This document shows, piece by piece, positions 1 to 64,000 of a DNA stretch of 64,000 nucleotides. The stretch spans positions 1 through 64,000 of the forward strand of contig JAKSHX010000002.1 of the NCBI GenBank assembly GCA_024399155.1. The letters are read 5' to 3'. A program made the translations under genes and the position numbers. The notes below the pieces were generated by a model. The model did not search any database. It was given only the letters and a program-made list of their open reading frames with translations, and was not told the origin of the DNA. Numbering within the stretch: the first letter of the stretch is position 1; the number at the start of each line of letters is the position of its first letter. This DNA is from an archaeon. GTDB taxonomy: Archaea > Thermoplasmatota > Thermoplasmata > Methanomassiliicoccales > Methanomethylophilaceae.

Positions 1-114
1 GCACCTGTCACTGGTCTTTTGAGTGCTATCCTAGAAGCGTTATGTAGGGGAGATTATGACAACTTCATTAATCCTGTAATCATAGGCATTGTCCTTGTTA
101 TCATGGGGTTGTAG
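1..114 (+). CDS. C-terminal end of a polyprenol/diacylglycerol kinase-like membrane protein (partial)
   Basis: An open frame enters from the left edge and stops at TAG 112-114, leaving the last 37 residues. They contain an LLSAILEAL helix, then DNFINP, then a hydrophobic final helix ending in VIMGL. An acidic residue in a helix, followed by DN, a Pro and a last membrane helix, is how the dolichol kinase/phytol kinase/CTP-dependent lipid kinase family (SEC59/VTE5) normally ends. The family phosphorylates isoprenoid or glycerol lipids at the membrane using CTP. The next gene starts 4 bases after the stop, so the two are probably cotranscribed. Family assignment rests on the tail alone. Confidence 0.5.
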   Translation, partial: APVTGLLSAILEALCRGDYDNFINPVIIGIVLVIMGL

Positions 115-118
115 TTGT

Positions 119-706
119 ATGACGTGGTATGTCATCGAAGGAATAGATGGCTCTGGAAAATCAACAATAGGTCATATGATTGAAGAAAAAATTATAAAAT
201 GTGGAAGAAAAGTCCTATTCCTGGAACATCCTAATGATTTATGTAGATTTGGAAGATTAGCACATAAATACCTTTTCAAACGTGGCAAAATGGCAGTGGT
301 ATTTGCGACATTATTTTACATACTCAACGTAGTACATTCTCTAAAATATAAGAAAAAGCACAGTGAGGAATACGATGACTTCATTTTCGTAAGGTACAAT
401 ATGGCTGTCGCATATCTTCCAAAAAAGCTTATAAAACTAGGGAATAAGATAATTAAATATGTGTTTCCTGCGCCAGATGTTGGTATATTTGTAGATATAG
501 ATCCTGAATTAGCGATGAGAAGAATCTCTGAAAGGAGTGAAAAATTAGAAATGTTTGAGAGTGTAGAAAAACTTGCAAGCACTAGGGAAAAAATGCTATC
601 GTTGCTAGATGATTGGATAATCGTAAACAATAATCACGATCTGGAACAAACAAAAAAATCAATAAATCTGTTAATCTCAGAGATGACAGAGAATTTGTTA
701 TCATAG
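119..706 (+). CDS. thymidylate kinase-like P-loop nucleoside monophosphate kinase
   Basis: From ATG 119 the protein has 195 residues. The P-loop GIDGSGKST lies at residues 8-16 and follows a short beta strand, as in dTMP kinases, which make dTDP from dTMP and ATP. The segment VRYNMAVAYL resembles the family's DRY...AY substrate motif, but the Asp of DRY is Val here. The lid region has RRISERSEK followed by FE, as in the family. An upstream in-frame ATG at 89 lies inside the preceding gene and is less likely. The changed DRY motif and the long basic stretch around residues 60-85 make this a divergent archaeal member, so substrate identity is inferred. Confidence 0.7.
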   Translation: MTWYVIEGIDGSGKSTIGHMIEEKIIKCGRKVLFLEHPNDLCRFGRLAHKYLFKRGKMAVVFATLFYILNVVHSLKYKKKHSEEYDDFIFVRYNMAVAYLPKKLIKLGNKIIKYVFPAPDVGIFVDIDPELAMRRISERSEKLEMFESVEKLASTREKMLSLLDDWIIVNNNHDLEQTKKSINLLISEMTENLLS

Positions 707-884
707 TTTATGCAAACAATATTTGTCTTTTTCCGTATTACTATAAAAGCCAATTAAAATATATGGAAAAAGAAGGCATTTGTTTATTTAAGCACGTGCT
801 ATGCCTTTTATTAACGATTTAAAACACATACAAAATGATTAATATGGTATCCTAGGTAGCGTATCAATCAAAGGTCGAGTGAAA

Positions 885-1820
885 ATGATTGATAATCTCA
901 TTGAAGTTAAGGATATTAAGGTTAAAAAAAACATGTCTGTTAACGATCTTGTTAAAATGATGAGTGAGTCGGGAGGTTTTACATCACAAAAACTTGCCGA
1001 TGCGACAGACATCGTTGAGAAAATGATAAAAAACGAAGATTGTCTGCGTATATTATCATTCCCTGCATGTATAATGGCAACAGGTACTAGAGGCGTCATT
1101 GTTGACATGGTAAGAAAAGGGTATATAGACCTGATTATCACCACCTGTGGCACACTGGATCACGACCTTTCGAGAACTTGGAAATCTTACTATAAGGGAG
1201 ATTTCATGATGGACGATGAGAAACTTAGAAAAAATGGCATCAGTAGACTCGGAAATGTCCTTGTCCCCGACGAGTGTTATGGACTTGTACTCGAAGAAAG
1301 GCTTGCACCCATATTTGATGAAATTTTTAAAGATGAATTATCGCTCTCTACACATGAAATAATTGATCGTGTCGGTGCAAAACTCGATAATGAACATTCT
1401 CTTCTGTATCAATGTCATAAACATAGCGTACCTATCTTTGTTCCTGGTATCACTGATGGTTCATTTGGATGTCAACTTTGGATGTATTACCAAATGCATA
1501 GAAAACTTAGAATTGATTTATTTGATGATGAACAAGTACTTAGCGAAATGACTAGTGAAGCTAAAGAGACGGGGGCTATAATCATTGGTGGAGGAATTTC
1601 TAAGCATCACGTCATATGGTGGAACCAATTTCGTGGGGGGCTGGATTATGCAATTTATCTTACGACGGCACAAGAGTTTGATGGTTCACTTTCTGGAGCA
1701 CAAATTAGAGAGGCGGTATCCTGGGGTAAAGTAAAGCCTGATGCGAAAAAAATGACGGTAGAAGGAGATGCCACAATATCGTTTCCGATTATTATGGCTG
1801 CTGTTGAAGATAGATTGTGA
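885..1820 (+). CDS. dys: deoxyhypusine synthase
   Basis: Deoxyhypusine synthase moves the butylamine group of spermidine to one lysine of aIF5A, using NAD. Seen here: the N-terminal TGTRG loop, TTCGTLDHD, the GGGISKHH segment, and the C-terminal block EFDGSLSGA...EAVSWGK, whose Lys (residue 284 counted from GTG 879) is the lysine that forms the covalent intermediate in this family. About 311-313 residues is normal for archaeal members. Two starts are possible: GTG 879, or ATG 885 with the AAGGTC sequence at 871-876 in better position; I chose 885. No other polyamine or hypusine gene is adjacent. Confidence 0.95.
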   Translation: MIDNLIEVKDIKVKKNMSVNDLVKMMSESGGFTSQKLADATDIVEKMIKNEDCLRILSFPACIMATGTRGVIVDMVRKGYIDLIITTCGTLDHDLSRTWKSYYKGDFMMDDEKLRKNGISRLGNVLVPDECYGLVLEERLAPIFDEIFKDELSLSTHEIIDRVGAKLDNEHSLLYQCHKHSVPIFVPGITDGSFGCQLWMYYQMHRKLRIDLFDDEQVLSEMTSEAKETGAIIIGGGISKHHVIWWNQFRGGLDYAIYLTTAQEFDGSLSGAQIREAVSWGKVKPDAKKMTVEGDATISFPIIMAAVEDRL

Positions 1821-2385
1821 AATGCCAAAGGATCAAATTGTTTCCAAAGTCAGTACAGTTATTGACTCAATGAATATGCTGGTTAATGTAATACCATAAA
1901 AAGTACGGTTAATACGAAAGTATCAATAGGCGTTTCAGAAGGCAAACATGAATATCGTTGAGTATACATTACTTTACCAGGAATTTTTAGATATGACGAA
2001 TTGTTCAACGTCATATTATAGAAATGAAAAATGACTAAAAAGAAAAACCTTTTACAATTAAATAAGAGTTACTGGTTCGTTTGTATTATGTTGATGTGGT
2101 AATTTCATCGTGGACGGAAATACAGATGAATTATAAAAATTTAAGATTTCATCATCGTACTTTAATGGAATGAACAGATGAAGAATAGGCGTGAAAAAAT
2201 CATTTTACAAATAACATGGTCACGTGCTGTGAAAAATCAATATTCTGTGCCACTTGTATTATTACTATATTCTCTGCCATCTATTTTTTGTTCAAATTTT
2301 TTATGAATAATTTCAGACGTACCCATATTCATAAATGTATTTTTTAGACCACTTATAATAAATTATAGAATGTATATGCGGCGAT
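1821..2385. other. 565-base intergenic region with possible coding remnants
   Basis: No intact gene is visible. Directly after the dys stop is a 25-codon frame (from ATG 1822) beginning MPKDQI. Short frames ending in HEYR and beginning MNIVEY follow in other phases between about 1900 and 2030, as if one small gene had been shifted. The right end has a TATA-like ttataataaatta around 2352-2364 that could serve the HAD gene at 2386. Confidence 0.3.
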
Positions 2386-3111
2386 ATGCGTTTAGATCCT
2401 AAGTATAAAGCTGTTTGTTTTGATATGGACGGTACTTTGCTTGATACCAAAGTTGATTACGAAAAAATGGCAAACATATGTTTCGACGAAATGGAAAGAT
2501 TAGGGGTGCCAAAGGATCAAATAAATAGAGATGAAGGTTACAAATTCAACATTGATTCTGGACTTAAATGGTTATACACACATGGACGTTCTGAAATAGC
2601 TTATCAAATCGGAAATAATATCAAACAAAGGACAAGAGATGTAGAGATGGATACGGTCAATCTCTCTAAACCATTTCCGCATGCCGCCGATTTGCTCATA
2701 AAACTTCATTCTATGGGTATAAAAACAGGTCTGTTGACCAGAGGATGTAGAGAGTATGCCATAACGGCTACCAAATTATGCGGTGTTTATGATTTTCTTG
2801 ACGGGATTGTAGCCAGAGACGATTATACTGAGCAAGAGGCGAAACCTTCACCGATAGCAATGAAACATTTGGCAGAAATAATCGGTGTAAAAACGCATGA
2901 GATATTGTACTTTGGAGATCATAAGTTTGATTACCAATGTGCCAGAGATGCAAAGTCCGGATTTATTGCAGTGCTGACAGGCACATCTGGTTACGATGAT
3001 TGGAAACGCATAAATGGTGTAAAAATCTGTAAATCAATCACTGATTTTTATGAACAACTGGAGTCCACACCGATACGGGAGGACAGTGAAGGTGCAAGGG
3101 ACGAGATTTGA
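2386..3111 (+). CDS. HAD-superfamily hydrolase (phosphoglycolate-phosphatase-like), paralogue A
   Basis: A 241-residue haloacid-dehalogenase-type phosphatase, the subfamily that includes phosphoglycolate phosphatase. Motif I is FDMDGTLLD with both Asp13 (nucleophile) and Asp15 (acid/base). Motif II is the Thr of GLLTRG, motif III the Lys of EAKPSP, and motif IV FGDHKFD. A helical cap lies between motifs I and II. All catalytic residues are intact, so a working phosphatase is expected; the substrate cannot be read from the sequence. A paralogue lies at 5768-6475. The 3' end runs 19 bases into a tRNA-Leu gene on the other strand, so the last residues are encoded antisense to the tRNA T arm. Confidence 0.85.
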   Translation: MRLDPKYKAVCFDMDGTLLDTKVDYEKMANICFDEMERLGVPKDQINRDEGYKFNIDSGLKWLYTHGRSEIAYQIGNNIKQRTRDVEMDTVNLSKPFPHAADLLIKLHSMGIKTGLLTRGCREYAITATKLCGVYDFLDGIVARDDYTEQEAKPSPIAMKHLAEIIGVKTHEILYFGDHKFDYQCARDAKSGFIAVLTGTSGYDDWKRINGVKICKSITDFYEQLESTPIREDSEGARDEI

Positions 3112-3176
3112 ACTCGCGGACCACTAAGGACTAGCCCCTCAAGCTAGCGTCTTTGGCCATACTTGACTACCCTTGC
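3093..3176 (-). tRNA. tRNA-Leu (anticodon GAG)
   Basis: Read on the minus strand, the acceptor stem is GCAAGGG paired with CCCTTGC, with discriminator A. The anticodon arm is CTAGC-TTGAGGG-GCTAG, giving GAG for Leu codons CUC/CUU. A long class II variable arm (about a dozen bases) follows, then a T arm with the TTCAAAT loop. CCA is not encoded. A TATA-like element (CTTTTATTAA on the minus strand, about 3201-3210) lies about 28 bases upstream. There is no intron. Confidence 0.95.
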
Positions 3177-3576
3177 AATCGTCTTCTTCATTAAAATGTA
3201 GTTAATAAAAGTTTTGATGTACATATGATCTAAAAAATACCTGCTCATAGATCACGAACTATCGATGTTAATGAAATAATGCTCAAGTTGTCATGCTTAA
3301 AGGTAATCTTCTTGCTGGTAAATTTTTATAAAGCGAACAATCTTCTAATTTTGTTTTTGGATGGTATTTTTACTTTATGGTCTCTTGATGCATAAATCAG
3401 ATCTTACCCGTAATATTTGATGTATATGTCTGTTAATCATAACATTGGCTGTGGATTGGTTTCATTGCTAGACTGACGTGTATTGATTTTAAAAGTTACG
3501 CTTAAATTGTAATTTTATTACTCATATTGACTTTGTAGTGAACGTACAATTATATTGTAAAAGAATAATTGGCATT
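3177..3576. other. 400-base gene-free spacer between divergent RNA genes
   Basis: No coding frame is supported. It holds the tRNA-Leu promoter at its left end and the RNase P RNA promoter at its right end; the AT-rich middle shows nothing I can name. Confidence 0.5.
3550..3556 (+). promoter_or_regulatory. TATA box of the RNase P RNA gene
   Basis: TTATATT, centred 24 bases before the first base of the P1 helix at 3577, which is the expected spacing for an archaeal box A. Confidence 0.6.
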
Positions 3577-3878
3577 TGTCAGGAGAGGAAGAGCAGCTGA
3601 CGGTAGGACATTGTTCCGGCTGAGGAAGTTCCCTCCTCCATAGGGCAGATGGGCCGGGAAATCCGGCAGGGCGAGAGCTCTGGCAAGGGCTCAGAAACGA
3701 CACAGTTTCGATAATAAGGATGATCTGTTGACAGTGACGTTCTCGAAGATCTGGTGAAACGGCGACTCCCCATCGGAGCAAGCTCAGACAGCCGGGATGA
3801 TAGCCCGATGACCGGCGGGTAGAGTGCGTAGTTGAATGCTGCTTGAAACAGAAGGGGGGCTACTATCATCACCTGACA
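3577..3878 (+). ncRNA. rnpB: RNase P RNA
   Basis: A 302-base, clearly GC-richer segment with no supported protein. Its ends form helix P1: TGTCAGG at 3577-3583 is the exact reverse complement of CCTGACA at 3872-3878. Near the 5' side is GAGGAAGTTCC (conserved region I type). The 3' half carries the hallmark RNase P order: GGTGAAACGG, GAGCAAGCTCAGACAG, GGCGGGTAGAG, GCTTGAAACAGAAGG and GGGGCTAC. The RNA is the catalytic part of the enzyme that trims tRNA 5' leaders. Protein subunit 4 is encoded at 49778-50113. Minus-strand open frames across this segment are incidental. Confidence 0.92.
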
Positions 3879-3904
3879 CCACCTGTATTGGAGACATTTA
3901 CTTC

Positions 3905-5662
3905 TCAGGTTCTCTTTGATTCGAGTTCTTCGAGTTCCTTGTACGCGATCTTTGCAACACTAGTACGTGGCAATTTATCAATAAACTCGAAATCTTTTGG
4001 AGCTGCAAACTTAGCAAAATGTTCTTTGCTGTATGCAATCAAGTCCTTTATCATCTTTTCATCCCCTACTATTCCTTTTTTAAGAACGATAAATACTTTG
4101 ACTCTTTGTACTTTTATTGGGTCAGGGATACCGATTGCACAACATTCCACTACACCTGGAAACTGATTGATACCCATTTCAATTTGACTTGGATAAATGT
4201 TATAACCAGAACTGACTATGACACGTTTGTATCTCTGTTTAAAATATATGTAACCGTCTTCATCCATCATACCAATATCACCAGTATGAAGCCACGTTCT
4301 TCCGTCATTGTGAACCATCAGTGCCTGCTTGGTTTCTTTTTCATTGTTATAGTATCCCTTCATAACAGTAGGCCCGCTTATGCATATCTCACCATCTTCT
4401 CCATACGACAATTGTTTGGATGTGCCTACTTCACAAATACTGAAAAGAGTGTCTGGGAAAGGTATTCCTATACTTCCAGTGCGCTCACGATTTAATGGTG
4501 TAAGACAGACAGCACATATAGTCTCTGTAAGTCCGTATCCTTCCCTCACAACTGCCTTACAATTATGTTCGTGAAGAAAATGGTCAACTTTCTGTTTAGT
4601 CTCAGGTAGTAATGTATCTCCTCCGACAAAAATACCATCAACGCAAGAAAGGTCTGCATTTGCCATGGCATCAGAACGAATCATGCGCTCGAATAATGTT
4701 GGGACACCAAACAGATAATTGGGTCTTTTTTTTATTACAAGTTTCGCGAACGACTCGGGTGTGAACGTGGGGACTAAAATACATTTTCCTCCGAATGATA
4801 AAAATGTATGTATTCCGGTACATAAACCAAATCCATGAAATATCGGCATCACCGATAACACAGAGTGATCTCGAAACAATCCTTTTTCTCTTCCCTCTTC
4901 AGAATATAACTCATCAACCGTACAAGGCATTGTTTCACTCATTGCTAATATGCAGTAGGCTGCAGCATTCATACTCCTGTTTGTAAGTTCAACACCTTTA
5001 GGTACGCCTGTGGTTCCTCCGCTATATAACATAATAGATACGTCTTCTGCTTTGACTTCTATATATGGCATATTATCCGACTGGCAAAAATTTAACAAGT
5101 CGTTCCACTTGATAATATATTCAGGATTGTGGATCTTTTTGATCTTTTTTCTGACAGAAATCTTATAACTGACACTTCTGACAAAGGGGAGTTCGTCGGC
5201 AATATCCGCAACTATGAGTTTTTCAAGACAGGTTTCTTCTTTTATAGCGACAAATTTATCTGAGATTTGATCAAAAGTAACCGCTATCCTTGATTGGGAA
5301 TCATTCAAAAGTGCCTTAATTTCAACTTTTGATGATAGCGGATGAATCATAGTGGAGACTGCACCGCACTTCACTACCGCATAGAACATCAAGACTGCTT
5401 GTGGAATGTTTGGCATGCAAATAAAAATATTTTCACCCTTTTTCACTCCGAGTTTGTACAAACAGGCAGCCAGGTGATCGACTTTTTTAATAAATTCTTT
5501 GTAATTAGTTTTCTTTTCTTCAAATTCATAAGCAATTTTGTCTGGATATCTCATTGCAGCGGTTTTTACAATGTCATAAACTGATCCGTCTGGATAATTC
5601 ATTGATTCGGGAGTCTTTTCAGGTCTGTAAAATTTTACCCATGGTTTCTGACATTCATTCAT
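3905..5662 (-). CDS. AMP-forming acyl-CoA synthetase (long-chain fatty-acid-CoA ligase family)
   Basis: A 585-residue ANL-superfamily enzyme that activates a carboxylate with ATP and transfers it to CoA. Seen: the P-loop-like YSGGTTGVPKG, the YGLTE motif, LHTGDIG with the ribose-binding Asp, the hinge KQRYKRVIVSSGYNIYP, and the C-terminal catalytic Lys in SVAKIAY (usually SGKI, so the Gly is Ala). Length and motif order are those of long-chain acyl-CoA ligases rather than acetyl-CoA synthetases. Archaea lack bulk fatty acids, so the natural substrate is unclear; scavenged aryl or branched acids are possible. It stands alone between RNase P RNA and the second HAD gene. Confidence 0.85.
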   Translation of the reverse strand: MNECQKPWVKFYRPEKTPESMNYPDGSVYDIVKTAAMRYPDKIAYEFEEKKTNYKEFIKKVDHLAACLYKLGVKKGENIFICMPNIPQAVLMFYAVVKCGAVSTMIHPLSSKVEIKALLNDSQSRIAVTFDQISDKFVAIKEETCLEKLIVADIADELPFVRSVSYKISVRKKIKKIHNPEYIIKWNDLLNFCQSDNMPYIEVKAEDVSIMLYSGGTTGVPKGVELTNRSMNAAAYCILAMSETMPCTVDELYSEEGREKGLFRDHSVLSVMPIFHGFGLCTGIHTFLSFGGKCILVPTFTPESFAKLVIKKRPNYLFGVPTLFERMIRSDAMANADLSCVDGIFVGGDTLLPETKQKVDHFLHEHNCKAVVREGYGLTETICAVCLTPLNRERTGSIGIPFPDTLFSICEVGTSKQLSYGEDGEICISGPTVMKGYYNNEKETKQALMVHNDGRTWLHTGDIGMMDEDGYIYFKQRYKRVIVSSGYNIYPSQIEMGINQFPGVVECCAIGIPDPIKVQRVKVFIVLKKGIVGDEKMIKDLIAYSKEHFAKFAAPKDFEFIDKLPRTSVAKIAYKELEELESKRT

Positions 5663-5767
5663 GATAGCACCAATAAATTTATAGTGACCGTAATGGGCGG
5701 TAGACGGTCAATCTTGTATATTAATCTAAATAGATATTTTAGATTTGAATTTTAACATCGTAGTCGG

Positions 5768-6475
5768 ATGAATGATAAATATAATGATACAGTTGCCGAA
5801 AATGTGTCTAACAGAACGTACAATGCAATTAGTTTTGATATGAACGGTACCTTATTAAATACCCATATAGACTATGATAAATTAGTCGATGCCGGACGTT
5901 ATGTTCTTCATAAACTAGGTATGCCTAATGATCAAATAATCATCGGGAATGATAATGAAATGATCGGTGACGGTGTTAAATATTTGAACAATCACGGTTG
6001 TGTGATTACATCCGATGATGTTTACAAATTGATAAATGCCAGAGCTTTAGAGATAGAAATGGAATCCATTAACACCACAGAATGCTATCCAGGGGTGCCA
6101 GAAATGTTAAAAATTCTAAAATATAGAGGCTACCGTTTGGGCCTTCTTACTGGAGGACAGCGAAACTACACAGAAATGGCCATGAAAAAATGTGGTATTC
6201 TCCATTATATGGACGCTATTGAGGCCTTTGATGATCACCCTGCCGGCGAACAAAAGCCTAATCCAATTGCCATGGTCCATCTTGCAAGTAAATTAGGAGT
6301 AAAATGCTCTGAAATACTTCATGTCGGTGATTGCGTATGGGATTATTACTGTGCCATAAATTCTGGGGCTGATTTTATCGGTGTCACCACCGGGGAAAAT
6401 CACACGAGATGGGAGAACGCCGGTGGCCATGTGACGACGGTGGATAACGTCACTGACATCCTTAAGAATTTATAA
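5768..6475 (+). CDS. HAD-superfamily protein, paralogue B with altered motif I
   Basis: A 235-residue paralogue of the protein at 2386-3111, with shared segments such as P.DQI, GLLT.G and KP.PIAM.HLA. Motif I reads FDMNGTLLN: nucleophile Asp24 is kept, but the usual acid/base Asp is Asn26. Motif II Thr (GLLTGG), motif III Lys (EQKPNP) and motif IV (VGDCVWD) are present. HAD phosphatases need the second Asp for efficient turnover, so this protein may be a very slow phosphatase, act on another bond, or bind ligand without turnover. The change is inferred to be functional because the rest is well preserved. Confidence 0.8.
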   Translation: MNDKYNDTVAENVSNRTYNAISFDMNGTLLNTHIDYDKLVDAGRYVLHKLGMPNDQIIIGNDNEMIGDGVKYLNNHGCVITSDDVYKLINARALEIEMESINTTECYPGVPEMLKILKYRGYRLGLLTGGQRNYTEMAMKKCGILHYMDAIEAFDDHPAGEQKPNPIAMVHLASKLGVKCSEILHVGDCVWDYYCAINSGADFIGVTTGENHTRWENAGGHVTTVDNVTDILKNL

Positions 6476-6483
6476 AAAAGAAA

Positions 6484-6500
6484 TGGGGGTCTGGCCCCCA
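6484..6500. terminator. hairpin between convergent genes
   Basis: TGGGGG-TCTGG-CCCCCA forms a perfect 6-bp GC-rich stem with a 5-base loop, exactly in the 30-base gap between convergent genes ending at 6475 and 6506. It could end transcription from both sides. Confidence 0.5.
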
Positions 6501-6505
6501 GATAT

Positions 6506-8113
6506 TTACTGAGTACCTTTACCATATTCGACGATCAACGATTTTTCTTTTTTCTCCTCAAGTTCGTCATAATGGAATCTGTCTAGGTTGGATTCAAAAA
6601 TATTATCTTTTGGTAATAACTTCTTAATTCCGATCATAAGTTTTGACATTACGCCCATGAGATTCTTACTTAAATTAATACCAAATCTGGTCTTTCCACA
6701 GACAAGATGACCTGGATTGATGGTATCATGTGGATCCATAAGAGTTTTGATATTTCTCATAAGCTCCACTGAACCAGCATCCCTAATCACATCGAGATTT
6801 GACGCAAAGAATACTCCGAGTCCAAGTGAGCGCCCACCATATTTCATGGCCCTGTCACCCATGTAAAAGTTATAGGCAAATGACATCATTCCGAGGATTT
6901 GCTCATCGTCTTTAAAGTAATATGGCATGAACATAGCCGTGCTACGATCAGAGATCATACCAACAATACCCCCTGGCTCCATTTTCATGACTTCGTATCC
7001 TTTGTAGCACTCATCGACGAACTCCCCCCAGTGCTGCACCTCAACAATTACCTCTGCAGGAATAGATCCTACTCCTGCCTTGCGGCACCTATATTCATAA
7101 GACCTTTCTTCCCATTCATGCTTACAAATATCTGCAGAAACTTTTCTTCCACCTGATTCAGCGCAAACGTCATCCACAAATTTTTCTTCAATGTCCATGA
7201 ATGCAGGATCACCTTGGAGAGTGACGAGGAACAAATTACATACATCTGGCGCATGGAGCCCTGCTTTTCTCTGGTTTTCAAAGTGCATATAGTCTGACCA
7301 TGCAATGTGAAGAGGCTTAACACTGGGATGATTGACAATCTTTTGAATAGGCCCTGCCATATCTTTTAACTTATCAAAGTCGTATCCGAGGAATCTAAGC
7401 TCTCCCTTAGGATAAACTCTAAGAGTAACAGTCGTAATAATTCCGAGTGTTCCCTCCGCTCCAGAAAAAAGTTGGTTAAGGTTATATCCAGACATGTTAT
7501 TGCCGACGGTGTCATATCCAGTATTAATGATCGTACCGTCGGAGAGAACTACCTCAAGATTGAGGATGTTTTCCCTTGCTCCACCGTACTTGTATCCACC
7601 AATCCCAATTCCACCAGTGGAAATCCATCCACCGAGCGTAGCAGACGGAAAACTCGAAGGTGTCGACCCCACTAATAGTCCTTCTCTGTCACACGCTTCA
7701 AGAATTTGGTTCCATGTACATCCAGCGTCTGCTTTTACGCACATATTAACCTTATCGACACCATATACCTTATTCATTTTAGCGGACATATCAAGTAAAA
7801 TTCCGGCTGATGTGGGCATGGAACCTCCAAGTCCCCATGTGGAGGCCCCCCTTGGAGTGATCGCAATACCAGTTTTGAATGCTAAAGATGCAATCTTGGA
7901 GACTTGCTCCGCAGTTGATGGTCGTACGACAACGTCTGGTACATTGTTGAATGCAACGCCTGCTTCCTTGGGAAGGGGAGCGAGATCATGCGAATAAAGG
8001 ATCCTGTCCATATTGCTCGTATTGACGTTATCTTTACCAACGATTTCTTCGAGTTTAACAATAATCTCCGGCGTAACTTTGCGTGATAGTTTATTTTCTC
8101 CGTTAGACTTCAT
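6506..8113 (-). CDS. FAD-binding oxidase, GlcD/D-lactate dehydrogenase type
   Basis: A 535-residue flavoprotein of the VAO/PCMH family. The FAD-binding half includes PRGASTWGLGG, VKADAGCTW, GSTPSSFPSATLGG and FSGAEGTLGIIT; the C-terminal oxidase half ends in a stretch with DPHDTINPGH. This is the usual layout of glycolate oxidase GlcD and D-lactate dehydrogenases, which oxidise 2-hydroxy acids and pass electrons to an iron-sulfur partner. The family's typical partner (GlcF or HdrD, with CCG domains) is not adjacent. In related Methanomassiliicoccales a GlcD-like protein has been discussed as partner of HdrD; that link is not shown by this sequence. A basic C-terminal tail follows the catalytic domain. 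Confidence 0.8.
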   Translation of the reverse strand: MKSNGENKLSRKVTPEIIVKLEEIVGKDNVNTSNMDRILYSHDLAPLPKEAGVAFNNVPDVVVRPSTAEQVSKIASLAFKTGIAITPRGASTWGLGGSMPTSAGILLDMSAKMNKVYGVDKVNMCVKADAGCTWNQILEACDREGLLVGSTPSSFPSATLGGWISTGGIGIGGYKYGGARENILNLEVVLSDGTIINTGYDTVGNNMSGYNLNQLFSGAEGTLGIITTVTLRVYPKGELRFLGYDFDKLKDMAGPIQKIVNHPSVKPLHIAWSDYMHFENQRKAGLHAPDVCNLFLVTLQGDPAFMDIEEKFVDDVCAESGGRKVSADICKHEWEERSYEYRCRKAGVGSIPAEVIVEVQHWGEFVDECYKGYEVMKMEPGGIVGMISDRSTAMFMPYYFKDDEQILGMMSFAYNFYMGDRAMKYGGRSLGLGVFFASNLDVIRDAGSVELMRNIKTLMDPHDTINPGHLVCGKTRFGINLSKNLMGVMSKLMIGIKKLLPKDNIFESNLDRFHYDELEEKKEKSLIVEYGKGTQ

Positions 8114-8205
8114 ACGGCTGTCCTCCGCCTACTAATACAACCTTCGATTTACAGATAAGATAATACTTAATAATTCTTATGTCAAATTAATGACAAAAGA
8201 TCGGT

Positions 8206-8628
8206 TCACACACTTTTTTTGTTATTAAAAATGTACATCCCCAGGCGTTTCAGATTATTTTCTAACATCTCGCGGTTTATACTAAAAAGATGAGTCTGAC
8301 AATTACAATCTGAACATCCAAATCCAATCACGGCAGGTATGCCACCTTTTTTTATCACAAATTCCGCAAGGTCGCATTCCGTTATCTTTGGGTCTTCGGT
8401 TTCATATGCTAACATATTTTTACATAACATAGTAAGATAGTCGATATGCCAGTGTACCGTTTTCTTACATGAAAAATGCCTTGATAGACGCTGATCTAAT
8501 CCACACTTGGCACTTCCAACATAACAGTAATCCCCGGCCAAAAGCTTAACAGATCCTAAAGATCCGACTCTTGTTTTTATATCTGAATGAAAGTGAAGAA
8601 AAAGAACATAGGTCCCTTTTCGAATCAT
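8206..8628 (-). CDS. DUF123 protein, GIY-YIG-nuclease-like
   Basis: A 140-residue protein. It begins KGTYVLFLHF, then GDYCYVGSA, GLDQRLSRHF and HWHIDYL, the motif order of DUF123, a GIY-YIG-related family sometimes found fused to endonuclease III. The GTY...YVG pair corresponds to GIY-YIG. The C-terminal half has CSDCNCQTHLF, a Cys/His group typical of this family. Its start overlaps the mmp7 stop (ATGA), making it the last gene of the MCR activation operon. Why a nuclease-like protein sits there is unknown; it may simply be carried along. Confidence 0.75.
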   Translation of the reverse strand: MIRKGTYVLFLHFHSDIKTRVGSLGSVKLLAGDYCYVGSAKCGLDQRLSRHFSCKKTVHWHIDYLTMLCKNMLAYETEDPKITECDLAEFVIKKGGIPAVIGFGCSDCNCQTHLFSINREMLENNLKRLGMYIFNNKKSV

Positions 8629-9557
8629 TGCGTTTTCCCTTTATCCTCATATTCAATTTCAGAAAGTGTTTTGATATGGATAATTGTGCTGCTATCATCA
8701 ATCTTTGACTCAGATACCCTGGCTATTTCTTTTAATTTGCGCCCGTAGACTTCAAGGCTATTAAAATAATCCTTGTGTTCTCTATACGAAATTTTAACTC
8801 TGAGACTATCAAGATGTAACACGATAGGTGCCGGCCTAAGACTCATGTTAATTGGTTCATACTCTTCCAAAAGTTTTTTGAGTTCTGCAGGATGAATAAA
8901 CAGTGGATCCTCCTCAAGCATTGTCTTTTTATTTTTAATAACCTCATCGATAGCGTCCCCGATCTCTTGAAGTTTTTTCATTTCTTCGGGGGACTTCATT
9001 CTTTCAGCTTTACGTCCAACGCCTGATACTACAACTTCACAATTGTCCTCAAAATTTTCTATCGGAGGTCCACAAACCAAAATAACAGGCGTGTTGATGT
9101 TTTTGAACAGTTCCTTTTTAGTGTCTATACAGTTCTTAAAATTCCCGAGCATAAACACAGCCGCGTCATACTCTTCGATAATACTCTTCTCCTGAGCAGA
9201 AATCTGTGATGTATTCTTTCCTCTCCCTCTAGCAAGGCCCATTACCGCAGTAATGCCCCCATATTGTCTCACTTCTTCTGCTATATCGCATATGGGATGG
9301 GGCATATGATGCCTCCCTAATGTACAACCGATGACGGCAATTTCTGTTCCGGCCAATGGAACACATTTTACCTCCCCTCCAATACTCTGACAAACCTTTG
9401 AAATGAAATCTTTATCTTCCCCCGGGATGGACATTGTTACGGTCAGTATCTGCGCACTTCTAGTTGTTTGAAGAATCACACCTCCAACATCTTCTATGGC
9501 TTCAAACAGCTCCTCTGACCTGTAAACACCACCGTCATACATCATTACCTCAAACAT
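8625..9557 (-). CDS. mmp7: methanogenesis marker protein 7 (MCR activation)
   Basis: A 310-residue protein with the family core AGTEIAV...LGRHHMPHPICDIAEE, then MGLARGRGK, FMLGNFKNC and VILVCGPP. Mmp7 occurs in methane-metabolising archaea and, as I recall, is a component of the ATP-dependent MCR activation complex with McrC, Mmp3, Mmp17 and A2. The central region (about residues 75-195) is recognisably related to McrC encoded upstream in the same operon: both share an R-H-basic run, a P-[IV]-C-[DE]-I motif, LGN and ILVC. The start ATG overlaps the mmp17 stop (TGATG), implying translational coupling. Confidence 0.9.
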   Translation of the reverse strand: MFEVMMYDGGVYRSEELFEAIEDVGGVILQTTRSAQILTVTMSIPGEDKDFISKVCQSIGGEVKCVPLAGTEIAVIGCTLGRHHMPHPICDIAEEVRQYGGITAVMGLARGRGKNTSQISAQEKSIIEEYDAAVFMLGNFKNCIDTKKELFKNINTPVILVCGPPIENFEDNCEVVVSGVGRKAERMKSPEEMKKLQEIGDAIDEVIKNKKTMLEEDPLFIHPAELKKLLEEYEPINMSLRPAPIVLHLDSLRVKISYREHKDYFNSLEVYGRKLKEIARVSESKIDDSSTIIHIKTLSEIEYEDKGKTQ

Positions 9558-10117
9558 CAGACTACCCCTCCCAAAGATTTATGCAAAGTACTACCCTCTT
9601 TCACCATTTCTGGGCAGATAATTTCTTCAGTTGCAATGACGGTTATAACTTTACCATCAAAAATACTGTGTCTGACTTTGATGCCTTCGGGCATTATCCT
9701 CCATAACGCGCCTATAATGTCTTTTTTGACTTCTTCTCCTGAAGATACTTGGAGTTCAGCTATGATATCTTCTTTACCATTTATCACGACAAGATCGAAC
9801 CTTGTCTGTTGTTCTACATTATCTCTCCCGTAATTCTTCCACAGTTGAGATAATATATCTGGGGCGTATCTTTCGTCAGATATCGACAAGTGGGTTTCAT
9901 TACCTTCTTGCCTTAGTGATGCCACATCAGATATTACTTTGTTTACAGGTTTATTAATTAACCTTATACTAAAAATGAACAATGGTATTTCGGGTTTAAG
10001 TATGATTTTCGTTTTATCGATCAGTGTTGCTTTACCGACATCACTTATTATTGTCTCAAACAATGTTTTGTAAGCAGAACATCCGTACGAGTCAGATCCT
10101 ACTACTTCTACTTCCAT
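9557..10117 (-). CDS. mmp17: methanogenesis marker protein 17 (MCR activation)
   Basis: A 186-residue protein starting MEVEVVGSDSYG, the N-terminal signature of Mmp17. It has no obvious catalytic motif and few Cys, so it is probably a structural subunit. Known context: Mmp17 goes with Mmp7, Mmp3, McrC and A2 in MCR reductive activation. Here it lies between mmp15 (9-base gap) and mmp7 (overlap), supporting a joint role. Assignment is by N-terminal motif, length and position. Confidence 0.85.
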   Translation of the reverse strand: MEVEVVGSDSYGCSAYKTLFETIISDVGKATLIDKTKIILKPEIPLFIFSIRLINKPVNKVISDVASLRQEGNETHLSISDERYAPDILSQLWKNYGRDNVEQQTRFDLVVINGKEDIIAELQVSSGEEVKKDIIGALWRIMPEGIKVRHSIFDGKVITVIATEEIICPEMVKEGSTLHKSLGGVV

Positions 10118-10126
10118 AAAGCACCT

Positions 10127-11347
10127 TTACAAGAATCCTGAGCTGAGAAGTGCTCCTCCAACAGCTCCGATGTATTGTGAATCAGGTGGGACAATTGGTG
10201 GCTCTCCAAGTATTTCCCCGATAGCCTTAACGAGCCCCGCGTTGAGTGATGTTCCCCCTACCTGGATAATTGGATGCCTAACATCAATTTCTTGAAGTTG
10301 TTGCTCATAAACCTGTTCTGCAACTGAGTGACACGCCGCTGCTGCGACATCTTCAAATGGTTTACCCTCCCCAAGCGTAGTAACTAAGTCTTGAATACCA
10401 AAGACTGAACAATATGAGTTCATTTTGGCATTTATCCAGTTACCTTTCACTGCATATGATCCTAAATCGGCAATATTAATTCTAAGTCTTTTGGCAGTCA
10501 TTTCTAAAAACCTTCCAGATGCTCCTGCACAAACTCCTCCCATTGTGAAATTATCTGGAATGCCGTCACGAACTGTGATAGCTTTATTATCCATTCCTCC
10601 AATGTCGATGATTGTCGCCTCTCCTGACTGCTTGCCCGCGAGCCATGCTGCGCCTTTGGAATTTACTGTTAACTCCTCTTGCACCAGTTTAGCATTAAAA
10701 TATTTGCCGAGTGTAAAGCGCCCATACCCTGTTGTTCCAATAGCTTCGATATCTTTTGGTTTAACATCAGCTTGCTCCATAGCTTCTTTTAAAACAGTCG
10801 TTGCTGATTGTACAACATCTCCAGTGGACGCCCACGATTTTCCCAGAATTTTATTGTCTTTCATAATGACAGCTTTAGTTGTTGATGACCCAGAATCTAA
10901 TCCTGCTGTAAGCCCAGTCTGTCTAGTTCTTGATAAAAGATCTTTTCTTTCTACGATGGTTACGAGAGCTTCCATTCTTGTCAGAAGCTGGGATGATTTG
11001 AGTCTTTCTGTAAAAGAGTATGTAACGACTGGTAGCCTAGTATTCTCCTGTATAAACCTTCTAAGTTCATTTCTTACAAGAGACGCCTCAGCACACCTAA
11101 AACATGTTGTGATAAAAACGGCGTCTGCATCATATCTGTCGTCCGCAAGTTGTACAGCTCTTGCAATCATAAGTTTAAGTTGTGGGGATTTAGGATCAAA
11201 TCCAAACCTGTCCACAGCTTCGTTGATATCTTCTGCAGAAACGTCTGGATAAACTATTTTGGCTCCGACACTACGGGCAGCTTTCTCTATCTCAAATTGT
11301 ATGCCGCTATACTCTGTCCCACATGAAAGTTGCGCAATCCTGATCAT
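10127..11347 (-). CDS. mmp15: methanogenesis marker protein 15, HgdC/BadF-type ATPase
   Basis: A 406-residue protein in two parts. Residues 1-140 resemble a reduced 2-hydroxyacyl-CoA dehydratase D-component (HgdB-like) with Cys9, Cys82 and Cys85 (TTCFRC). Residues 145-406 are an ASKHA ATPase of the BcrA/BadF/HgdC group: phosphate loop [12 protein letters not shown] near 149, IIDIGGMD near 247, [13 protein letters not shown] with Cys273, NSYCSVFG with Cys313, and QVGGTSLN. In HgdC dimers the two corresponding Cys per subunit hold one [4Fe-4S] cluster that fires low-potential electrons on ATP hydrolysis. Inference: Mmp15 could energise electrons for Ni(II)-to-Ni(I) reduction of F430 in MCR. It sits mid-operon, one base after mmp5. 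Confidence 0.9.
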
Positions 11348-11348
11348 G

Positions 11349-11792
11349 TCAGCTGATCTCCTTCAATTTCTCAAAAAATTCCTTTATTTTAGAGACAATG
11401 AGTTTACCTTGCTCTTCATTTTCTGGATATGACACATGTACTACAGGAATTCCTCGCTTTTTTATAAGATACTTTACCATCTGATTTGAACGTTCACACC
11501 CTACGCATCCAAAGGCAAATGGAGCGTCTTCCATGATTATAGCTGCATCAGCTTCTTCAATAAGAGGGCCCCATACTGCCAGTCTTCCTCTTATCCCAGA
11601 AGGAACTTCAATCCCTGCATATTTAAGGCCTTTGACTACGTCATCTAACGATATGTTCATAGGAGGCATGTCTATCTCTGTGTTATTCACCATTTCCCGA
11701 AGCGCTATCATTGCACAGAGTGGCTCGTGACCAAATCTTTCCACCAAATCAAATAAAATCATACTGTTTGGAGGATCAATGAATACCTTCAT
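11349..11792 (-). CDS. mmp5: methanogenesis marker protein 5
   Basis: A 147-residue protein beginning [21 protein letters not shown], the conserved start of Mmp5. The middle carries [10 protein letters not shown], a CxxC pair that could bind metal or be redox-active, and a following VVHVSYP segment. Mmp5 is restricted to methanogens and relatives; no reaction is known to me. Start and stop overlap or abut its neighbours (mmp6 stop TAATG; mmp15 start after one base), so it is translated as part of the activation operon. Confidence 0.87.
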
Positions 11793-12211
11793 TAGCCCAC
11801 CTCACAAATCTTTTTGAATTTTGTGACTGAAAGTTGTTTCTTTTGAGTGACCTCTTTGGGTTTTTCACCTCTATTTGACGCGTCAAGTCCTATTTTTATA
11901 TATGAAAGCGCTTTCCACTCCGTTTCCAACTGTGCATAACCTGGTCTAGTACCATGTTTAGCGCGACATCTCCTTTGATCTCCACACGGATATGCTCTTA
12001 CCTTCGAAAATATACCATTCGGGTCTAAATTTCTTATCTCATCACGTATCTCTCTTACGGTTTCACTCGGGCCTTCCACTAAGCATCCATAACATGTTTC
12101 TTTCACGGTCACCTTTTTTCCGGACATATGGATCATACGTGTGAGTTGATCCGGTGTTATGTGGGAAGAAGGCGAAATCATAATGACTCTTGTCTCCATT
12201 CCTTCACTCAT
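11792..12211 (-). CDS. mmp6: methanogenesis marker protein 6
   Basis: A 139-residue protein with VIMISPSSHITPDQLTR, KETCYGCLVEG and VRAYPCGDQRRCRAKHGTRPGYAQLE, all characteristic of Mmp6. It holds four well-placed Cys (CYGC and CGDQRRC). Function is unproven in any organism that I know of; cofactor or cluster handling is plausible from the Cys pattern and the neighbours. It overlaps mmp3 by 4 bases and mmp5 by 1 base. Confidence 0.87.
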   Translation of the reverse strand: MSEGMETRVIMISPSSHITPDQLTRMIHMSGKKVTVKETCYGCLVEGPSETVREIRDEIRNLDPNGIFSKVRAYPCGDQRRCRAKHGTRPGYAQLETEWKALSYIKIGLDASNRGEKPKEVTQKKQLSVTKFKKICEVG

Positions 12212-13728
12212 ATTTTACCCTCCATAACATATACAACTTTACCTTCACTTACATTCCTCATAAAATCGTCAAGATCGCCTTCAAATCTTCCGAAAATATT
12301 TGTTGAATAACCTTCTTCACCAGTGGGCCCATAAATCTTATCATCTTTCAATCTGATGCCTATCAGGCCTGCAGAATTATCTTTTACCTGGTTTGTAAGT
12401 CCTAGGTCTCCACGTTTACATTTTTTGAATGGGTCATCTGGATACAACGTATGCGCTCTAGACTTGTCGCCTTCGAAGGTAATCATTGGCATACCTTCAA
12501 AAGTGAAAAAAACTTTAAGAGAGCCGATAGGTTTGTGACTGAGTCCAGTAACCTTTTCAAAATAATGTACACTGGCCGGTGACTTTTTTCTGTTAAGGGA
12601 TATTTTGTATATGTTTTCTTTTTTGACTGCAAAAGTTTCAACTTCCCCTGCTTTAAGTGCATCGATCGTTCTTTCAGGAATCTGCTCAACAACTATAGCA
12701 TCATCAGATGTGTCTCCAATTCTTTTTTGCTTTACTCCTCTAGATTCAAGAAATTTAAATGCCTCTTTTTGTGTCATACCGACAGAAAGAAGACGAGGTG
12801 GATTTACGACGATACCAATCATATCATTTGCTTTTGCTAAAGAAATTATGGGAAGCCCTCTTACAACTTTTCCAACGCTATTATGTGACATGGAGAGTTG
12901 CCTTCTCTCTTTGTAAAACAATACACGACCGAGACCAACACCTTGCGATCTCACCACTACGGTACCTTTATCTCTAACTTCTTTACTCTCTTCGACCATT
13001 GTTATATCTTGATCATCAGAGCATGCGACATAGCTTCCAGTTGCTTCCGAAATGTTAATATAGCGTTTATCTGCCAAAATAAGGAGATGTTCTGCGCTTT
13101 TTGGCGAATTATAATTAAGATCCACCGCTACGCAAGTATCCACTTTGTAACCATCCTCGAGCTTGGTCTTCATGTTCGTTGTTACAATGATGTTATCTAA
13201 ACTCTCTTCTGACTTTAGTGGTCTGACTTTTTTAATGTAGTCTCCTTCGTGAAGTACATTAAGCATGTGTCTTCCTTTTGTTATGTGGCCTATGCGACCA
13301 CTTCCCGCTCCGTAAGATCGTTTATGGTCTTCTTTGGCGATCATGAAATATGTAGTTTGATTGTCGTTACCTCCTAGAGAAAAAAAGCAATCATAACGTT
13401 TACACATTCGTTCAGATTTATTCGATTTTATATTTGTCTGAAATGCACCAAAGGCATCAACTTTCTCCGTTACCCATTTTAAAGATAAACCGGACATCAT
13501 AGGGCTTATCTCTCTCCAGATCTTGGCGTCATTAGAATCATCCAAACGAATTACGATGGTACCCCTATCTGTTACAATCTCGAAATCTTCTGATTCCTTG
13601 GTTAGTTTCTCCGTAGACATGTAAACCGACACTAGAGTGCCTTTAACGTAGTACTCACCTTCTAGTGCCTCTTTTAATGTTGCCCCATCAGGAAGTTCCT
13701 TATCCTTTCCGTTAACTTTTACTATCAT
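12208..13728 (-). CDS. mmp3: methanogenesis marker protein 3 (UPF0288; MCR activation)
   Basis: A 506-residue protein of the methanogen-specific UPF0288/Mmp3 family. It opens with a ThiS/MoaD-like beta-grasp segment ([18 protein letters not shown]), followed by a long mixed alpha/beta body with [27 protein letters not shown] and a C-terminal LIGIRLKDD...FGPT-like region ([12 protein letters not shown]). Mmp3 is, to my knowledge, a subunit of the MCR activation complex. The gene starts with ATG overlapping the mcrC stop by 4 bases and is overlapped by mmp6. Length matches the family. Confidence 0.9.
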
Positions 13729-14354
13729 TTTAGACTCTTTCTCTTCATTTCTGGTAGCATTTTCTGTACTTTAGATACAATCTCGTCAAGTTTATCCTGA
13801 GAACAGGAAACCCCTCTTATAACACCATTAACGATCTCGATTATCGTTCCCTTTGACTTAACATTCTCGTCTTTAGGCATAACTGCAGAAGTTTTTATAC
13901 CAATACGTGCGAAATCTTCGAAATCAACAGGACACTGACACACAAGTATCGCAGGTATGTCGACGTTTCTTAAAATGAGTCTCGCTTTCCATATGATGTG
14001 ACTACGCACATTCCCTAAGTGAATAAGCGCAACTTTGAATTGCTGGATCCTTTCGACTTCTATTGGCTCTAGACCCATACATTGTCCATGAGATACATCT
14101 TCTGCATCAGCTGGAACACCTGCGCCAGCATTAAGAACTAACACGGACGTGTCGATACCTTCTTCCCTAAGAGCATATGTTATCTCACAAACTGGTTTTG
14201 TAATATGTCTTCTTCCAGGGCCCATAGCAATAGCTATAACGTCTCCTCCACTTTCAGATATAGTGGCTCTCTGGGCGAGCCCTCCGCCTCTGCCCATACC
14301 CATAGATTCTCGACATTCGACAAAATTGAGGTGTCTTCCGATCCTTTTTTTCAA
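13725..14354 (-). CDS. mcrC: McrC, MCR operon protein C / activation factor
   Basis: A 209-residue protein with [21 protein letters not shown] at the N terminus, then [32 protein letters not shown] and [13 protein letters not shown]. This is McrC, which in many methanogens lies inside mcrBDCGA. Here it is missing from that operon (21.2-23.0 kb) and is instead the second gene of the activation operon, overlapping atwA and mmp3 by 4 bases each. It is homologous to the central region of Mmp7 six genes downstream. Role: binds MCR and the activation factors; the GRRH...PVC segment probably forms the functional core. Confidence 0.93.
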
Positions 14355-15976
14355 ATCTGCCCACCATTCTGTTCTGCATATTCCCTCTCAATGCTTTCAA
14401 ACCCGGAAACAATATCCTCCGGTTTTCCAATATGAACAATTTTCCCATCCCTCATAAGAGCTGCACGATCACAACAATTCAAAACAAAATCCATATCATG
14501 ACTAACGACAACAAATGTTTCCCCAAGTTCTTTTCTTGCAGACAATACGGCCTGAGCAACTGTAACCTTTGTTATTGGGTCCATCGTACCTGTCGGTTCA
14601 TCAAGAATAATAATACGAGGCTCCTTGATAAGAACCTGTGCAAATGCAACTCTTTGTTGCTCTCCCACAGAAAGAGCATCAGGATATGCCATAAGAATAT
14701 TTTCAATGTCCTTCTCATGGAATCCGACAGATGTTAACACCTGAATCGCCTTCATCTTAGCAAGTTCAGCAGGCATCGTGATACCTATACATGCACTCAA
14801 GTTCCGAAGTATGTTATCAAATGGGTATAACGTGTATTCTTGGTGGAGAAATCCGATATAAGAAGTGGCTCTTCCTTTACCTGCAAATCCAGATTCTGAC
14901 ATGTCAATCCAGTCATCACCAATTTTAATTTTTACGGTACCAGACGTTGCAGGAGTCATTCCAGCAATCATACGAGATGTAGTAGTCTTGCCTGCTCCAG
15001 ACAAACCCACAAGTGCAAATATCTCATTCTCCTTTATGTCGAGTGTAACTCCATCAACAGCTTTGACTACTCCCCTCACTACCGAAAAAAAGTGTTTTGT
15101 AGCATTTTCTACCAGAATGAGGTCTTTGCCGATACTAATGTCCTCGTTCCTCTCAAACTGATACTCTTCCATAAATTTCTTTGTGACAGTACTGGGTTCT
15201 CCATGCATTAAGACGTTTCCGGAATCGAGCCAAATAGCTTCGTCTGCCATTTTTTCAATAGCTTCTGGCCAATGTGATGCAAACACCATACATATATTAT
15301 GAGTGCGAACATAGTTCACTAACCTTTCATGTACTAAATTGGCAGTAAAAGGATCAAGGGTACCAGTAGGTTCATCTGCGAGGAAAAATAAAGGATTCTT
15401 TGCTAACTGTCTTGCCATGACGACCCTTTGCTTCTCTCCTCCTGACAGATCCCTTGCAATATGAGTTGTCCTATGCTTCATGTTTACAAGGTTCAAAAGT
15501 TCGATAGTTTTATCGATCTTTTCTTTATCATTGACCTTTTCGTCAAAAGCTTCAAATATATTTTCCATGACGGTGTTGTCGCCGAATAAAGCAAAGGTCC
15601 TTTGTAACATGATTGAAATTCGTGCCTTTAATTTTTGTCTGATCGGGTCGCGCTCGTGAAGAGAATAGTAATCAACCCACTTATCGACAACTTTTCCACC
15701 ACATTTGGTACATGAAATTCCTTCAAAGGGAATATCGAGGTTACCACATTTGAGGCATTGATTAACATGATAAAGCACTTTTCCGGAATCAGGGGCATAT
15801 TCTTGTGTTCCCCTTATCATATGAATAAGGACACTTTTGCCAGCGGCGCTCTTTCCAATTAATCCTAAAATTTTACCAGTAGACAGCGTTGCAGAGACAT
15901 TATTAAGCACTGTCCTTCCTTCGAACTTCTTTGATACGTTCTCAATTTTAAGAAGGTCTACAGACTTTTGAACCAT
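14351..15976 (-). CDS. atwA: component A2, ATPase of MCR reductive activation
   Basis: A 541-residue soluble protein with two ABC-ATPase domains and no membrane segment. Domain 1: Walker A GKSAAGKS (41-48), signature LSGGEKQRV, Walker [14 protein letters not shown] zinc-ribbon-like insert lies at residues 74-92 (CLKC...CTKC). Domain 2: Walker [10 protein letters not shown], signature LSVGEQQRV, Walker [13 protein letters not shown]. The twin-ABC layout and the Cys insert are those of AtwA, the ATP-binding component A2 required to activate MCR. First gene of the operon. The ATG is 26 bases from a TATA box and has no Shine-Dalgarno sequence, so translation is probably leaderless. Confidence 0.93.
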
Positions 15977-15996
15977 GGGTTGAGTATGAACAACTC

Positions 15997-16006
15997 GATA
16001 TATAAC
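15997..16006 (-). promoter_or_regulatory. TATA box of the atwA-mcrC-mmp operon
   Basis: GTTATATATC on the minus strand, centred about 26 bases before the atwA ATG (15976). That places the transcript start at or next to the start codon, consistent with a leaderless mRNA. Confidence 0.6.
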
Positions 16007-16101
16007 ATCACGTGGAATAATAAGTGCCAGAAATTTTACTGACTTGTCGATTGATGGATTTAAGATAAATTAAAAAAAATGAAAAGGACAATACCACAAT
16101 A

Positions 16102-17055
16102 ATGACTGTAGTTACAGGCTATAGAACGAGTGGCCCAATTCCAAAATTTACCAATTATCATATATGGAAAACGTTGATGATTCTTGATATAAAAAATTCT
16201 GTCAGTAGGAAAAAATTATCACAGAAACTCGACATAGGTGAAGGTAGCACTAGAACAATATTAAATATCCTCAAAAATCAAGAGTACATTCAGGTTGCAA
16301 GAAATGGTGTTACTCTTACAAAAAATGGTTCTCATTTCAAAAAAACCGTACAATTTGATGTTACATATACACTCATACCTGAAATAACAATTGATGCCTA
16401 CGACTGCGCGATAAGAATACCATTTGCAGCAAAAAAAATAACATACGGTTACGAAGAAAGAGACGTAGCGATTAAAGCAGGCGCTTCTGGCGCTACAACG
16501 TTGATTTGTAAAAACGGTGAATTGATCTTTCCTGACTCCAATTATTCAGTATCTAGTGCCGTCACCAAAACACTCAGAGAAAAATTTGCTATAAATAATG
16601 ATGACGTAATAATAATTGGTACTGCAAATACTCCTGAAAAGGCAGAATGTGGTGCAGTAACCGCTGCTCTCAATGTCATAAATAATTTTAATATAAACAG
16701 AAACTTGAATGATATCGTATTGTTGAATAACTCCACCACTGAGCTTACGTCATTAGCATTTGCAGTATACAATTTAATAGGTGGATACCCAGTATGTGCT
16801 AAAAGCAGGGACAATCTTGGAATAAGAATCGAGAATGGTATCATAATAGATAATGCATATACCGGAGAAATTCTCGAAGAAACTATAGAAAAAAACATTA
16901 TTGTGAGAAGAATTGCGGTCACCGGACCTTACAAAGGTGCAAAAGTGATTTCCGTTCCGATAAATGTAAAAGGTAAGACTATCGCTGCAATAGGTGTTGC
17001 GAATGTCATTGGAATAGATGAGAGTAATCTTCTTACTACTATTTTTAAAAGCTGA
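16102..17055 (+). CDS. HTH regulator with DUF4443 and DUF2111 domains
   Basis: A 317-residue protein. Residues about 10-85 form a winged helix-turn-helix (KKLSQKLDIGEGSTRTILNIL). Residues 95-160 match DUF4443 (DAYDCAIRIP, ERDVAIKAGASGATTL). The C-terminal third is DUF2111, a family largely of methanogens: GIRIENG...AYTGEILEE...GPYKGAK...PI...AAIGVANVIG. It is divergent from the MCR activation operon, with only 125 bases between starts, so it is a good candidate regulator of atwA-mmp7 and perhaps of mcr. The ligand is unknown; DUF2111 has the look of a small-molecule-binding domain. TATA-like gataaatta lies near 16065. Confidence 0.8.
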   Translation: MTVVTGYRTSGPIPKFTNYHIWKTLMILDIKNSVSRKKLSQKLDIGEGSTRTILNILKNQEYIQVARNGVTLTKNGSHFKKTVQFDVTYTLIPEITIDAYDCAIRIPFAAKKITYGYEERDVAIKAGASGATTLICKNGELIFPDSNYSVSSAVTKTLREKFAINNDDVIIIGTANTPEKAECGAVTAALNVINNFNINRNLNDIVLLNNSTTELTSLAFAVYNLIGGYPVCAKSRDNLGIRIENGIIIDNAYTGEILEETIEKNIIVRRIAVTGPYKGAKVISVPINVKGKTIAAIGVANVIGIDESNLLTTIFKS

Positions 17056-17300
17056 TAGTTTTCCATATTGAGTAGTTTTAACCATTTTCTCTTTTTTTCT
17101 TCTGATGTTTATCTTGACGTACCACGATGATTGACTTGTTTATTTAGATGGTGTGCCTAGTTAAGTCATTTTTTCAAAAAATAGATGATCTGAAAAATTT
17201 TATATTACAATATTCAAAACAGATGGTTTTTGATTTAACATCGTATAGAAAATTGTGTGGTCAGGCATAAATTAAATAAAAACTCTGCAATTTGGATTGT

Positions 17301-17852
17301 ATGAATGATAGTGACCCACTCGAAATAATTAAAAAAATGAATGGTGTGGTAGACGCGTTCTACTTAGATTCTTTAATTCTAAAGAGGATTGGGGAAGAAG
17401 AGCGGACTGTCAGAGCTGTTGGGTCTATTGACGTTATAAATGAAGGTTTCAATCGGGCACTTAAACGTGAAAAGGTGATTTGTATTATAAAAGATCCGAG
17501 GTTCAGACCTCCGCCAGAACCAACTGTCAAACTGATGTCAGATGATGGTGAAGTTATGGGGGTGGAGGTTTTCCCTGAGACGTCAAAAGAATTCAGTAGT
17601 AGGGATGATGTTGTTTGGCTGTCTGATAACTTTGTCGTCTTTCCAGGTATATTACCTGATAAAAGAAGCAAGGAAATTTTTGTCATGCCACCTGTGCCAT
17701 TTCCTGAATTAAATGAAAGCAACGGGTGTAAAGACGTTGTCTCATGTAGTCCCGCACCAACTTGTGACAAAATGATCAGGGAATGGCATGGTTTAAAAGA
17801 TAATTCTAAACTGGCATCAGTACTAGTGGCATTTAACAGAATCAATCGATAA
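17301..17852 (+). CDS. protein of unknown function, 183 residues
   Basis: From ATG 17301 (an in-frame TTG at 17292 is less likely). I do not recognise a family. Visible: an alpha/beta N-terminal half, a Pro-rich turn (KDPRFRPPPEP), a hydrophobic strand around VVWLSDNFVVFPGI, a second Pro-rich stretch (MPPVPFP), and three Cys near the C terminus (CKDVVSCSPAPTC). No signal peptide or membrane helix. It stands alone, with a TATA-like taaattaaata about 25-30 bases before the start. Its end overlaps the convergent PRC-barrel gene by 11 bases. A long frame on the opposite strand (17360-17845) has less protein-like composition. Confidence 0.55.
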   Translation: MNDSDPLEIIKKMNGVVDAFYLDSLILKRIGEEERTVRAVGSIDVINEGFNRALKREKVICIIKDPRFRPPPEPTVKLMSDDGEVMGVEVFPETSKEFSSRDDVVWLSDNFVVFPGILPDKRSKEIFVMPPVPFPELNESNGCKDVVSCSPAPTCDKMIREWHGLKDNSKLASVLVAFNRINR

Positions 17853-18402
17853 TGATTTGATTTTTGATAGCTTTGATATCGAGTGTTAACTTTATTACAT
17901 CGGAAATTTTACCTATATCTGTCATTAGTATGCCAGATGCTGTTTTAGATCCAAAAAACCCTTTTTTAATACCTAAAAACTCATAGGCTATCCTATTTAA
18001 CTTTATCTTCAAAGAAACAACAGACCACTTCTTTAGATCCAAAGAAATTGTCTCTACTGTTCCAATATGTATATTTTCCTTTGAAATGACTTTCATACCA
18101 TTTATCATTTTGAATGTCATAAACATGTCTATATCGGCGGAAATGAATGATTTGACATTATTTAGCACATCGGATAACAAAACCACTTCTCTAATAGTGC
18201 AGCTACAGGGTTTAACTAGAATTGTGGATCTTCCAAGGCCTGTTTTAATAAATTTAGAAATGCCTTTCCCACTTTTAACACAAAAACCTTGAATCTTCCA
18301 CGTAAGATTGTCAAAACGTAAATCTACTACCTTCCCAAGTATGTATGCATCTTGGGTAATCATCTCCAAATCTCTTAAGGAATTGATATCCATCAATGGC
18401 AT
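17842..18402 (-). CDS. tandem PRC-barrel domain protein
   Basis: From ATG 18402 the protein has 186 residues (an upstream ATG at 18426 adds eight). It holds two PRC-barrel-like repeats: the first starts near AYILGKVVDLRFDNLTWKIQGFCVK, the second near IHIGTVETISLDLKKWSVVSLKIKL, each with the G-x-V...D...W/V pattern of beta-barrel folds. Archaeal PRC-barrel proteins are small and appear in RNA processing and cell division contexts; no specific role can be given. It follows the mcr operon and DUF2098 on the same strand, about 80 bases further downstream, so cotranscription with mcr is possible but unproven. Confidence 0.65.
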   Translation of the reverse strand: MPLMDINSLRDLEMITQDAYILGKVVDLRFDNLTWKIQGFCVKSGKGISKFIKTGLGRSTILVKPCSCTIREVVLLSDVLNNVKSFISADIDMFMTFKMINGMKVISKENIHIGTVETISLDLKKWSVVSLKIKLNRIAYEFLGIKKGFFGSKTASGILMTDIGKISDVIKLTLDIKAIKNQIIID

Positions 18403-18485
18403 GCAGATACACCAATAACTTATCAAATGAAATTTGTCAAATCGGAAACATAAAAAAAATTTGGAAAAAGTTTTATGGCTGGCGA

Positions 18486-18773
18486 TTATCCGCCGCCACT
18501 GGGAGTAAATCCAGATATGTCGACCTCCTCCCTCTCTTTTATCAAATCTTCAACAGATTTAAGTCCAGTTTGGAAGTCGGTCTTTCTATACTTGAATTTG
18601 ATCTCTTTGTATTCACTGACGTCTGCGGGAACTAGTAAGCTGGAGTCATACCACAATCCGGTAAAATCGAGCAGAACCCAACTCTTTCCATCATGCTCAC
18701 GAACATCCAGTACTTTCCCCACTGTAGACGTCGGCATATACTTGTAGATCTCTCCCAATCGCATTCGATTCAC
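18486..18773 (-). CDS. DUF2098 protein behind mcrA
   Basis: A 95-residue protein matching DUF2098, a small family of methanogens: YKYMPTSTVGKVLDV...GKSWVLLDFTGLWYDSSLLVPAD, then a helical tail and a Gly-rich end. The fold is probably a small beta barrel. It begins two bases after the mcrA stop and is therefore the fifth gene of an mcrB-D-G-A-DUF2098 operon. The location suggests a part in MCR assembly or modification; no activity is known to me. The first Met is used because it directly abuts mcrA. Confidence 0.75.
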   Translation of the reverse strand: MNRMRLGEIYKYMPTSTVGKVLDVREHDGKSWVLLDFTGLWYDSSLLVPADVSEYKEIKFKYRKTDFQTGLKSVEDLIKEREEVDISGFTPSGGG

Positions 18774-18775
18774 GC

Positions 18776-20446
18776 TTATGCCTTAATGATTGCAGTTCTT
18801 TCGCCCGCAGGCTTGAACTCACGGAGACCGCCGCGTCCAACTTCCTTGGTAACGTTCGCAAAGTCAAACACAAGGTTCGGATCTGCGAATGCAATTCTGA
18901 TGAATGGGTTCGCGGTAAACGCATCTCCACGAGCCGCGTGAGCCGCCTTCGGAATACCTGAATATCCTGAAAGGTGACCAACGTTCATTGCATAGTTGGG
19001 GTAGTTAGGTCCTCTGAGCTCCATAGGAAGACCCTCGTCTGATCTGTAGGCGAACGAATTAGCTGAACCACACTGATCTTGAAGGTCATATCCATAGAAT
19101 CCAAGTCTTCCAGTTCTCTCTTTATGCTGAAGCATTGAAAGATACCAAAGGTTGAGACCACAATCTGCAACTCCAGTTGCCATCGATCCTGCGATACCAC
19201 TCACCGCTGCCGCAACAGTCGCTCTCTGCGATCCACCGAAGTGCGCTTCCATTGCCGCGGGGAACTTCTCATAAGACTCAAGCGCATATGCGTTAATATC
19301 ATCACCGAGTTTAATGAGTTCGTCGTACTTTTCTGGATTCAACTTGCAAAGACCGCCATACCTGTCCTTGATCGTATCAATTGCATAATATGTGTAGTCT
19401 TCGAGGATGTTATCGGTATACGCTGCTGATGCATATTGGGTGAATCCGACTCCACCAGACATGTAACCTCCAAGGTAGATCTGGTCGAATATAATTGCAC
19501 CAAGTGCGACTGCCTCAAGTGCTGCGCGGCCTGGATCATCGGGGTAAACACGGTCTGATTGAATCATATCTGCGAGGAATCCGAACGGAATACCACCGGG
19601 CTCATTGGGTCCCCTAGCACGCCTTGCAGGCATCATGGTTCCCATGTTGATACAGAGGTGTTTTGCAGAATACGCAAAATCAGCAATTGCTGCTTCTCCT
19701 GCTGCAAGTCTGTATGCAGTGATGAATGCCATCGATATCTGCATAGCTGCATGTCTAGAAACAGTTCCTCCATCCATGACACGTCCGACAATGGTTGGAA
19801 CACGCACTGCCTGAGTCAAAGAATTTCCAATCGCCTTTTTGAGCTGTTCAGCCTGAGCTTTGGGGAAAAGCTTGTTAATATCGATGACAAATCTCTTGTC
19901 AATGTCATCTATCAACTCATCATTTCCGCTGAATACTTTCACGTATGAGTCGTATGCAAGCGCAGGGTTGATTTCAGCCATGTGCTCCTGAACTACCGCA
20001 CCACCAGGCATCGTATGATTGACTGCCTCGAGATACCCATTGATGGTCTCAGGTGTAACTTCCTTTCCGAGCCTTCTTTCAATAGTCTGATGAGGTGCAT
20101 CAAGACCTACAAGAACTGTTCTCCTAATATCATCCCACGCCTGTTGAATAGCAGAGTTGTTGATGCAATGGAGATCATCTGGCTCTACGAAAATATCGGT
20201 GTGTGACAATTGATAGGGCATCCAGGATCTTTGTCCAAGTGGGACTCCGATATCCTGGTTCATCATAGGAATGCCACGCTCTTTTGCAATCTTATTTGCT
20301 GCTTCTACGAACTCGACTTTCCTTTTAGACTGTTTCCATCCACCGTAACAGTAGAATTTTGTGTTGATGTCCGTAGGCTCCTCTTTGAACTTCTTTTTAC
20401 AGGCCTCAATAAATAGTCTGTCTTTAGATTTAGCCAATTTACTCAC
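18776..20446 (-). CDS. mcrA: methyl-coenzyme M reductase alpha subunit
   Basis: A 556-residue subunit of the enzyme that releases methane from methyl-CoM and CoB in the cytoplasm, using F430. The diagnostic block [15 protein letters not shown] carries Gly452 (site of thioglycine in the family) and Cys459. [10 protein letters not shown] has the N-methyl-His site (His263), [12 protein letters not shown] the methyl-Arg site, and GGSQRAT the Gln that is methylated in some species (Gln407). All are intact. GTG 20446 overlaps the mcrG end. A TTG at 20437 is better spaced from the AGGTGA ribosome site and would start MAKSKDRLF, closer to known McrA N termini. Confidence 0.98.
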
Positions 20447-21212
20447 CTTTCACGTTGTAGCACTGGTATCCACCAAGTGTCCTCAATTTATGGATTCTAA
20501 GGCCGTACATTGTGACCTCTTTATCGTCTCTCATGTCTACACCGTCGACTCTGAAGATAGTTGTTCTCTTCTTGAGATCCTCGGTTTTGGCAGGTTTTCC
20601 AACGGGAATTCTCTTATCAAGAGGGAGCGCAACCTGATCTTTCACGTATACAACCTGCTTGAGTTTGTCGTCCCATACATACCTCTGCCAAGCGTCAAAC
20701 ATAAGTCCATGCTCATCCAGACGGCATGCGTGTCCGTGAACAGTTGCTCCCCTGATTCCTGTGAGTGCAGGGTCAAAAGTCTCGTTATCGATCATTTCTT
20801 TTGCGAGTTTCTCGAGATCCCTCTCACGCATTTCAATAATCTGTCTTCCAGATAGAGTACCAGTATCGATACCTCTGTACCTAGACAGATACATCCATGC
20901 CCTTTGATAAGGCGAGATGGGTGCGAAGTAAACAGAATCTGTAAACTGGACGTACCTTACGCGGTCTCCCTTTTTTGCTCCTTCGATCGGTGTAACGAGC
21001 GCCCTAATAGGACAGTCAGGTTCTTTACCTTCCTCAAGTGGTGGATGAATAGATTTGTATTCAGAACCTACGTCCCTGTGCCCCATTATCCTAACGACAT
21101 CATCCATAGGAATGTCACGAAGTTTCTTCAAGCTCTGTTTTGGGTCCATGTATCTGCGCCTATTTTTGGCGGGTACACTGTCCCCGGGATAGAATTGTCT
21201 TTTATATGCCAT
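20439..21212 (-). CDS. mcrG: methyl-coenzyme M reductase gamma subunit
   Basis: From ATG 21212 the protein has 257 residues and begins [19 protein letters not shown], the normal McrG start; the upstream ATG at 21227 overlaps mcrD and would add five residues. The site AAGGT lies 8-10 bases before ATG 21212. Conserved blocks include [30 protein letters not shown] and [17 protein letters not shown]. The gamma subunit forms part of the F430 pocket in the (alpha beta gamma)2 enzyme. The stop TAA lies within the first codons assigned to mcrA, so the two are translationally coupled. Confidence 0.97.
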
Positions 21213-21223
21213 ATTTTTTACCT

Positions 21224-21652
21224 TCATTCATAATCATGTACTGTTGGTCTGTATTTAGAGTACCTTCCGACATTAACGCCATAGCCGATATCTTTCAAAA
21301 TCGGTTTGACAGCATCATCAATTTGCCTGACTCTTTCTTCTAGCTGCTTTTCGTTTTCCACAGCCAATTCAACATAAAAGTCGCCAACGAGATGTTTGAG
21401 CTCAATCTCTCCATCTCCGTATTTAATCATTTTACGTTCGGAATGATTATTTGCGATACCTCTATGAGGACCGCTGTCGATTTTAGCGGGAAGACTTTCG
21501 CCCTTCATGTTGATCTGCCTAATGTCTTTCACAGTCAGGATTGCGTTCAATACCTTCTCGGTAGTCTCGGCTGACAGCAGACGCTGAACCGTGACGTTAA
21601 CTTCCGGTAAAGGCACTCCCGCATATTTTGACTCTGAAATTGTGGCACTCAT
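21224..21652 (-). CDS. mcrD: McrD, MCR operon protein D
   Basis: From ATG 21652 the protein has 142 residues (ATG 21664, overlapping the mcrB stop, would add four; the GGTGA site fits 21652 better). Features: PLPEVNVTVQRLLSAETTEKVLN, then ESLPAKIDSGPHRGIANNHSERK, and a ferredoxin-like alpha/beta region ending near KPILKDIGYG. McrD is not part of purified MCR; the family is thought to help assembly or F430 loading. It lies between mcrB and mcrG in the usual order. Confidence 0.93.
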   Translation of the reverse strand: MSATISESKYAGVPLPEVNVTVQRLLSAETTEKVLNAILTVKDIRQINMKGESLPAKIDSGPHRGIANNHSERKMIKYGDGEIELKHLVGDFYVELAVENEKQLEERVRQIDDAVKPILKDIGYGVNVGRYSKYRPTVHDYE

Positions 21653-21663
21653 AGCGTTCACCA

Positions 21664-22998
21664 TTACAGTTTCTTTGCAATTTTCTTAGCCTCCGCGCCG
21701 ACGACCTGCATAGGTGTCTTGAACTCAGGAAGGTCTCCGAAAACTTCCTTGAAAAGCCCAGATGTTGCTTCTGCTGAAAAGGTCTGTGTTCCTCCATCTA
21801 AACAGTTTCCTGCTGTGACTGCGGGAATAAGTACTCCCTTGGAATGCTTGGTAACGACGTGGTTTCCGTGGAACAGACCTGGGCCTCCTCCTCCGTAAAT
21901 AGAGTGTGAGAAGAACGACATTCCAACACAGACACCCATCGAGCGTCCGTAATCTGCAGATGTTAGACCTGTCTCATGTTCAAGCAAATCGTTGTAATAC
22001 AAGATAGTCGAAGGAATTCCCTGAGCGGCTCTTGCGGCTCCAACGTTTACCATGATGGCTGCAACTTGTCCAACTGCTGCGTATGCATTCCATTTGGGAA
22101 GATCGTCAGTGGTATATACCTTGTATCCGCTTGGAAGTGTTTCCTTTACCTTGACAACTTCATCATCTATTGCCATCTCCATAAGAGACTCGATAACAGT
22201 ACCAACCGTTCCAGTCTTTCCATTTTTCTTGACAATGTTGTAGAGCATATTGTTTGCGTTTAGCCCTTCGTATGCAAGTGCGAGAAGATGTCCTCTTTCA
22301 AATGGTCCGATTGCATCACCCATTTCAAAAGCTGCTGTCTGCTCAAAAAGTGCCGAAAGTGCTACTCCTTGCATCGCGTTTCTTCCAACCAGCGCAACAA
22401 CATGGTTAGACATGATGTTCCTGAGCGCATAACCTGCACCCTCATTGTTCTGAGGAACCTCAAGAATAGACTTAACATTGGAACCAGTAAAGGTCATTGT
22501 TTGTGGATATCTTCCCCATACTGCTCCTTTAACCATGTTTGCTTTGTACATTGGAATATTGAATTCATCGATGATAGCCTGAACTGTTGCAGCCGCAACG
22601 GCCGTGAAACCAGTCGTATATTCAACTCCTGCTCTCATCCTTGCCTCAGGAACAACGACAACAATACTCTTTCCTTCAGATTTGACTTGAACGACCGTTT
22701 CGTCCCCATCAACAACCTGGACCATATCTTTTATCGCTTTTGCGATATTATCTGCTTTTTTAACTAAGGGAATATCTATTTCTTTTCCTTTGATGACAGC
22801 TCCATCTCCACCCATGGATCCAGTTTTGAGGGCTTTCTCAATTCCGGCTAAATTGACGGCAATGGTTCTTTCGGTCATTGACGCAATTCTTTTAATTGCA
22901 CTGTTACGCAACGGGCTGATAGCTTCCAAAGGAATCTGCTTGGCAATGCATTTTCCCCTGTCATCATACAAGTCGATTACGTCTTCGTATTTTTGCAT
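21664..22998 (-). CDS. mcrB: methyl-coenzyme M reductase beta subunit
   Basis: A 444-residue subunit with YEDVIDLYDDRGKCI at the start, IGPFERGHLLALAYEGLNANN, and the C-terminal FFSHSIYGGGGPGLFHGNHVVTKHSKG block that lines the CoB/F430 channel. It is the first gene of mcrBDGA; the ATG is preceded by a near-perfect AAGGAGGT at 23004-23011. mcrC, found between D and G in many methanogens, is absent here. A TATA box about 85 bases upstream and a hairpin in the leader mark the start of the operon. Confidence 0.98.
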   Translation of the reverse strand: MQKYEDVIDLYDDRGKCIAKQIPLEAISPLRNSAIKRIASMTERTIAVNLAGIEKALKTGSMGGDGAVIKGKEIDIPLVKKADNIAKAIKDMVQVVDGDETVVQVKSEGKSIVVVVPEARMRAGVEYTTGFTAVAAATVQAIIDEFNIPMYKANMVKGAVWGRYPQTMTFTGSNVKSILEVPQNNEGAGYALRNIMSNHVVALVGRNAMQGVALSALFEQTAAFEMGDAIGPFERGHLLALAYEGLNANNMLYNIVKKNGKTGTVGTVIESLMEMAIDDEVVKVKETLPSGYKVYTTDDLPKWNAYAAVGQVAAIMVNVGAARAAQGIPSTILYYNDLLEHETGLTSADYGRSMGVCVGMSFFSHSIYGGGGPGLFHGNHVVTKHSKGVLIPAVTAGNCLDGGTQTFSAEATSGLFKEVFGDLPEFKTPMQVVGAEAKKIAKKL

Positions 22999-23025
22999 TT
23001 TATACCTCCTTCTTTATGAAAGTCA

Positions 23026-23046
23026 GCAAAAGGGCAACTCTTTTGC
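23026..23046 (-). promoter_or_regulatory. hairpin in the mcrB leader
   Basis: GCAAAAG-AGTTGCC-CTTTTGC on the minus strand: a perfect 7-bp stem with a 7-base loop. It ends 15 bases before the AAGGAGGT ribosome site of mcrB, in the presumed 58-base leader. Confidence 0.45.
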
Positions 23047-23078
23047 CTCCCCTTGCAAGTGTGGGGACCGCACTATCA

Positions 23079-23088
23079 GAATATAAAG
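23079..23088 (-). promoter_or_regulatory. TATA box of the mcrBDGA operon
   Basis: CTTTATATTC on the minus strand. A start about 25 bases downstream would lie near 23057 and give a leader of about 58 bases. Confidence 0.55.
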
Positions 23089-23232
23089 ACATCCCCGCTG
23101 TCCTTGTTATTGATATTTAAGGTAGAAATGTACGGCTTGTTATCTTTAAGATTTCCGTGTGTATATCTCCAAAATCGGGTGGCCCGTATTTCGTGTTCTA
23201 TATTTAATAACTCGTTTTTAGTTCCTGTTTTT

Positions 23233-24465
23233 CTAGAATGTATTTGATTTTGACCATTTTCCCCAACATCTTAACCCTTCACGCTCCGAATCCATAGCTG
23301 AGACTTCCATTCCAGGAATTATAACTCTTACTGTAGGTATTCCAATTTCCGGACGTGTCAGATCCGAAACAATCACTCTATCAAACCCCACGTTCATGAC
23401 CTTCCCCAAAACTAATTCGATATCATCAAGAACATATGGAGTTGCTTCGTTCTTGAGTTTTGATAATTCTATTTTATTTTTATTAGAACGGTACCACATA
23501 GCGTTTGCTTTCTTGATATTCTCATAACCCATGTCGCGGGTTTTTTTCTGTAATTCTGCATTAACCTTAAGACCGTGTTTATGAGCCGTTCTGCTTTGAG
23601 CAACCTCTGTAAGTGCTCTTATAACAGCAATTTCAGGATCTAGATGTGTTCCAAGACCGATGTTTAGCATCTCCGGATCTTTAGTTCTGACATCATCTGA
23701 TGATGCGGCTATAGTTGTCACTTCCACATCTGTTGTTAAATTCTTTAAATTGACTTCTACCCCTGCATTTTTAAACTGTTTCAGCAACTTTCCAGATACG
23801 GAATTTTCATCATCTATGATAACATCTGCCTTGGTCATGTTAAATGATTCTGCTATAGACCACGCGTCTCTCTCAATAACTTCAAACATCGCATGGAGAA
23901 TTGCTTCCTCTATTGTGTTTCCAGCCGCAAGGCCGTTGGTGTGAAACCTAAATAACTGAAGATCTCCGTCTGGATAATAAGGATAGAATACCGCGCATGC
24001 AGGAACCCAAACATTCTCCCCCCTTAAAATATCATAACATTCAGTCCAAGCAATTTCAGATGATTCTAGTCCATTCATAATACGTGCTGGGAGGATCATG
24101 TCAATGGGTTCCACGTAAGACATGTCAGCCTCCCTCATTTTCTTAAGAGTCCCATATGCTATAACATCTGTTTCCTTAAGTTCAGCGCTATATCTTTCCA
24201 TTGCCTCCATAATGGCAGAAGCTTTTGCTTGATCTGGCGTTACACCTTTCCCATTATAATTGCCAAATGTTCCCTTAGCAGTTATTTTACGATTAACTGA
24301 ATATACGGGGATCTTCAAGTTGTCTATATTTGTTATATCCTCTACTTGGTCGATTCCCACTTTTTCAAGCATTGAAGATACTCTTTTGATCGTTTCTTTT
24401 GGCGATATAACTCTTATCCCTGTGCTTGCAGATACCTTTGGACAACGCTTCAGTTCGAGTCCCAT
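23233..24465 (-). CDS. ycaO: YcaO-domain protein, likely McrA thioglycine synthesis
   Basis: A 410-residue YcaO protein. ATP/Mg-binding blocks of the family are present: ASAIMEAMERYSAE, HAMFEVIERDA and TEVAQSR. YcaO enzymes activate a backbone amide with ATP; in methanogens YcaO, often with TfuA, makes the thioglycine of McrA. Position supports this: it is on the mcr strand, 234 bases before mcrB and 9 bases after an Lrp-type gene. No tfuA is seen in the window, so either it lies elsewhere or this YcaO works without it. The C terminus (WGKWSKSNTF) has no Pro-rich tail. Confidence 0.87.
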   Translation of the reverse strand: MGLELKRCPKVSASTGIRVISPKETIKRVSSMLEKVGIDQVEDITNIDNLKIPVYSVNRKITAKGTFGNYNGKGVTPDQAKASAIMEAMERYSAELKETDVIAYGTLKKMREADMSYVEPIDMILPARIMNGLESSEIAWTECYDILRGENVWVPACAVFYPYYPDGDLQLFRFHTNGLAAGNTIEEAILHAMFEVIERDAWSIAESFNMTKADVIIDDENSVSGKLLKQFKNAGVEVNLKNLTTDVEVTTIAASSDDVRTKDPEMLNIGLGTHLDPEIAVIRALTEVAQSRTAHKHGLKVNAELQKKTRDMGYENIKKANAMWYRSNKNKIELSKLKNEATPYVLDDIELVLGKVMNVGFDRVIVSDLTRPEIGIPTVRVIIPGMEVSAMDSEREGLRCWGKWSKSNTF

Positions 24466-24474
24466 CGTGGCACC

Positions 24475-24951
24475 TCAATCTTTGAGCCCTTTCCTAAACA
24501 ATTTTAAGTCGGCATTGACGTTCATATCGACACTGTCTAACAAGATATCAACCTCAACGTTCCTGATACTAGGCATTTTGAGAAGTTTTGTCTGGATCAT
24601 ATCATATAATTCATCAACATTGTGGGTGTAAATTTCACATATCAGGTTATGATCTCCAAAAGTCTTAGAAATACGCCCTATTTCTTCGTATTTTTTAAGT
24701 TGTTCAATTATAACCATGACTGAACTTCCGACTATCTGCATCATCACCAAAGATTTCATTATCCCCATCGACGCAAGGTCTATATCAATTGGATATTCTC
24801 TTATGATTCCATTTTCTTCCATCTTTGTGATGCGCCGGCTCACGGTTGCTTTGGAAAGACCTAATTTATTGCATATAACCCGTAACGGTGTTTTACCAGT
24901 TCTCAACATCTTCAATATGTCGATATCTTTTCCGTCTAAATCTTCTATCAT
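24475..24951 (-). CDS. Lrp/AsnC-family transcription regulator
   Basis: A 158-residue regulator with an N-terminal helix-turn-helix (RVICNKLGLSKATVSRRITKME, residues about 24-45) and a C-terminal RAM/AsnC ligand-binding domain. It precedes ycaO by 9 bases on the same strand, and the mcr operon follows ycaO, so it may regulate MCR genes or itself. The effector is not evident; members sense amino acids or act by oligomerisation. Confidence 0.85.
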   Translation of the reverse strand: MIEDLDGKDIDILKMLRTGKTPLRVICNKLGLSKATVSRRITKMEENGIIREYPIDIDLASMGIMKSLVMMQIVGSSVMVIIEQLKKYEEIGRISKTFGDHNLICEIYTHNVDELYDMIQTKLLKMPSIRNVEVDILLDSVDMNVNADLKLFRKGLKD

Positions 24952-25056
24952 GGAACTTTGTTACATGATTCTTTGATTTAATGTTATGTTAAAATCTTTC
25001 TGAAGGAAAGCAGACGAGATAGATTAAAAAGGATGAATAAGTTTGGGGGAGGAAAT

Positions 25057-25764
25057 TTAATTTCTTTTTGCCTTGGTAAAAACACCATCCTTGTAAACGT
25101 TTAGTTTGGATACAAACTCAGGAATCAATGCATATGGAACACCGATGGCCATCTCATCGGATTTCATGTCGGTTTTCTTTCTACATCCAAAGCATCCAAT
25201 AGAGATATTTGGTTTGCCCGTTACAATTGGCACTGCGGTTATGTCCTCGCAAGCACATTGAAAAGGAGCAGTACTGTAATATGCACGCCCACCATTTTTG
25301 TGGGTAAAAAGACATTCAAACCAATATATCCTCTCTGGAATGTCTACAAACGCCACCACATCGGGTTCAAAATCAGCCTTACTCAGAGGACATATCACTT
25401 CACCGTCAGTGTCATAGGGAATGTTTATACGTTCACTGATCATCTTTGCGGCTGCAGACGGTGAATCGTGGATACCGATTCCAAAATGAAAATCTCCTGT
25501 GATGACTTTCTCAGGCGTCTTCATCATACCGAGGCATGAGGCCCCAACATTGCATCCCTGCATGTCTAAAGGCATCTTTAAACACATTCCATTCTTGGCG
25601 CTCATAACAGCCTGACAGTGACTCATTTGCTTATCCGGCGTCTTAAACTCGCCTGGATAAGTTTCACCCCTTTTAATGAGTTTTATTGCTACAGGTTCGT
25701 ATCTCAACATAAGCAATTCTTTCATACTTTCTGCATATTCAGAATTCTCTTTTTTTCCTATCAT
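25057..25764 (-). CDS. DUF169 family protein
   Basis: A 235-residue DUF169 protein (YEPVAIKLIKRG near the start). It has many Cys: HCQAV, CLKMP, GCNVGASC, CPLSK, FQCACED and IGCFGCRKKTD, a set that could bind an iron-sulfur cluster or heme-like cofactor. DUF169 genes are common near methyltransferase and corrinoid genes in methanogens and acetogens, but the biochemical role is unknown. Here it lies directly downstream of mtaA, separated by a hairpin, so it may be a separate unit or read-through partner. Confidence 0.75.
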   Translation of the reverse strand: MIGKKENSEYAESMKELLMLRYEPVAIKLIKRGETYPGEFKTPDKQMSHCQAVMSAKNGMCLKMPLDMQGCNVGASCLGMMKTPEKVITGDFHFGIGIHDSPSAAAKMISERINIPYDTDGEVICPLSKADFEPDVVAFVDIPERIYWFECLFTHKNGGRAYYSTAPFQCACEDITAVPIVTGKPNISIGCFGCRKKTDMKSDEMAIGVPYALIPEFVSKLNVYKDGVFTKAKRN

Positions 25765-25831
25765 GAAAGGAGAAGCACAGTGGGGTAGGATAAAACTATC
25801 GTAGCGGGACGGTGAAATATGAAAAGAATTG

Positions 25832-25847
25832 AGGGGCTAAGGCCCCT
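25832..25847 (-). terminator. hairpin downstream of mtaA
   Basis: AGGGGC-TTAG/TAAG-GCCCCT type hairpin (6-bp GC stem, 4-base loop) about 35 bases after the mtaA stop, followed on the minus strand by a T-containing AT-rich stretch. Probably ends or attenuates transcription between mtaA and the DUF169 gene. Confidence 0.45.
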
Positions 25848-25881
25848 GTAAATGGTTTAAACGGCCAGGTTACAGATCAAT

Positions 25882-26913
25882 TCAGCCTTTGACACCTTTG
25901 ACAAGTGCTTTGAGATTATCGGCTGAAATTAAAGCGGAAAGTCCGCATCCTGGAGAAACGATATTAAACCCAGCCGCAGAAACTCTCTTTCCTGCTGCCT
26001 CACAGTCCGCAGGTGTTCCCTGGAGAAGTGGGAAGACAACACCAACATTTCCAATAAGCGCAGTGCGCCCATTGACAATCTTGACTGCCTCGGCTGAATC
26101 TACCTTCTCTTCAATTGAAATACCGCTTACGCCTGTACTAATCATGTGGTCGATAATTGGTTTGGTGTCTCCGCAAATATGAAGGACACTGTACGCTCCA
26201 TCAACGCATGCAAGCGATTTCTTGACATATGACCCGGAATATTCCGTGAACATGTCAGGCGATAAGAGGTCGGTGGATGCCGAAGGCTCTGACATTTGGA
26301 CAATATCTGCTCCCGCATCAGTGAGTGCTTGTGAATAAACTTTGATGACAGGGTTAACTGCGTCTACCCACTCTTTGACTTTATCTGGATCCATCATAAT
26401 TCCGAAAATGAGATTTTCGGTAGAAACAAGGTGTCCTGCGAGTGTGAACGGCCCAGTATTTCCTGCAATAACTGCGTATTCTTTCCCGTACTTCTCTTTC
26501 ATAAGTCTGGTTGCCTCGATGATGCATGCTGGTCTACCACCCTTAATAAATTCCTCCGGGGACATAACGTTGTTGGGCTCATCATACACACCAGACATGG
26601 GGTCAAAATTAAATGGGTGCTTTTTGAGCATGGGTGTCCTGTCTTTTTTTCCGGGGTCAACTGCGCATCCAAGTCTTTCCGCTTCTGCCGTAAGACAGAA
26701 TGCAGATCTGACCGCTTCAAATCCGAAGACAGTTGCCTGCGCAGCTCCTAGTTCACACATCATCTTTGGATCTGAGTGAGCCTCAGGCCAGAACGTGTTT
26801 ATAGCATTCATTTGATCGATAGTCGCAGATTGTGTAAAAACCGCAACCGGGGGTCTATCGAGCTTCTCTAACTTCATTGCAGCAAGTACTCTTTCTCTTG
26901 GAGTCATTGTCAT
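25882..26913 (-). CDS. mtaA: methylcobamide:CoM methyltransferase (MtaA/MtbA/MtsA type)
   Basis: A 343-residue enzyme of the uroporphyrinogen-decarboxylase-like fold. It begins TPRERVLAAMKLEKLDRPPV and carries the zinc ligands of the family: His and Cys in LHICGDT and Cys in SPGCGLS. It moves the methyl group from a corrinoid protein to coenzyme M, giving the substrate of MCR. Which substrate branch it serves (methanol, methylamines or methyl sulfides) cannot be fixed from sequence by eye. The corrinoid protein and hydantoinase-family protein upstream on the same strand make it part of a methyl-transfer set. Start ATG 26913; a second ATG two codons later is possible. Confidence 0.9.
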   Translation of the reverse strand: MTMTPRERVLAAMKLEKLDRPPVAVFTQSATIDQMNAINTFWPEAHSDPKMMCELGAAQATVFGFEAVRSAFCLTAEAERLGCAVDPGKKDRTPMLKKHPFNFDPMSGVYDEPNNVMSPEEFIKGGRPACIIEATRLMKEKYGKEYAVIAGNTGPFTLAGHLVSTENLIFGIMMDPDKVKEWVDAVNPVIKVYSQALTDAGADIVQMSEPSASTDLLSPDMFTEYSGSYVKKSLACVDGAYSVLHICGDTKPIIDHMISTGVSGISIEEKVDSAEAVKIVNGRTALIGNVGVVFPLLQGTPADCEAAGKRVSAAGFNIVSPGCGLSALISADNLKALVKGVKG

Positions 26914-27025
26914 GATAATTTCTCCTGTACCGACATTGTTCTTTAGTTATAAAAACGTCAATGATGAAATTTTGAAAATGTTGATAAAATTAATAGTCGG
27001 AGACATAGAATGAATTTTTAAGATT

Positions 27026-29236
27026 TCATCTGCTTTCTGGTGGATCTCCGACGGCTCTGGAGATAATCTCTACAAAATTAACAGTGCCCGAAAGTCCCTC
27101 ATCATTATAGTCTCCGACTCCTCCTTCGCTTGCCATGTATGTCTTAATTTTAGACGATGTTACAATGTTTTTGGCACCAACATTCTTTAATTTATTCTCT
27201 AAATATGTTTCTAAACTACGGGAACATGACGATATAGCATTGCTCAAATGATTGTGATATGATGTGCCCATAAATGGGATAGTTGCAAGAAACCGATAGT
27301 CTGGCGTTGGGATAACATTTGCAGAAAGAGACTCTACAATTTTACTCGTAATTGCCCCTACTGCATTTCCTACATCGTTGTCCTCCGGGAATATAACCTC
27401 TGCACCAATCCTTTGATCGAGGTCTTCCATCATAAATCTAGATGGTGCCCCAATACCAATAATTGGAATGTTAAATTTGGATTTCATGTTCATGCTTTCA
27501 TTATGATGAAGTGTTATCATTCTTCTCAAAAGTATGTCGGATCCTTCACCGTGCCATTTCAGCATTTGGTCATCCAGCATCTTCGTCATTATTGCTTCTG
27601 CAACTTTGGTCTTAATTTCATCAAAAAGAGCTCTAGCAGCTTGTTTCTCAGTCATACCAGATTTTTCCGCTATTGCATGGATACCTGCACGAGAGCCTTC
27701 CGATAAACCAAGTTTGAAATCTCCACGATAAACCATGACATCCGTGGGAGTAAGTGATGACAACATGACTGCACCTTTCTTAACCAACGACGTGAGTTCG
27801 TCATCTATCACCCATAGACCTTCAACGGCATCTATGGCCTGCATTCTATCTAACACTCCTTTTCCATTAAGAGAGTTGTATACGCGGAGTTCTTTAGGTG
27901 TAAGATTCTTTTTTTCATAATTTGGAATTGCCTCATAATAGTCAAACACGTCAGTAAGCTCGATCCTTTTAGGAACCTCAGGGTTTTTCTCTGCAAGTAG
28001 ACATAATGGAATCACTCTTTCTGGACCGATCTTGAATAGGCCTTCTGACATCGAAATTCTAGAGTCACCACCCAAAGCCACAGTATACATATCCACGGCC
28101 TTAACGCGAGTTCTCCATTTACCAACAGATGCCCCATCAAACTGAATCTGCGGGTATCCCTCATCCATAATTGCTATATCTGTGGATGTGCCCCCGATGT
28201 CGACTATAACACAGTTTTCAAGTCCCGAAAGGACCTTGCCGCCCATTGCACTGGCGGCAGGACCGGAAAGTATAGTTTCGACTGGATATAGACATGCTTG
28301 ATCAACAGTCATGACTGACCCGTCCCCTTTATAAACCATTATGGGTGCGGTTATGCCCTTTTCCTTAAATGTCATTTTAACGTCGTTAAAGAACTTATTG
28401 ACCACGGAAATGAGTTTGGCGTTGAGAACGGCTGTTTCTGCTCTCGTATCAATTCCCAAAACGGCGGAGAGCTCATGCCCTGCCACCGTAGGAAGCCCAG
28501 TAAGTTGAATAGCGAGTTCCTTAACCTTTTTCTCTTGTGATGGATTCATGTTTGCAAATAGTCCTGATATTGCGATAGCATCAACCTCTTTTGCCATCTC
28601 TTGAACTGCATTTACAACTTCGTCTTTTGACATTGGGACCAATGGTCTTCCATGACTGTCACAACCACCTTTAACAATAATTTGTTTCTTTTCTCCAAAA
28701 TTAACAGCGTTCATTGGATTCCATCCGATAAGAATTAGACCGACGTCCCCTCCTTTGCCCTCAAGGATGGAATTTGTGGCCAGCGTGGTGGAGATCCCGA
28801 CCAATGAGATATCAGATGGGCATATATCAGATGCAGCAAAAACTGCGTCCACTGATTTGTATAATCCTATCGCGAGATTATCATGTGTAGTCCTGGACTT
28901 TCTTTTACACACAATTGAGTTGTTGTCAAGATCAACAATGACTGCATCTGTGAAAGTTCCCCCAGTATCAACTCCCAAGCCATATCTAGCAACAGATACC
29001 TTCTCATCGTTTTCAGAATAAGTGTCAGGTTCTACAAGACCTTCTCCTCTCACTAGTTTACCTAAATAACTGGATACCTTCTCCCTTTTTTTCGTCTCTG
29101 TGTTGTACCTAGTCGTTTGGAAATATACGTAATATGAATTGCCGGATTTTTTAACGTCAAAACACTTTCTTCCCGATTCTTTCTCTGTAGCGATCCAGTC
29201 CTTAACCCACTGATCAAATTCTTCACGCTTTACCAT
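27026..29236 (-). CDS. hydantoinase/oxoprolinase-family ASKHA protein with unusual N-terminal domain
   Basis: A 736-residue protein. The main part (from about residue 85) is a hydantoinase A/oxoprolinase ASKHA ATPase: GVDTGGTFTDAV at 88-99, STTLATNSILEG, ILSGPAASAMGG, VDIGGTSTDIA and a C-terminal GIGAPSR...GNAVGAI. Such proteins occur in methylamine and corrinoid operons, where a role in corrinoid reactivation has been suggested, but this is not RamA: no C-terminal iron-sulfur Cys sets are seen. Residues about 27-63 (YYVYFQTTRYNTETKKREKV, then YLGKL) resemble the small N-terminal domain of archaeal IS4/IS1634-type transposases. The gene is between the corrinoid protein and mtaA, all on the minus strand. 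Confidence 0.8.
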   Translation of the reverse strand: MVKREEFDQWVKDWIATEKESGRKCFDVKKSGNSYYVYFQTTRYNTETKKREKVSSYLGKLVRGEGLVEPDTYSENDEKVSVARYGLGVDTGGTFTDAVIVDLDNNSIVCKRKSRTTHDNLAIGLYKSVDAVFAASDICPSDISLVGISTTLATNSILEGKGGDVGLILIGWNPMNAVNFGEKKQIIVKGGCDSHGRPLVPMSKDEVVNAVQEMAKEVDAIAISGLFANMNPSQEKKVKELAIQLTGLPTVAGHELSAVLGIDTRAETAVLNAKLISVVNKFFNDVKMTFKEKGITAPIMVYKGDGSVMTVDQACLYPVETILSGPAASAMGGKVLSGLENCVIVDIGGTSTDIAIMDEGYPQIQFDGASVGKWRTRVKAVDMYTVALGGDSRISMSEGLFKIGPERVIPLCLLAEKNPEVPKRIELTDVFDYYEAIPNYEKKNLTPKELRVYNSLNGKGVLDRMQAIDAVEGLWVIDDELTSLVKKGAVMLSSLTPTDVMVYRGDFKLGLSEGSRAGIHAIAEKSGMTEKQAARALFDEIKTKVAEAIMTKMLDDQMLKWHGEGSDILLRRMITLHHNESMNMKSKFNIPIIGIGAPSRFMMEDLDQRIGAEVIFPEDNDVGNAVGAITSKIVESLSANVIPTPDYRFLATIPFMGTSYHNHLSNAISSCSRSLETYLENKLKNVGAKNIVTSSKIKTYMASEGGVGDYNDEGLSGTVNFVEIISRAVGDPPESR

Positions 29237-29433
29237 ATATACGTGACATCTAGAAATCTGTACATAAATATACCGTATAACTTTTACATAGCCCTTCAGA
29301 TGATACCGTATAACATTATTTTTTGGTAAATTGCAAAGTTCATAGTGAAAGTGTCTAAACTGTGTGGGGTTTGACGCTAGAAGGTGAATAGGTTTAAGGA
29401 AAAGGTTTGAACGACCTAATGGCTGTGGAGTGA

Positions 29434-30072
29434 TTAAATTCCAAGGAAATTAGATGCAACCTTAGAAGCTTCTACTGCGTCGTAAGACCAGCCATCTGCG
29501 CCAATCTGGTCAGCAAACTCTTTGGAGGTTGCTCCGCCACCAATCATCGTTTTAATTTTTCCTTTAAGGCCTTCCTCTGCAAGGATTTTCTCGCACTCTT
29601 TCATACCTGCGAGTGTAGGCGTCATCAACGTGGACTCTGCGATAATCTCCGCTCCCTCATCCTTTGCTTTCTGCACCATGTCCTTGATCGGAACATCTTT
29701 ACCCATGTCGAGAATCGTCAATCCGAGACCGGTAAGCATGGCTTTAACGATGTTTTTGCCGATGTCATGGACGTCTCCCTCAACAACTCCGATAACAACT
29801 TTTCCCTTCGTTGTGCCACCGGATCCAGTCAGCATGGGGAGAACGAGATTCAAGCCCATGTACAAGGTGTTGGCGGACAGAAGAACTTGTGGAAGGAAGT
29901 ATTGTTTTGAAGCGTATTTGTCACCGACGATTGCCATTGCCTTTGACAATCCATTAAAGATAATGTCTTTTGCGTCATGTCCGGCGTCGAGGCATTTCTG
30001 AGTGGCGTTCTTTCCCTCTTTGATTTTTCCAGTTACGACGATATCAATAAGTGCGTCCATTTCTTTGCTCAT
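29434..30072 (-). CDS. methyltransferase corrinoid protein (MtaC/MtbC/MtsB type)
   Basis: A 212-residue methyl carrier. Residues 1-85 are the four-helix cap (B12-binding-2), and residues 90-212 the Rossmann B12-binding domain with GDVHDIGKN, where His102 is the lower cobalt ligand, followed by the conserved Ser/Thr (ESTLMTPTL) and IGGGATS. It shuttles a methyl group from a substrate methyltransferase to MtaA. No MtaB, MtmB, MtbB or MttB gene is adjacent. Upstream is GGAGG 9 bases before ATG 30072, partly overlapped by a hairpin. It is the first gene of corrinoid protein-hydantoinase-mtaA. Confidence 0.93.
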   Translation of the reverse strand: MSKEMDALIDIVVTGKIKEGKNATQKCLDAGHDAKDIIFNGLSKAMAIVGDKYASKQYFLPQVLLSANTLYMGLNLVLPMLTGSGGTTKGKVVIGVVEGDVHDIGKNIVKAMLTGLGLTILDMGKDVPIKDMVQKAKDEGAEIIAESTLMTPTLAGMKECEKILAEEGLKGKIKTMIGGGATSKEFADQIGADGWSYDAVEASKVASNFLGI

Positions 30073-30083
30073 TATTATTCCTC

Positions 30084-30099
30084 CACCTCATGAGAGGTG
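30084..30099 (-). promoter_or_regulatory. hairpin at the ribosome site of the corrinoid protein gene
   Basis: CACCTC-TCAT-GAGGTG on the minus strand: a perfect 6-bp stem. The last stem base touches the GGAGG ribosome site (30080-30084), so the element could affect initiation. Confidence 0.4.
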
Positions 30100-30215
30100 A
30101 TAGATGTCGATTTATATTCTCAATATTAAAAACATCGATGGATGGATTATATATCCAATATATATTTACACATTTTTATCAGATTATTTGTAATGTTTTG
30201 TTTCTGCTAACTATA

Positions 30216-30941
30216 TTATAAATTGATGTTCTCGACTTCGCTTAATTTACCTAGCATAAAAATTCCGAACTCAGATATACCATAAACGTCGGCATTCATG
30301 ACATTTGCTCCTTTACATGCAGGAGACATAAATGTTTCAGGTCCGGCTAGAGAAAGGTCAGTGCCCGACGACAAAGGACTAAACGGAGGTATTACTATTA
30401 TTCCTTCTTCTTTCATGTGTAGAAAACATTGGATTTTCATACTTCCACTTGTTGGTCCGGTGATTCTCACCGATGGATGCTCATGCCCAATTATTACAGG
30501 TCTCTTTCCACTGTCAATGTGTCCATGTTCCATTCTAAAACCGCATAAATCTACGTAATCTACCACCTTAATGTTCATATCATACAAAATATTCTGAAGA
30601 AAGTTGTCATGATTTCCTTTCACTACTATAACATCAACCGCATTTTCAAGAAGCTCAATTATCCGATGTATTTCCTCCCTTCCTTCATGTCTGCTACGCT
30701 TAAAGTCGTGCTTTATGTCCCCCAGTAAAACAACTCTTTTAGGCTCATACCTAGATATTATAAGATTCAAACCTTCTTTTACGGATTCCGTGTTCATTCG
30801 AGGAATGTACACCCCCTCATCCTCAAGCGCTTTCTCATAGCCAATGTGTAAATCTCCTAAAACTACAGTTGGTCCATCACTTAAAAAAAGACATCGATCA
30901 GTAGTAATCTTCACACCCGGCAATATCTCGGCTGAGTCCAT
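30216..30941 (-). CDS. metallophosphoesterase (DNA-repair/ligase-associated type)
   Basis: A 241-residue calcineurin-like phosphoesterase. Metal-binding motifs: LGDLHIGYE (GDxH), LLGDIKHD (GDxxHD-like), VKGNHDN (GNHD), MEHGHID and IGHEHPS (GHxH). This is the small archaeal group related to DNA ligase/helicase-associated phosphoesterases, which act as nucleases or on cyclic phosphates. It is divergent from an exonuclease and a DHH phosphoesterase gene starting at 31020, consistent with nucleic-acid metabolism. Confidence 0.8.
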   Translation of the reverse strand: MDSAEILPGVKITTDRCLFLSDGPTVVLGDLHIGYEKALEDEGVYIPRMNTESVKEGLNLIISRYEPKRVVLLGDIKHDFKRSRHEGREEIHRIIELLENAVDVIVVKGNHDNFLQNILYDMNIKVVDYVDLCGFRMEHGHIDSGKRPVIIGHEHPSVRITGPTSGSMKIQCFLHMKEEGIIVIPPFSPLSSGTDLSLAGPETFMSPACKGANVMNADVYGISEFGIFMLGKLSEVENINL

Positions 30942-31019
30942 GATAAAGCTAATGGCTACATCGTAAAAAATAGGTGGCTTTCAATTAATTTTTATTTTTC
31001 TTTGTCATTGCGATAATTA

Positions 31020-31781
31020 ATGATTGAGAGTACGTTTCAAATATTACCTGGTATCGGACCAAAAAAAGAAAAAAGTATTTGGGAGTCTGGTGTCCTCAAT
31101 TGGGATGATTTTCTGAAGTCTGATTGCGTATGTAGGTTATCAAAAGATCGAAAAAATGTTTACGATTCTCACATTGAAGAAGCTAAAAAATTTTTGGAAA
31201 AGGGAGATGGCTTAAAACTCTGTGCTCTTCTTAGTGGAGGGGAGGAGTGGAGGCTTTTTAACAAATTTCGTAACGACGTTGCGTATCTTGATATCGAAAC
31301 TGATGGATCAGTAGGTCAAATTGTTACTGTAATGACAATACATAGGAAAAGAGGCACAATCACGCTTACACGCGGCATTAACCTCAACGCTAATGCGATA
31401 ACAGATGCGTTAGCTGGGTCAAAAATGCTGGTTACATTCAATGGCAAATGTTTTGATGTGCCAGTGCTTAAATCCAATTTTTGTAAAATAAATTTAAACA
31501 TACCGCACTTTGATCTTAGACAAGGATGTAAGAAAATAGGTCTAACCGGTGGACTAAAATCAATTGAAAAAAGACTGAATATAATAAGGAAAGACGATAT
31601 TTCTGACATGGATGGAATGGCTGCCATATCCCTCTGGATGGACTGGAAAAAAAATAGAAATCACAACGCACTCAGACTCCTTACGGAATATAATCGTGCA
31701 GATACAATCAACCTGGAAATGGTCGCCGACATCGTCTATAACAGATTGGTGAGAGAATATGCTGGGTTCAGGTATCTCTGA
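31020..31781 (+). CDS. RNase H-like 3'-5' exonuclease (YprB type) with HhH-like N terminus
   Basis: A 253-residue protein. The N terminus LPGIGPKKEKSIWESG looks like a helix-hairpin-helix element for DNA binding. The exonuclease domain has YLDIETDG (DE of exo I), TFNGKCFDVPVL (exo II) and EYNRADTINLE (exo III Asp), so the acidic catalytic residues are in place. It fits the YprB/ribonuclease H-like family. It overlaps the next gene (DHH phosphoesterase) by 23 bases, so the pair is cotranscribed and likely acts together on nucleic acids. Confidence 0.75.
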   Translation: MIESTFQILPGIGPKKEKSIWESGVLNWDDFLKSDCVCRLSKDRKNVYDSHIEEAKKFLEKGDGLKLCALLSGGEEWRLFNKFRNDVAYLDIETDGSVGQIVTVMTIHRKRGTITLTRGINLNANAITDALAGSKMLVTFNGKCFDVPVLKSNFCKINLNIPHFDLRQGCKKIGLTGGLKSIEKRLNIIRKDDISDMDGMAAISLWMDWKKNRNHNALRLLTEYNRADTINLEMVADIVYNRLVREYAGFRYL

Positions 31782-33171
31782 ACCATTTCAAAAAAGCGTT
31801 GACAGGGCAGCTAGACGTATAAGATCTGCAAATAATTTCCTTATTGTAGCACATGTTGACGCTGATGGTATCTCTTCGGCAGCGATAGCCACAGAAACTT
31901 GTAGGCGCTTAGGAAAAGACTATGATTTGGTCTTTGCCAAAAAAATGGACAAAATAACTATCCAAACAATAAACGAGAGTACCATGGACCTTGTTTGGAT
32001 TGTAGATCTTGGAAGTGGATATCTTACATCATACACTCGTGATAATATCGTAATTACAGACCACCACGTGCCGCATCCTGAGTGGAAAACTAATCAAAAG
32101 AAGATCGATTTATTCCGGACAATAGAACACGTGAATCTTTGCGACTACGGTATGAATGGTTCCGTAGATGGGTGTGGAGCCAGTATGACATATCTTGTAT
32201 CCAAGGCCGTGAACAGTTATAACATTGATTTGGCATATCTTTCAGTTATAGGCGCATGCGGCGATATACAAGACCGTATCAGAAATAAGTTGTCAGGAAT
32301 TAACGCCCTGACGCTAAAAGATGCTGTAGACAACGGAGACGTCGCAGTAGTAAAAGACCTAAGATTTTTTGGAAGGGAGACTAGACCTATTATCCAATAT
32401 TTCCAGTACAGTGGAGAAATTGAAATTCTAGGAATTACTAACAATAATATTGCTTGCAATAAACTGATGGCTACTCATAATATCCCCTTAAAAATAGATG
32501 GTAAATTGACGGTATGGAATGATCTCACTAATGAACAAAAAAGCGAGGTAGTAACGGATGTGTTAAAACTTATTGATCCGAAAGATGTCGATACTGTGTA
32601 TAATGACGTATACACTTTGCCTCGTTTCCCCAAAGATGGAGGACTAAGGGATGCTAACGAGTTCGCCACTTTGCTAAATTCATGCGGGAAATATGATGAT
32701 GCGCCTATCGGTGTGAGGATATGCTTCGGTGATAAGTCTGCTATAAAAGAAGCAAAAAATAATCGTTCTGATCACAGAAAAAGCATTTCTGAGGCACTAC
32801 AATTTGTCAGGCAGAACAACTTGGTACACATTAAAAAATACATTCAATACTTTGACTCTGGTAATTTGATTAAAGATACCGTGATAGGTACTGTATCAGG
32901 GATGATACTTAATACTCCCGGTTTCAAAAAAGACGTACCAATAATTGCCTTTGCAGATTCTGATGACGGTATTAAGGTTTCTGCGAGAGCAAATAGAAGA
33001 CTTGGGGAGATGGGATTAGATTTATCCGTGATTATGTTCGAAGCGTCAAGTGCCGTGGGAGGTTACGGAGGAGGTCACAATGTGGCTGCTGGGGCAACCA
33101 TCCCTGCTGACAAAAAGGAAAAATTTCTCGAGATTGTAGAAAATATGGTTCATTCTCAACTATTTAAGTAA
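31759..33171 (+). CDS. DHH-family phosphoesterase, archaeal RecJ-like
   Basis: A 470-residue protein. DHH-domain motifs: AHVDADGISS (Asp34, Asp36), VDLGSG, ITDHHVPHP (DHH) and IGACGDIQDR; the C-terminal DHHA1 domain has GGYGGGHNVAAGATI. In archaea such RecJ-like proteins are 5'-3' or 3'-5' exonucleases on ssDNA or RNA, some bound to the replicative helicase (GAN/HAN). The preceding exonuclease gene overlaps it by 23 bases. Its end overlaps the convergent argF by 12 bases. Confidence 0.85.
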   Translation: MLGSGISEPFQKSVDRAARRIRSANNFLIVAHVDADGISSAAIATETCRRLGKDYDLVFAKKMDKITIQTINESTMDLVWIVDLGSGYLTSYTRDNIVITDHHVPHPEWKTNQKKIDLFRTIEHVNLCDYGMNGSVDGCGASMTYLVSKAVNSYNIDLAYLSVIGACGDIQDRIRNKLSGINALTLKDAVDNGDVAVVKDLRFFGRETRPIIQYFQYSGEIEILGITNNNIACNKLMATHNIPLKIDGKLTVWNDLTNEQKSEVVTDVLKLIDPKDVDTVYNDVYTLPRFPKDGGLRDANEFATLLNSCGKYDDAPIGVRICFGDKSAIKEAKNNRSDHRKSISEALQFVRQNNLVHIKKYIQYFDSGNLIKDTVIGTVSGMILNTPGFKKDVPIIAFADSDDGIKVSARANRRLGEMGLDLSVIMFEASSAVGGYGGGHNVAAGATIPADKKEKFLEIVENMVHSQLFK

Positions 33172-34074
33172 TGCATACAATATCGCTTTCTGCGCATGTA
33201 GACGGTTTTCTGCCTGATCAAAAACTACGCTCTGAGGCCCTTCGATAACCTCGTTGGTGATTTCTTGGCCACGATGACAGGGAAGACAGTGCATTACGAT
33301 ACAATCGGGTTTTGCAATGGACAGTAATTTGCTGTTAATTTGGTACATATGGAATATTTTTGTTGCCATCTCTATCGACGTATCATCTCCCATAGATATC
33401 CATGTGTCTGTGTATAGAACGTCTGCACCCTTACATGCTTCTCCCGGTTCATGTGATACAAGGATACTACTTCCATTTGTATTGGCGACGCGTGTAGCTT
33501 CAAGTAGGATTTCTGCATTAGGCATCCGTACCGCAGGGCAACATGCGATCATATCCATTCCCATTATAGCACATGCATAAAGTAACGAATTACATACGTT
33601 ATTTCCATCTCCAACATAAACTAGCTTCTTTCCCTTAAACGAACCAAGTTTTTCTTTAATCGTCAACATGTCTGCGAGTGCCTGACATGGGTGTTCGAGG
33701 TTGTCAAGCCCACTAATAACTGGCACCGTTGCAATTTCTCCAATTCTATCCATAACTTTGTAATCAAGTGCTCGGTACATTATACCATGAACAAACTTAC
33801 TCATAACCCTGGCTGTATCCTCAACGGTCTCACCATGTCCCATCTGCATCTCGTTTGACGCAATGTACACCGGTGTCCCTCCGAGTTCACTCATTGCAAC
33901 ATGGAAAGAGATACGCGTTCTTGTGCTAGGTTTCTCAAATATCATAGCCAAAGTTTTTCCTTTCAATGGTTCACCATGATTTCCACGCTCAGCCTTAAGT
34001 TTAGCCGCCAATTCAACAAGTTGGGGCATATCATCTTTCATATCTAAGACTGAAATAATATTACGTTTTGTCAT
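33160..34074 (-). CDS. argF: ornithine carbamoyltransferase
   Basis: A 304-residue anabolic enzyme that makes citrulline from ornithine and carbamoyl phosphate in arginine synthesis. Motifs: KPSTRTRISF (carbamoyl-phosphate loop), LEHPCQALAD, YVGDGNNVCNS, DTWISMGDD (an SMG-type ornithine loop) and HCLPCHRG. All binding residues are present and the length is standard. It is a single gene with no other arg gene beside it. Confidence 0.95.
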   Translation of the reverse strand: MTKRNIISVLDMKDDMPQLVELAAKLKAERGNHGEPLKGKTLAMIFEKPSTRTRISFHVAMSELGGTPVYIASNEMQMGHGETVEDTARVMSKFVHGIMYRALDYKVMDRIGEIATVPVISGLDNLEHPCQALADMLTIKEKLGSFKGKKLVYVGDGNNVCNSLLYACAIMGMDMIACCPAVRMPNAEILLEATRVANTNGSSILVSHEPGEACKGADVLYTDTWISMGDDTSIEMATKIFHMYQINSKLLSIAKPDCIVMHCLPCHRGQEITNEVIEGPQSVVFDQAENRLHAQKAILYALLK

Positions 34075-34176
34075 AAAATACGATTTTGGTACCTATTAAT
34101 AAAATTTGTCTGATAGTATAACCGTATTCCATTATGACCGTGCCAGATATCTAACATAAAAATATAACATTTAATT

Positions 34177-35328
34177 TTAAGATGTTTTCACTTTTGAAAC
34201 ATCTTTTTGAATAATGTGCATGTTTTTAAAGACAATGTACAAAATCATAACAACAATAATGTTGCGCATGAAAATAATTATCATACCTAAATCGTCAATA
34301 TTTGCACCACCGTGCAATATTCCGATGTTGTATGTAAATTCCGCCTGAGTCATTATAAATGATGCTACAGTAAGTTTAAACAATGCATTATTGAACATGT
34401 TATTTTCTAACATCAAGATAAATACTATCGGCGGTACCACCCATATGAGGTACTGTGCCGAAAACACTTTTCCCACTAGTATAAAAATGAATATAATGGC
34501 AACAATTGCATTCCCTACCGCTTTTGGTTCTCTCTTGATGTCAGTTTTGCGGTATGAATACAAAAAGTAAAAGCAAACTGAAACTGTACAGATTACCATT
34601 ATAGGTGTAAGATATCCAACCACAAAATCAGGTATAGAACCTACCAAATTATCAGAACCAAAATTTCCTGGGTCATTAGCAGATGTTTTTGTTGCTTTGG
34701 TCAATCCCATAATCACCAATAAATAAATCAATGATGCTGCGAAACTCTCTATGTGCAAAGGACGACACAAGTGATAGTTAAAAAAGTTGTAGAACATTTC
34801 CGGCTTTACAATCGTTACTGGTATCATGACTGCTAGTGTGGTAGCAATAACTACTAACGCCCCTTTAGCAACGTTGTTCCATTCTCTCTTTGCTGCAAAA
34901 AGGAAAAAATATATCATACAAAACATCGCGGGGTATAGCTTTGTCATCACCCCAATAGTTATCAAAATAAACGCATACGCGTATCTGTTCTTCACAAAAT
35001 AATAAAAAGAGACGAGCGTCAACACCGTAGGAAAAATATCATATCTATCCGTAACAAATTCGAGGAGGAGCATCATCAAGGTGGAGTATGCTAACATGGC
35101 ATTTTTGCGATTTTTGCCAAAGTGTTCTGCCAATTTATCAGTGTAAATGAGACCGATAATCAAGAACACAAGAACTTCGATGACATAGTACACTTCATAC
35201 GTTTCAGCAGTCTGACCGAATATTCCAGGCACAGCCATGAACACTAACGAAAATGGAGGATATTCCATGTTCGGAATTACTCCTCTAAAAAGGGGCTCTA
35301 TATTTTTCCAATAGCGGTCATTTATCAC
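34177..35328 (-). CDS. GT-C membrane glycosyltransferase-like protein (GT87/DUF2029 type), N terminus uncertain
   Basis: A polytopic membrane protein with about nine hydrophobic helices. The segment DRYWKNIEPLFRGVIPNMEYPPFS matches the Y..G..P..YPP region after the first helix in DUF2029/GT87 polyprenol-phosphate-mannose-dependent transferases. From GTG 35328 the protein has 383 residues and lacks the first helix. The same frame stays open upstream to 35472 and encodes a good helix (LSVAFTLACIGFLITIFAF), but has no ATG, GTG or TTG there. Either an unusual start is used or the 5' end has been damaged. Acceptor unknown. Confidence 0.65.
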   Translation of the reverse strand: MINDRYWKNIEPLFRGVIPNMEYPPFSLVFMAVPGIFGQTAETYEVYYVIEVLVFLIIGLIYTDKLAEHFGKNRKNAMLAYSTLMMLLLEFVTDRYDIFPTVLTLVSFYYFVKNRYAYAFILITIGVMTKLYPAMFCMIYFFLFAAKREWNNVAKGALVVIATTLAVMIPVTIVKPEMFYNFFNYHLCRPLHIESFAASLIYLLVIMGLTKATKTSANDPGNFGSDNLVGSIPDFVVGYLTPIMVICTVSVCFYFLYSYRKTDIKREPKAVGNAIVAIIFIFILVGKVFSAQYLIWVVPPIVFILMLENNMFNNALFKLTVASFIMTQAEFTYNIGILHGGANIDDLGMIIIFMRNIIVVMILYIVFKNMHIIQKDVSKVKTS

Positions 35329-35487
35329 CTCAGTTTTAAGATCAAATGCAAATATCGTAATTAAGAATCCAATACATGCGAGTGTAAACGCAACGGATAA
35401 TTTGAGACGATACGCACGATATTCGTTCAGCCAAACACCTACAGCATAATAGCGATGGTGATTTATGTTTAATTAGTGTAGTGAAAA

Positions 35488-35497
35488 CTTTATTTAT
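35488..35497 (+). promoter_or_regulatory. TATA-like element before tRNA-His
   Basis: CTTTATTTAT, about 33 bases before the mature 5' end of tRNA-His, leaving room for a short leader trimmed by RNase P. Confidence 0.45.
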
Positions 35498-35526
35498 GTC
35501 CACGTAATGGATGCATGCACTGTATG

Positions 35527-35603
35527 GCCCGGATAGGGTAGCCTGGTTATCCTAGGGGACTGTGGATCCCTTGACTCGTGTTCAAATCTCGGTCCGGGCC
35601 CCA
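35527..35603 (+). tRNA. tRNA-His (anticodon GTG), CCA encoded
   Basis: Acceptor stem GCCCGGA pairs with TCCGGGC, with discriminator C35600 and encoded CCA 35601-35603. A G at 35526 provides the encoded G-1 opposite C73, the identity feature of tRNA-His. Anticodon arm GGGGA-CTGTGGA-TCCCT gives GTG; T loop TTCAAAT. No intron. rtcB begins 20 bases downstream. Confidence 0.96.
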
Positions 35604-35622
35604 CTTATTTTCATAATTTGCG

Positions 35623-37086
35623 ATGGGTGTTGTTATGGTGTGGGAAGGAAGATTGGAAAAAATAGACAGCAACAGATGGAAAATTCCTGCTGATTATATG
35701 AAAGGAATGAAAACGGATGCCGTCATTTATGCCGATGACTCAATGATCGATAGTATCCGATCTGATAACTCACCACAACAAATTGCTAATACAGCATGCA
35801 TTCCAGGAATAGTAGGGCAATCAATAGCTATGCCGGATATCCATTTTGGATATGGTTTTCCAGTAGGAGGCATAGCAGCGGTAGACGCAGAATCTGGATC
35901 AATATCCCCTGGAGGTATAGGATTTGATATTAACTGCGGGGTTCGTCTCATAAAAACAGATCTTGTGTTGAATGATATAAATGGAAAATTGAAATCACTC
36001 ATTGACAATTTGTATAGGAATGTTCCGTCTGGATTGTGTTCTAAGGGGTTAACGAGAGTAGATAAGAGAGATATGCTCGAAATTCTTATGAATGGCTCAG
36101 AATGGGCTGTTGAGAATGGTTTCGGATGGGAAAAAGATCTTGATGTTACCGAAGAATGCGGAAAAATGACATCTGCTGATGAACACTTTGTTAGCGACAA
36201 ATCTAAAAAAAGAGGACTTTCACAATTAGGTTCATTGGGTTCTGGGAATCATTTTCTTGAAGTTGACGTGGTGGACACTGTATTTAATGAAGATGTTGCA
36301 AAATCGTTCGGACTAAAAAATGGACAGATCGCAATCACAGTGCACTGCGGTTCGAGAGGATGCGGACATCAGATAGCGACAGATTTTGTGCAGAGGATGG
36401 AACGATACATAAGTGATAACAAATTAGAACTTCCGGATAGACAACTTGCATGCGCACCGTTGAATAGCCCCCTTGGTGAAGAGTACTTTAAAGCAATGTC
36501 TTGTGGTGCTAATTACGCATGGGCGAATAGACAGATGATCACTCATTGGATCCGAGAATCGTTTGAAAATGTCATGAACGATTCTGCTGAAAATATGGGG
36601 ATCGATGTTGTATATGATGTAGCACATAATATTGCAAAATTAGAACGCCACACAATTGACGGTAAAAGTGTTGATGTGCTCGTACATAGGAAGGGTGCAA
36701 CGAGGGCATTCTGCGCCGGAAGATCTGAAATTACACAAATGTATCGCGATGTCGGACAACCTGTTATTATACCTGGAGATATGTTAACTGGCACGTATGT
36801 TCTTGTTGGTAAAAAAGGAGCAATGGAACAAACTTTTGGGTCGTCATGTCATGGCGCTGGAAGACAAATGTCCCGTAAATTTGCCATGTCTTCTATAAAC
36901 GTCAAAGATGTGAAGGAGAGCATGGCGGCTAGTGATATTTATTTGAGAAATGGTTCCGATGAAGGTTTGGTGGAGGAAGCCCCGCAGGCGTATAAAAACG
37001 TGGATCATGTGATTTCGATAGTATGTAATGCAGGTTTAACCGAAAAAATCGCTAGACTTAGACCTATTGGCGTCGTTAAAGGGTGA
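35623..37086 (+). CDS. rtcB: RNA-splicing ligase RtcB
   Basis: A 487-residue RtcB, the GTP- and Mn-dependent ligase that joins tRNA halves after intron removal. Motifs: MPDIHFGYGFPVGG, GFDINCGVR (metal Cys), LGSLGSGNHFLEV, VHCGSRGCGHQ, VYDVAHNIAKLE and the guanylated-His block SSCHGAGR. No intein interrupts it, unlike many archaeal rtcB genes. Start may be ATG 35623 or ATG 35635 (MVWEGRLEKI), the latter with GGTG 7 bases upstream. It sits 20 bases behind tRNA-His, so it may be made from the same transcript. Confidence 0.96.
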   Translation: MGVVMVWEGRLEKIDSNRWKIPADYMKGMKTDAVIYADDSMIDSIRSDNSPQQIANTACIPGIVGQSIAMPDIHFGYGFPVGGIAAVDAESGSISPGGIGFDINCGVRLIKTDLVLNDINGKLKSLIDNLYRNVPSGLCSKGLTRVDKRDMLEILMNGSEWAVENGFGWEKDLDVTEECGKMTSADEHFVSDKSKKRGLSQLGSLGSGNHFLEVDVVDTVFNEDVAKSFGLKNGQIAITVHCGSRGCGHQIATDFVQRMERYISDNKLELPDRQLACAPLNSPLGEEYFKAMSCGANYAWANRQMITHWIRESFENVMNDSAENMGIDVVYDVAHNIAKLERHTIDGKSVDVLVHRKGATRAFCAGRSEITQMYRDVGQPVIIPGDMLTGTYVLVGKKGAMEQTFGSSCHGAGRQMSRKFAMSSINVKDVKESMAASDIYLRNGSDEGLVEEAPQAYKNVDHVISIVCNAGLTEKIARLRPIGVVKG

Positions 37087-37145
37087 CCAAATTTGATGTG
37101 GGTTGTACTTGCGTCTTAATAAGTCTTTCTTTTTAAGCTATCCGT

Positions 37146-37430
37146 TTAAATTTTTTTAGCTAAAATACCGAGTGGTGTCATGACGTATGTTGAACCGACA
37201 ATGTTTATGCTATGTGATTTGATATACGCCTTTGTATGTAATGCCTCGATAAATTTACCTTTTTCATCAATATTTCCATTGAATTTGATATATCGACTGT
37301 AATGACAGATCTGCCCCTGTTAGTTGTATAACTTTATTCATGTAACTAACGCTTAACGGTGTGCATAATCTAATTCTAGCCTCCGACGTTTTCCGTGTAC
37401 ATCGTATCTGTCTAGATTAACAGATATCAT
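37146..37430 (-). pseudogene. frameshifted remnant of a small gene
   Basis: Minus strand, three successive protein-like pieces in different phases. From ATG 37430, MISVNLDRYDVHGKRRR; then a shifted piece RLCTPLSVSYMNKVIQLTGADLS; then KFNGNIDEKGKFIEALHTKAY continuing to VGSTYVMTPLGILAKKI and a TAA at 37146-37148. A TATA box (GTTATAAAGA, 37462-37471) lies about 35 bases before the ATG. The pieces add up to about 90 codons, so this looks like one small gene with two indels. Family not recognised. Convergent with rtcB. Confidence 0.45.
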
Positions 37431-37480
37431 TTTTGGGGCTTCTGTCGATGATGTGTCTTTTCTTTATAACCCTGTTTTAT

Positions 37481-37972
37481 TTATTCCCCATATCTCCAAA
37501 GTTTGTCTCCAACATTATGAATAGTTTTTATGGCTCTTCCTTTTTCTTTTGATTTAATCCTAATCGCATCATATAATGCAACTCCAACTGCAAGTGGAAC
37601 ACCGTTTTTAACATCTTTAATCCAGACGAGATCTCCTTCTTTAACAGAAGAATCAACATCCACTATACCTGGACCCATAACGTCAGCCCCATTGGTAACG
37701 TAAGGTACTGCACCCATATCAACTGTGACTGACCTAGTTTCTGGTTTATAGGCAAGAAGACCTCTGATCGTTAGAAAAGGTTTGCCTTCATAGATTATAC
37801 ACAAAATGTCTCCATTAACAAATATTACATCAAAATCTGTACTTTCGGCGATGTCTACGACGTCTTTTTCTGTAAAGAAATCTTTTGTAAATAGTTGCTT
37901 TAGGTCTGTGGCAAGCTGTTTAACCTCTTTCTCTCTCATTCTTTTTCTTTTTTTTATCCTAATATCAGCCAT
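37481..37972 (-). CDS. PUA-domain RNA-binding protein (MCT-1/Tma20-like)
   Basis: A 163-residue protein with an N-terminal pre-PUA region (residues 1-80) and a C-terminal PUA domain. The segment VPYVTNGADVMGPGIVDVD is the family hallmark, followed by GDLVWI and PLAVGVALY. This matches the archaeal homologues of MCT-1/Tma20, which bind the small ribosomal subunit with a DENR/SUI1-type partner and act in initiation or recycling. The N terminus is strongly basic (RIKKRKRMREK). It stands alone; the next element downstream is a gene remnant. Confidence 0.8.
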   Translation of the reverse strand: MADIRIKKRKRMREKEVKQLATDLKQLFTKDFFTEKDVVDIAESTDFDVIFVNGDILCIIYEGKPFLTIRGLLAYKPETRSVTVDMGAVPYVTNGADVMGPGIVDVDSSVKEGDLVWIKDVKNGVPLAVGVALYDAIRIKSKEKGRAIKTIHNVGDKLWRYGE

Positions 37973-38168
37973 TAGAAATCTTATCTCTGTAAGTGTATAA
38001 CAATTTTCTCAGATAACATGTGTTGATGTAAATTTTCGCTATATGTTTGTATGATGACGTACGTAGATCTTGAGCATTTTGGTTATATTTTTCAATAAAA
38101 ACTGCGTTTCTGCGGGGTGCATGATTATTATTTAATTATGTATCACTATCCTTTTTTGGTGTAAATTA

Positions 38169-38885
38169 ATGGGAATTAAGATTGCTATTTGTGAAACGGA
38201 ATGCAAGAATGCACTATGTACTCCGTATAAAACCAAAATTGTAAAGGTGATGGTGAATGACGTTGAAGGATTTGAAAACATTTCAGAGGTGGAAGAATTC
38301 GTTACTTTAGATGACGCTAAGAAAATTTTTACTGACTGGGAGGCTTTCATTAAAAGAAATAGAATCAGTAAGGAAACAGATGCTATTTACATGGTAAAAA
38401 TCAAAAATGATGATGATAAAATAAAGCTTACACCTAAGATGCAAAAAAAATACACTGGATGGATTAATGTTGAAAGTTTGAGTGACACTGAAAAAGAAAG
38501 AGTTCTTGTGGCATCTAAACCGGAAAATCGTATCACTGAGTGGGATCGTATGGAATTTGACGAGGTGAACGATATTTGTGCTAATTGCCAGTTATCGTGG
38601 TGTAAAGGATGCATTGGTACGTTCGGATCAGATAATAGTAAATTACCGGAGATTGCCGATAAAAAAGGATGTCCCCTCATCGCGTCTATTCCTAAAAGTT
38701 CAGAGGAACAAAAAAGGTTCAGTTCTGAAGAAGCACGAGAGCTTAAGAGAGAAGTGAATATACTTAATGCGGCACTCCTTGAGGAGGGAAAGATATTTGT
38801 AAGAAGGTACGGCAGGGCCCTCGAGCGTTTGGATGCCGTAGCGGACATTTGTATAAGAGAAAATTGTGGATTCTTCTTCTTTTGA
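38169..38885 (+). CDS. Cys-rich protein of unknown function, 238 residues
   Basis: I do not recognise a family. Visible: N-terminal Cys group (IAICETECKNALCTPY), an alpha/beta middle, a four-Cys cluster CANCQLSWCKGC near residues 139-150 with another Cys in KKGCPL, a charged helical C-terminal region (SSEEARELKREVNILNAALLEEGK, a possible coiled coil), and a final CIRENCGFFFF. The CxxCx4CxxC spacing suits zinc or iron-sulfur binding. Start ATG 38169 follows a TATA-like sequence near 38130-38140. No operon partner; convergent with the flavoprotein gene. Confidence 0.65.
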   Translation: MGIKIAICETECKNALCTPYKTKIVKVMVNDVEGFENISEVEEFVTLDDAKKIFTDWEAFIKRNRISKETDAIYMVKIKNDDDKIKLTPKMQKKYTGWINVESLSDTEKERVLVASKPENRITEWDRMEFDEVNDICANCQLSWCKGCIGTFGSDNSKLPEIADKKGCPLIASIPKSSEEQKRFSSEEARELKREVNILNAALLEEGKIFVRRYGRALERLDAVADICIRENCGFFFF

Positions 38886-38903
38886 GATTTGACGGGAATC
38901 TTA

Positions 38904-39473
38904 TTATTTCTTTATCAACTGTTCAAACATGTTGTGCGCCAATTGCCTAAGTGCCTTCATACCCTTACTATCTTTTTCAATGCTGGTAGGATCATTTCCA
39001 GTTAATACTGCAATAGGTGTTGAACCCACTACAACAACCTGGTTACCTAAAAGCCAATTAACTAATTCTGAATAAACACTAATGCCACCGTCACGTTCCT
39101 GTATCGCAAATGCGGCACCAATCTTCCCTTTTAAAGGATTTTTTCCGAATTTGCATGCAAACCCTGCACGTTCTAAAAATATCTTAAGTTGAGCGGTACA
39201 CGAACCATAATACGCAGGTGATGCTAAAATTATACCATCAGCTATTTTCATTTTGTCGAGATAACTGTTCATGTTGTCATCTTCGGCGATGCATCTTCCA
39301 TCTCCTCTTATTTCACATGAACTGCAATGATTACATGGATTCATATGGGATTCATAAATTTGAATGCAATCCGTCTCTATTCCATCCTTATTTAACTCGT
39401 CTAGAACCATATTCAAAGCATATGACGTACTGCCAAGGAGACGCGGGCTACCGTTGAAAGCCACGACCTTCAT
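38904..39473 (-). CDS. iron-sulfur flavoprotein (flavodoxin-like NAD(P)H/FMN reductase)
   Basis: From ATG 39473 (MKVVAFNGSPR) the protein has 189 residues; ATG 39479 adds two. FMN-binding flavodoxin fold: FNGSPRLLGST phosphate loop and SPAYYGSCTAQLK. The compact Cys motif CNHCSSCEIRGDGRC near residues 47-61 is that of Isf-type iron-sulfur flavoproteins of methanogens, which hold one [4Fe-4S] next to FMN. Likely role: electron transfer or oxygen/peroxide defence. It is divergent from sufC, fitting iron-sulfur or redox stress functions. Confidence 0.87.
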   Translation of the reverse strand: MKVVAFNGSPRLLGSTSYALNMVLDELNKDGIETDCIQIYESHMNPCNHCSSCEIRGDGRCIAEDDNMNSYLDKMKIADGIILASPAYYGSCTAQLKIFLERAGFACKFGKNPLKGKIGAAFAIQERDGGISVYSELVNWLLGNQVVVVGSTPIAVLTGNDPTSIEKDSKGMKALRQLAHNMFEQLIKK

Positions 39474-39586
39474 ACACATCGCTGTGGTGTACGTTCATAT
39501 AAACTAAATATTTATGTCGACGTCACCGCTGTAGTTTCGACACAATTGGCATAAATTTTATTTTAATAATGAAATCAGGTGATGAA

Positions 39587-40360
39587 GTGAATTTAGTGTT
39601 AGAAGTCAAAGATCTCCATGTAGAGGCTGGAGGAAAAGAAATTCTCAAAGGTGTTTCTTTTACAGTTATGAAAGGTGAGACTTGCGTCTTATTTGGACCC
39701 AACGGTTCCGGTAAATCAACACTTTTGTCAGCTATTATGGGCCTCACCACGTGCAAAGTCACACATGGAGAGATCATATTTAATGGAAAGAATATTACGG
39801 GGATGGCTGTAAACGAACGTGCTAAAATGGGTATAGGAATGATGATGCAAAGACCCCCAAACGTCACTGGTGTGACATTAGGCGACCTATGTAAGGCCAT
39901 TAGTAGCGAAGATCATCTAATTTTAAAGAAGTCGTCCGAATTCAAAATGAAATCTTTTCTTGAGAGAGATATTAACGTAGGATTCTCTGGGGGAGAAATT
40001 AAAAGATCCGAACTCATGCAACTTATGGCACAAAAACCAGACTTCATTCTGTTGGATGAACCCGAATCAGGTGTTGACTTGGAAAATATAAGTCTCATCG
40101 GACGGAAGGTTCATGAACTACTTTACTCAAAAGAAGATAGCAAGTGCAAAGATCGCACAGAGTTAGAGTATAAACATGTGTCATCGTTGATTATCACACA
40201 CACTGGTCAAATACTGGACTATACGGATGCTGATAGAGCATTCGTTCTTATGGACGGTCTCATTCGTTGCACCGGACGTCCCATGGACATTTTTAAAGAT
40301 ATTAGGGAAAAAGGCTATGAGGGGTGCGTATCATGCAGGATGGTTCAAACGAGTCAGTAA
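39587..40360 (+). CDS. sufC: SufC/SmsC, ABC ATPase of iron-sulfur cluster assembly
   Basis: An ABC ATPase without membrane segments: Walker A FGPNGSGKST, Q-loop MMMQRPPNV, signature FSGGEIKRSE, Walker B FILLDEPESGVD and H-loop ITHTGQ. The GGEIKR signature and DEPESGVD are typical of SufC. It drives assembly on SufB. GTG 39587 (MNLVLEVKDL) sits 8 bases after AGGTGAT and is preferred to ATG 39569. It overlaps the sufB gene by 37 bases. With only C and B present this is the minimal archaeal SUF system (SMS type), lacking SufD, SufS and SufE. Confidence 0.93.
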   Translation: MNLVLEVKDLHVEAGGKEILKGVSFTVMKGETCVLFGPNGSGKSTLLSAIMGLTTCKVTHGEIIFNGKNITGMAVNERAKMGIGMMMQRPPNVTGVTLGDLCKAISSEDHLILKKSSEFKMKSFLERDINVGFSGGEIKRSELMQLMAQKPDFILLDEPESGVDLENISLIGRKVHELLYSKEDSKCKDRTELEYKHVSSLIITHTGQILDYTDADRAFVLMDGLIRCTGRPMDIFKDIREKGYEGCVSCRMVQTSQ

Positions 40361-41547
40361 AGAAATCTTTCAACGCAAGACCCTCATATGATCATAAAGT
40401 TGATATCGAGACGTACGTCGTGGATGATTCTCAAATCAAGGTTGATAGTCTTTCTAAGATGGAAAAAAACACTCGTAAAACTATGGAAAATGTCGGTATC
40501 GTCACTGATGAAAAAGATCGTGCCGGAACCATAATGTTCATCAACAATAAAGTTAGCTACTGTTCAATTCGCAGTCAGGATGGATTAGAAATAATGCCTA
40601 TGTCCGAAGCTGGAGAAAAGTACCATTGGTTAAAAGATTATTGCTGGAAAGCTGTGAACCCTGAGAGTGATGAGTACACTAAAAGAGCCTATCATGATAA
40701 CGCAGATGGATATTTTATACATGTTTTGCCTGGGTATCACATTAAAGATCCAATTCAGTCGTGTATGATGATTGGTACAAAAAAAGGCATACAAACTCTA
40801 CATAATGTTATTGTCATTGAAAATGGAGGATATCTAGAAATCATAACCGGATGTGCAACTGGAAGCCATGTCAACGAAGGTTTGCATATTAGTATCTCTG
40901 AAATATATGTGAAAGATGATGCGGAAGTAGTTTTCTCTATGGTTCATAACTGGGGAACGAAGACAGCTGTACGTCCAAGAACGACGTGCATTTTAAATAA
41001 AAACGCAAGGTACACTAACAACTATATTTTGCTGGAGCCAGTAGGTACGTTGCAAAGTAATCCTTCATGCTTTTTAAATGGAAAAGGGTCAAGTTGTAAG
41101 TTCAACACTATATGTTTAGCTCAAAAAGAATCGGACATTGACATTGGCGGAATCGCTATACTTAATGCACCCAACACCAGTGCCGAGATTATATCACGCA
41201 ATATTTGTAATGGTGGTAGAATTATAGCCCGCGGACGTCTCGTTGGTAACAGCAATGATACAAAGGCACATTTAGAATGCAAGAGCATTATGATCAAGGA
41301 CGGTGGAAGAACTGAGGCCATACCTGAGTTAGAAGCTACAGTACCTAATGTTGAGATGACACATGAAGCTGCTGTCGGAAAAATTGCAAGAGAACAAATA
41401 GAGTATTTGATGTCCCGCGGACTTTCTGAAAGCGATGCAATTAGTATGATTGTTAGAGGATTTCTTATTGGGAGCATCAACGGCCTCTCTGAAAATCTCA
41501 GAAGTAAAGTTGATGATGCTATTAAAAAAACCGATCTCGGAAATTAG
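40324..41547 (+). CDS. sufB: SufB/SmsB, scaffold protein of iron-sulfur cluster assembly
   Basis: A 407-residue SufB/SufD-family protein. The beta-helix core runs from about residue 130 to 330 (LHNVIVIENGGYLEIITGCAT, NGRIIARGRLVGNSNDTKAHLECKSIM), and the C-terminal helices include AAVGKIAREQIEYLMSRGLSESDA. It forms the scaffold on which clusters are built with SufC. SufB-type rather than SufD-type is inferred because it is the only partner. The 5' end overlaps sufC by 37 bases, so synthesis is coupled. Confidence 0.92.
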   Translation: MRIMQDGSNESVKKSFNARPSYDHKVDIETYVVDDSQIKVDSLSKMEKNTRKTMENVGIVTDEKDRAGTIMFINNKVSYCSIRSQDGLEIMPMSEAGEKYHWLKDYCWKAVNPESDEYTKRAYHDNADGYFIHVLPGYHIKDPIQSCMMIGTKKGIQTLHNVIVIENGGYLEIITGCATGSHVNEGLHISISEIYVKDDAEVVFSMVHNWGTKTAVRPRTTCILNKNARYTNNYILLEPVGTLQSNPSCFLNGKGSSCKFNTICLAQKESDIDIGGIAILNAPNTSAEIISRNICNGGRIIARGRLVGNSNDTKAHLECKSIMIKDGGRTEAIPELEATVPNVEMTHEAAVGKIAREQIEYLMSRGLSESDAISMIVRGFLIGSINGLSENLRSKVDDAIKKTDLGN

Positions 41548-41679
41548 CCGCATTTGAGGCTAACATTATCATTTTTGTTGTATTCGGGTGACGTGTTACA
41601 CTTGGGATCACTCTTGAGTCATACATTCGTTCCATCGAACGCTGATATAGCCTGTTTTTTATAATATAAATTTAATCGG

Positions 41680-43242
41680 ATGGGCGTTGGAGAGTACTTT
41701 GTGATTATAAATATCGGAATTCTTTTTACATTTATCCTATATTTCTTACTGATTCTCAGTATAGGCTACTACTTTTACCATAAAATTCACAATATGGAAG
41801 ACTATATTATTGGTGGAAGAGAACTCAACCCTTATGTCGGCGCTATGTCCGCTCAAGCTTCCGATATGAGCGGGTGGCTTCTGCTTGGTTTGCCTGGATC
41901 TATATACGCTGCCGGTCTTGGAGGAGTTTGGATTGGTATCAGTCTTGCTGTTGGTTCATACTTTGCTTGGCTTTTGATAGCAAAACGTCTTAGGATTTAT
42001 TCTGAAAAATGTGGTAATGCCCTTACTATCCCCGAATTCTTTTCAAACCGTTTCAAAGATGAGTCAGGATATATCAGATTTGTCAGTTCTGCTGTCATTC
42101 TCGTATTTTTTACCTTTTACGTAACATCAGGATTTGTATCGGGCGGTAATATCCTCGTATCTGTCCTTGGACTCGGGACCGGACAGTATAAAATAGCTGT
42201 ATTTATCACAGCGGTGATTATTATTTCCTATACTTTCCTTGGGGGGTTCAAAGCTATATGTTGGGCAGATCTCGTACAAGCCCTACTTATGCTATTTGCA
42301 ATTATTATTGTGCCTCTTGCTGCACTTGGACAAATTGACGGTGGCTGGGAGCACATGGTCAACGTCGTCAATAATGAAGTCAATCATTTTATGGATATAA
42401 CGTGGAATAATGGTTCACCAATAAATGTCACAATATTGCTCTCGTCTCTTGCGTGGGGACTCGGATATTTTGGTATGCCCCATATTATCGTCAAATATAT
42501 GGCTATTAAAGATCCGGAAAAAATAAAGGTTGCACGTCGTGTGGGAACTATATGGATCATTATTGCACTTATCGGTGCCACTCTCATTGGTATAGTTGGA
42601 CGTGCATATATGCCGGGACTTCCCAACCCCGAAAGAGCATTTATCGAAATTGTCGGAAGTGGAATATTCACAACCTTCACTTGTGGCATTCTTTATGCTG
42701 CATTGATGGCTGCTGTTATGAGCACAGCCGATTCACAACTTCTTGTAGCGTCATCTTCAGTAACGAACGATTTGTGTCATAAGTATACCAAAAGTAAGGA
42801 ACGAAATATTGACGAAAAAAAGCTTATGTGGATTTCTCGAGCTGTTGTAATTGTAATTGCAATAATTGCTATGATTTTTGCCTTAGATGAGAATAGTAGT
42901 ATTATGAATTTGGTTTCTTTTGCGTGGAGTGGCTTTGGTGCAGCTTTTGGGCCTATCATAATATTAGCGCTATTCTGGAAGCATATAAACGCAAAAGGTG
43001 CCATGGCTGGAATGTTAACTGGATTTATCGCAGATGTCATATGGAATTCATTCTTTAATGGTATCGGGATTATTCCAAAACTTCTAAATCAGAATTGGTG
43101 CGTCTGGAACTCCGGACTCTATGAATTGTTACCTGCGTTTGTATTAACATTTATTGTTGCAATCACCGTAAGTTTACTTACCAAAAATTCTGATGAAAAT
43201 GTTCAAAAAGAATTTGACAAAATGATTTCTGAAAAATTTTGA
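41680..43242 (+). CDS. putP: sodium/solute symporter, PutP-like (proline)
   Basis: A 520-residue membrane protein with 13 predicted helices, of the sodium:solute symporter family. Typical PutP features: MEDYIIGGRELNPYVGAMSAQASDMSGWLLLGLPG in helices 1-2, GLGGVWIGISLAVG, and AAVMSTADSQLLVASS (sodium-site Ser/Thr in helix 8). It imports proline or a similar solute with Na+. A TATA-like tataatataaat sits just before ATG 41680. Amino-acid import fits a host- or community-associated lifestyle; that is inference. Confidence 0.9.
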   Translation: MGVGEYFVIINIGILFTFILYFLLILSIGYYFYHKIHNMEDYIIGGRELNPYVGAMSAQASDMSGWLLLGLPGSIYAAGLGGVWIGISLAVGSYFAWLLIAKRLRIYSEKCGNALTIPEFFSNRFKDESGYIRFVSSAVILVFFTFYVTSGFVSGGNILVSVLGLGTGQYKIAVFITAVIIISYTFLGGFKAICWADLVQALLMLFAIIIVPLAALGQIDGGWEHMVNVVNNEVNHFMDITWNNGSPINVTILLSSLAWGLGYFGMPHIIVKYMAIKDPEKIKVARRVGTIWIIIALIGATLIGIVGRAYMPGLPNPERAFIEIVGSGIFTTFTCGILYAALMAAVMSTADSQLLVASSSVTNDLCHKYTKSKERNIDEKKLMWISRAVVIVIAIIAMIFALDENSSIMNLVSFAWSGFGAAFGPIIILALFWKHINAKGAMAGMLTGFIADVIWNSFFNGIGIIPKLLNQNWCVWNSGLYELLPAFVLTFIVAITVSLLTKNSDENVQKEFDKMISEKF

Positions 43243-43486
43243 CAAACAGAGAAATTCTAATTTTTTCATTTTATAACATCGTTCACAATAAAACGAATCA
43301 TTCGGTCAGTGTACTTTGATATGACGCACTTTGAAATTTGGTGAATATTACATAAAGTATTTATATAATGATGACCGGGTCTCATGGATATCTTTTGATG
43401 TGATACTGATAAAAACTACACAGTCTTACAACCGTGTATGTTAGCGTCATATCGTCGATTAAATCCTTATATTATAATTACGGTCG
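43243..43486. other. intergenic region before mrp
   Basis: AT-rich spacer with two TATA-like runs: one near 43357-43367, with no evident gene behind it, and one at 43466-43478 placed for a leaderless start of mrp at 43505. Nothing else supported. Confidence 0.4.
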
Positions 43487-43504
43487 ATGGCAGGGGACGA
43501 TATA

Positions 43505-44326
43505 ATGTCTAAACCAATGATCAGTGAAGACGATTTTAAACTTGAGATTAGTCTTGAAAGAATTAAACATGTAATTATAATTATGAGTGGAAAGGGCGGT
43601 GTAGGTAAAAGTACGGTAGCTACTAACATCGCAGCAGCATTATCAACAATGGGATACCAGACGGGCATCATGGATGTTGACATAACCGGACCGAATATCC
43701 CAAAGATGTTCGGGATCGAGGATGGAAAGCTTGATGTCTTTGACGGAAAACTTGTTCCAGTAACAGTCCCGCCGTCTTTAAAAATAATCTCTATGGCATT
43801 TCTACTTACCAGCAAGGATGATGCTGTAATGTGGAGAGGCCCGGTTAAGATGACTGCTATTAGACAATTCATAGAAGACGTTTCATGGGGAGACCTCGAT
43901 TATCTCATAGTAGACATGCCTCCAGGCACGGGAGACGAGGCTATATCAATTGCACAACTCATACCAAAAGCAGATGGGATGGTTATTGTTACCACACCTC
44001 AAGATGTTGCACTTCTCGATTCGAGAAAGTCGATCACGTTCTCAGCACAATCTCATATTCCGATTATTGGACTTATAGAAAACATGTGTGGATTTGTCTG
44101 CCCTCACTGTGGTAAAACAACTGATATTTTTAAGTCTGGTGGTGGAGTGAAGACAGCGAAAGACTTGAACATAAGATTCTTGGGTTCGATACCCGTTGAA
44201 CCAGGGATTGTTGTTAGTAGCGATTCAGGTATGCCAATAGTGATAGATAATCCAAATTCAACGTCTGCAAAAATGTTCAAAAAAATTACTGAAGAAATCA
44301 TTAAAATAGTTAAACATGACAGATGA
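43505..44326 (+). CDS. mrp: Mrp/NBP35-family P-loop ATPase, iron-sulfur carrier
   Basis: From ATG 43505 (MSKPMISEDD) the protein has 273 residues; an in-frame ATG at 43487 adds six but lies too close to the TATA run at 43466-43478. Deviant Walker A SGKGGVGKST, switch region DVDITGPNIPKMFG, Walker B-like VDMPPGTGDE, and the CxxC of FVCPHCGK that holds a bridging [4Fe-4S] cluster in the dimer. Mrp/ApbC proteins transfer clusters to apo-proteins. It lies a few kb from sufCB, which would build the clusters. Confidence 0.92.
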   Translation: MSKPMISEDDFKLEISLERIKHVIIIMSGKGGVGKSTVATNIAAALSTMGYQTGIMDVDITGPNIPKMFGIEDGKLDVFDGKLVPVTVPPSLKIISMAFLLTSKDDAVMWRGPVKMTAIRQFIEDVSWGDLDYLIVDMPPGTGDEAISIAQLIPKADGMVIVTTPQDVALLDSRKSITFSAQSHIPIIGLIENMCGFVCPHCGKTTDIFKSGGGVKTAKDLNIRFLGSIPVEPGIVVSSDSGMPIVIDNPNSTSAKMFKKITEEIIKIVKHDR

Positions 44327-44377
44327 TAAAGGAAGGATGTCACATTTCATTCTCCACCTATTATCATTGTGACGTAA

Positions 44378-44447
44378 CCCGGAGGGCAGTGAGGATGTGT
44401 TGATTAAATCATCAACGATATCGCAGGTAGGTTGTGATGTGTCCGGG
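44378..44447. other. possible structured element between convergent mrp and queE
   Basis: CCCGGA at 44378-44383 can pair with TCCGGG at 44442-44447, enclosing an inner hairpin GTTGAT-TAAATC-ATCAAC at 44399-44416. The stretch is more GC-rich than its surroundings. Could be a shared terminator or a small RNA; no known RNA family recognised. Confidence 0.3.
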
Positions 44448-44466
44448 ATAAGTTGACGTGCTGGTG

Positions 44467-45111
44467 TTAAACTCCTTTCTTATTTCCCCAGATCAGTTTG
44501 TGGAGCTGAGGGAGTACTCTTACGTTAAGTCCACGTTCGATAACTTCTTCTGCAAGAGGCTCAATGTCCATGCCGCCTACCGGCGTAAATATTACTTCAC
44601 ATTCTGGTGGGTATTTATTCATTATGTCAATTGAATACGCCAAATCAATACCGTTTGATATAATAAATTTCAGTTGGTCCTTCTTCTTTAATAAAGCAAT
44701 GTTGGAGAAGTTCATCTTATCTTTCATCTTTGACGAGGGACATTTGATGTCCATACTGATGACAATGTTGTCGGAATCTGGAACATTATTAAGAGATATA
44801 GATCCGTTGGTTTCCAAAACGATAGTTTTTCCGATTGCTAAAAGCTTCTTTAAAAGATCTATGGTTTCCTCGTAAATCATGGGTTCTCCGCCTGTGACAC
44901 ATACATTTTTAATTTCTCCAATGTCGGACACAATGTCGTCAACAGACATTTCCTTACCGTCACCAAATACGGCATACTGTGTATCACACCATGAACACCG
45001 AAGATTGCATCCTGCTACCCTAACAAAATGAGTTATAACACCGATCTTTTTGCCTTCTCCCTGTAAGGATCTAAAAGACTCACAGATTTTCATCCTATCA
45101 CTCGTACTCAA
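44467..45111 (-). CDS. queE: 7-carboxy-7-deazaguanine synthase (radical SAM)
   Basis: A 214-residue radical SAM enzyme. The cluster motif is CNLRCSWC (CxxxCxxC without extra spacing), followed by DTQYAVFGDG, and GGEP as GGEPMIYEE. It forms 7-carboxy-7-deazaguanine from carboxytetrahydropterin, the ring contraction step of preQ0 synthesis, which in archaea feeds archaeosine in tRNA. It overlaps queC by 14 bases and is the last gene of the queDCE group. Confidence 0.93.
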   Translation of the reverse strand: MSTSDRMKICESFRSLQGEGKKIGVITHFVRVAGCNLRCSWCDTQYAVFGDGKEMSVDDIVSDIGEIKNVCVTGGEPMIYEETIDLLKKLLAIGKTIVLETNGSISLNNVPDSDNIVISMDIKCPSSKMKDKMNFSNIALLKKKDQLKFIISNGIDLAYSIDIMNKYPPECEVIFTPVGGMDIEPLAEEVIERGLNVRVLPQLHKLIWGNKKGV

Positions 45112-45769
45112 TCTCGTCTTTAAATCCAGATTCCTTAAACCCTTTTAGACGAAGTTTGCAAGAGTCACATTTTCCACATGCTTTATCTTTGCCATTATAG
45201 CATGACCATGTTAAATGCAGAGGTGCCCCTAATTTTTTTCCGAGACGGACGATATCAGCTTTCGAACAATTGAGTATGGGGCACACAATTTTGATAGGAC
45301 GTCCTTCGACTCCAGCTTTTGTACCAACATTTATCATTTTTTCGAATGAATCGAGGAACTCAGGACGACAATCAGGATATCCGGAATAATCTACGACGTT
45401 GGCACCAATGTATATTTTATCTGCATTTACTGATTCAGATAAACCGACAGCAACTGACAACATAATCATGTTTCTTGCGGGAACGTATGTAACTGGGATG
45501 TCAGAGCCTATATCGGATTTATTCCTGTCTTCTGGTACATTTATGCTTGTATCAGTAAGAGCAGAACGAAACATACTAAGATTCATGTCAACTATTACAT
45601 GCTTAATATTGTAGAATTTTGAAATGTTAGATGCAGATGTCAGCTCTTTATCATGTTTCTGACCGTATCTGAAACTCAATGCAACAACTTCGTTGTTATC
45701 GGCAATCGCTTGCGCTAGGGTAGTTGTTGAATCTAACCCGCCAGATAGTAATACGACTGCTTTAGACAT
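45098..45769 (-). CDS. queC: 7-cyano-7-deazaguanine synthase
   Basis: From ATG 45769 (MSKAVVLLSGGLDSTT) the protein has 223 residues; an upstream ATG at 45814 lies well inside queD and is unlikely. PP-loop SGGLDSTT near the N terminus; C-terminal zinc site with CYNGKDKACGKCDSCKLR. QueC makes preQ0 from carboxydeazaguanine, ATP and ammonia. It starts 2 bases after the queD stop. Confidence 0.93.
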   Translation of the reverse strand: MSKAVVLLSGGLDSTTTLAQAIADNNEVVALSFRYGQKHDKELTSASNISKFYNIKHVIVDMNLSMFRSALTDTSINVPEDRNKSDIGSDIPVTYVPARNMIMLSVAVGLSESVNADKIYIGANVVDYSGYPDCRPEFLDSFEKMINVGTKAGVEGRPIKIVCPILNCSKADIVRLGKKLGAPLHLTWSCYNGKDKACGKCDSCKLRLKGFKESGFKDEIEYE

Positions 45770-45770
45770 G

Positions 45771-46244
45771 TTATAGCTCATGAGTACACCAGGCAGTCTG
45801 TCCTCTTTCTTCATCCAGCCCTATAGAAACAGATCGTACATTCGATGAAAAATCAATTTCGTTGATAATTCTTCTGATCATCATCTTAGTCATCTCCTCT
45901 GCTGTAATATTAGGGATTTCTAATATCACTACATCTTCTCTAGGGAACGTATATTTTTTATTTCCACATGTTGCGTCTACTGATTCCGAACCCACAGTCA
46001 ATACAACATTATCTGACTTTCCTGGAAGAATCGTTCTGTGATCTAATTCGTCAGCAATTTTTTTGAGTTCTTTTTTTAACAAGGTGAAGTCCATGATCAT
46101 CCCATCGTTTCCTATATCACCCTCGAGTTTCAAACGCATGACATAAGAATGACCGTGAAGCCTTGCACACTTTTCATGTTTTGGTATAAAATGACAGGCA
46201 GAAAACTTTATTCCTGCATGTTCCCCATCAATTTCCAACATCAT
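45771..46244 (-). CDS. queD: 6-carboxytetrahydropterin synthase
   Basis: A 157-residue PTPS-family enzyme. Zinc ligands His18 (SACHF) and His31/33 (LHGHSY), catalytic Cys26 (EKCARLHGH), MDFTLLKKELK and the LDHR motif near residue 68. It turns dihydroneopterin triphosphate into carboxytetrahydropterin for deazaguanine synthesis. It overlaps mmp4 by 4 bases and is followed at once by queC. Confidence 0.92.
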   Translation of the reverse strand: MMLEIDGEHAGIKFSACHFIPKHEKCARLHGHSYVMRLKLEGDIGNDGMIMDFTLLKKELKKIADELDHRTILPGKSDNVVLTVGSESVDATCGNKKYTFPREDVVILEIPNITAEEMTKMMIRRIINEIDFSSNVRSVSIGLDEERGQTAWCTHEL

Positions 46245-46990
46245 AACTTTCCCTCCGCAAGTCTCATAGCTAGCGCTATAGAATCTTTATAACTATTTTT
46301 GGCGCGTGAAGTGTCAATGAATACCTTATCTATATTAACTATTGGGGCACCAAGTGCTTGTACGCCACCAATAAAGTGCATTGTCCTAAATATCAAATTA
46401 CCTGAAATGCCGTCTGGTGCGATTATCAAGTCAGCATTATCAACAGCTTCTTCAATAAGTATCTCCGCGTCGTATGCGTCGTAGCCATCATTATTCAGCA
46501 TGTTTACAAGTTTTAAGGCATCACATATTGTTCTATCTACAACTGGATGACGGCCCATATCATCTTTTCTACCCCCAGACATTACCGCTATTCTGGTATT
46601 CATACCAATTTTTTTCATGAATTTAACACTCTTAACTGCAAGACTATACTTCTGCTCAATTGTCCATCCCTCATCTATTCCAACCGGGGCAGTTACTATA
46701 AATTTCCCGTTAATGAACTCAAAGAGAACGATTCTTTCAAGCTCTGAAACTCCCATCTTTTTCTTTAATATTGGTAAGAGAACAGATGATGACATGTCTC
46801 CACGTACAGCTGCATTAATTTTATCAGTGACTAAATCATCGATCAACCTTACAGGATCGGTATACACAGTGGCATAATCATCGATACCTTTGACACTATT
46901 TTTGGCCTTAGATGACATGCCGCTGCAACCAATACCGACTTTCACTCCATTAGGAACGTGCCTTTCTAGAAGTATCCGAGATGTAAACAT
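46241..46990 (-). CDS. mmp4: methanogenesis marker protein 4 (MtxX-like)
   Basis: From ATG 46990 (MFTSRILLERH) the protein has 249 residues; an upstream ATG at 47020 adds ten unusual residues. Mmp4/MtxX family: KVGIGCSGM, AAVRGDMSSS, VMSGGRKDDMGRHPVVD and LIIAPDGISGNLIFRT. The fold is that of phosphotransacetylase-like enzymes. Found across methanogens; function not established. It lies between dph2 and queD in a translation and tRNA-modification operon, not with the other mmp genes. Confidence 0.85.
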   Translation of the reverse strand: MFTSRILLERHVPNGVKVGIGCSGMSSKAKNSVKGIDDYATVYTDPVRLIDDLVTDKINAAVRGDMSSSVLLPILKKKMGVSELERIVLFEFINGKFIVTAPVGIDEGWTIEQKYSLAVKSVKFMKKIGMNTRIAVMSGGRKDDMGRHPVVDRTICDALKLVNMLNNDGYDAYDAEILIEEAVDNADLIIAPDGISGNLIFRTMHFIGGVQALGAPIVNIDKVFIDTSRAKNSYKDSIALAMRLAEGKL

Positions 46991-47026
46991 TACACAATAA
47001 TACAAAAATCGATATTTCAATATTGG

Positions 47027-48013
47027 TTAAGGTCTTATGGTGTCAAACACATAATCCTCCCATTCGCGAATGCCTAAGACTATTTCCGTTTCTGGCGGTG
47101 TAAGAATAGGTTTGTTATACCTAAGGGAATCATCCATTGCAAGTCTAGGGCATGCTGTACTAATAAATGCATCAACTGTGTAAGCCATTAGATTTTGAGG
47201 AGTGAGTTCATTCATGTACACTTTATAGGCTTTCTTTTTTGACTTTTGTAATTTGATGATAATATCATCGGCGACCGATTCTCTTTTTTGACCGATTTTG
47301 CTACAAACAATCACTAAAAAAGATTTGGCCTCTTTGGCTCTTTGTATAGTGGCAAACCTTCTGCGTAGAATTCTGTCTTTAATCTCATCGATGCTTTTAA
47401 AATCACCTGTGATAGGATTTAAAATGCAAATTTTCTTTTTTACACTAAAGGCTACGGCAAGGGGATGAAAATTGCCCTCTCCGATGAACAGAAGCATATC
47501 TACACCTGAGGTAACTGCCTCTGCTGAACTACAATCACAACCAAGCACTTGACCTGGATAATAAATTCTTGCATCACCAATTACAATTACAGCGCTTTTT
47601 CCGCTCTTTTCAATGATCTCCTTAGCCTGTTCAAGACATTTTATATATTGAACCGTAGAAAGTAATCCGACCTTCGGAGGAAAAAACTGCACGTTTTTTC
47701 TTATAATATTTTTTATATCGACATTACAAAATGCTTCAACGTACAAGACGTCTTCCTCAATACCCTGGCATGGTATCGGTGAATGTCCAAAATGGACTAA
47801 CGCATCAGCAATGGTCCTAAAATTGTAGAACACGTCACATGCGCCATAACATGGATCACCTAAAATTATGAATGAAGCGCCTGTCTTTTCAGACAGAAAA
47901 TCAACTACCTCCGTCGCTTTTCGTTTCAATCCATCCGGGAACTGAAGTGCAACTGAAGAATATTTCCTACTGCTGATCCATGTAGCGATGTATTCGAGTC
48001 TTAAATCGAACAT
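47027..48013 (-). CDS. dph2: diphthamide synthase Dph2 (3-amino-3-carboxypropyl transfer)
   Basis: A 328-residue archaeal Dph2, the non-canonical radical SAM enzyme that starts diphthamide synthesis on a His of elongation factor 2. The three cluster Cys are in DPCYGACD (Cys59), GCDCSS and STACPRLA, one per domain. It begins one base after the rpl10e stop, so the two are cotranscribed, a common archaeal pairing of translation functions. Confidence 0.93.
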   Translation of the reverse strand: MFDLRLEYIATWISSRKYSSVALQFPDGLKRKATEVVDFLSEKTGASFIILGDPCYGACDVFYNFRTIADALVHFGHSPIPCQGIEEDVLYVEAFCNVDIKNIIRKNVQFFPPKVGLLSTVQYIKCLEQAKEIIEKSGKSAVIVIGDARIYYPGQVLGCDCSSAEAVTSGVDMLLFIGEGNFHPLAVAFSVKKKICILNPITGDFKSIDEIKDRILRRRFATIQRAKEAKSFLVIVCSKIGQKRESVADDIIIKLQKSKKKAYKVYMNELTPQNLMAYTVDAFISTACPRLAMDDSLRYNKPILTPPETEIVLGIREWEDYVFDTIRP

Positions 48014-48529
48014 TTATAGGACAAGGTCTTTTCCTTTTTCAACATCTATGTAACACGGTGTGGGATATTTCATCGATGCCTTCCAAAGTGCGAGCTTGGC
48101 TGTATCGAACGCGGGTCTAGTACAACTAACGGTCATGATTGCTTGATTACGTTCAAACCTCGCCGCAGTTCCAACATTTTTTCCAAATGCGTGACGCATT
48201 CCACTTGATACACGGTCTGCTCCCGCACCAGTAGCAAGTTTATTTTCCCTGAGAACAACGTGTGGATATGCTCTTAATTTGAGATGATAATTGGCAATTC
48301 CAGCTTTCGTGAGAAGTCTGTTAGCTGCAATACGACCTGCTTCAAGAGACGTGTGTCTAATTTGCACGCGGTTTTCGCATTTGAGAGTAAGTGTAATTGG
48401 AAATTCATCCTTAAGGTTACCCATGTCAAACTGACTGATTCTGCTGTTAGGTACTCCACCCATGTACTCTTTACGGGTGTATGCCATCCCTTTAACTTCT
48501 CTATACATTATTGCGGGTTTTCTCGTCAT
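48014..48529 (-). CDS. rpl10e: 50S ribosomal protein L10e (uL16)
   Basis: A 171-residue L10e, part of the large-subunit tRNA corridor. Signatures: KPAIMYREVKGMAYTRKEYMGGVPNSRI, RTSLEAGRIAAN-like HTSLEAGRIAANR, RAYPHVVLRENK, GADRVSSGMRHAFGK. First gene of the rpl10e-dph2-mmp4-queDCE series. A TATA run (tatatattta) lies around 48574-48583. The ribosome site GGTGG five bases before ATG can pair with an upstream CCACC. Confidence 0.97.
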   Translation of the reverse strand: MTRKPAIMYREVKGMAYTRKEYMGGVPNSRISQFDMGNLKDEFPITLTLKCENRVQIRHTSLEAGRIAANRLLTKAGIANYHLKLRAYPHVVLRENKLATGAGADRVSSGMRHAFGKNVGTAARFERNQAIMTVSCTRPAFDTAKLALWKASMKYPTPCYIDVEKGKDLVL

Positions 48530-48534
48530 TTACG

Positions 48535-48560
48535 CCACCGATGTGCATCAACAATGGTGG
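48535..48560 (-). promoter_or_regulatory. possible ribosome-site-masking hairpin of rpl10e
   Basis: On the minus strand CCACC (48560-48556) can pair with GGTGG (48539-48535), which is the Shine-Dalgarno sequence of rpl10e. The inner loop contains GATG/CATC. Could serve translational autoregulation; inferred only. Confidence 0.35.
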
Positions 48561-48712
48561 TGAGCAATTCTCAGTATATATTTAAAGACTGTTATAGTTA
48601 CAACGTTACACGATCGCTGAATATGATGTCTGGGTAGATAATTTACGTTGCTTTGCGAAAATAATATTTAATATAATATGTCACTTACGCAGGACTTGGA
48701 TGGGGTGCAGCG

Positions 48713-49711
48713 ATGTTCACTGTTAACATAGTTTCTGATAAAAATGATGGGAGAATTCCAGTTGCGCTCACGGGACAAATAATGGTCGACATACAGGACT
48801 TGTTCAGACATGTTGGTGAATATATCATTTCTAGGGAAATGCGTCTTCAGGGTGTAGTCTCCAAAAAATTGTCTGAGAAATTCACACTTTATTCCGACAA
48901 ATTAGATGGTGTTACCTTTGAATCGTCATCGTACAGGCCGGAAACAGATGGCTTTGGAAACATTTTGGATGATGCTATAGCAATGCTCGAAACTGTAATG
49001 GATACCCTCGGGTCTGGTACCGGAGGATATTGGGTTGAGGACACCTTTAAAGATGCCATTTATAGGAATCAAATTATTATCGACATTGTGGCACTTTATC
49101 AGGACCTTAGGGATACGGAAGGGTTTTGTCTGATGTATGGTACAAAAACTGAATTAAAAAAATTTGGTGAAGTAAACGTTCAAAAACTGGCTAGGTTTAT
49201 TGATGATAGGAAATTATCGGTTAATGGTGCAGCTGTCGGTATCATCGAAAAAGTCGGTTACAAATCAAGACAAATATACCAGCTTAACATGGGTGATAGA
49301 ACCGCTAAACTAACATTTTCCGATCAAAAGCTAGCAGAAAAAATAATTAAAGATGCAACAACCGTCGTTGGAGAGATTGATTATTCTCAAGATGGGACAA
49401 TTAGGGCTGTCAACAACGTGTATGAGATATTGCCTCTTACAACGATTAAGTTTCACAGAATGATTTCATCCATCGGAGATATTTTGCTTAAAGTACCGAT
49501 CGACGTGAATGTCGTATTTAAGGAAAATGAGTGGGTTCTTTCAAATAAAGATCTTGGAATTATTTCTAGTAATAGCAGCTGGGATTTGGCGATATCGGGG
49601 TTTCATGATTACTTTATATTTTTATGGACAGAATATCACAAAAAGGATGATTCTTTACTTAATGAAGAAGAAAAAGAAGTGAAGGACTATATCGACACAT
49701 TGGTCGTTTAA
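48713..49711 (+). CDS. protein of unknown function, 332 residues
   Basis: Family not recognised. The first half is mainly helical and acidic; the second half has alternating strands (NVQKLARFIDD, QIYQLNMGDRTAKLTFSDQ) and ends in an amphipathic segment (HDYFIFLWTEYHKKDDSLLNEEEKEVKDYIDTL). No Cys cluster, P-loop or membrane helix. A GGGGTG ribosome site precedes ATG 48713. It is 66 bases before the RNase P protein 4 start on the same strand, so it may share the promoter of that RNA-related operon. The last 30 residues resemble the C-terminal helix of several stand-alone cytosolic proteins, which is not informative. Confidence 0.6.
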   Translation: MFTVNIVSDKNDGRIPVALTGQIMVDIQDLFRHVGEYIISREMRLQGVVSKKLSEKFTLYSDKLDGVTFESSSYRPETDGFGNILDDAIAMLETVMDTLGSGTGGYWVEDTFKDAIYRNQIIIDIVALYQDLRDTEGFCLMYGTKTELKKFGEVNVQKLARFIDDRKLSVNGAAVGIIEKVGYKSRQIYQLNMGDRTAKLTFSDQKLAEKIIKDATTVVGEIDYSQDGTIRAVNNVYEILPLTTIKFHRMISSIGDILLKVPIDVNVVFKENEWVLSNKDLGIISSNSSWDLAISGFHDYFIFLWTEYHKKDDSLLNEEEKEVKDYIDTLVV

Positions 49712-49777
49712 GGTCTTTTAAGTTTTGATATAAATATTTATATTGTAAAACAGTGAGTGCCTTTGGGGGGCACTTTA

Positions 49778-50113
49778 ATGTCCAGAAAACGTATCTTAGG
49801 ACGTGCTGTATCCGACATCGCATCGAGGCGCATGTCGGTATTGTTCAGGCTTTCCGAAAAAGCCCTAAAGGACAACAAACCGGAGAGGGCGGAAAGATAC
49901 GTTGATATCATTAAACGTATTAGTCGGAGAACACGTACACTCTTTTCAAATAAAACCATGTTCTGTAAGAGATGCAACACATTACTCACTAACGGAGAAA
50001 GTTTTAGAGTTAGAGTCATGAATGGTCGTGTAAAAATTACGTGTTTGAAATGTGGGGAGATCAAAAGAATACCGTATTTGAAGGAACAAAAAAATGATGG
50101 AAAAGGAAGCTAA
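49778..50113 (+). CDS. rnp4: RNase P protein component 4 (Rpp21/Rpr2)
   Basis: From ATG 49778 (MSRKRILGRAVSD) the protein has 111 residues; an ATG at 49757 adds seven and lacks a better ribosome site. Two N-terminal helices with basic residues, then a zinc ribbon: FCKRCNTLL and ITCLKCGEIKR (four Cys). Rpp21/Rpr2 binds the specificity domain of RNase P RNA with Rpp29. The RNA itself is at 3577-3878. It overlaps the next gene (CRM protein), a frequent archaeal pairing. Confidence 0.88.
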   Translation: MSRKRILGRAVSDIASRRMSVLFRLSEKALKDNKPERAERYVDIIKRISRRTRTLFSNKTMFCKRCNTLLTNGESFRVRVMNGRVKITCLKCGEIKRIPYLKEQKNDGKGS

Positions 50114-50390
50114 AAAGGAACTCATGCGCAGAGCACTGAAGGATAATCACATCGTGCACGTCGGTAAGGACGGACTAAAAGGTAGTCTTTACGATGAAGT
50201 TAAAACACAAATTAAGAAGAACCACCTTATTAAAATCAAAATCTTAGAGAATGTTGAAATTAAAACAAATGACATCGCCGATACTATTTCTAAAAATACG
50301 GAGTCTATTGTGGTAGATGTACGTGGTAATGTAATTATTCTCACTGACAAGAGGACTTGGACATCTCTCATTCAAAAAAATTCTAAGTGA
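50097..50390 (+). CDS. CRM-domain RNA-binding protein (YhbY-like)
   Basis: About 97 residues, starting at ATG 50094 or 50097 inside the rnp4 end. It has the CRM/YhbY pattern: LMRRALKDNHIVHVGKDGLKGSLYDEV, IKIKILEN, then VVDVRGNVIILTDKR (the G-x-x-G and final strand). YhbY proteins bind pre-ribosomal particles. It lies between rnp4 and serS with overlaps or 4-base gaps, forming an RNA-metabolism operon. Confidence 0.87.
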   Translation: MEKEAKKELMRRALKDNHIVHVGKDGLKGSLYDEVKTQIKKNHLIKIKILENVEIKTNDIADTISKNTESIVVDVRGNVIILTDKRTWTSLIQKNSK

Positions 50391-50394
50391 TTAA

Positions 50395-51660
50395 ATGTTA
50401 GATACTAATGTGATCAGGCAAAATCCAGGTTTGATTGGAACTATGCTTAGGAATAGGAATATGGATGAAACTATTCTTTACAAATTTTTGGAAGTAGATG
50501 GTAAATGGAGAGCCTTAACGGAAGAAAATAATCACCTAAGAAAAGTAAGGAATAGTGTTTCCATAAACATTGCCAAAATGTATTACAAGGATATAGAGTC
50601 GAAAATTGCAGAAATGCGTGAGATCGCCGATAAGATTAAATCGAATGATGAACAGATAGATTATCTCGAACGCGTCAGGTCAGATTGCATCCTTAACTTT
50701 CCTAACATTCCCCATGAATCTGTGCCCGTAGGAAAAGATAGTACAGGAAACATCGTTATATATGAGTCTGGGACCAAAAGAAAGTTTGACTTTGCACCAA
50801 AGGAACATTGGGAGATTGCTGAAAATTTGGATATTATAGAATTTGATAGAGGAGTCAAGGTTTCTGGAAGCGGATTCTATGTCATGAAAGGTGACGGAGC
50901 AAGACTCGAACGGGCATTGATCAACTATTTTCTGGATGTGCATCAGGACCAAGGATACACCGAACTTGTTGTTCCAGGAATCATTAATCAGGATGCTGTT
51001 ATAGGCACTGGCCAGTATCCCAACCTCAAAAACGATATGTATCATCTTGAAAAAGATAATATGTACCTCAACCCCACTGCTGAGGTCCCTATAACAAACC
51101 TCTTACAAAATGAGATCCTTGATAAAAATCAACTTCCAATCTATTACACCGCAAATCTGACATCCTATAGAAGAGAAGCTGGAAAACACGCTGATACCAA
51201 GGGAATCATACGCGTACATGAATTCAGAAAAGTTGAGATGGTTAATTTTGTACTTCCTGAACATTCATATACCAGACTTGAGGAGTTGAGGAAAAATGCA
51301 GAGGATATTATCAACGGTCTAGAACTTCCTTACAGAGTGCTTTTGCTGTGCACTGGGGATATGGGTTTTTCATGCTCTAAATGTTATGATTTAGAGTTGT
51401 ACGCACCTGGAAAAGATGCCTGGCTAGAGGCATCCTCATGTTCTAATTTTACAGATTTTCAGGCTAGAAGAGCTAAAATTAAATATCGTCCGGAGCCACA
51501 TATGAAAAGTGAGTTTGTACATACACTCAATGGGTCAGGTTTGGCGCTTCCAAGAACGGTTGTTGCTATATTGGAAAACTATCAAAACAAAGATGGCACT
51601 GTGACAATACCTAAGGTTATCAGGCCTTATATGCGCGGACAAGAAGTCATTGGGAACTGA
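50395..51660 (+). CDS. serS: seryl-tRNA synthetase
   Basis: A 421-residue class II synthetase of the common (bacterial/eukaryotic) type rather than the rare methanogen type. N-terminal coiled-coil arm (about residues 30-105), motif 2 TSYRREAGKHADTKGIIRVHEFRKVEM, and motif 3 LNGSGLALPRTVVAILENYQ. It charges tRNA-Ser with serine. It starts 4 bases after the CRM gene. All catalytic motifs are intact. Confidence 0.97.
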   Translation: MLDTNVIRQNPGLIGTMLRNRNMDETILYKFLEVDGKWRALTEENNHLRKVRNSVSINIAKMYYKDIESKIAEMREIADKIKSNDEQIDYLERVRSDCILNFPNIPHESVPVGKDSTGNIVIYESGTKRKFDFAPKEHWEIAENLDIIEFDRGVKVSGSGFYVMKGDGARLERALINYFLDVHQDQGYTELVVPGIINQDAVIGTGQYPNLKNDMYHLEKDNMYLNPTAEVPITNLLQNEILDKNQLPIYYTANLTSYRREAGKHADTKGIIRVHEFRKVEMVNFVLPEHSYTRLEELRKNAEDIINGLELPYRVLLLCTGDMGFSCSKCYDLELYAPGKDAWLEASSCSNFTDFQARRAKIKYRPEPHMKSEFVHTLNGSGLALPRTVVAILENYQNKDGTVTIPKVIRPYMRGQEVIGN

Positions 51661-51683
51661 TATTCGTGGATTGTACCATTGAC

Positions 51684-52814
51684 TTACGGTTCTATTTCGT
51701 AGAGTCTGTTAATAAGCGATTTCCACGGCTCGCCACAACGTTTCAATTCCTCACACAGAATATTTTTGTTATTTGAAAGTTTAGATGAGTGTATACCAAA
51801 TTTTTCGGATACATATGCCTCGATGAATGCGCTCATTTTGTCGCAGATTTTGATACTTCTGCTATCCCTATTATCCTTATCTTTAAAAGGATCAGATACT
51901 AGGGATGAAAATTCTTCACTCCATTCCCAGGGGAGTAATGGCATAATCTTTTTTTTGATGAGTTCGTCTTCATATTTCTTCAATATATCATCCATGCCGA
52001 TTCCCTTTTTTACCGGTGAAATAACATCTTTTGTTAATGCCTCTGGCAAGTCATGAAATAATGCCGTATAGTAATCATTATACACTTGATGGTCTTCGAC
52101 ATTTTTATCAAGGTCATAAAGATACATCATATTCGCTACAATAAGCGAGTGCCCCAACACGGTAGTTTCAGGTATTCTTGGAAGGCGTGTCCATCTCTTC
52201 TGAAATCTGAGTTGTCCAACAAGATCGATAAAAGTTCTTGATTTGTCGTCTATGGCGTATTTTACTCCTGCGAGGTCGGAATGATTGTTAATATTCAAAT
52301 CCAGTAATTTTTTCGTATTTTCTATGTCTAGCAACACTGACTTATTCATATCATAAATAATGTTAAATTCCCATATCGTTGCTATATCATGTGCTGCAGA
52401 AACGATCCTATAGTTGATATCTTTATATTCCTTTAATCCTAAGTACTCTTTGAATCTCTTCATGAATGATTCATTGATGTTGGGTATACTTTTCCCAATT
52501 TCTGAAATCACATAATTGTTGATCTCATCAAATTTTTCTTTTTCCACTTTGTGTAACACTTGGGGACGCAGATCGGTGAGAACGGTTCTTTTGAGAAATG
52601 AGAACATACATCCCTCAATAATACGCTTCCAATCAATTTTTGCTTTCTTCTCAGTTTCTTCATATTTACCGAGAAACCAAGCTATTGCAGCCTTGTGTGA
52701 TTGCTTATCAAGTTCAGTAAAATCTACATGGCGCAAGTGATCGTTCCATCTGTGAATATTCACAGCATTGAAAAGTTGGTAAATTAAATCCATGTTTAGA
52801 TTGGAACACTTCAT
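51684..52814 (-). CDS. HD-domain phosphohydrolase (YfbR-like)
   Basis: A 376-residue protein. The HD metal site is split as in YfbR/HDDC2 nucleotidases: PETTVLGHSLIVANM (His), YYTALFHDLPEALTKDVISP (HD plus EA.T.D) and a later Asp in KICDKMSAFIEA. N-terminal about 190 residues are helical, without known motif. The family removes phosphate from dNMPs or acts on other nucleotides. Start ATG 52814; an internal ATG at 52793 (MDLIYQLFNAV) is an alternative. Convergent with serS. Confidence 0.75.
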   Translation of the reverse strand: MKCSNLNMDLIYQLFNAVNIHRWNDHLRHVDFTELDKQSHKAAIAWFLGKYEETEKKAKIDWKRIIEGCMFSFLKRTVLTDLRPQVLHKVEKEKFDEINNYVISEIGKSIPNINESFMKRFKEYLGLKEYKDINYRIVSAAHDIATIWEFNIIYDMNKSVLLDIENTKKLLDLNINNHSDLAGVKYAIDDKSRTFIDLVGQLRFQKRWTRLPRIPETTVLGHSLIVANMMYLYDLDKNVEDHQVYNDYYTALFHDLPEALTKDVISPVKKGIGMDDILKKYEDELIKKKIMPLLPWEWSEEFSSLVSDPFKDKDNRDSRSIKICDKMSAFIEAYVSEKFGIHSSKLSNNKNILCEELKRCGEPWKSLINRLYEIEP

Positions 52815-52876
52815 GCCAACCCTTCCTTCGCGGAGAAAAATAAAATTAAAAAAGTTAAAAAAAGTTTACCAGACAC

Positions 52877-53191
52877 TCAGCTATTAATGATTCCACCAAT
52901 TGTTTGGCTGATTTCAATTAACTTTACGTCATCTGACGCCTGCTCGGTCTCTATCGCTTTGAGCATACCGATGAAGGCATCTGCTCTGCCAGGCTTTATG
53001 GTGCCGTCCTCAACCATTCGATCAATCTTGTCAGCCCCATATCTTAAGGCGTCATAGACCATTCCGACCCCAACAAACTGTGCAGACCTTTTGACTGGTA
53101 AACCCTCCTGCTTTGGAGACCCGGTCACGGGCACATCCTCTGTCGCACCTTTCTTTTTAAAGATTTTCTTAAGCTTCTCCAAGAATCCCAT
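52877..53191 (-). CDS. small basic-N-terminus protein of unknown function
   Basis: 104 residues. The first 14 are strongly basic and amphipathic (FLEKLKKIFKKKG), followed by a flexible Pro/Gly linker and a helical domain with VGMVYDALRYGADKIDRMV and DAFIGMLKAIE. It could bind membrane or nucleic acid through the N terminus. No family recognised; it is downstream of no clear partner. The coding quality (regular helices, stop shortly followed by A-rich sequence) supports a real gene. Confidence 0.55.
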   Translation of the reverse strand: MGFLEKLKKIFKKKGATEDVPVTGSPKQEGLPVKRSAQFVGVGMVYDALRYGADKIDRMVEDGTIKPGRADAFIGMLKAIETEQASDDVKLIEISQTIGGIINS

Positions 53192-53423
53192 TCCCGCTTT
53201 CCCCCTTAAACCTGTAAGATCACACCGGCCAATAGTTACCTCTCATCATTCCGGTCACCGGAAAGATATTATAGTAGCGAATCTGCAAACCTGTATAAAT
53301 ATTATTCAGTTGCCGAACAAATAACAAATGCCACTAATATACACACCGCAAGATGCTCGTCTATAAAGTTGGGCTGGAATATTACCCCTAACCTTAAATT
53401 TTTAGTTATTCCACATAGTCTGA

Positions 53424-53597
53424 ATGAAATCAACAGTGAATACGCCTCTCTCAATAGAAAAAAGCGTTATAATCACTTCAAGTAGATTATGTTCTTTGAT
53501 TGACTTCGGTGACGAAGTCCTTGCACCTGGTTCGAGATTTGCTATGCGTGGCCCACATGTAGTACTTGCGTGGAAAAGTGTTTATTATATAGACTAG
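53424..53597 (+). pseudogene. short coding fragment, 57 codons
   Basis: A frame from ATG 53424 encodes SIEKSVIITSSRLCSLIDFGDEV-type sequence (split here only for length) and then LAPGSRFAMRGPHVVLAW. It looks like part of an enzyme (strand, turn, GDEVLAP, strand) but is far too short and lacks a domain. Probably the remnant of a lost gene. Confidence 0.25.
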
Positions 53598-53658
53598 CGG
53601 GTAACTTTCAACCAGACACGTACAATATACGGTCAAAAGTATCACTAGATAAGCTGTT

Positions 53659-53871
53659 ATGTTCATGATTAACAGTCATACATGGAATATGCTTTCAGAA
53701 AAATCGTTCAGACCTCTTTCTGATATCTTTGTTGATAAAAATATTACAATTCTTGTGGACGGAGTTTACAATTCTTCTACAAGGACAAATATGTGTTATT
53801 CTTATTATAGTTGGACAGATTGTAGCAGTCGGTGGATTTTTAAAATGATGACCATGGCTGATGGCAAATGA
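53659..53871 (+). pseudogene. short frame of doubtful coding value
   Basis: 70 codons from ATG 53659, aromatic- and Cys-containing (NMCYSYYSWTDCSSRW), unlike neighbouring proteins in composition. Another phase over the same bases encodes a hydrophobic helix (ICVILIIVGQIVAVGGFL). Neither is convincing alone; together they fit a disrupted gene. A TATA-like tttattatatag lies at 53580-53591. Confidence 0.2.
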
Positions 53872-54030
53872 CATTTGTCATCATGGATGAGAATGTATAG
53901 AGATCTTGTAAATATGGTATTATGCATGTGCCAACCCCAACATACCTGCCGTGTATATCGAGGAGATGCCAGCGATTAATAGTTACCTTGTAAAAGTTAA
54001 AGAATTTTTAAAAATGGGAGAAATTTGACA

Positions 54031-54258
54031 TGAAGAGAATCGACGAGATAGCTGTTGTGCACGTTAACACCTCAAACGGTGAATTCTATGTTTTTCCCGC
54101 CTTTTGAGTATGGTATCATATCAACTGATTTGGACATTAAACTAGCAAAAAACAATCCAATATATGCACTGGGTTGGTTAGACAATATTAGAAAAAATCA
54201 TCTTAGATTTTATTATGCTACAGATGAGACAAAAATAAACAATAGCATGGCATACTAA
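54031..54258 (+). pseudogene. frameshifted small gene
   Basis: From ATG 54031 a frame encodes MKRIDEIAVVHVNTSNGEFY-VFP and then stops at TGA near 54108. In the next phase, protein-like sequence continues from that point: FEYGIISTDLDIKLAKNNPI, then YALGWLDNIRKNHLRFYYAT, ending at TAA 54256-54258. Joined at the TTTTTCCCG run, they give about 75 residues. Just upstream another piece (PAVYIEEMPAINSYLVKVKEF, up to a TGA at about 54029) is open in a further phase. I read this as one gene broken by indels; a programmed shift is less likely. Family unknown. Confidence 0.4.
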
Positions 54259-54300
54259 GCGAAATATCAAAACACATAATCAATAAATGAGGCAATTTAT

Positions 54301-54882
54301 ATGACAACAAGGAAAAACATCAGAAATGAAGATGACAAATCTGCAAATAATGTCTTAGATAAACCTTCAGATACAAAATTAGAAATCGATCCAAACACTG
54401 GTCTTGTGGAGAATGTTTTTGATGATGCCATTGATGTAGACAAACAACTTTTCAAAAAAAATCCTAGGAGAGTTCGTGCTTTAAAAGACCTCTGGTATGA
54501 TGAACTTCAAAATGCATTGGCTAATAGTGATGGGTCGGAAGAAGCGAAGAGAGAGATGATCTTTATGATGATTGCCAACAATATTCTTGACATTATCCTA
54601 GGGTGTGTCCCCGATGAGACTGCTCTTGAAGTTTCGTATGCTCTTGATAACACTATTGCACTTTCACATGTTAATAAAAAATATGATTGTGACCTGATTG
54701 AAGAAGAAAGAAAAGCGATATCGATAGTAAAAAGAGAGGATTACGATACTGACGATGACTTTTCAAGGGCATTAGAATCCATAGAAGATCATTGGTGGTC
54801 CATAGGTCAACCTCAACTTGGCATGAGAAGTGCTAATGATGCGATAATTGAAATGCTCAGAAAGTACGAGTTGAATGAATAA
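54301..54882 (+). CDS. acidic protein of unknown function, 193 residues
   Basis: Family not recognised. It begins with a charged, probably disordered stretch (about 1-45), then helices: RVRALKDLWYDELQNALANS, MMIANNILDIILGCVP and a C-terminal NDAIIEMLRKYEL. No metal or nucleotide motif. Its stop overlaps the mevalonate kinase start (TAATG), so it is cotranslated with an isoprenoid gene. A short gcaattt-type leader precedes ATG 54301 without clear ribosome site. Confidence 0.6.
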   Translation: MTTRKNIRNEDDKSANNVLDKPSDTKLEIDPNTGLVENVFDDAIDVDKQLFKKNPRRVRALKDLWYDELQNALANSDGSEEAKREMIFMMIANNILDIILGCVPDETALEVSYALDNTIALSHVNKKYDCDLIEEERKAISIVKREDYDTDDDFSRALESIEDHWWSIGQPQLGMRSANDAIIEMLRKYELNE

Positions 54883-55820
54883 TGTTTCGAAAAGACATTG
54901 TTGCATCATCACCTGGAAAATTTATTCTTTTGGGAGAACATGCTGTGGTCTACGGTAAGCCGGCGGTAGCTTTAGCAATAAATAAAAGGTTTTTATGCAG
55001 AGTGCAACTGGGTGAGATAGACGCGCTTAATGGTATGCCTATCAACCCCAAGATACATCCACATATAAGTTACATACTAAAGACAAGTGGTGTAACTAAT
55101 GTAACAATACATACGCAAAGTGAAATTCCATCTAGCTCAGGATTGGGATCATCAGCCGCATTGTGTACGTCACTTTCTGCTGCTATTAGGGCAATAAAGG
55201 GCGAGAATATAGATGTTAAAGATCTTGCAAATGATGCGTTCAATGCTGAGTATGAAGTACAGAGAGGGGCTAGCCCTTTAGATACTTCATGTTCTGCATT
55301 TGGAAAAGGTATCGCGTTGAATTGCCCAAAAAGTATGGGAAAATATATTTGGACCGCTGAAAAGGAGAGAAATAAGTGGGACATCTTTGAAATACCGGTT
55401 CCGAAGATGACCTTTGTTGTGGGGTATACAGGTATTAAAGCTCATACTGGACAATTAGTGGAGAGAGTGAGAAAATATAAAAAACATAATAAATTCGCGA
55501 CAGACATCGTGAATGAGATCGGAGATGTAACATTCGAAGGTATGGATTGTATATCTAAATATGATGTGACGGGGCTCGGAAGAGCAATGACTAAAAGTCA
55601 CAAACTTCTATCAATTCTTGGTGTTTCCTGTAGGGAGCTTGACAAACTTGTGAGTGCTTCTCTCAAATACTCGTATGGTGCTAAACTTACGGGATCTGGA
55701 GGTGGAGGAAGCATGATAGCTCTCACCGATAAGCCGGACAAAGTGTGCGAGACAATACGACTGCATGGCGGGATGCCTTTTATCATAAAAACAGATGTCC
55801 CGGGAGTCACCTTAGAATAA
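54882..55820 (+). CDS. mvk: mevalonate kinase
   Basis: A 312-residue GHMP kinase. N-terminal SSPGKFILLGEHAVVYGKPA, ATP loop PSSSGLGSSAALCTS, the catalytic Asp in GASPLDTSCSAFG, and C-terminal GAKLTGSGGGGSMIAL. The GEHAVVYG form is specific to mevalonate kinase. It phosphorylates mevalonate for isoprenoid lipid side chains. It overlaps the upstream unknown gene by one base and converges on ggr, 15 bases apart. Confidence 0.96.
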   Translation: MFRKDIVASSPGKFILLGEHAVVYGKPAVALAINKRFLCRVQLGEIDALNGMPINPKIHPHISYILKTSGVTNVTIHTQSEIPSSSGLGSSAALCTSLSAAIRAIKGENIDVKDLANDAFNAEYEVQRGASPLDTSCSAFGKGIALNCPKSMGKYIWTAEKERNKWDIFEIPVPKMTFVVGYTGIKAHTGQLVERVRKYKKHNKFATDIVNEIGDVTFEGMDCISKYDVTGLGRAMTKSHKLLSILGVSCRELDKLVSASLKYSYGAKLTGSGGGGSMIALTDKPDKVCETIRLHGGMPFIIKTDVPGVTLE

Positions 55821-55834
55821 AAGTTTTAATATTT

Positions 55835-57031
55835 TTAGATTAAATTTTCGAATCCTTCTACAACCCTTGGGAATTTATCTTTGATAGTTTTTAAAAGATT
55901 CAATACGTTAACTTCTTTGATGTCTGAATTTTTGATGAGCGTAATCAATTCATCAAGGGTCGTGTCATCGAGAGTGGCAAATCTTTCTTTTGCCATCCAA
56001 TTCCTATAAAGTTTATCTTCCATTCTATCGCGCCACATCTTTTCATAGGCTTGTAACGATTTTTTAGAAAAGTCTCCTTTTTTAAGACAGTCTGCTGCGA
56101 CAATTCCTGCATATTTGCCAGACCTGCATGCATGCGCGATCCCACCACCGGTTATAGGATCTATGATCCTTGCGGCGTCTCCGACTAACATGATATTATC
56201 ACCTATGGCAGAATCTAGACCTGGAATTGTTGAAACCATGCCCCCGACGATTTCTAATATTTGTCCATTTTTAAATCGAGGGTCATTGGCAATAAACTTG
56301 TCTAAATGATATTTAGGGTCGGCCCTCATTTTACATTTGGATGCCATAATACCGATACCAACATTAGCAGTGTTATTGCTCTTGGGAAAAATCCAAATAT
56401 ACCCTCCAGGTGCAGCTGAGCCGATGATAAATTCACAAAAGTTAGACTCGAACTTTATATTTGTCATTCTGTACTGAAGACATGTATCAAAATCTGACAT
56501 TTTTAACGTCGTGTCTATACCTGCCCATCTTCCCACTTGTGATTCGTAACCATCTGCAGCAATGACACATTTGGCGTATATTTCGATATCTTCACCCATT
56601 GACTTTGCTTTGATACCGATAAGTTTTCCGTCTTTGTCCCTAATAACACCGTTACAACCTGTCCTCATCATAATTTTTGACCCTGCTGATACGGCTTCCT
56701 CGGCAAGACGTTTATCAAAAATATGTCTCTCTAAAACATATCCTACTTCGGTACCAGCTTTACTTTCGTCTAATTGGAGGGTTATTCCAGATGGGGATCT
56801 TATAATTGCTCCAGCCATATCAGCACGTATCCATGAAGGATCTGATTTTATTCCGAGTTCTGCAAGCCATTTCTTAGAGACTCCCTCAGCGCATCTTAAG
56901 GGTGCTCCAATTTCAGCCTTCTTTTCGATCATAATCGTTTTGGATCCACCCTCTGCTGCAAACTTTGCAGCCATACTTCCGCCTGGTCCTGCTCCGACCA
57001 CAACTACGTCACAGTCGTATGTTGATGACAT
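55835..57031 (-). CDS. geranylgeranyl reductase (archaeal lipid saturation)
   Basis: From ATG 57031 (MSSTYDCDVVVVGAGPGGS) the protein has 398 residues; an upstream ATG at 57139 lies in the ferredoxin gene and is rejected because GGAGGGA precedes 57031 at good spacing. FAD-binding GAGPGGS, then EIGAPLRCAEGVS with the conserved Cys of the family, YVLERHIFDK, and the GD motif LVGDAARIIDPITGGGI. Digeranylgeranylglycerophospholipid reductases hydrogenate the isoprenoid chains. The ferredoxin gene directly upstream (1-base gap) is the likely electron donor. Confidence 0.92.
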   Translation of the reverse strand: MSSTYDCDVVVVGAGPGGSMAAKFAAEGGSKTIMIEKKAEIGAPLRCAEGVSKKWLAELGIKSDPSWIRADMAGAIIRSPSGITLQLDESKAGTEVGYVLERHIFDKRLAEEAVSAGSKIMMRTGCNGVIRDKDGKLIGIKAKSMGEDIEIYAKCVIAADGYESQVGRWAGIDTTLKMSDFDTCLQYRMTNIKFESNFCEFIIGSAAPGGYIWIFPKSNNTANVGIGIMASKCKMRADPKYHLDKFIANDPRFKNGQILEIVGGMVSTIPGLDSAIGDNIMLVGDAARIIDPITGGGIAHACRSGKYAGIVAADCLKKGDFSKKSLQAYEKMWRDRMEDKLYRNWMAKERFATLDDTTLDELITLIKNSDIKEVNVLNLLKTIKDKFPRVVEGFENLI

Positions 57032-57032
57032 T

Positions 57033-57200
57033 TCAATTTCCCTCCGAAAGTGCACCGACGGGACAAACTTTGATGCATCTACCACACTTATTGCATTTAT
57101 CACTGAATTCGAGAATATAATCTTCCAAATAAATTGCATTCATTGGACATGATCCTACACATCCACCGCAATGAAGGCATTTTCCATAGTTAACCTTCAT
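57033..57200 (-). CDS. 2[4Fe-4S] ferredoxin
   Basis: From ATG 57200 (MKVNYGKCLHCGGC) the protein has 55 residues; an ATG at 57230 overlaps tes and lacks a good ribosome site, while GAGGTG precedes 57200. Two full cluster motifs: CLHCGGCVGSCP and CNKCGRCIKVCP. It lies between the radical SAM enzyme and geranylgeranyl reductase, both of which need low-potential electrons, so it probably serves one or both. Confidence 0.92.
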   Translation of the reverse strand: MKVNYGKCLHCGGCVGSCPMNAIYLEDYILEFSDKCNKCGRCIKVCPVGALSEGN

Positions 57201-57210
57201 AACAAACACC

Positions 57211-58830
57211 TCATACATCAGGCCTTTCATCCTCTGGTACTATAAGAGCCTGCTCAAGAAGTTTGGCTTCATCTTTATGTTTTTCTTTCCATTCAGTAAT
57301 CGGCATGGAGAACTTTTTTTCAATTTCTTTGCGATATTCTGGTCCACCATTATACGCACAAAAAGGGATGACACGAAGATCTGGAGTGGCATAATGTACT
57401 GCACATCGTTCTACTCTTGTTATGTCATAATTATAGGAGTCTTGAAAGTGCATCCCGCCGACGTACAACATTTTCCATGAAAATGCCGACAGTGTCTTTT
57501 TAGATTTGTCACTCATGATATTTTTAAGGGTACTGATAAGTGCCTTTTTGGTTATTCCATCGGGCATCTTGGATTTGTCGATACAACTGTTCATTAACTT
57601 CACAGATTTATAAATATAAATTTTCTTAAACCTTGACTTTTCAGCCTTATCGGCTAAAATATTTATTTCATGTATGAACCTTTTTACATCAATAAATCTG
57701 GTTATGGGTGTAACTTTCCCTTTATCATCCTTAAACAAATATGTCGCTAAACCGCAATGTGGATGTGCCGTAAAAGTAACCATACTCTTATTCATAATAA
57801 CTGATGCAAATTTTGAAATTGGCGCAACGACAGGTACAGGGTACCAATCTGTATCAACTGTATATCCAGTCTGATCTCCAAAATTCTTGACTAGATCGGA
57901 CAGTGTATATCTTCCTTTCTCCAAATCTTCATGTGTAATTCTTCCGGTGAATGAAACAGGCTGAAAATTAACTCCACGGATGATGTCTGAATTCTCGAAT
58001 GCAAAATTAATAATTTTTCCAAGTTGATCATCGTTCATTCCTTTTACGATTGTGGGAACTAAAACAACCGATGGCGGATGATCCAACTGCCTAAGATTTT
58101 CCAACACCTTAACCTTAATGTGAAACATCTTCCTGTTTCTTGCCTGAATATATACATCATCGCCAACACCGTCAAACGAAAGATATATAGTATTCAATCC
58201 AGAATTTTTTGCCTTTTGGCAAAATTCAACACTTTTAGAAAATTCTATTCCGTTTGATGCTACCTGAATCTGTGCGAATCCCATATCCTTTGCAGCTTTA
58301 ATAACGTCAAAGAATCTTGGGTATACCGTTGGTTCTCCTCCAGAAAATTGTACAGCAGTGCATTTGATTGGACGTTCATTTCTGAGCATCTTAAGCATTG
58401 AGATAACTTCCTCATATGACGGCTCATATACGTAACCGGCATGATTTGCATCAGCAAAGCATATCGGACATGACATATTACATCTGTTAGTCAAATCGAT
58501 ATTTGCCAATGCCGTACACGAGCGCATCTTGATTTTGGTGTTATCTATAACAAAAGATGATGCGTCGTCGTTATTCTTTGCTGTAGTATCATCATGATTG
58601 ATAAGACCGATTCCATCCATGGCATATTCTTCAGCTCTGAGATACATTTTAGCATCCGACCATATGAGATTCTCATACTCTCCATGTTTTGGACATGTTT
58701 TTTTGGCATACACCTTTCCATCTTTTTCATAGTATTCTGCATGAATGATTTTTTTACATTCGGGACATATCGATTTTGAACTCTTAGGCAGGCCCTTTTC
58801 ATTCTGGTATTCCTTTACAGTTAGGGGCAT
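57211..58830 (-). CDS. tes: radical SAM enzyme, probable tetraether lipid synthase
   Basis: From ATG 58830 the protein has 539 residues (ATG 58851 adds seven; residue numbers here count from it). An N-terminal CPECKK...KKTCPKHG pair (Cys29, Cys32, Cys53, His56) precedes the radical SAM cluster CNMSCPIC (Cys124, Cys128, Cys131) and GGEP (SGGEPTVYP). This N-terminal ribbon plus SAM layout is that of MJ0619/MA_1486-type tetraether synthases (Tes), which join two archaeol chains to form membrane-spanning GDGT lipids. Further Cys occur in the C-terminal half (HPHCGLA, ERCAVH, PFCAYN) for extra clusters. Followed by ferredoxin and ggr, supporting a lipid role. Confidence 0.8.
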   Translation of the reverse strand: MPLTVKEYQNEKGLPKSSKSICPECKKIIHAEYYEKDGKVYAKKTCPKHGEYENLIWSDAKMYLRAEEYAMDGIGLINHDDTTAKNNDDASSFVIDNTKIKMRSCTALANIDLTNRCNMSCPICFADANHAGYVYEPSYEEVISMLKMLRNERPIKCTAVQFSGGEPTVYPRFFDVIKAAKDMGFAQIQVASNGIEFSKSVEFCQKAKNSGLNTIYLSFDGVGDDVYIQARNRKMFHIKVKVLENLRQLDHPPSVVLVPTIVKGMNDDQLGKIINFAFENSDIIRGVNFQPVSFTGRITHEDLEKGRYTLSDLVKNFGDQTGYTVDTDWYPVPVVAPISKFASVIMNKSMVTFTAHPHCGLATYLFKDDKGKVTPITRFIDVKRFIHEINILADKAEKSRFKKIYIYKSVKLMNSCIDKSKMPDGITKKALISTLKNIMSDKSKKTLSAFSWKMLYVGGMHFQDSYNYDITRVERCAVHYATPDLRVIPFCAYNGGPEYRKEIEKKFSMPITEWKEKHKDEAKLLEQALIVPEDERPDV

Positions 58831-59126
58831 TATAACCACTTTGTTGACCACGGACTACTTCACATGTTATAACATTGTCGTCAAAAAAGGTTTTATCTGG
58901 GAATTTGAGAATGAGATTCATATTATTATCTACAATAACGTTTTAAAGGTGATGCGCAAATAGTAATAACGAACATAGCGGTTTTGTAGATGCGTGTTAA
59001 CTTTGTGTCTCTTAATTTTCTAGTTATCTTACGTTATGTGTTATGTAGAATGCTAAAAGGAAAATGCATCTTTCGTGAAGGGTGTTCTGTCCTTAGCTTT
59101 ATAGATTTAAACAATATCTAGCGCTT
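58831..59126. other. intergenic region between divergent tes and the GTPase gene
   Basis: AT-rich, nearly 300 bases. No gene supported; a short in-frame run ending NNVLKVMRK has no start of its own. Promoters for both flanks are expected here; a tttatagattta run at 59098-59109 could be the box of the GTPase gene. Confidence 0.4.
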
Positions 59127-60119
59127 ATGGCCATAAAGTCCTACAGGGTACCAACTGTTCTTTCCTCGGATGAGTTGAAAGACAAAGCATTCTGCAGGGC
59201 GTCTAAAATTGCTATTAATGGTGCAAGCGCCCTCGACTCAAAGAAAAAAACTTCTATTGCTAAGATAGCAGCGTCTGGGGATATTGTTAAAGATTCTCTT
59301 ACAGAATACATCAATAGATTTCCGAGGATCGAAAAAGATGATGATTTCTTCCCTGAACTAATTGACTTAGTTATAGGAATAGATCAGTACAAGAAATCAT
59401 TGGGAGCAATAAATTGGGCAGCTAAAAAGATTGAAAAAATTAAAATTGAATCATTGAGAAATGTCCGACGTTCTAAGGATATTTTCGCTATAAATTGTAT
59501 CAGAAACAGCTTTTATGGAAGAATGTCTTCAGTGATTGACCAGGTTGAAAAAGACCTACTATTTTTGCGGGAAAGTAAGAATAAATTCAGAGTTATGCCA
59601 TTTATTGATCCAAAAATAGCAACGGTTGTTGTGGCTGGGTTTCCCAACGTCGGAAAGAGTAGACTGGTTACATATCTTAGCACAGCCGCACCAGAAGTTG
59701 CACCGTATCCATTCACCACTAAGGGTATCGTAGTTGGACACATTGAGGACGGGTGGAAAAAATTTCAGGTGATAGACACGCCTGGACTGCTTGATAGAGA
59801 ATTTGAAGATCGTAACAATATCGAAAAGCAAGCGGTACTGGCGCTTAGATATCTGACTCATGTAATATTATTTGTACTTGATCCGTCAGAAACCTGCGGG
59901 TACTCGATAGAAAAACAAGAAACGTTACTTAAGTCTGTGATCAATGGATTTAAGAATGTGCCTGTAATAACTGCAGAAAGCAAAAATGATATTCTTGTTA
60001 GGAAAAATGGAAATATCAATTTTTCAGCCGAAACTGGTAGCAATTTGGAAAAACTTCGCGATGCGATTCTTGCAGAGTTGAGGAAGGTAAAGTTTGAAGA
60101 TATAGAGATTGAGAGATGA
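59127..60119 (+). CDS. NOG1/Obg-type GTPase
   Basis: A 330-residue GTPase. N-terminal helical domain (residues 1-165), then the G domain: G1 AGFPNVGKSRLV, G2 region PYPFTTKG, G3 DTPGLLD, and a divergent G4 near TAESKND. The PFTTKG and helical N-terminal part are those of NOG1, which acts in large-subunit maturation; archaeal NOG1 forms are this short. It overlaps polC by 4 bases (ATGA), so ribosome assembly and replication genes share an mRNA. Confidence 0.85.
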   Translation: MAIKSYRVPTVLSSDELKDKAFCRASKIAINGASALDSKKKTSIAKIAASGDIVKDSLTEYINRFPRIEKDDDFFPELIDLVIGIDQYKKSLGAINWAAKKIEKIKIESLRNVRRSKDIFAINCIRNSFYGRMSSVIDQVEKDLLFLRESKNKFRVMPFIDPKIATVVVAGFPNVGKSRLVTYLSTAAPEVAPYPFTTKGIVVGHIEDGWKKFQVIDTPGLLDREFEDRNNIEKQAVLALRYLTHVILFVLDPSETCGYSIEKQETLLKSVINGFKNVPVITAESKNDILVRKNGNINFSAETGSNLEKLRDAILAELRKVKFEDIEIER

Positions 60120-63100
60120 TGACTACACATAAAGTAGCGTTTAGTTACGAAATGAAAAAATATTTTGAAAATCTCTCTGCCGAGACTCAAAGATGTTATG
60201 AAATCGCTGAAATGGGAAGAAAGAGGGGCTATGATCCTGAACTTAAAGTGGAAATACCACAAGCAGAGGACCTTGCTTCACGTGTCGAGAAACTTTTAAC
60301 TGATTTTGATGTTGGAGAAGTGGCTGACGACATTAGGCGCCTCACCGAGGAACTTGGAGATAGAGAACTTGTTTCGCTTGAGATTGCAAAGCTAGTTGCT
60401 CAAAGATCTGTCGAAAAAAAAGAATTGGCCGTTGATAGAGCAATCAGAGTTGGATTAGCTGTTTTAACGGAAGGAATTTTGGTCGCTCCCCTTGAAGGTC
60501 TTGCAAATACAAAAATAAGATTGAATTCAGATGGTAGTGAATATATAGATCTCATATTTGCAGGTCCCATTCGTGCAGCTGGAGGAACCGCTCAAGCAAT
60601 GAGCGTTTTGATCGCCGATGTTGTCAGACAAACCATAGGTGTTGGAAGATACGTTCCAACTGAACAGGAAATTAATAGGCTTGTAGAAGAGATACCACTG
60701 TATAAGCAGTGTCAACATCTTCAGTATACACCATCTCCAGATGAGATCAAACTTATAGTCAGAGACTGCCCAATATGTATAGATGGTGAAGGAACAGAAA
60801 AAACAGAAATATCAGGATTTAGAGATCTTCCCAGGATTAAAACCAATCAGGTCAGAGGAGGTGCATGTTTAGTCATTTCTGAAGGACTGTGCTTAAAAGC
60901 AGCAAAGATTAAAAAACATGTTGACCGGCTAAAAATTCAGGGATGGGAGTTTATAGATGAGTATTTGATTCAGAAAAATGCATCGTCCACTAACGAAAAA
61001 ATAGTAGATGAATCGGTCGAATCTGCAGAAAAATACCTTAAGGATATGGTTGCAGGACGTCCAATCTTCGGACATCCATCAAGAATTGGAGCATTTAGGC
61101 TCAGATATGGCCGTGGAAGAACCTGTGGATTGGCATCTTTAGCATATTCGCCCGCGAGTATGTATGTATTGGATGAATTCCCTGCATTGGGGACGCAACT
61201 AAAAATAGAAAGACCTGGTAAGGCGTGTGTTGTAACCCCCTGTGATGAGCTAGAGGGCCCTATAGTACTATTGAAAAACGGGGATCTCATTCAATGTAAT
61301 ACTGTCGCAGAAGCCAAAGATGTTAAGGCAGATATTGCAGAAATTGTAGACACTGGTGAGGTTTTAATTCCATTTGGAGAATTTTGTGAGAACAATCACT
61401 CTCTAGTAACCTGCGGATATCCTATAGAATGGCACAAACTTGAACTAAAGAAATATGGCAATCTCCCAAGAGATTGGAAAAATCCTACATGGGAACGTGC
61501 TCTAGAAATGTCGAACACATTAGGTGTTCCCTTGCACCCTAATTTCAACTTATTCTGGTCTGATATAAAAGATACTGATAAACTGGTATCTCTAAGAGAC
61601 TACATATTAAAAAATGGGTCATTTAACGGTGATCTGATACTTCCTAACGAACCTGCCCAGAAAAAACTTCTAGAGGACTTAGGGGCATTGCATAAAATTC
61701 GTGACGGCAAAATTTTGATTGAGAAGTATGCGCTACCTCTTCTAGCCGGTTTGGGCCTTTCACATGATGGCAATAGAATCAAAAAAACTGTGGAATTAGA
61801 AAAAAAGTTGCTGCCATTGCAAATGGTTAGTAAAGCCATGAATATCGAAGTTCGAGCAAGAGCCGGAACAAGAATTGGTACAAGAATGGGAAGACCCGAA
61901 AAAGCTAGAGATAGAAGAGCAAATTCTGGAATTATCCATGGTCTATTCCCAATCACTGATGCACCTGATTTTAGGAGGGAATTAAAAAAAGCCGTTGCAG
62001 CATCTAAAGCATTTAAATTCGATGGCAAAAAAAGGGGAAACAACAGTGTCGCAATAAAAAACGGATGTATAATGATCAATATGGGAACTAGAATATGTCC
62101 CGTATGCAAAAAAAATACTTTCCGTACATGGTGTAGAGATTGCAACGCTCACACAGAATACGTAGAGAGCACTTCTAAATTTGAAAAAAAATTAATTCCA
62201 GTCGATATTGATGGCGAGTATCATGCTGCACTTAGCAAGTTAGGTATGGTTGATGCGCCTGAAATTAAAGTTATCGACGAATTTGGATCAAATACAAAAA
62301 CACCTGAGGCATTAGAAAAATCCATCTTAAGAGCAAAGAATGATGTCATTGTATACAAAGACGGCACCATCCGTTTTGACATGACTGATATACCAATAAC
62401 ACATTTCAGGCCAAAAGAAGTTGGTCTAACAATCGAAAAAGCGATTGAATTGGGCTATACACACGATTGGAATGGAAATCCTCTCACGAATGACGATCAG
62501 TTGTGTGAATTAAAGGTACAGGATGTCATTCCAAATGTGGATTGTGGAAATCATCTCGTAAAGGTAGCTAAATTTATAGATGACTTGCTTGAGAAATTCT
62601 ATGGTGTAGAAAAATACTATAATGCAGAAAAACCGGCCGATATAATTGGACAGCTGGGTATTGGTCTTGCACCTCATACATCAGGTGGGATACTGTGTCG
62701 TATAATTGGCTATACTAATGTCTGTGGGTGCTTTGGACATCCATTTTTTCATGCTGGAAAAAGAAGAAATTGTGACGGAGATGAAGATTCTATGATGCTT
62801 CTTTTAGATGGTCTCCTCAATTTTTCAAGGACATACATTCCACGTAATAGGGGTGGTTTTATGGATACCCCCCTTGTTCTCACAACAAGAATAGATCCTA
62901 ACGAAATTGACAAGGAAGCACACAATATTGATTGTTTAAGAGAATATCCGATTGAATTCTATGAAGCCGCGATGCAAAGGAAAGATGCAAAGGAAATTGA
63001 GAAAATCATGGACCTTGTGAGTAGACGCATCGGAACAAACTTACAATACGAAGGGTTCGGATTTACACATGACACCGCCAGTATTAACGATGGACCTTTA

Positions 63101-63520
63101 CATTCAGCGTACACAACCTTAGAAACAATGATAGACAAGATGACTGCACAGCTTGAATTAGGAAAGAAAATACGTGCAGTGGATGAAAAGGATGTTGCTA
63201 TGAAAGTTATTGAAAATCACTTCATTCCTGATTTAATTGGAAATCTTAGAGGATTTTCAGCTCAAAGTATCAGATGTCCCAGATGTGAAGAAAAATACAG
63301 AAGAATTCCGCTCAGCGGACATTGCGCCTGTGGAAATAATCTCGTACTCACTGTTCATGAAGCCGGCGTAAAAAAATATCTACAAATTTCTCAAGATATT
63401 TGTAACGAATACGATCTTCCAAGTTATACAAAAGAAAGAGTCGATATTCTATCAATGAGTATAGATTCTATGTTCAACAGCGACAGGATTAAAAAGTGTA
63501 AGTTGAGTGATTTTTTCTAG
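60116..63520 (+). CDS. polC: DNA polymerase D large subunit (DP2)
   Basis: A 1134-residue catalytic subunit of the archaeal replicative polymerase PolD. Seen: SAETQRCYEIAE, the AGGTAQAMSVL block, VRGGACLVISEG, the GRMGRPEKAR stretch typical of DP2, a zinc group CPVCKKNTFRTWCRDC, the catalytic NCDGDEDSMMLLLD motif (residues about 884-897), and a C-terminal zinc finger CPRCEEKYRR...GHCACGNNL. No intein interrupts it, unlike in several Thermococcales and methanogens. The DP1 partner is not in the window. Confidence 0.97.
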   Translation: MMTTHKVAFSYEMKKYFENLSAETQRCYEIAEMGRKRGYDPELKVEIPQAEDLASRVEKLLTDFDVGEVADDIRRLTEELGDRELVSLEIAKLVAQRSVEKKELAVDRAIRVGLAVLTEGILVAPLEGLANTKIRLNSDGSEYIDLIFAGPIRAAGGTAQAMSVLIADVVRQTIGVGRYVPTEQEINRLVEEIPLYKQCQHLQYTPSPDEIKLIVRDCPICIDGEGTEKTEISGFRDLPRIKTNQVRGGACLVISEGLCLKAAKIKKHVDRLKIQGWEFIDEYLIQKNASSTNEKIVDESVESAEKYLKDMVAGRPIFGHPSRIGAFRLRYGRGRTCGLASLAYSPASMYVLDEFPALGTQLKIERPGKACVVTPCDELEGPIVLLKNGDLIQCNTVAEAKDVKADIAEIVDTGEVLIPFGEFCENNHSLVTCGYPIEWHKLELKKYGNLPRDWKNPTWERALEMSNTLGVPLHPNFNLFWSDIKDTDKLVSLRDYILKNGSFNGDLILPNEPAQKKLLEDLGALHKIRDGKILIEKYALPLLAGLGLSHDGNRIKKTVELEKKLLPLQMVSKAMNIEVRARAGTRIGTRMGRPEKARDRRANSGIIHGLFPITDAPDFRRELKKAVAASKAFKFDGKKRGNNSVAIKNGCIMINMGTRICPVCKKNTFRTWCRDCNAHTEYVESTSKFEKKLIPVDIDGEYHAALSKLGMVDAPEIKVIDEFGSNTKTPEALEKSILRAKNDVIVYKDGTIRFDMTDIPITHFRPKEVGLTIEKAIELGYTHDWNGNPLTNDDQLCELKVQDVIPNVDCGNHLVKVAKFIDDLLEKFYGVEKYYNAEKPADIIGQLGIGLAPHTSGGILCRIIGYTNVCGCFGHPFFHAGKRRNCDGDEDSMMLLLDGLLNFSRTYIPRNRGGFMDTPLVLTTRIDPNEIDKEAHNIDCLREYPIEFYEAAMQRKDAKEIEKIMDLVSRRIGTNLQYEGFGFTHDTASINDGPLHSAYTTLETMIDKMTAQLELGKKIRAVDEKDVAMKVIENHFIPDLIGNLRGFSAQSIRCPRCEEKYRRIPLSGHCACGNNLVLTVHEAGVKKYLQISQDICNEYDLPSYTKERVDILSMSIDSMFNSDRIKKCKLSDFF

Positions 63521-63552
63521 AGCAAAAATATGGGGAGAGTTTCCCCGTTTAT

Positions 63553-64000
63553 TTATAGCGCTACTACAGCATCGGCAATATTTTTTGCACCCTCAGAAAG
63601 AATGCTTTTGGCCTTATCTAAAACCTGTTGTGCGGTCAATGAACCGTCGGTTTCAAACTTAAACACAAAACATGTGTCGTCACCTTTGATGCTGATAGCC
63701 TCAGAATCGCCACGTTCAACACATGTCATGCACAAAATGCAATCTATCGAACGTTCTGCTACAAGTTTCTTATCTTTAACATCAAAGACTCTCTTTGGAC
63801 ACAATGATGCGATATCATTAGCATTAACTACCTTCTTTTGATCAATTTTAATGATTGGCATATACTTGTACCCAACACCGTTTGCAACCTGCCATTTGAC
63901 ATGTTGTTTAGCAGTCCCCATTATCGCGTGGGCGTAAATAAGCACAGATTGACCATCAGCAAGTTCTACTATCGGAATATTTTCGTCCTTAACTTTTAGG
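63553..64000 (-). CDS. rpo3: RNA polymerase subunit Rpo3 (D), 5' part outside the window
   Basis: The frame is open through to base 64000, so the N terminus is missing and about 149 C-terminal residues are seen. LADGQSVLIYAHAIMGTAKQHVKWQ and YKYMPIIKI are the standard archaeal Rpo3 core, equivalent to part of bacterial alpha NTD. A ferredoxin-like insert follows: LCPKRVFD...CILCMTC, giving four Cys for a single [4Fe-4S] site; a second set is not complete. The C terminus (LTAQQVLDKAKSILSEG) is the usual dimerisation helix toward Rpo11. Confidence 0.95.
   Translation of the reverse strand, partial: LKVKDENIPIVELADGQSVLIYAHAIMGTAKQHVKWQVANGVGYKYMPIIKIDQKKVVNANDIASLCPKRVFDVKDKKLVAERSIDCILCMTCVERGDSEAISIKGDDTCFVFKFETDGSLTAQQVLDKAKSILSEGAKNIADAVVAL

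Follow-up and report, generated by a model that had tools for sequence, protein, structure and literature searches.

How the nickel of cofactor F430 is brought to Ni(I) is a recognised gap in the biology of methanogens. The free cofactor has a potential of ca. -650 mV and ferredoxin one of about -400 mV (PMC12176620). The structure of the MCR activation complex published in 2025 (McrC, Mmp7, Mmp17, Mmp3, A2, and DUF2098) revealed an ABC ATPase as well as clusters arranged in a chain, but the reductant was artificial and the activity low (PMC12176620). Three clusters are of the [8Fe-9S-C] type; McrC holds two of them and Mmp7 the one at the surface, FeSIII. With Ti(III) citrate as reductant, and with ATP acting through A2 alone, the complex yields some active MCR. 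With DTT it does not work, and the authors call on further Mmp proteins that would lower the redox barrier (PMC12176620). We have focussed our analyses on a stretch of 64,000 nucleotides (the window) from a Methanomassiliicoccales genome of 1.29 Mb, and on the question of whether one of its genes, mmp15, could encode such a factor. A preliminary description of the sequence had read its product as a built-in archerase for F430, a reading that our results support in part.

The open reading frame at 10127-11347 is a real gene encoding Mmp15 (Table 1). Its product reached 674.2 bits against the TIGR03286 profile (cut-off 455.75), covering all of it (1-404 of 404), and as such is a member, above the curated cut-off, of the methanogenesis marker 15 family (TIGR03286, arCOG02679). 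Up to now this family has been named only as a marker or as a CoA activase, e.g., CoA-substrate-specific enzyme activase (PMC4153887), and in the open-access literature naming Mmp15 we found no description of a second domain or of a mechanism. The gene is the sixth in a minus-strand operon in the order A2, McrC, Mmp3, Mmp6, Mmp5, Mmp15, Mmp17, Mmp7, and DUF123, where neighbours overlap by 1-4 bases or sit 1-9 bases apart. The mcr genes and the DUF2098 gene are located just upstream on the same strand, so that all six proteins of the published complex are encoded here, in the operon or, for DUF2098, beside mcrA. The order A2-C-3-6-5-15-17-7 is kept in the great majority of the 80 Methanomassiliicoccales loci with a long enough contig, and the same gene block has been listed for Methanohalophilus (PMC3226654). 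Marker profiles and conserved gene order therefore bear out the placement of the gene in the MCR activation operon that had been proposed from the sequence. The cluster ligands of McrC and Mmp7 are also maintained, with the equivalents of the McrC ligands (C14, H50, C56, and H119) kept in 63 of 63 sequences and the cluster ligands of Mmp7 (H84, C90, and C143) in 76 of 76. Mmp7 scored 293 bits where TIGR03274 sets its cut-off at 349, and this cut-off may exclude the Mmp7 of the order. Two other genes of the contig deserve mention. A YcaO-family protein, possibly the McrA glycine thioamidation enzyme, is encoded just upstream of mcrB (23233-24465, minus strand), and NifB with a C-terminal NifX-like part is found outside the window, at ~73.2-73.8 kb of the contig that also carries mcr and mmp.

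Table 1. Features of the mmp15 locus, in window coordinates, with the evidence for each.
Feature	Position	Strand	Evidence and remarks
DUF123/GIY-YIG-like protein	8206..8628	-	PF01986; operon end; syntenic in order
mmp7	8625..9557	-	TIGR03274 (sub-cut-off), PF04609
mmp17	9557..10117	-	TIGR03291; in published complex
mmp15	10127..11347	-	406 aa, ATG start; TIGR03286, PF01869, hhalign, AlphaFold2
Mmp15 ATPase domain, residues 146-406, with C273, C313, C339	10130..10912	-	Alignments, fold match
Mmp15 N-domain, residues 1-143, with C9, C82, C85	10919..11347	-	hhalign and model
mmp5 (DUF2112)	11349..11792	-	147 aa; TIGR03271, hhalign, Foldseek
mmp6 (DUF2102)	11792..12211	-	TIGR03272
mmp3	12208..13728	-	TIGR03268; in published complex (PMC12176620)
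mcrC	13725..14354	-	TIGR03264
Component A2 (AtwA), ABC ATPase of activation complex	14351..15976	-	TIGR03269, 751 bits
DUF2098 protein	18486..18773	-	PF09871; just downstream of mcrA

Mmp15 is an HgdB-family C-terminal alpha/beta domain fused to an HgdC-type ATPase at residues 146-405 (single-chain AlphaFold2 model, pLDDT 89.0). The ATPase part, already recognised in the preliminary description together with its cysteines 273 and 313, was confirmed by PF01869 (BcrAD/BadFG ATPase; residues 149-401, 226.5 bits, E 5.9e-67), by TIGR00241 (acyl-CoA dehydratase activase; 303.9 bits) and by a phmmer alignment to HgdC (1HUX), which pairs C273 with Cys127 and C313 with Cys166. The two cluster cysteines are kept in all 26 activases compared, and the phosphate loops, along with D151, G153, K158, D248, and G250, agree with that family. 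The best fold matches of the ATPase model were MbdQ, HgdC, HadI, and DCCP-R (target TM 0.78-0.92), i.e., the top ones are all cluster-bearing activases, with kinases and other ASKHA proteins far behind. By its ATPase fold, phosphate loops and two cluster cysteines this domain is an HgdC-type ATPase. C9, C82, C85, C273, C313, and C339 are each present in 80 of 80 further sequences, counted within Methanomassiliicoccales, and the five cysteines named beforehand, C273 and C313 among them, are thus invariant in the order. C339, in the ATPase domain, makes a sixth, with a near-invariant H340 next to it; at the position of C339 other activases mostly have His.

Mmp15 shares its ATPase fold, its phosphate loops and the two cluster cysteines with HgdC and HadI (1HUX, 4EHT), the activators of 2-hydroxyacyl-CoA dehydratases. 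It differs from them by an added N-terminal domain, by altered residues around the cluster and by the lack of a dehydratase to serve. Along similar lines, the closest solved ATPase domain, both in sequence and in fold, belongs to the electron-activating subunits of class I benzoyl-CoA reductases (BzdQ/MbdQ, 9GAI), although Mmp15 is a fusion and its genome has no aromatic substrate enzyme. Five residues set Mmp15 apart from all 26 activases (Q252M, K272V, G276A, E318I, and E320D). They lie beside the cluster or the nucleotide. Such replacements fit a changed partner, but they are also a reason for caution.

The N-terminal domain was far less conspicuous. Searched alone, residues 1-143 gave no match in Pfam or in PDB sequences, and no HGD-D match in PDB profiles. 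An alignment of HGD-D and DCCP proteins did match them by hhalign, with 94.3% probability and a score of 47.3. Since the relationship is seen only by profile-profile comparison, we ran 100 column shuffles, the reversed profile and the other operon proteins as controls. The best of the shuffles reached 4.5% (score 20.3), the reversed profile 0.7%, and the operon proteins, Mmp5 excepted, stayed below 5%. In the alignment, C85 falls on the invariant third cluster cysteine of the HGD-D/BCR/DCCP family, and the motif QLLTRMEA on the QLxTRVEA end of the HGD-D/DCCP family. The AlphaFold2 model shows a single alpha/beta domain of 143 residues with four strands alternating with helices, and in BzdN and BzdO the C-terminal domains have been described as arranged in this way (PMC11971306). 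From the profile match and this arrangement we conclude that the N-domain is the single C-terminal alpha/beta domain of the HgdB/benzoyl-CoA-reductase/double-cubane family, and not a whole subunit. The preliminary description of these ca. 140 residues as a shrunken dehydratase subunit was then right about the family and wrong about the extent; PF06050 itself gave no match, and where a subunit of that family comprises two alpha/beta domains and a helical one, here there is only one. Of the three invariant cluster cysteines of PF06050 proteins only the third (C85) is found in the N-domain, the domain bearing the other two standard ligands being absent from Mmp15. In other words, C9, C82, and C85 are present and invariant as had been noted, but C85 alone is homologous to a known ligand and C9 and C82 are extra.

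A probable origin for this fusion can be seen in bacteria. Alignments of Mmp15 obtained by tblastn span the end of a yjiM-type gene and continue into the next gene, of the yjiL type, and in the bacterial loci retrieved an ATPase gene lies directly downstream of 13 of 42 HGD-D domains. Judging from this adjacent gene order, it is likely that Mmp15 arose from such a pair. DCCP and DCCP-R (YjiM and YjiL in Escherichia coli) have the same two types of domain in the same gene order as Mmp15, and it is the C-terminal domain of DCCP/YjiM that the N-domain of Mmp15 and also Mmp5 resemble. DCCP, however, is complete, a double-cubane protein of two domains that has six cluster cysteines. By comparison, Mmp15 (in its N-domain) and Mmp5 offer only fragments, the former with three cysteines and the latter with two.

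The gene for Mmp5 is directly upstream of mmp15 and ends one base before its start. The protein carries an invariant CxxC (C96-x2-C99, 78 of 78) and matched the C-terminal end of HGD-D proteins with 78% probability by hhalign, with shuffles at 3.5% or less. Its model, of moderate confidence, had DCCP (7yyl) as best Foldseek match and HadBC (3o3m) and BzdNO (8s02) within the top ten, at E-values of only 0.02-0.07. Besides, one member of the family weakly matched PF06050, and a search of PDB profiles listed DCCP with an E-value of 1.6. Each of these signals is weak, but they agree with one another, and we take Mmp5 as a probable second C-terminal fragment of the HGD-D/DCCP family, one that the preliminary description had missed. 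A direct profile comparison of Mmp5 with the N-domain of Mmp15 was negative (3%). We also considered a simple split DCCP, with Mmp5 as its N-terminal half and the Mmp15 N-domain as its C-terminal half. The sequence gives this arrangement no support, as Mmp5 fits the C-terminal half of DCCP better (78% vs. 20%). Mmp6, encoded on the other side of mmp5, has two invariant cysteines of its own (C40 and C82, 75 of 75).

Within the phylum, a family search found full-length Mmp15 restricted to Methanomassiliicoccales, the methanogen order, and there were matches as well in two control genomes of other methanogens. This is in line with the literature, where Mmp15 is listed for all sequenced methanogens, including those without methylotrophy (PMC4153887, PMC3226654). 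No relatives were found in viral contigs. Some genomes of the order have no Mmp15, but five of the seven that we re-checked also had no mcrA, or had it only in pieces; most of these genomes are fragmentary and are poor evidence for loss of the gene. In one genome of the order, 96% complete, none of mcrA, Mmp15, and Mmp5 was found. Either an assembly gap spans the whole block or this lineage has lost methanogenesis.

Mmp15 is the sole PF01869 protein of its genome, and no PF06050 dehydratase, reductase or DCCP was matched in it or in the other genomes of the order that we examined. With no such protein to act upon, Mmp15 cannot serve an ordinary dehydratase or a benzoyl-CoA reductase. A sole activase without a dehydratase, encoded in this operon next to a complex that needs extra factors, is best accounted for as an archerase feeding the cluster chain. 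We thus lean, with moderate confidence, towards Mmp15 being an archerase, an electron activator like HgdC that is driven by ATP and reserved for the machinery of MCR activation. In favor of this, its N-domain is homologous to the very domain into which HgdC-type ATPases deliver their electrons, and a related enzyme served by HgdC accepts electrons below -600 mV (PMC11971306).

In such a scheme, a single [4Fe-4S] cluster would be held jointly by two copies of Mmp15, each ATPase domain contributing its C273 and C313, and ATP binding and hydrolysis would push an electron derived from ferredoxin to a very low potential. HgdC passes its electron to a separate dehydratase, whereas Mmp15 would bear a piece of the partner on its own N-terminus (C9/C82/C85), with Mmp5 (C96/C99), encoded next door, as the second candidate piece. 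From both, the electron would pass on to the activation complex, with the FeSIII cluster on the surface of Mmp7 as its likeliest entry point, and would then travel via FeSII and FeSI to F430 and take Ni(II) to Ni(I). The binding of the cluster, the dimer, the partner, the target and the direction of flow are all features that we infer. A more specific version of this scheme is a second ATP engine beside A2, where Mmp15 and Mmp5 form a split gate for electrons resembling a double-cubane protein, one fragment fused to its own archerase and the whole feeding a nitrogenase-type cluster chain to F430. We regard this version as possible, if on balance doubtful.

There are observations that count against an electron injector. 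Although the subunits of the published complex share an operon with mmp15 in Methanomassiliicoccales, Mmp15, Mmp5, and Mmp6 are precisely the marker proteins of that operon that are absent from it, and they are not reported in two McrC pull-downs either (PMC12176620, PMC9584954). The first two would be missing from the finished complex if they acted earlier, and the main rival, rather unlikely in our opinion, is that they work in maturation, giving the low-potential electrons needed to assemble the [8Fe-9S-C] clusters or to insert them into McrC and Mmp7. NifB is the maker of such clusters; in nitrogenase cofactor maturation ATP-driven reductases do act, NifH supplying electrons to NifEN. NifB is encoded on the same contig here and adjoins the mmp cluster in M. 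marburgensis (PMC12176620). Maturation would leave unexplained, however, that a mild reductant is not enough for the complex to work. In addition, we know of no maturase with the fold of Mmp15 or Mmp5.

The active MCR obtained by A2 alone with Ti(III) citrate also weighs against the injector, as do the residues altered around cluster and nucleotide and the single canonical ligand left in the N-domain. If electron transfer had been lost, Mmp15 could be a structural or regulatory ATPase, and A2 alone would activate MCR by opening it and raising the potential of F430. The authors of the complex do propose that ATP raises this potential (PMC12176620), and residues around both cluster cysteines have changed. 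The strict conservation of C273, C313, and four more cysteines in 80 sequences, though, is hard to explain without metal binding, and we consider this alternative improbable. Its database name, CoA-substrate-specific enzyme activase, would suggest instead that Mmp15 re-reduces another target, be it an acyl-CoA dehydratase, the corrinoid proteins of methylotrophic growth or a step of F430 biosynthesis. Such a role seems very improbable, given a genome without PF06050 proteins, a gene locked into the MCR activation operon and its listing in non-methylotrophic methanogens. F430 biosynthesis, for its part, has its own reductase, CfbCD.

As a pump domain powered by ATP and joined to a piece of the enzyme that such pumps usually serve, Mmp15 is a promising candidate for the factor still lacking in the switching on of MCR. 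In the version with Mmp5 as a split gate, it would be a methanogen-wide and self-contained archerase whose acceptor is the activation complex of a nickel enzyme and not an acyl-CoA enzyme. An archerase in the same operon names a pair of proteins, Mmp15 and Mmp5, for the MCR activation assay, and gives a second possible meaning to the ATP requirement. It may be relevant as well to efforts at producing active MCR in foreign hosts or at stopping methane production. If this reading is true, the electron-firing device of the 2-hydroxyacyl-CoA dehydratases would be placed at the base of methanogenesis.
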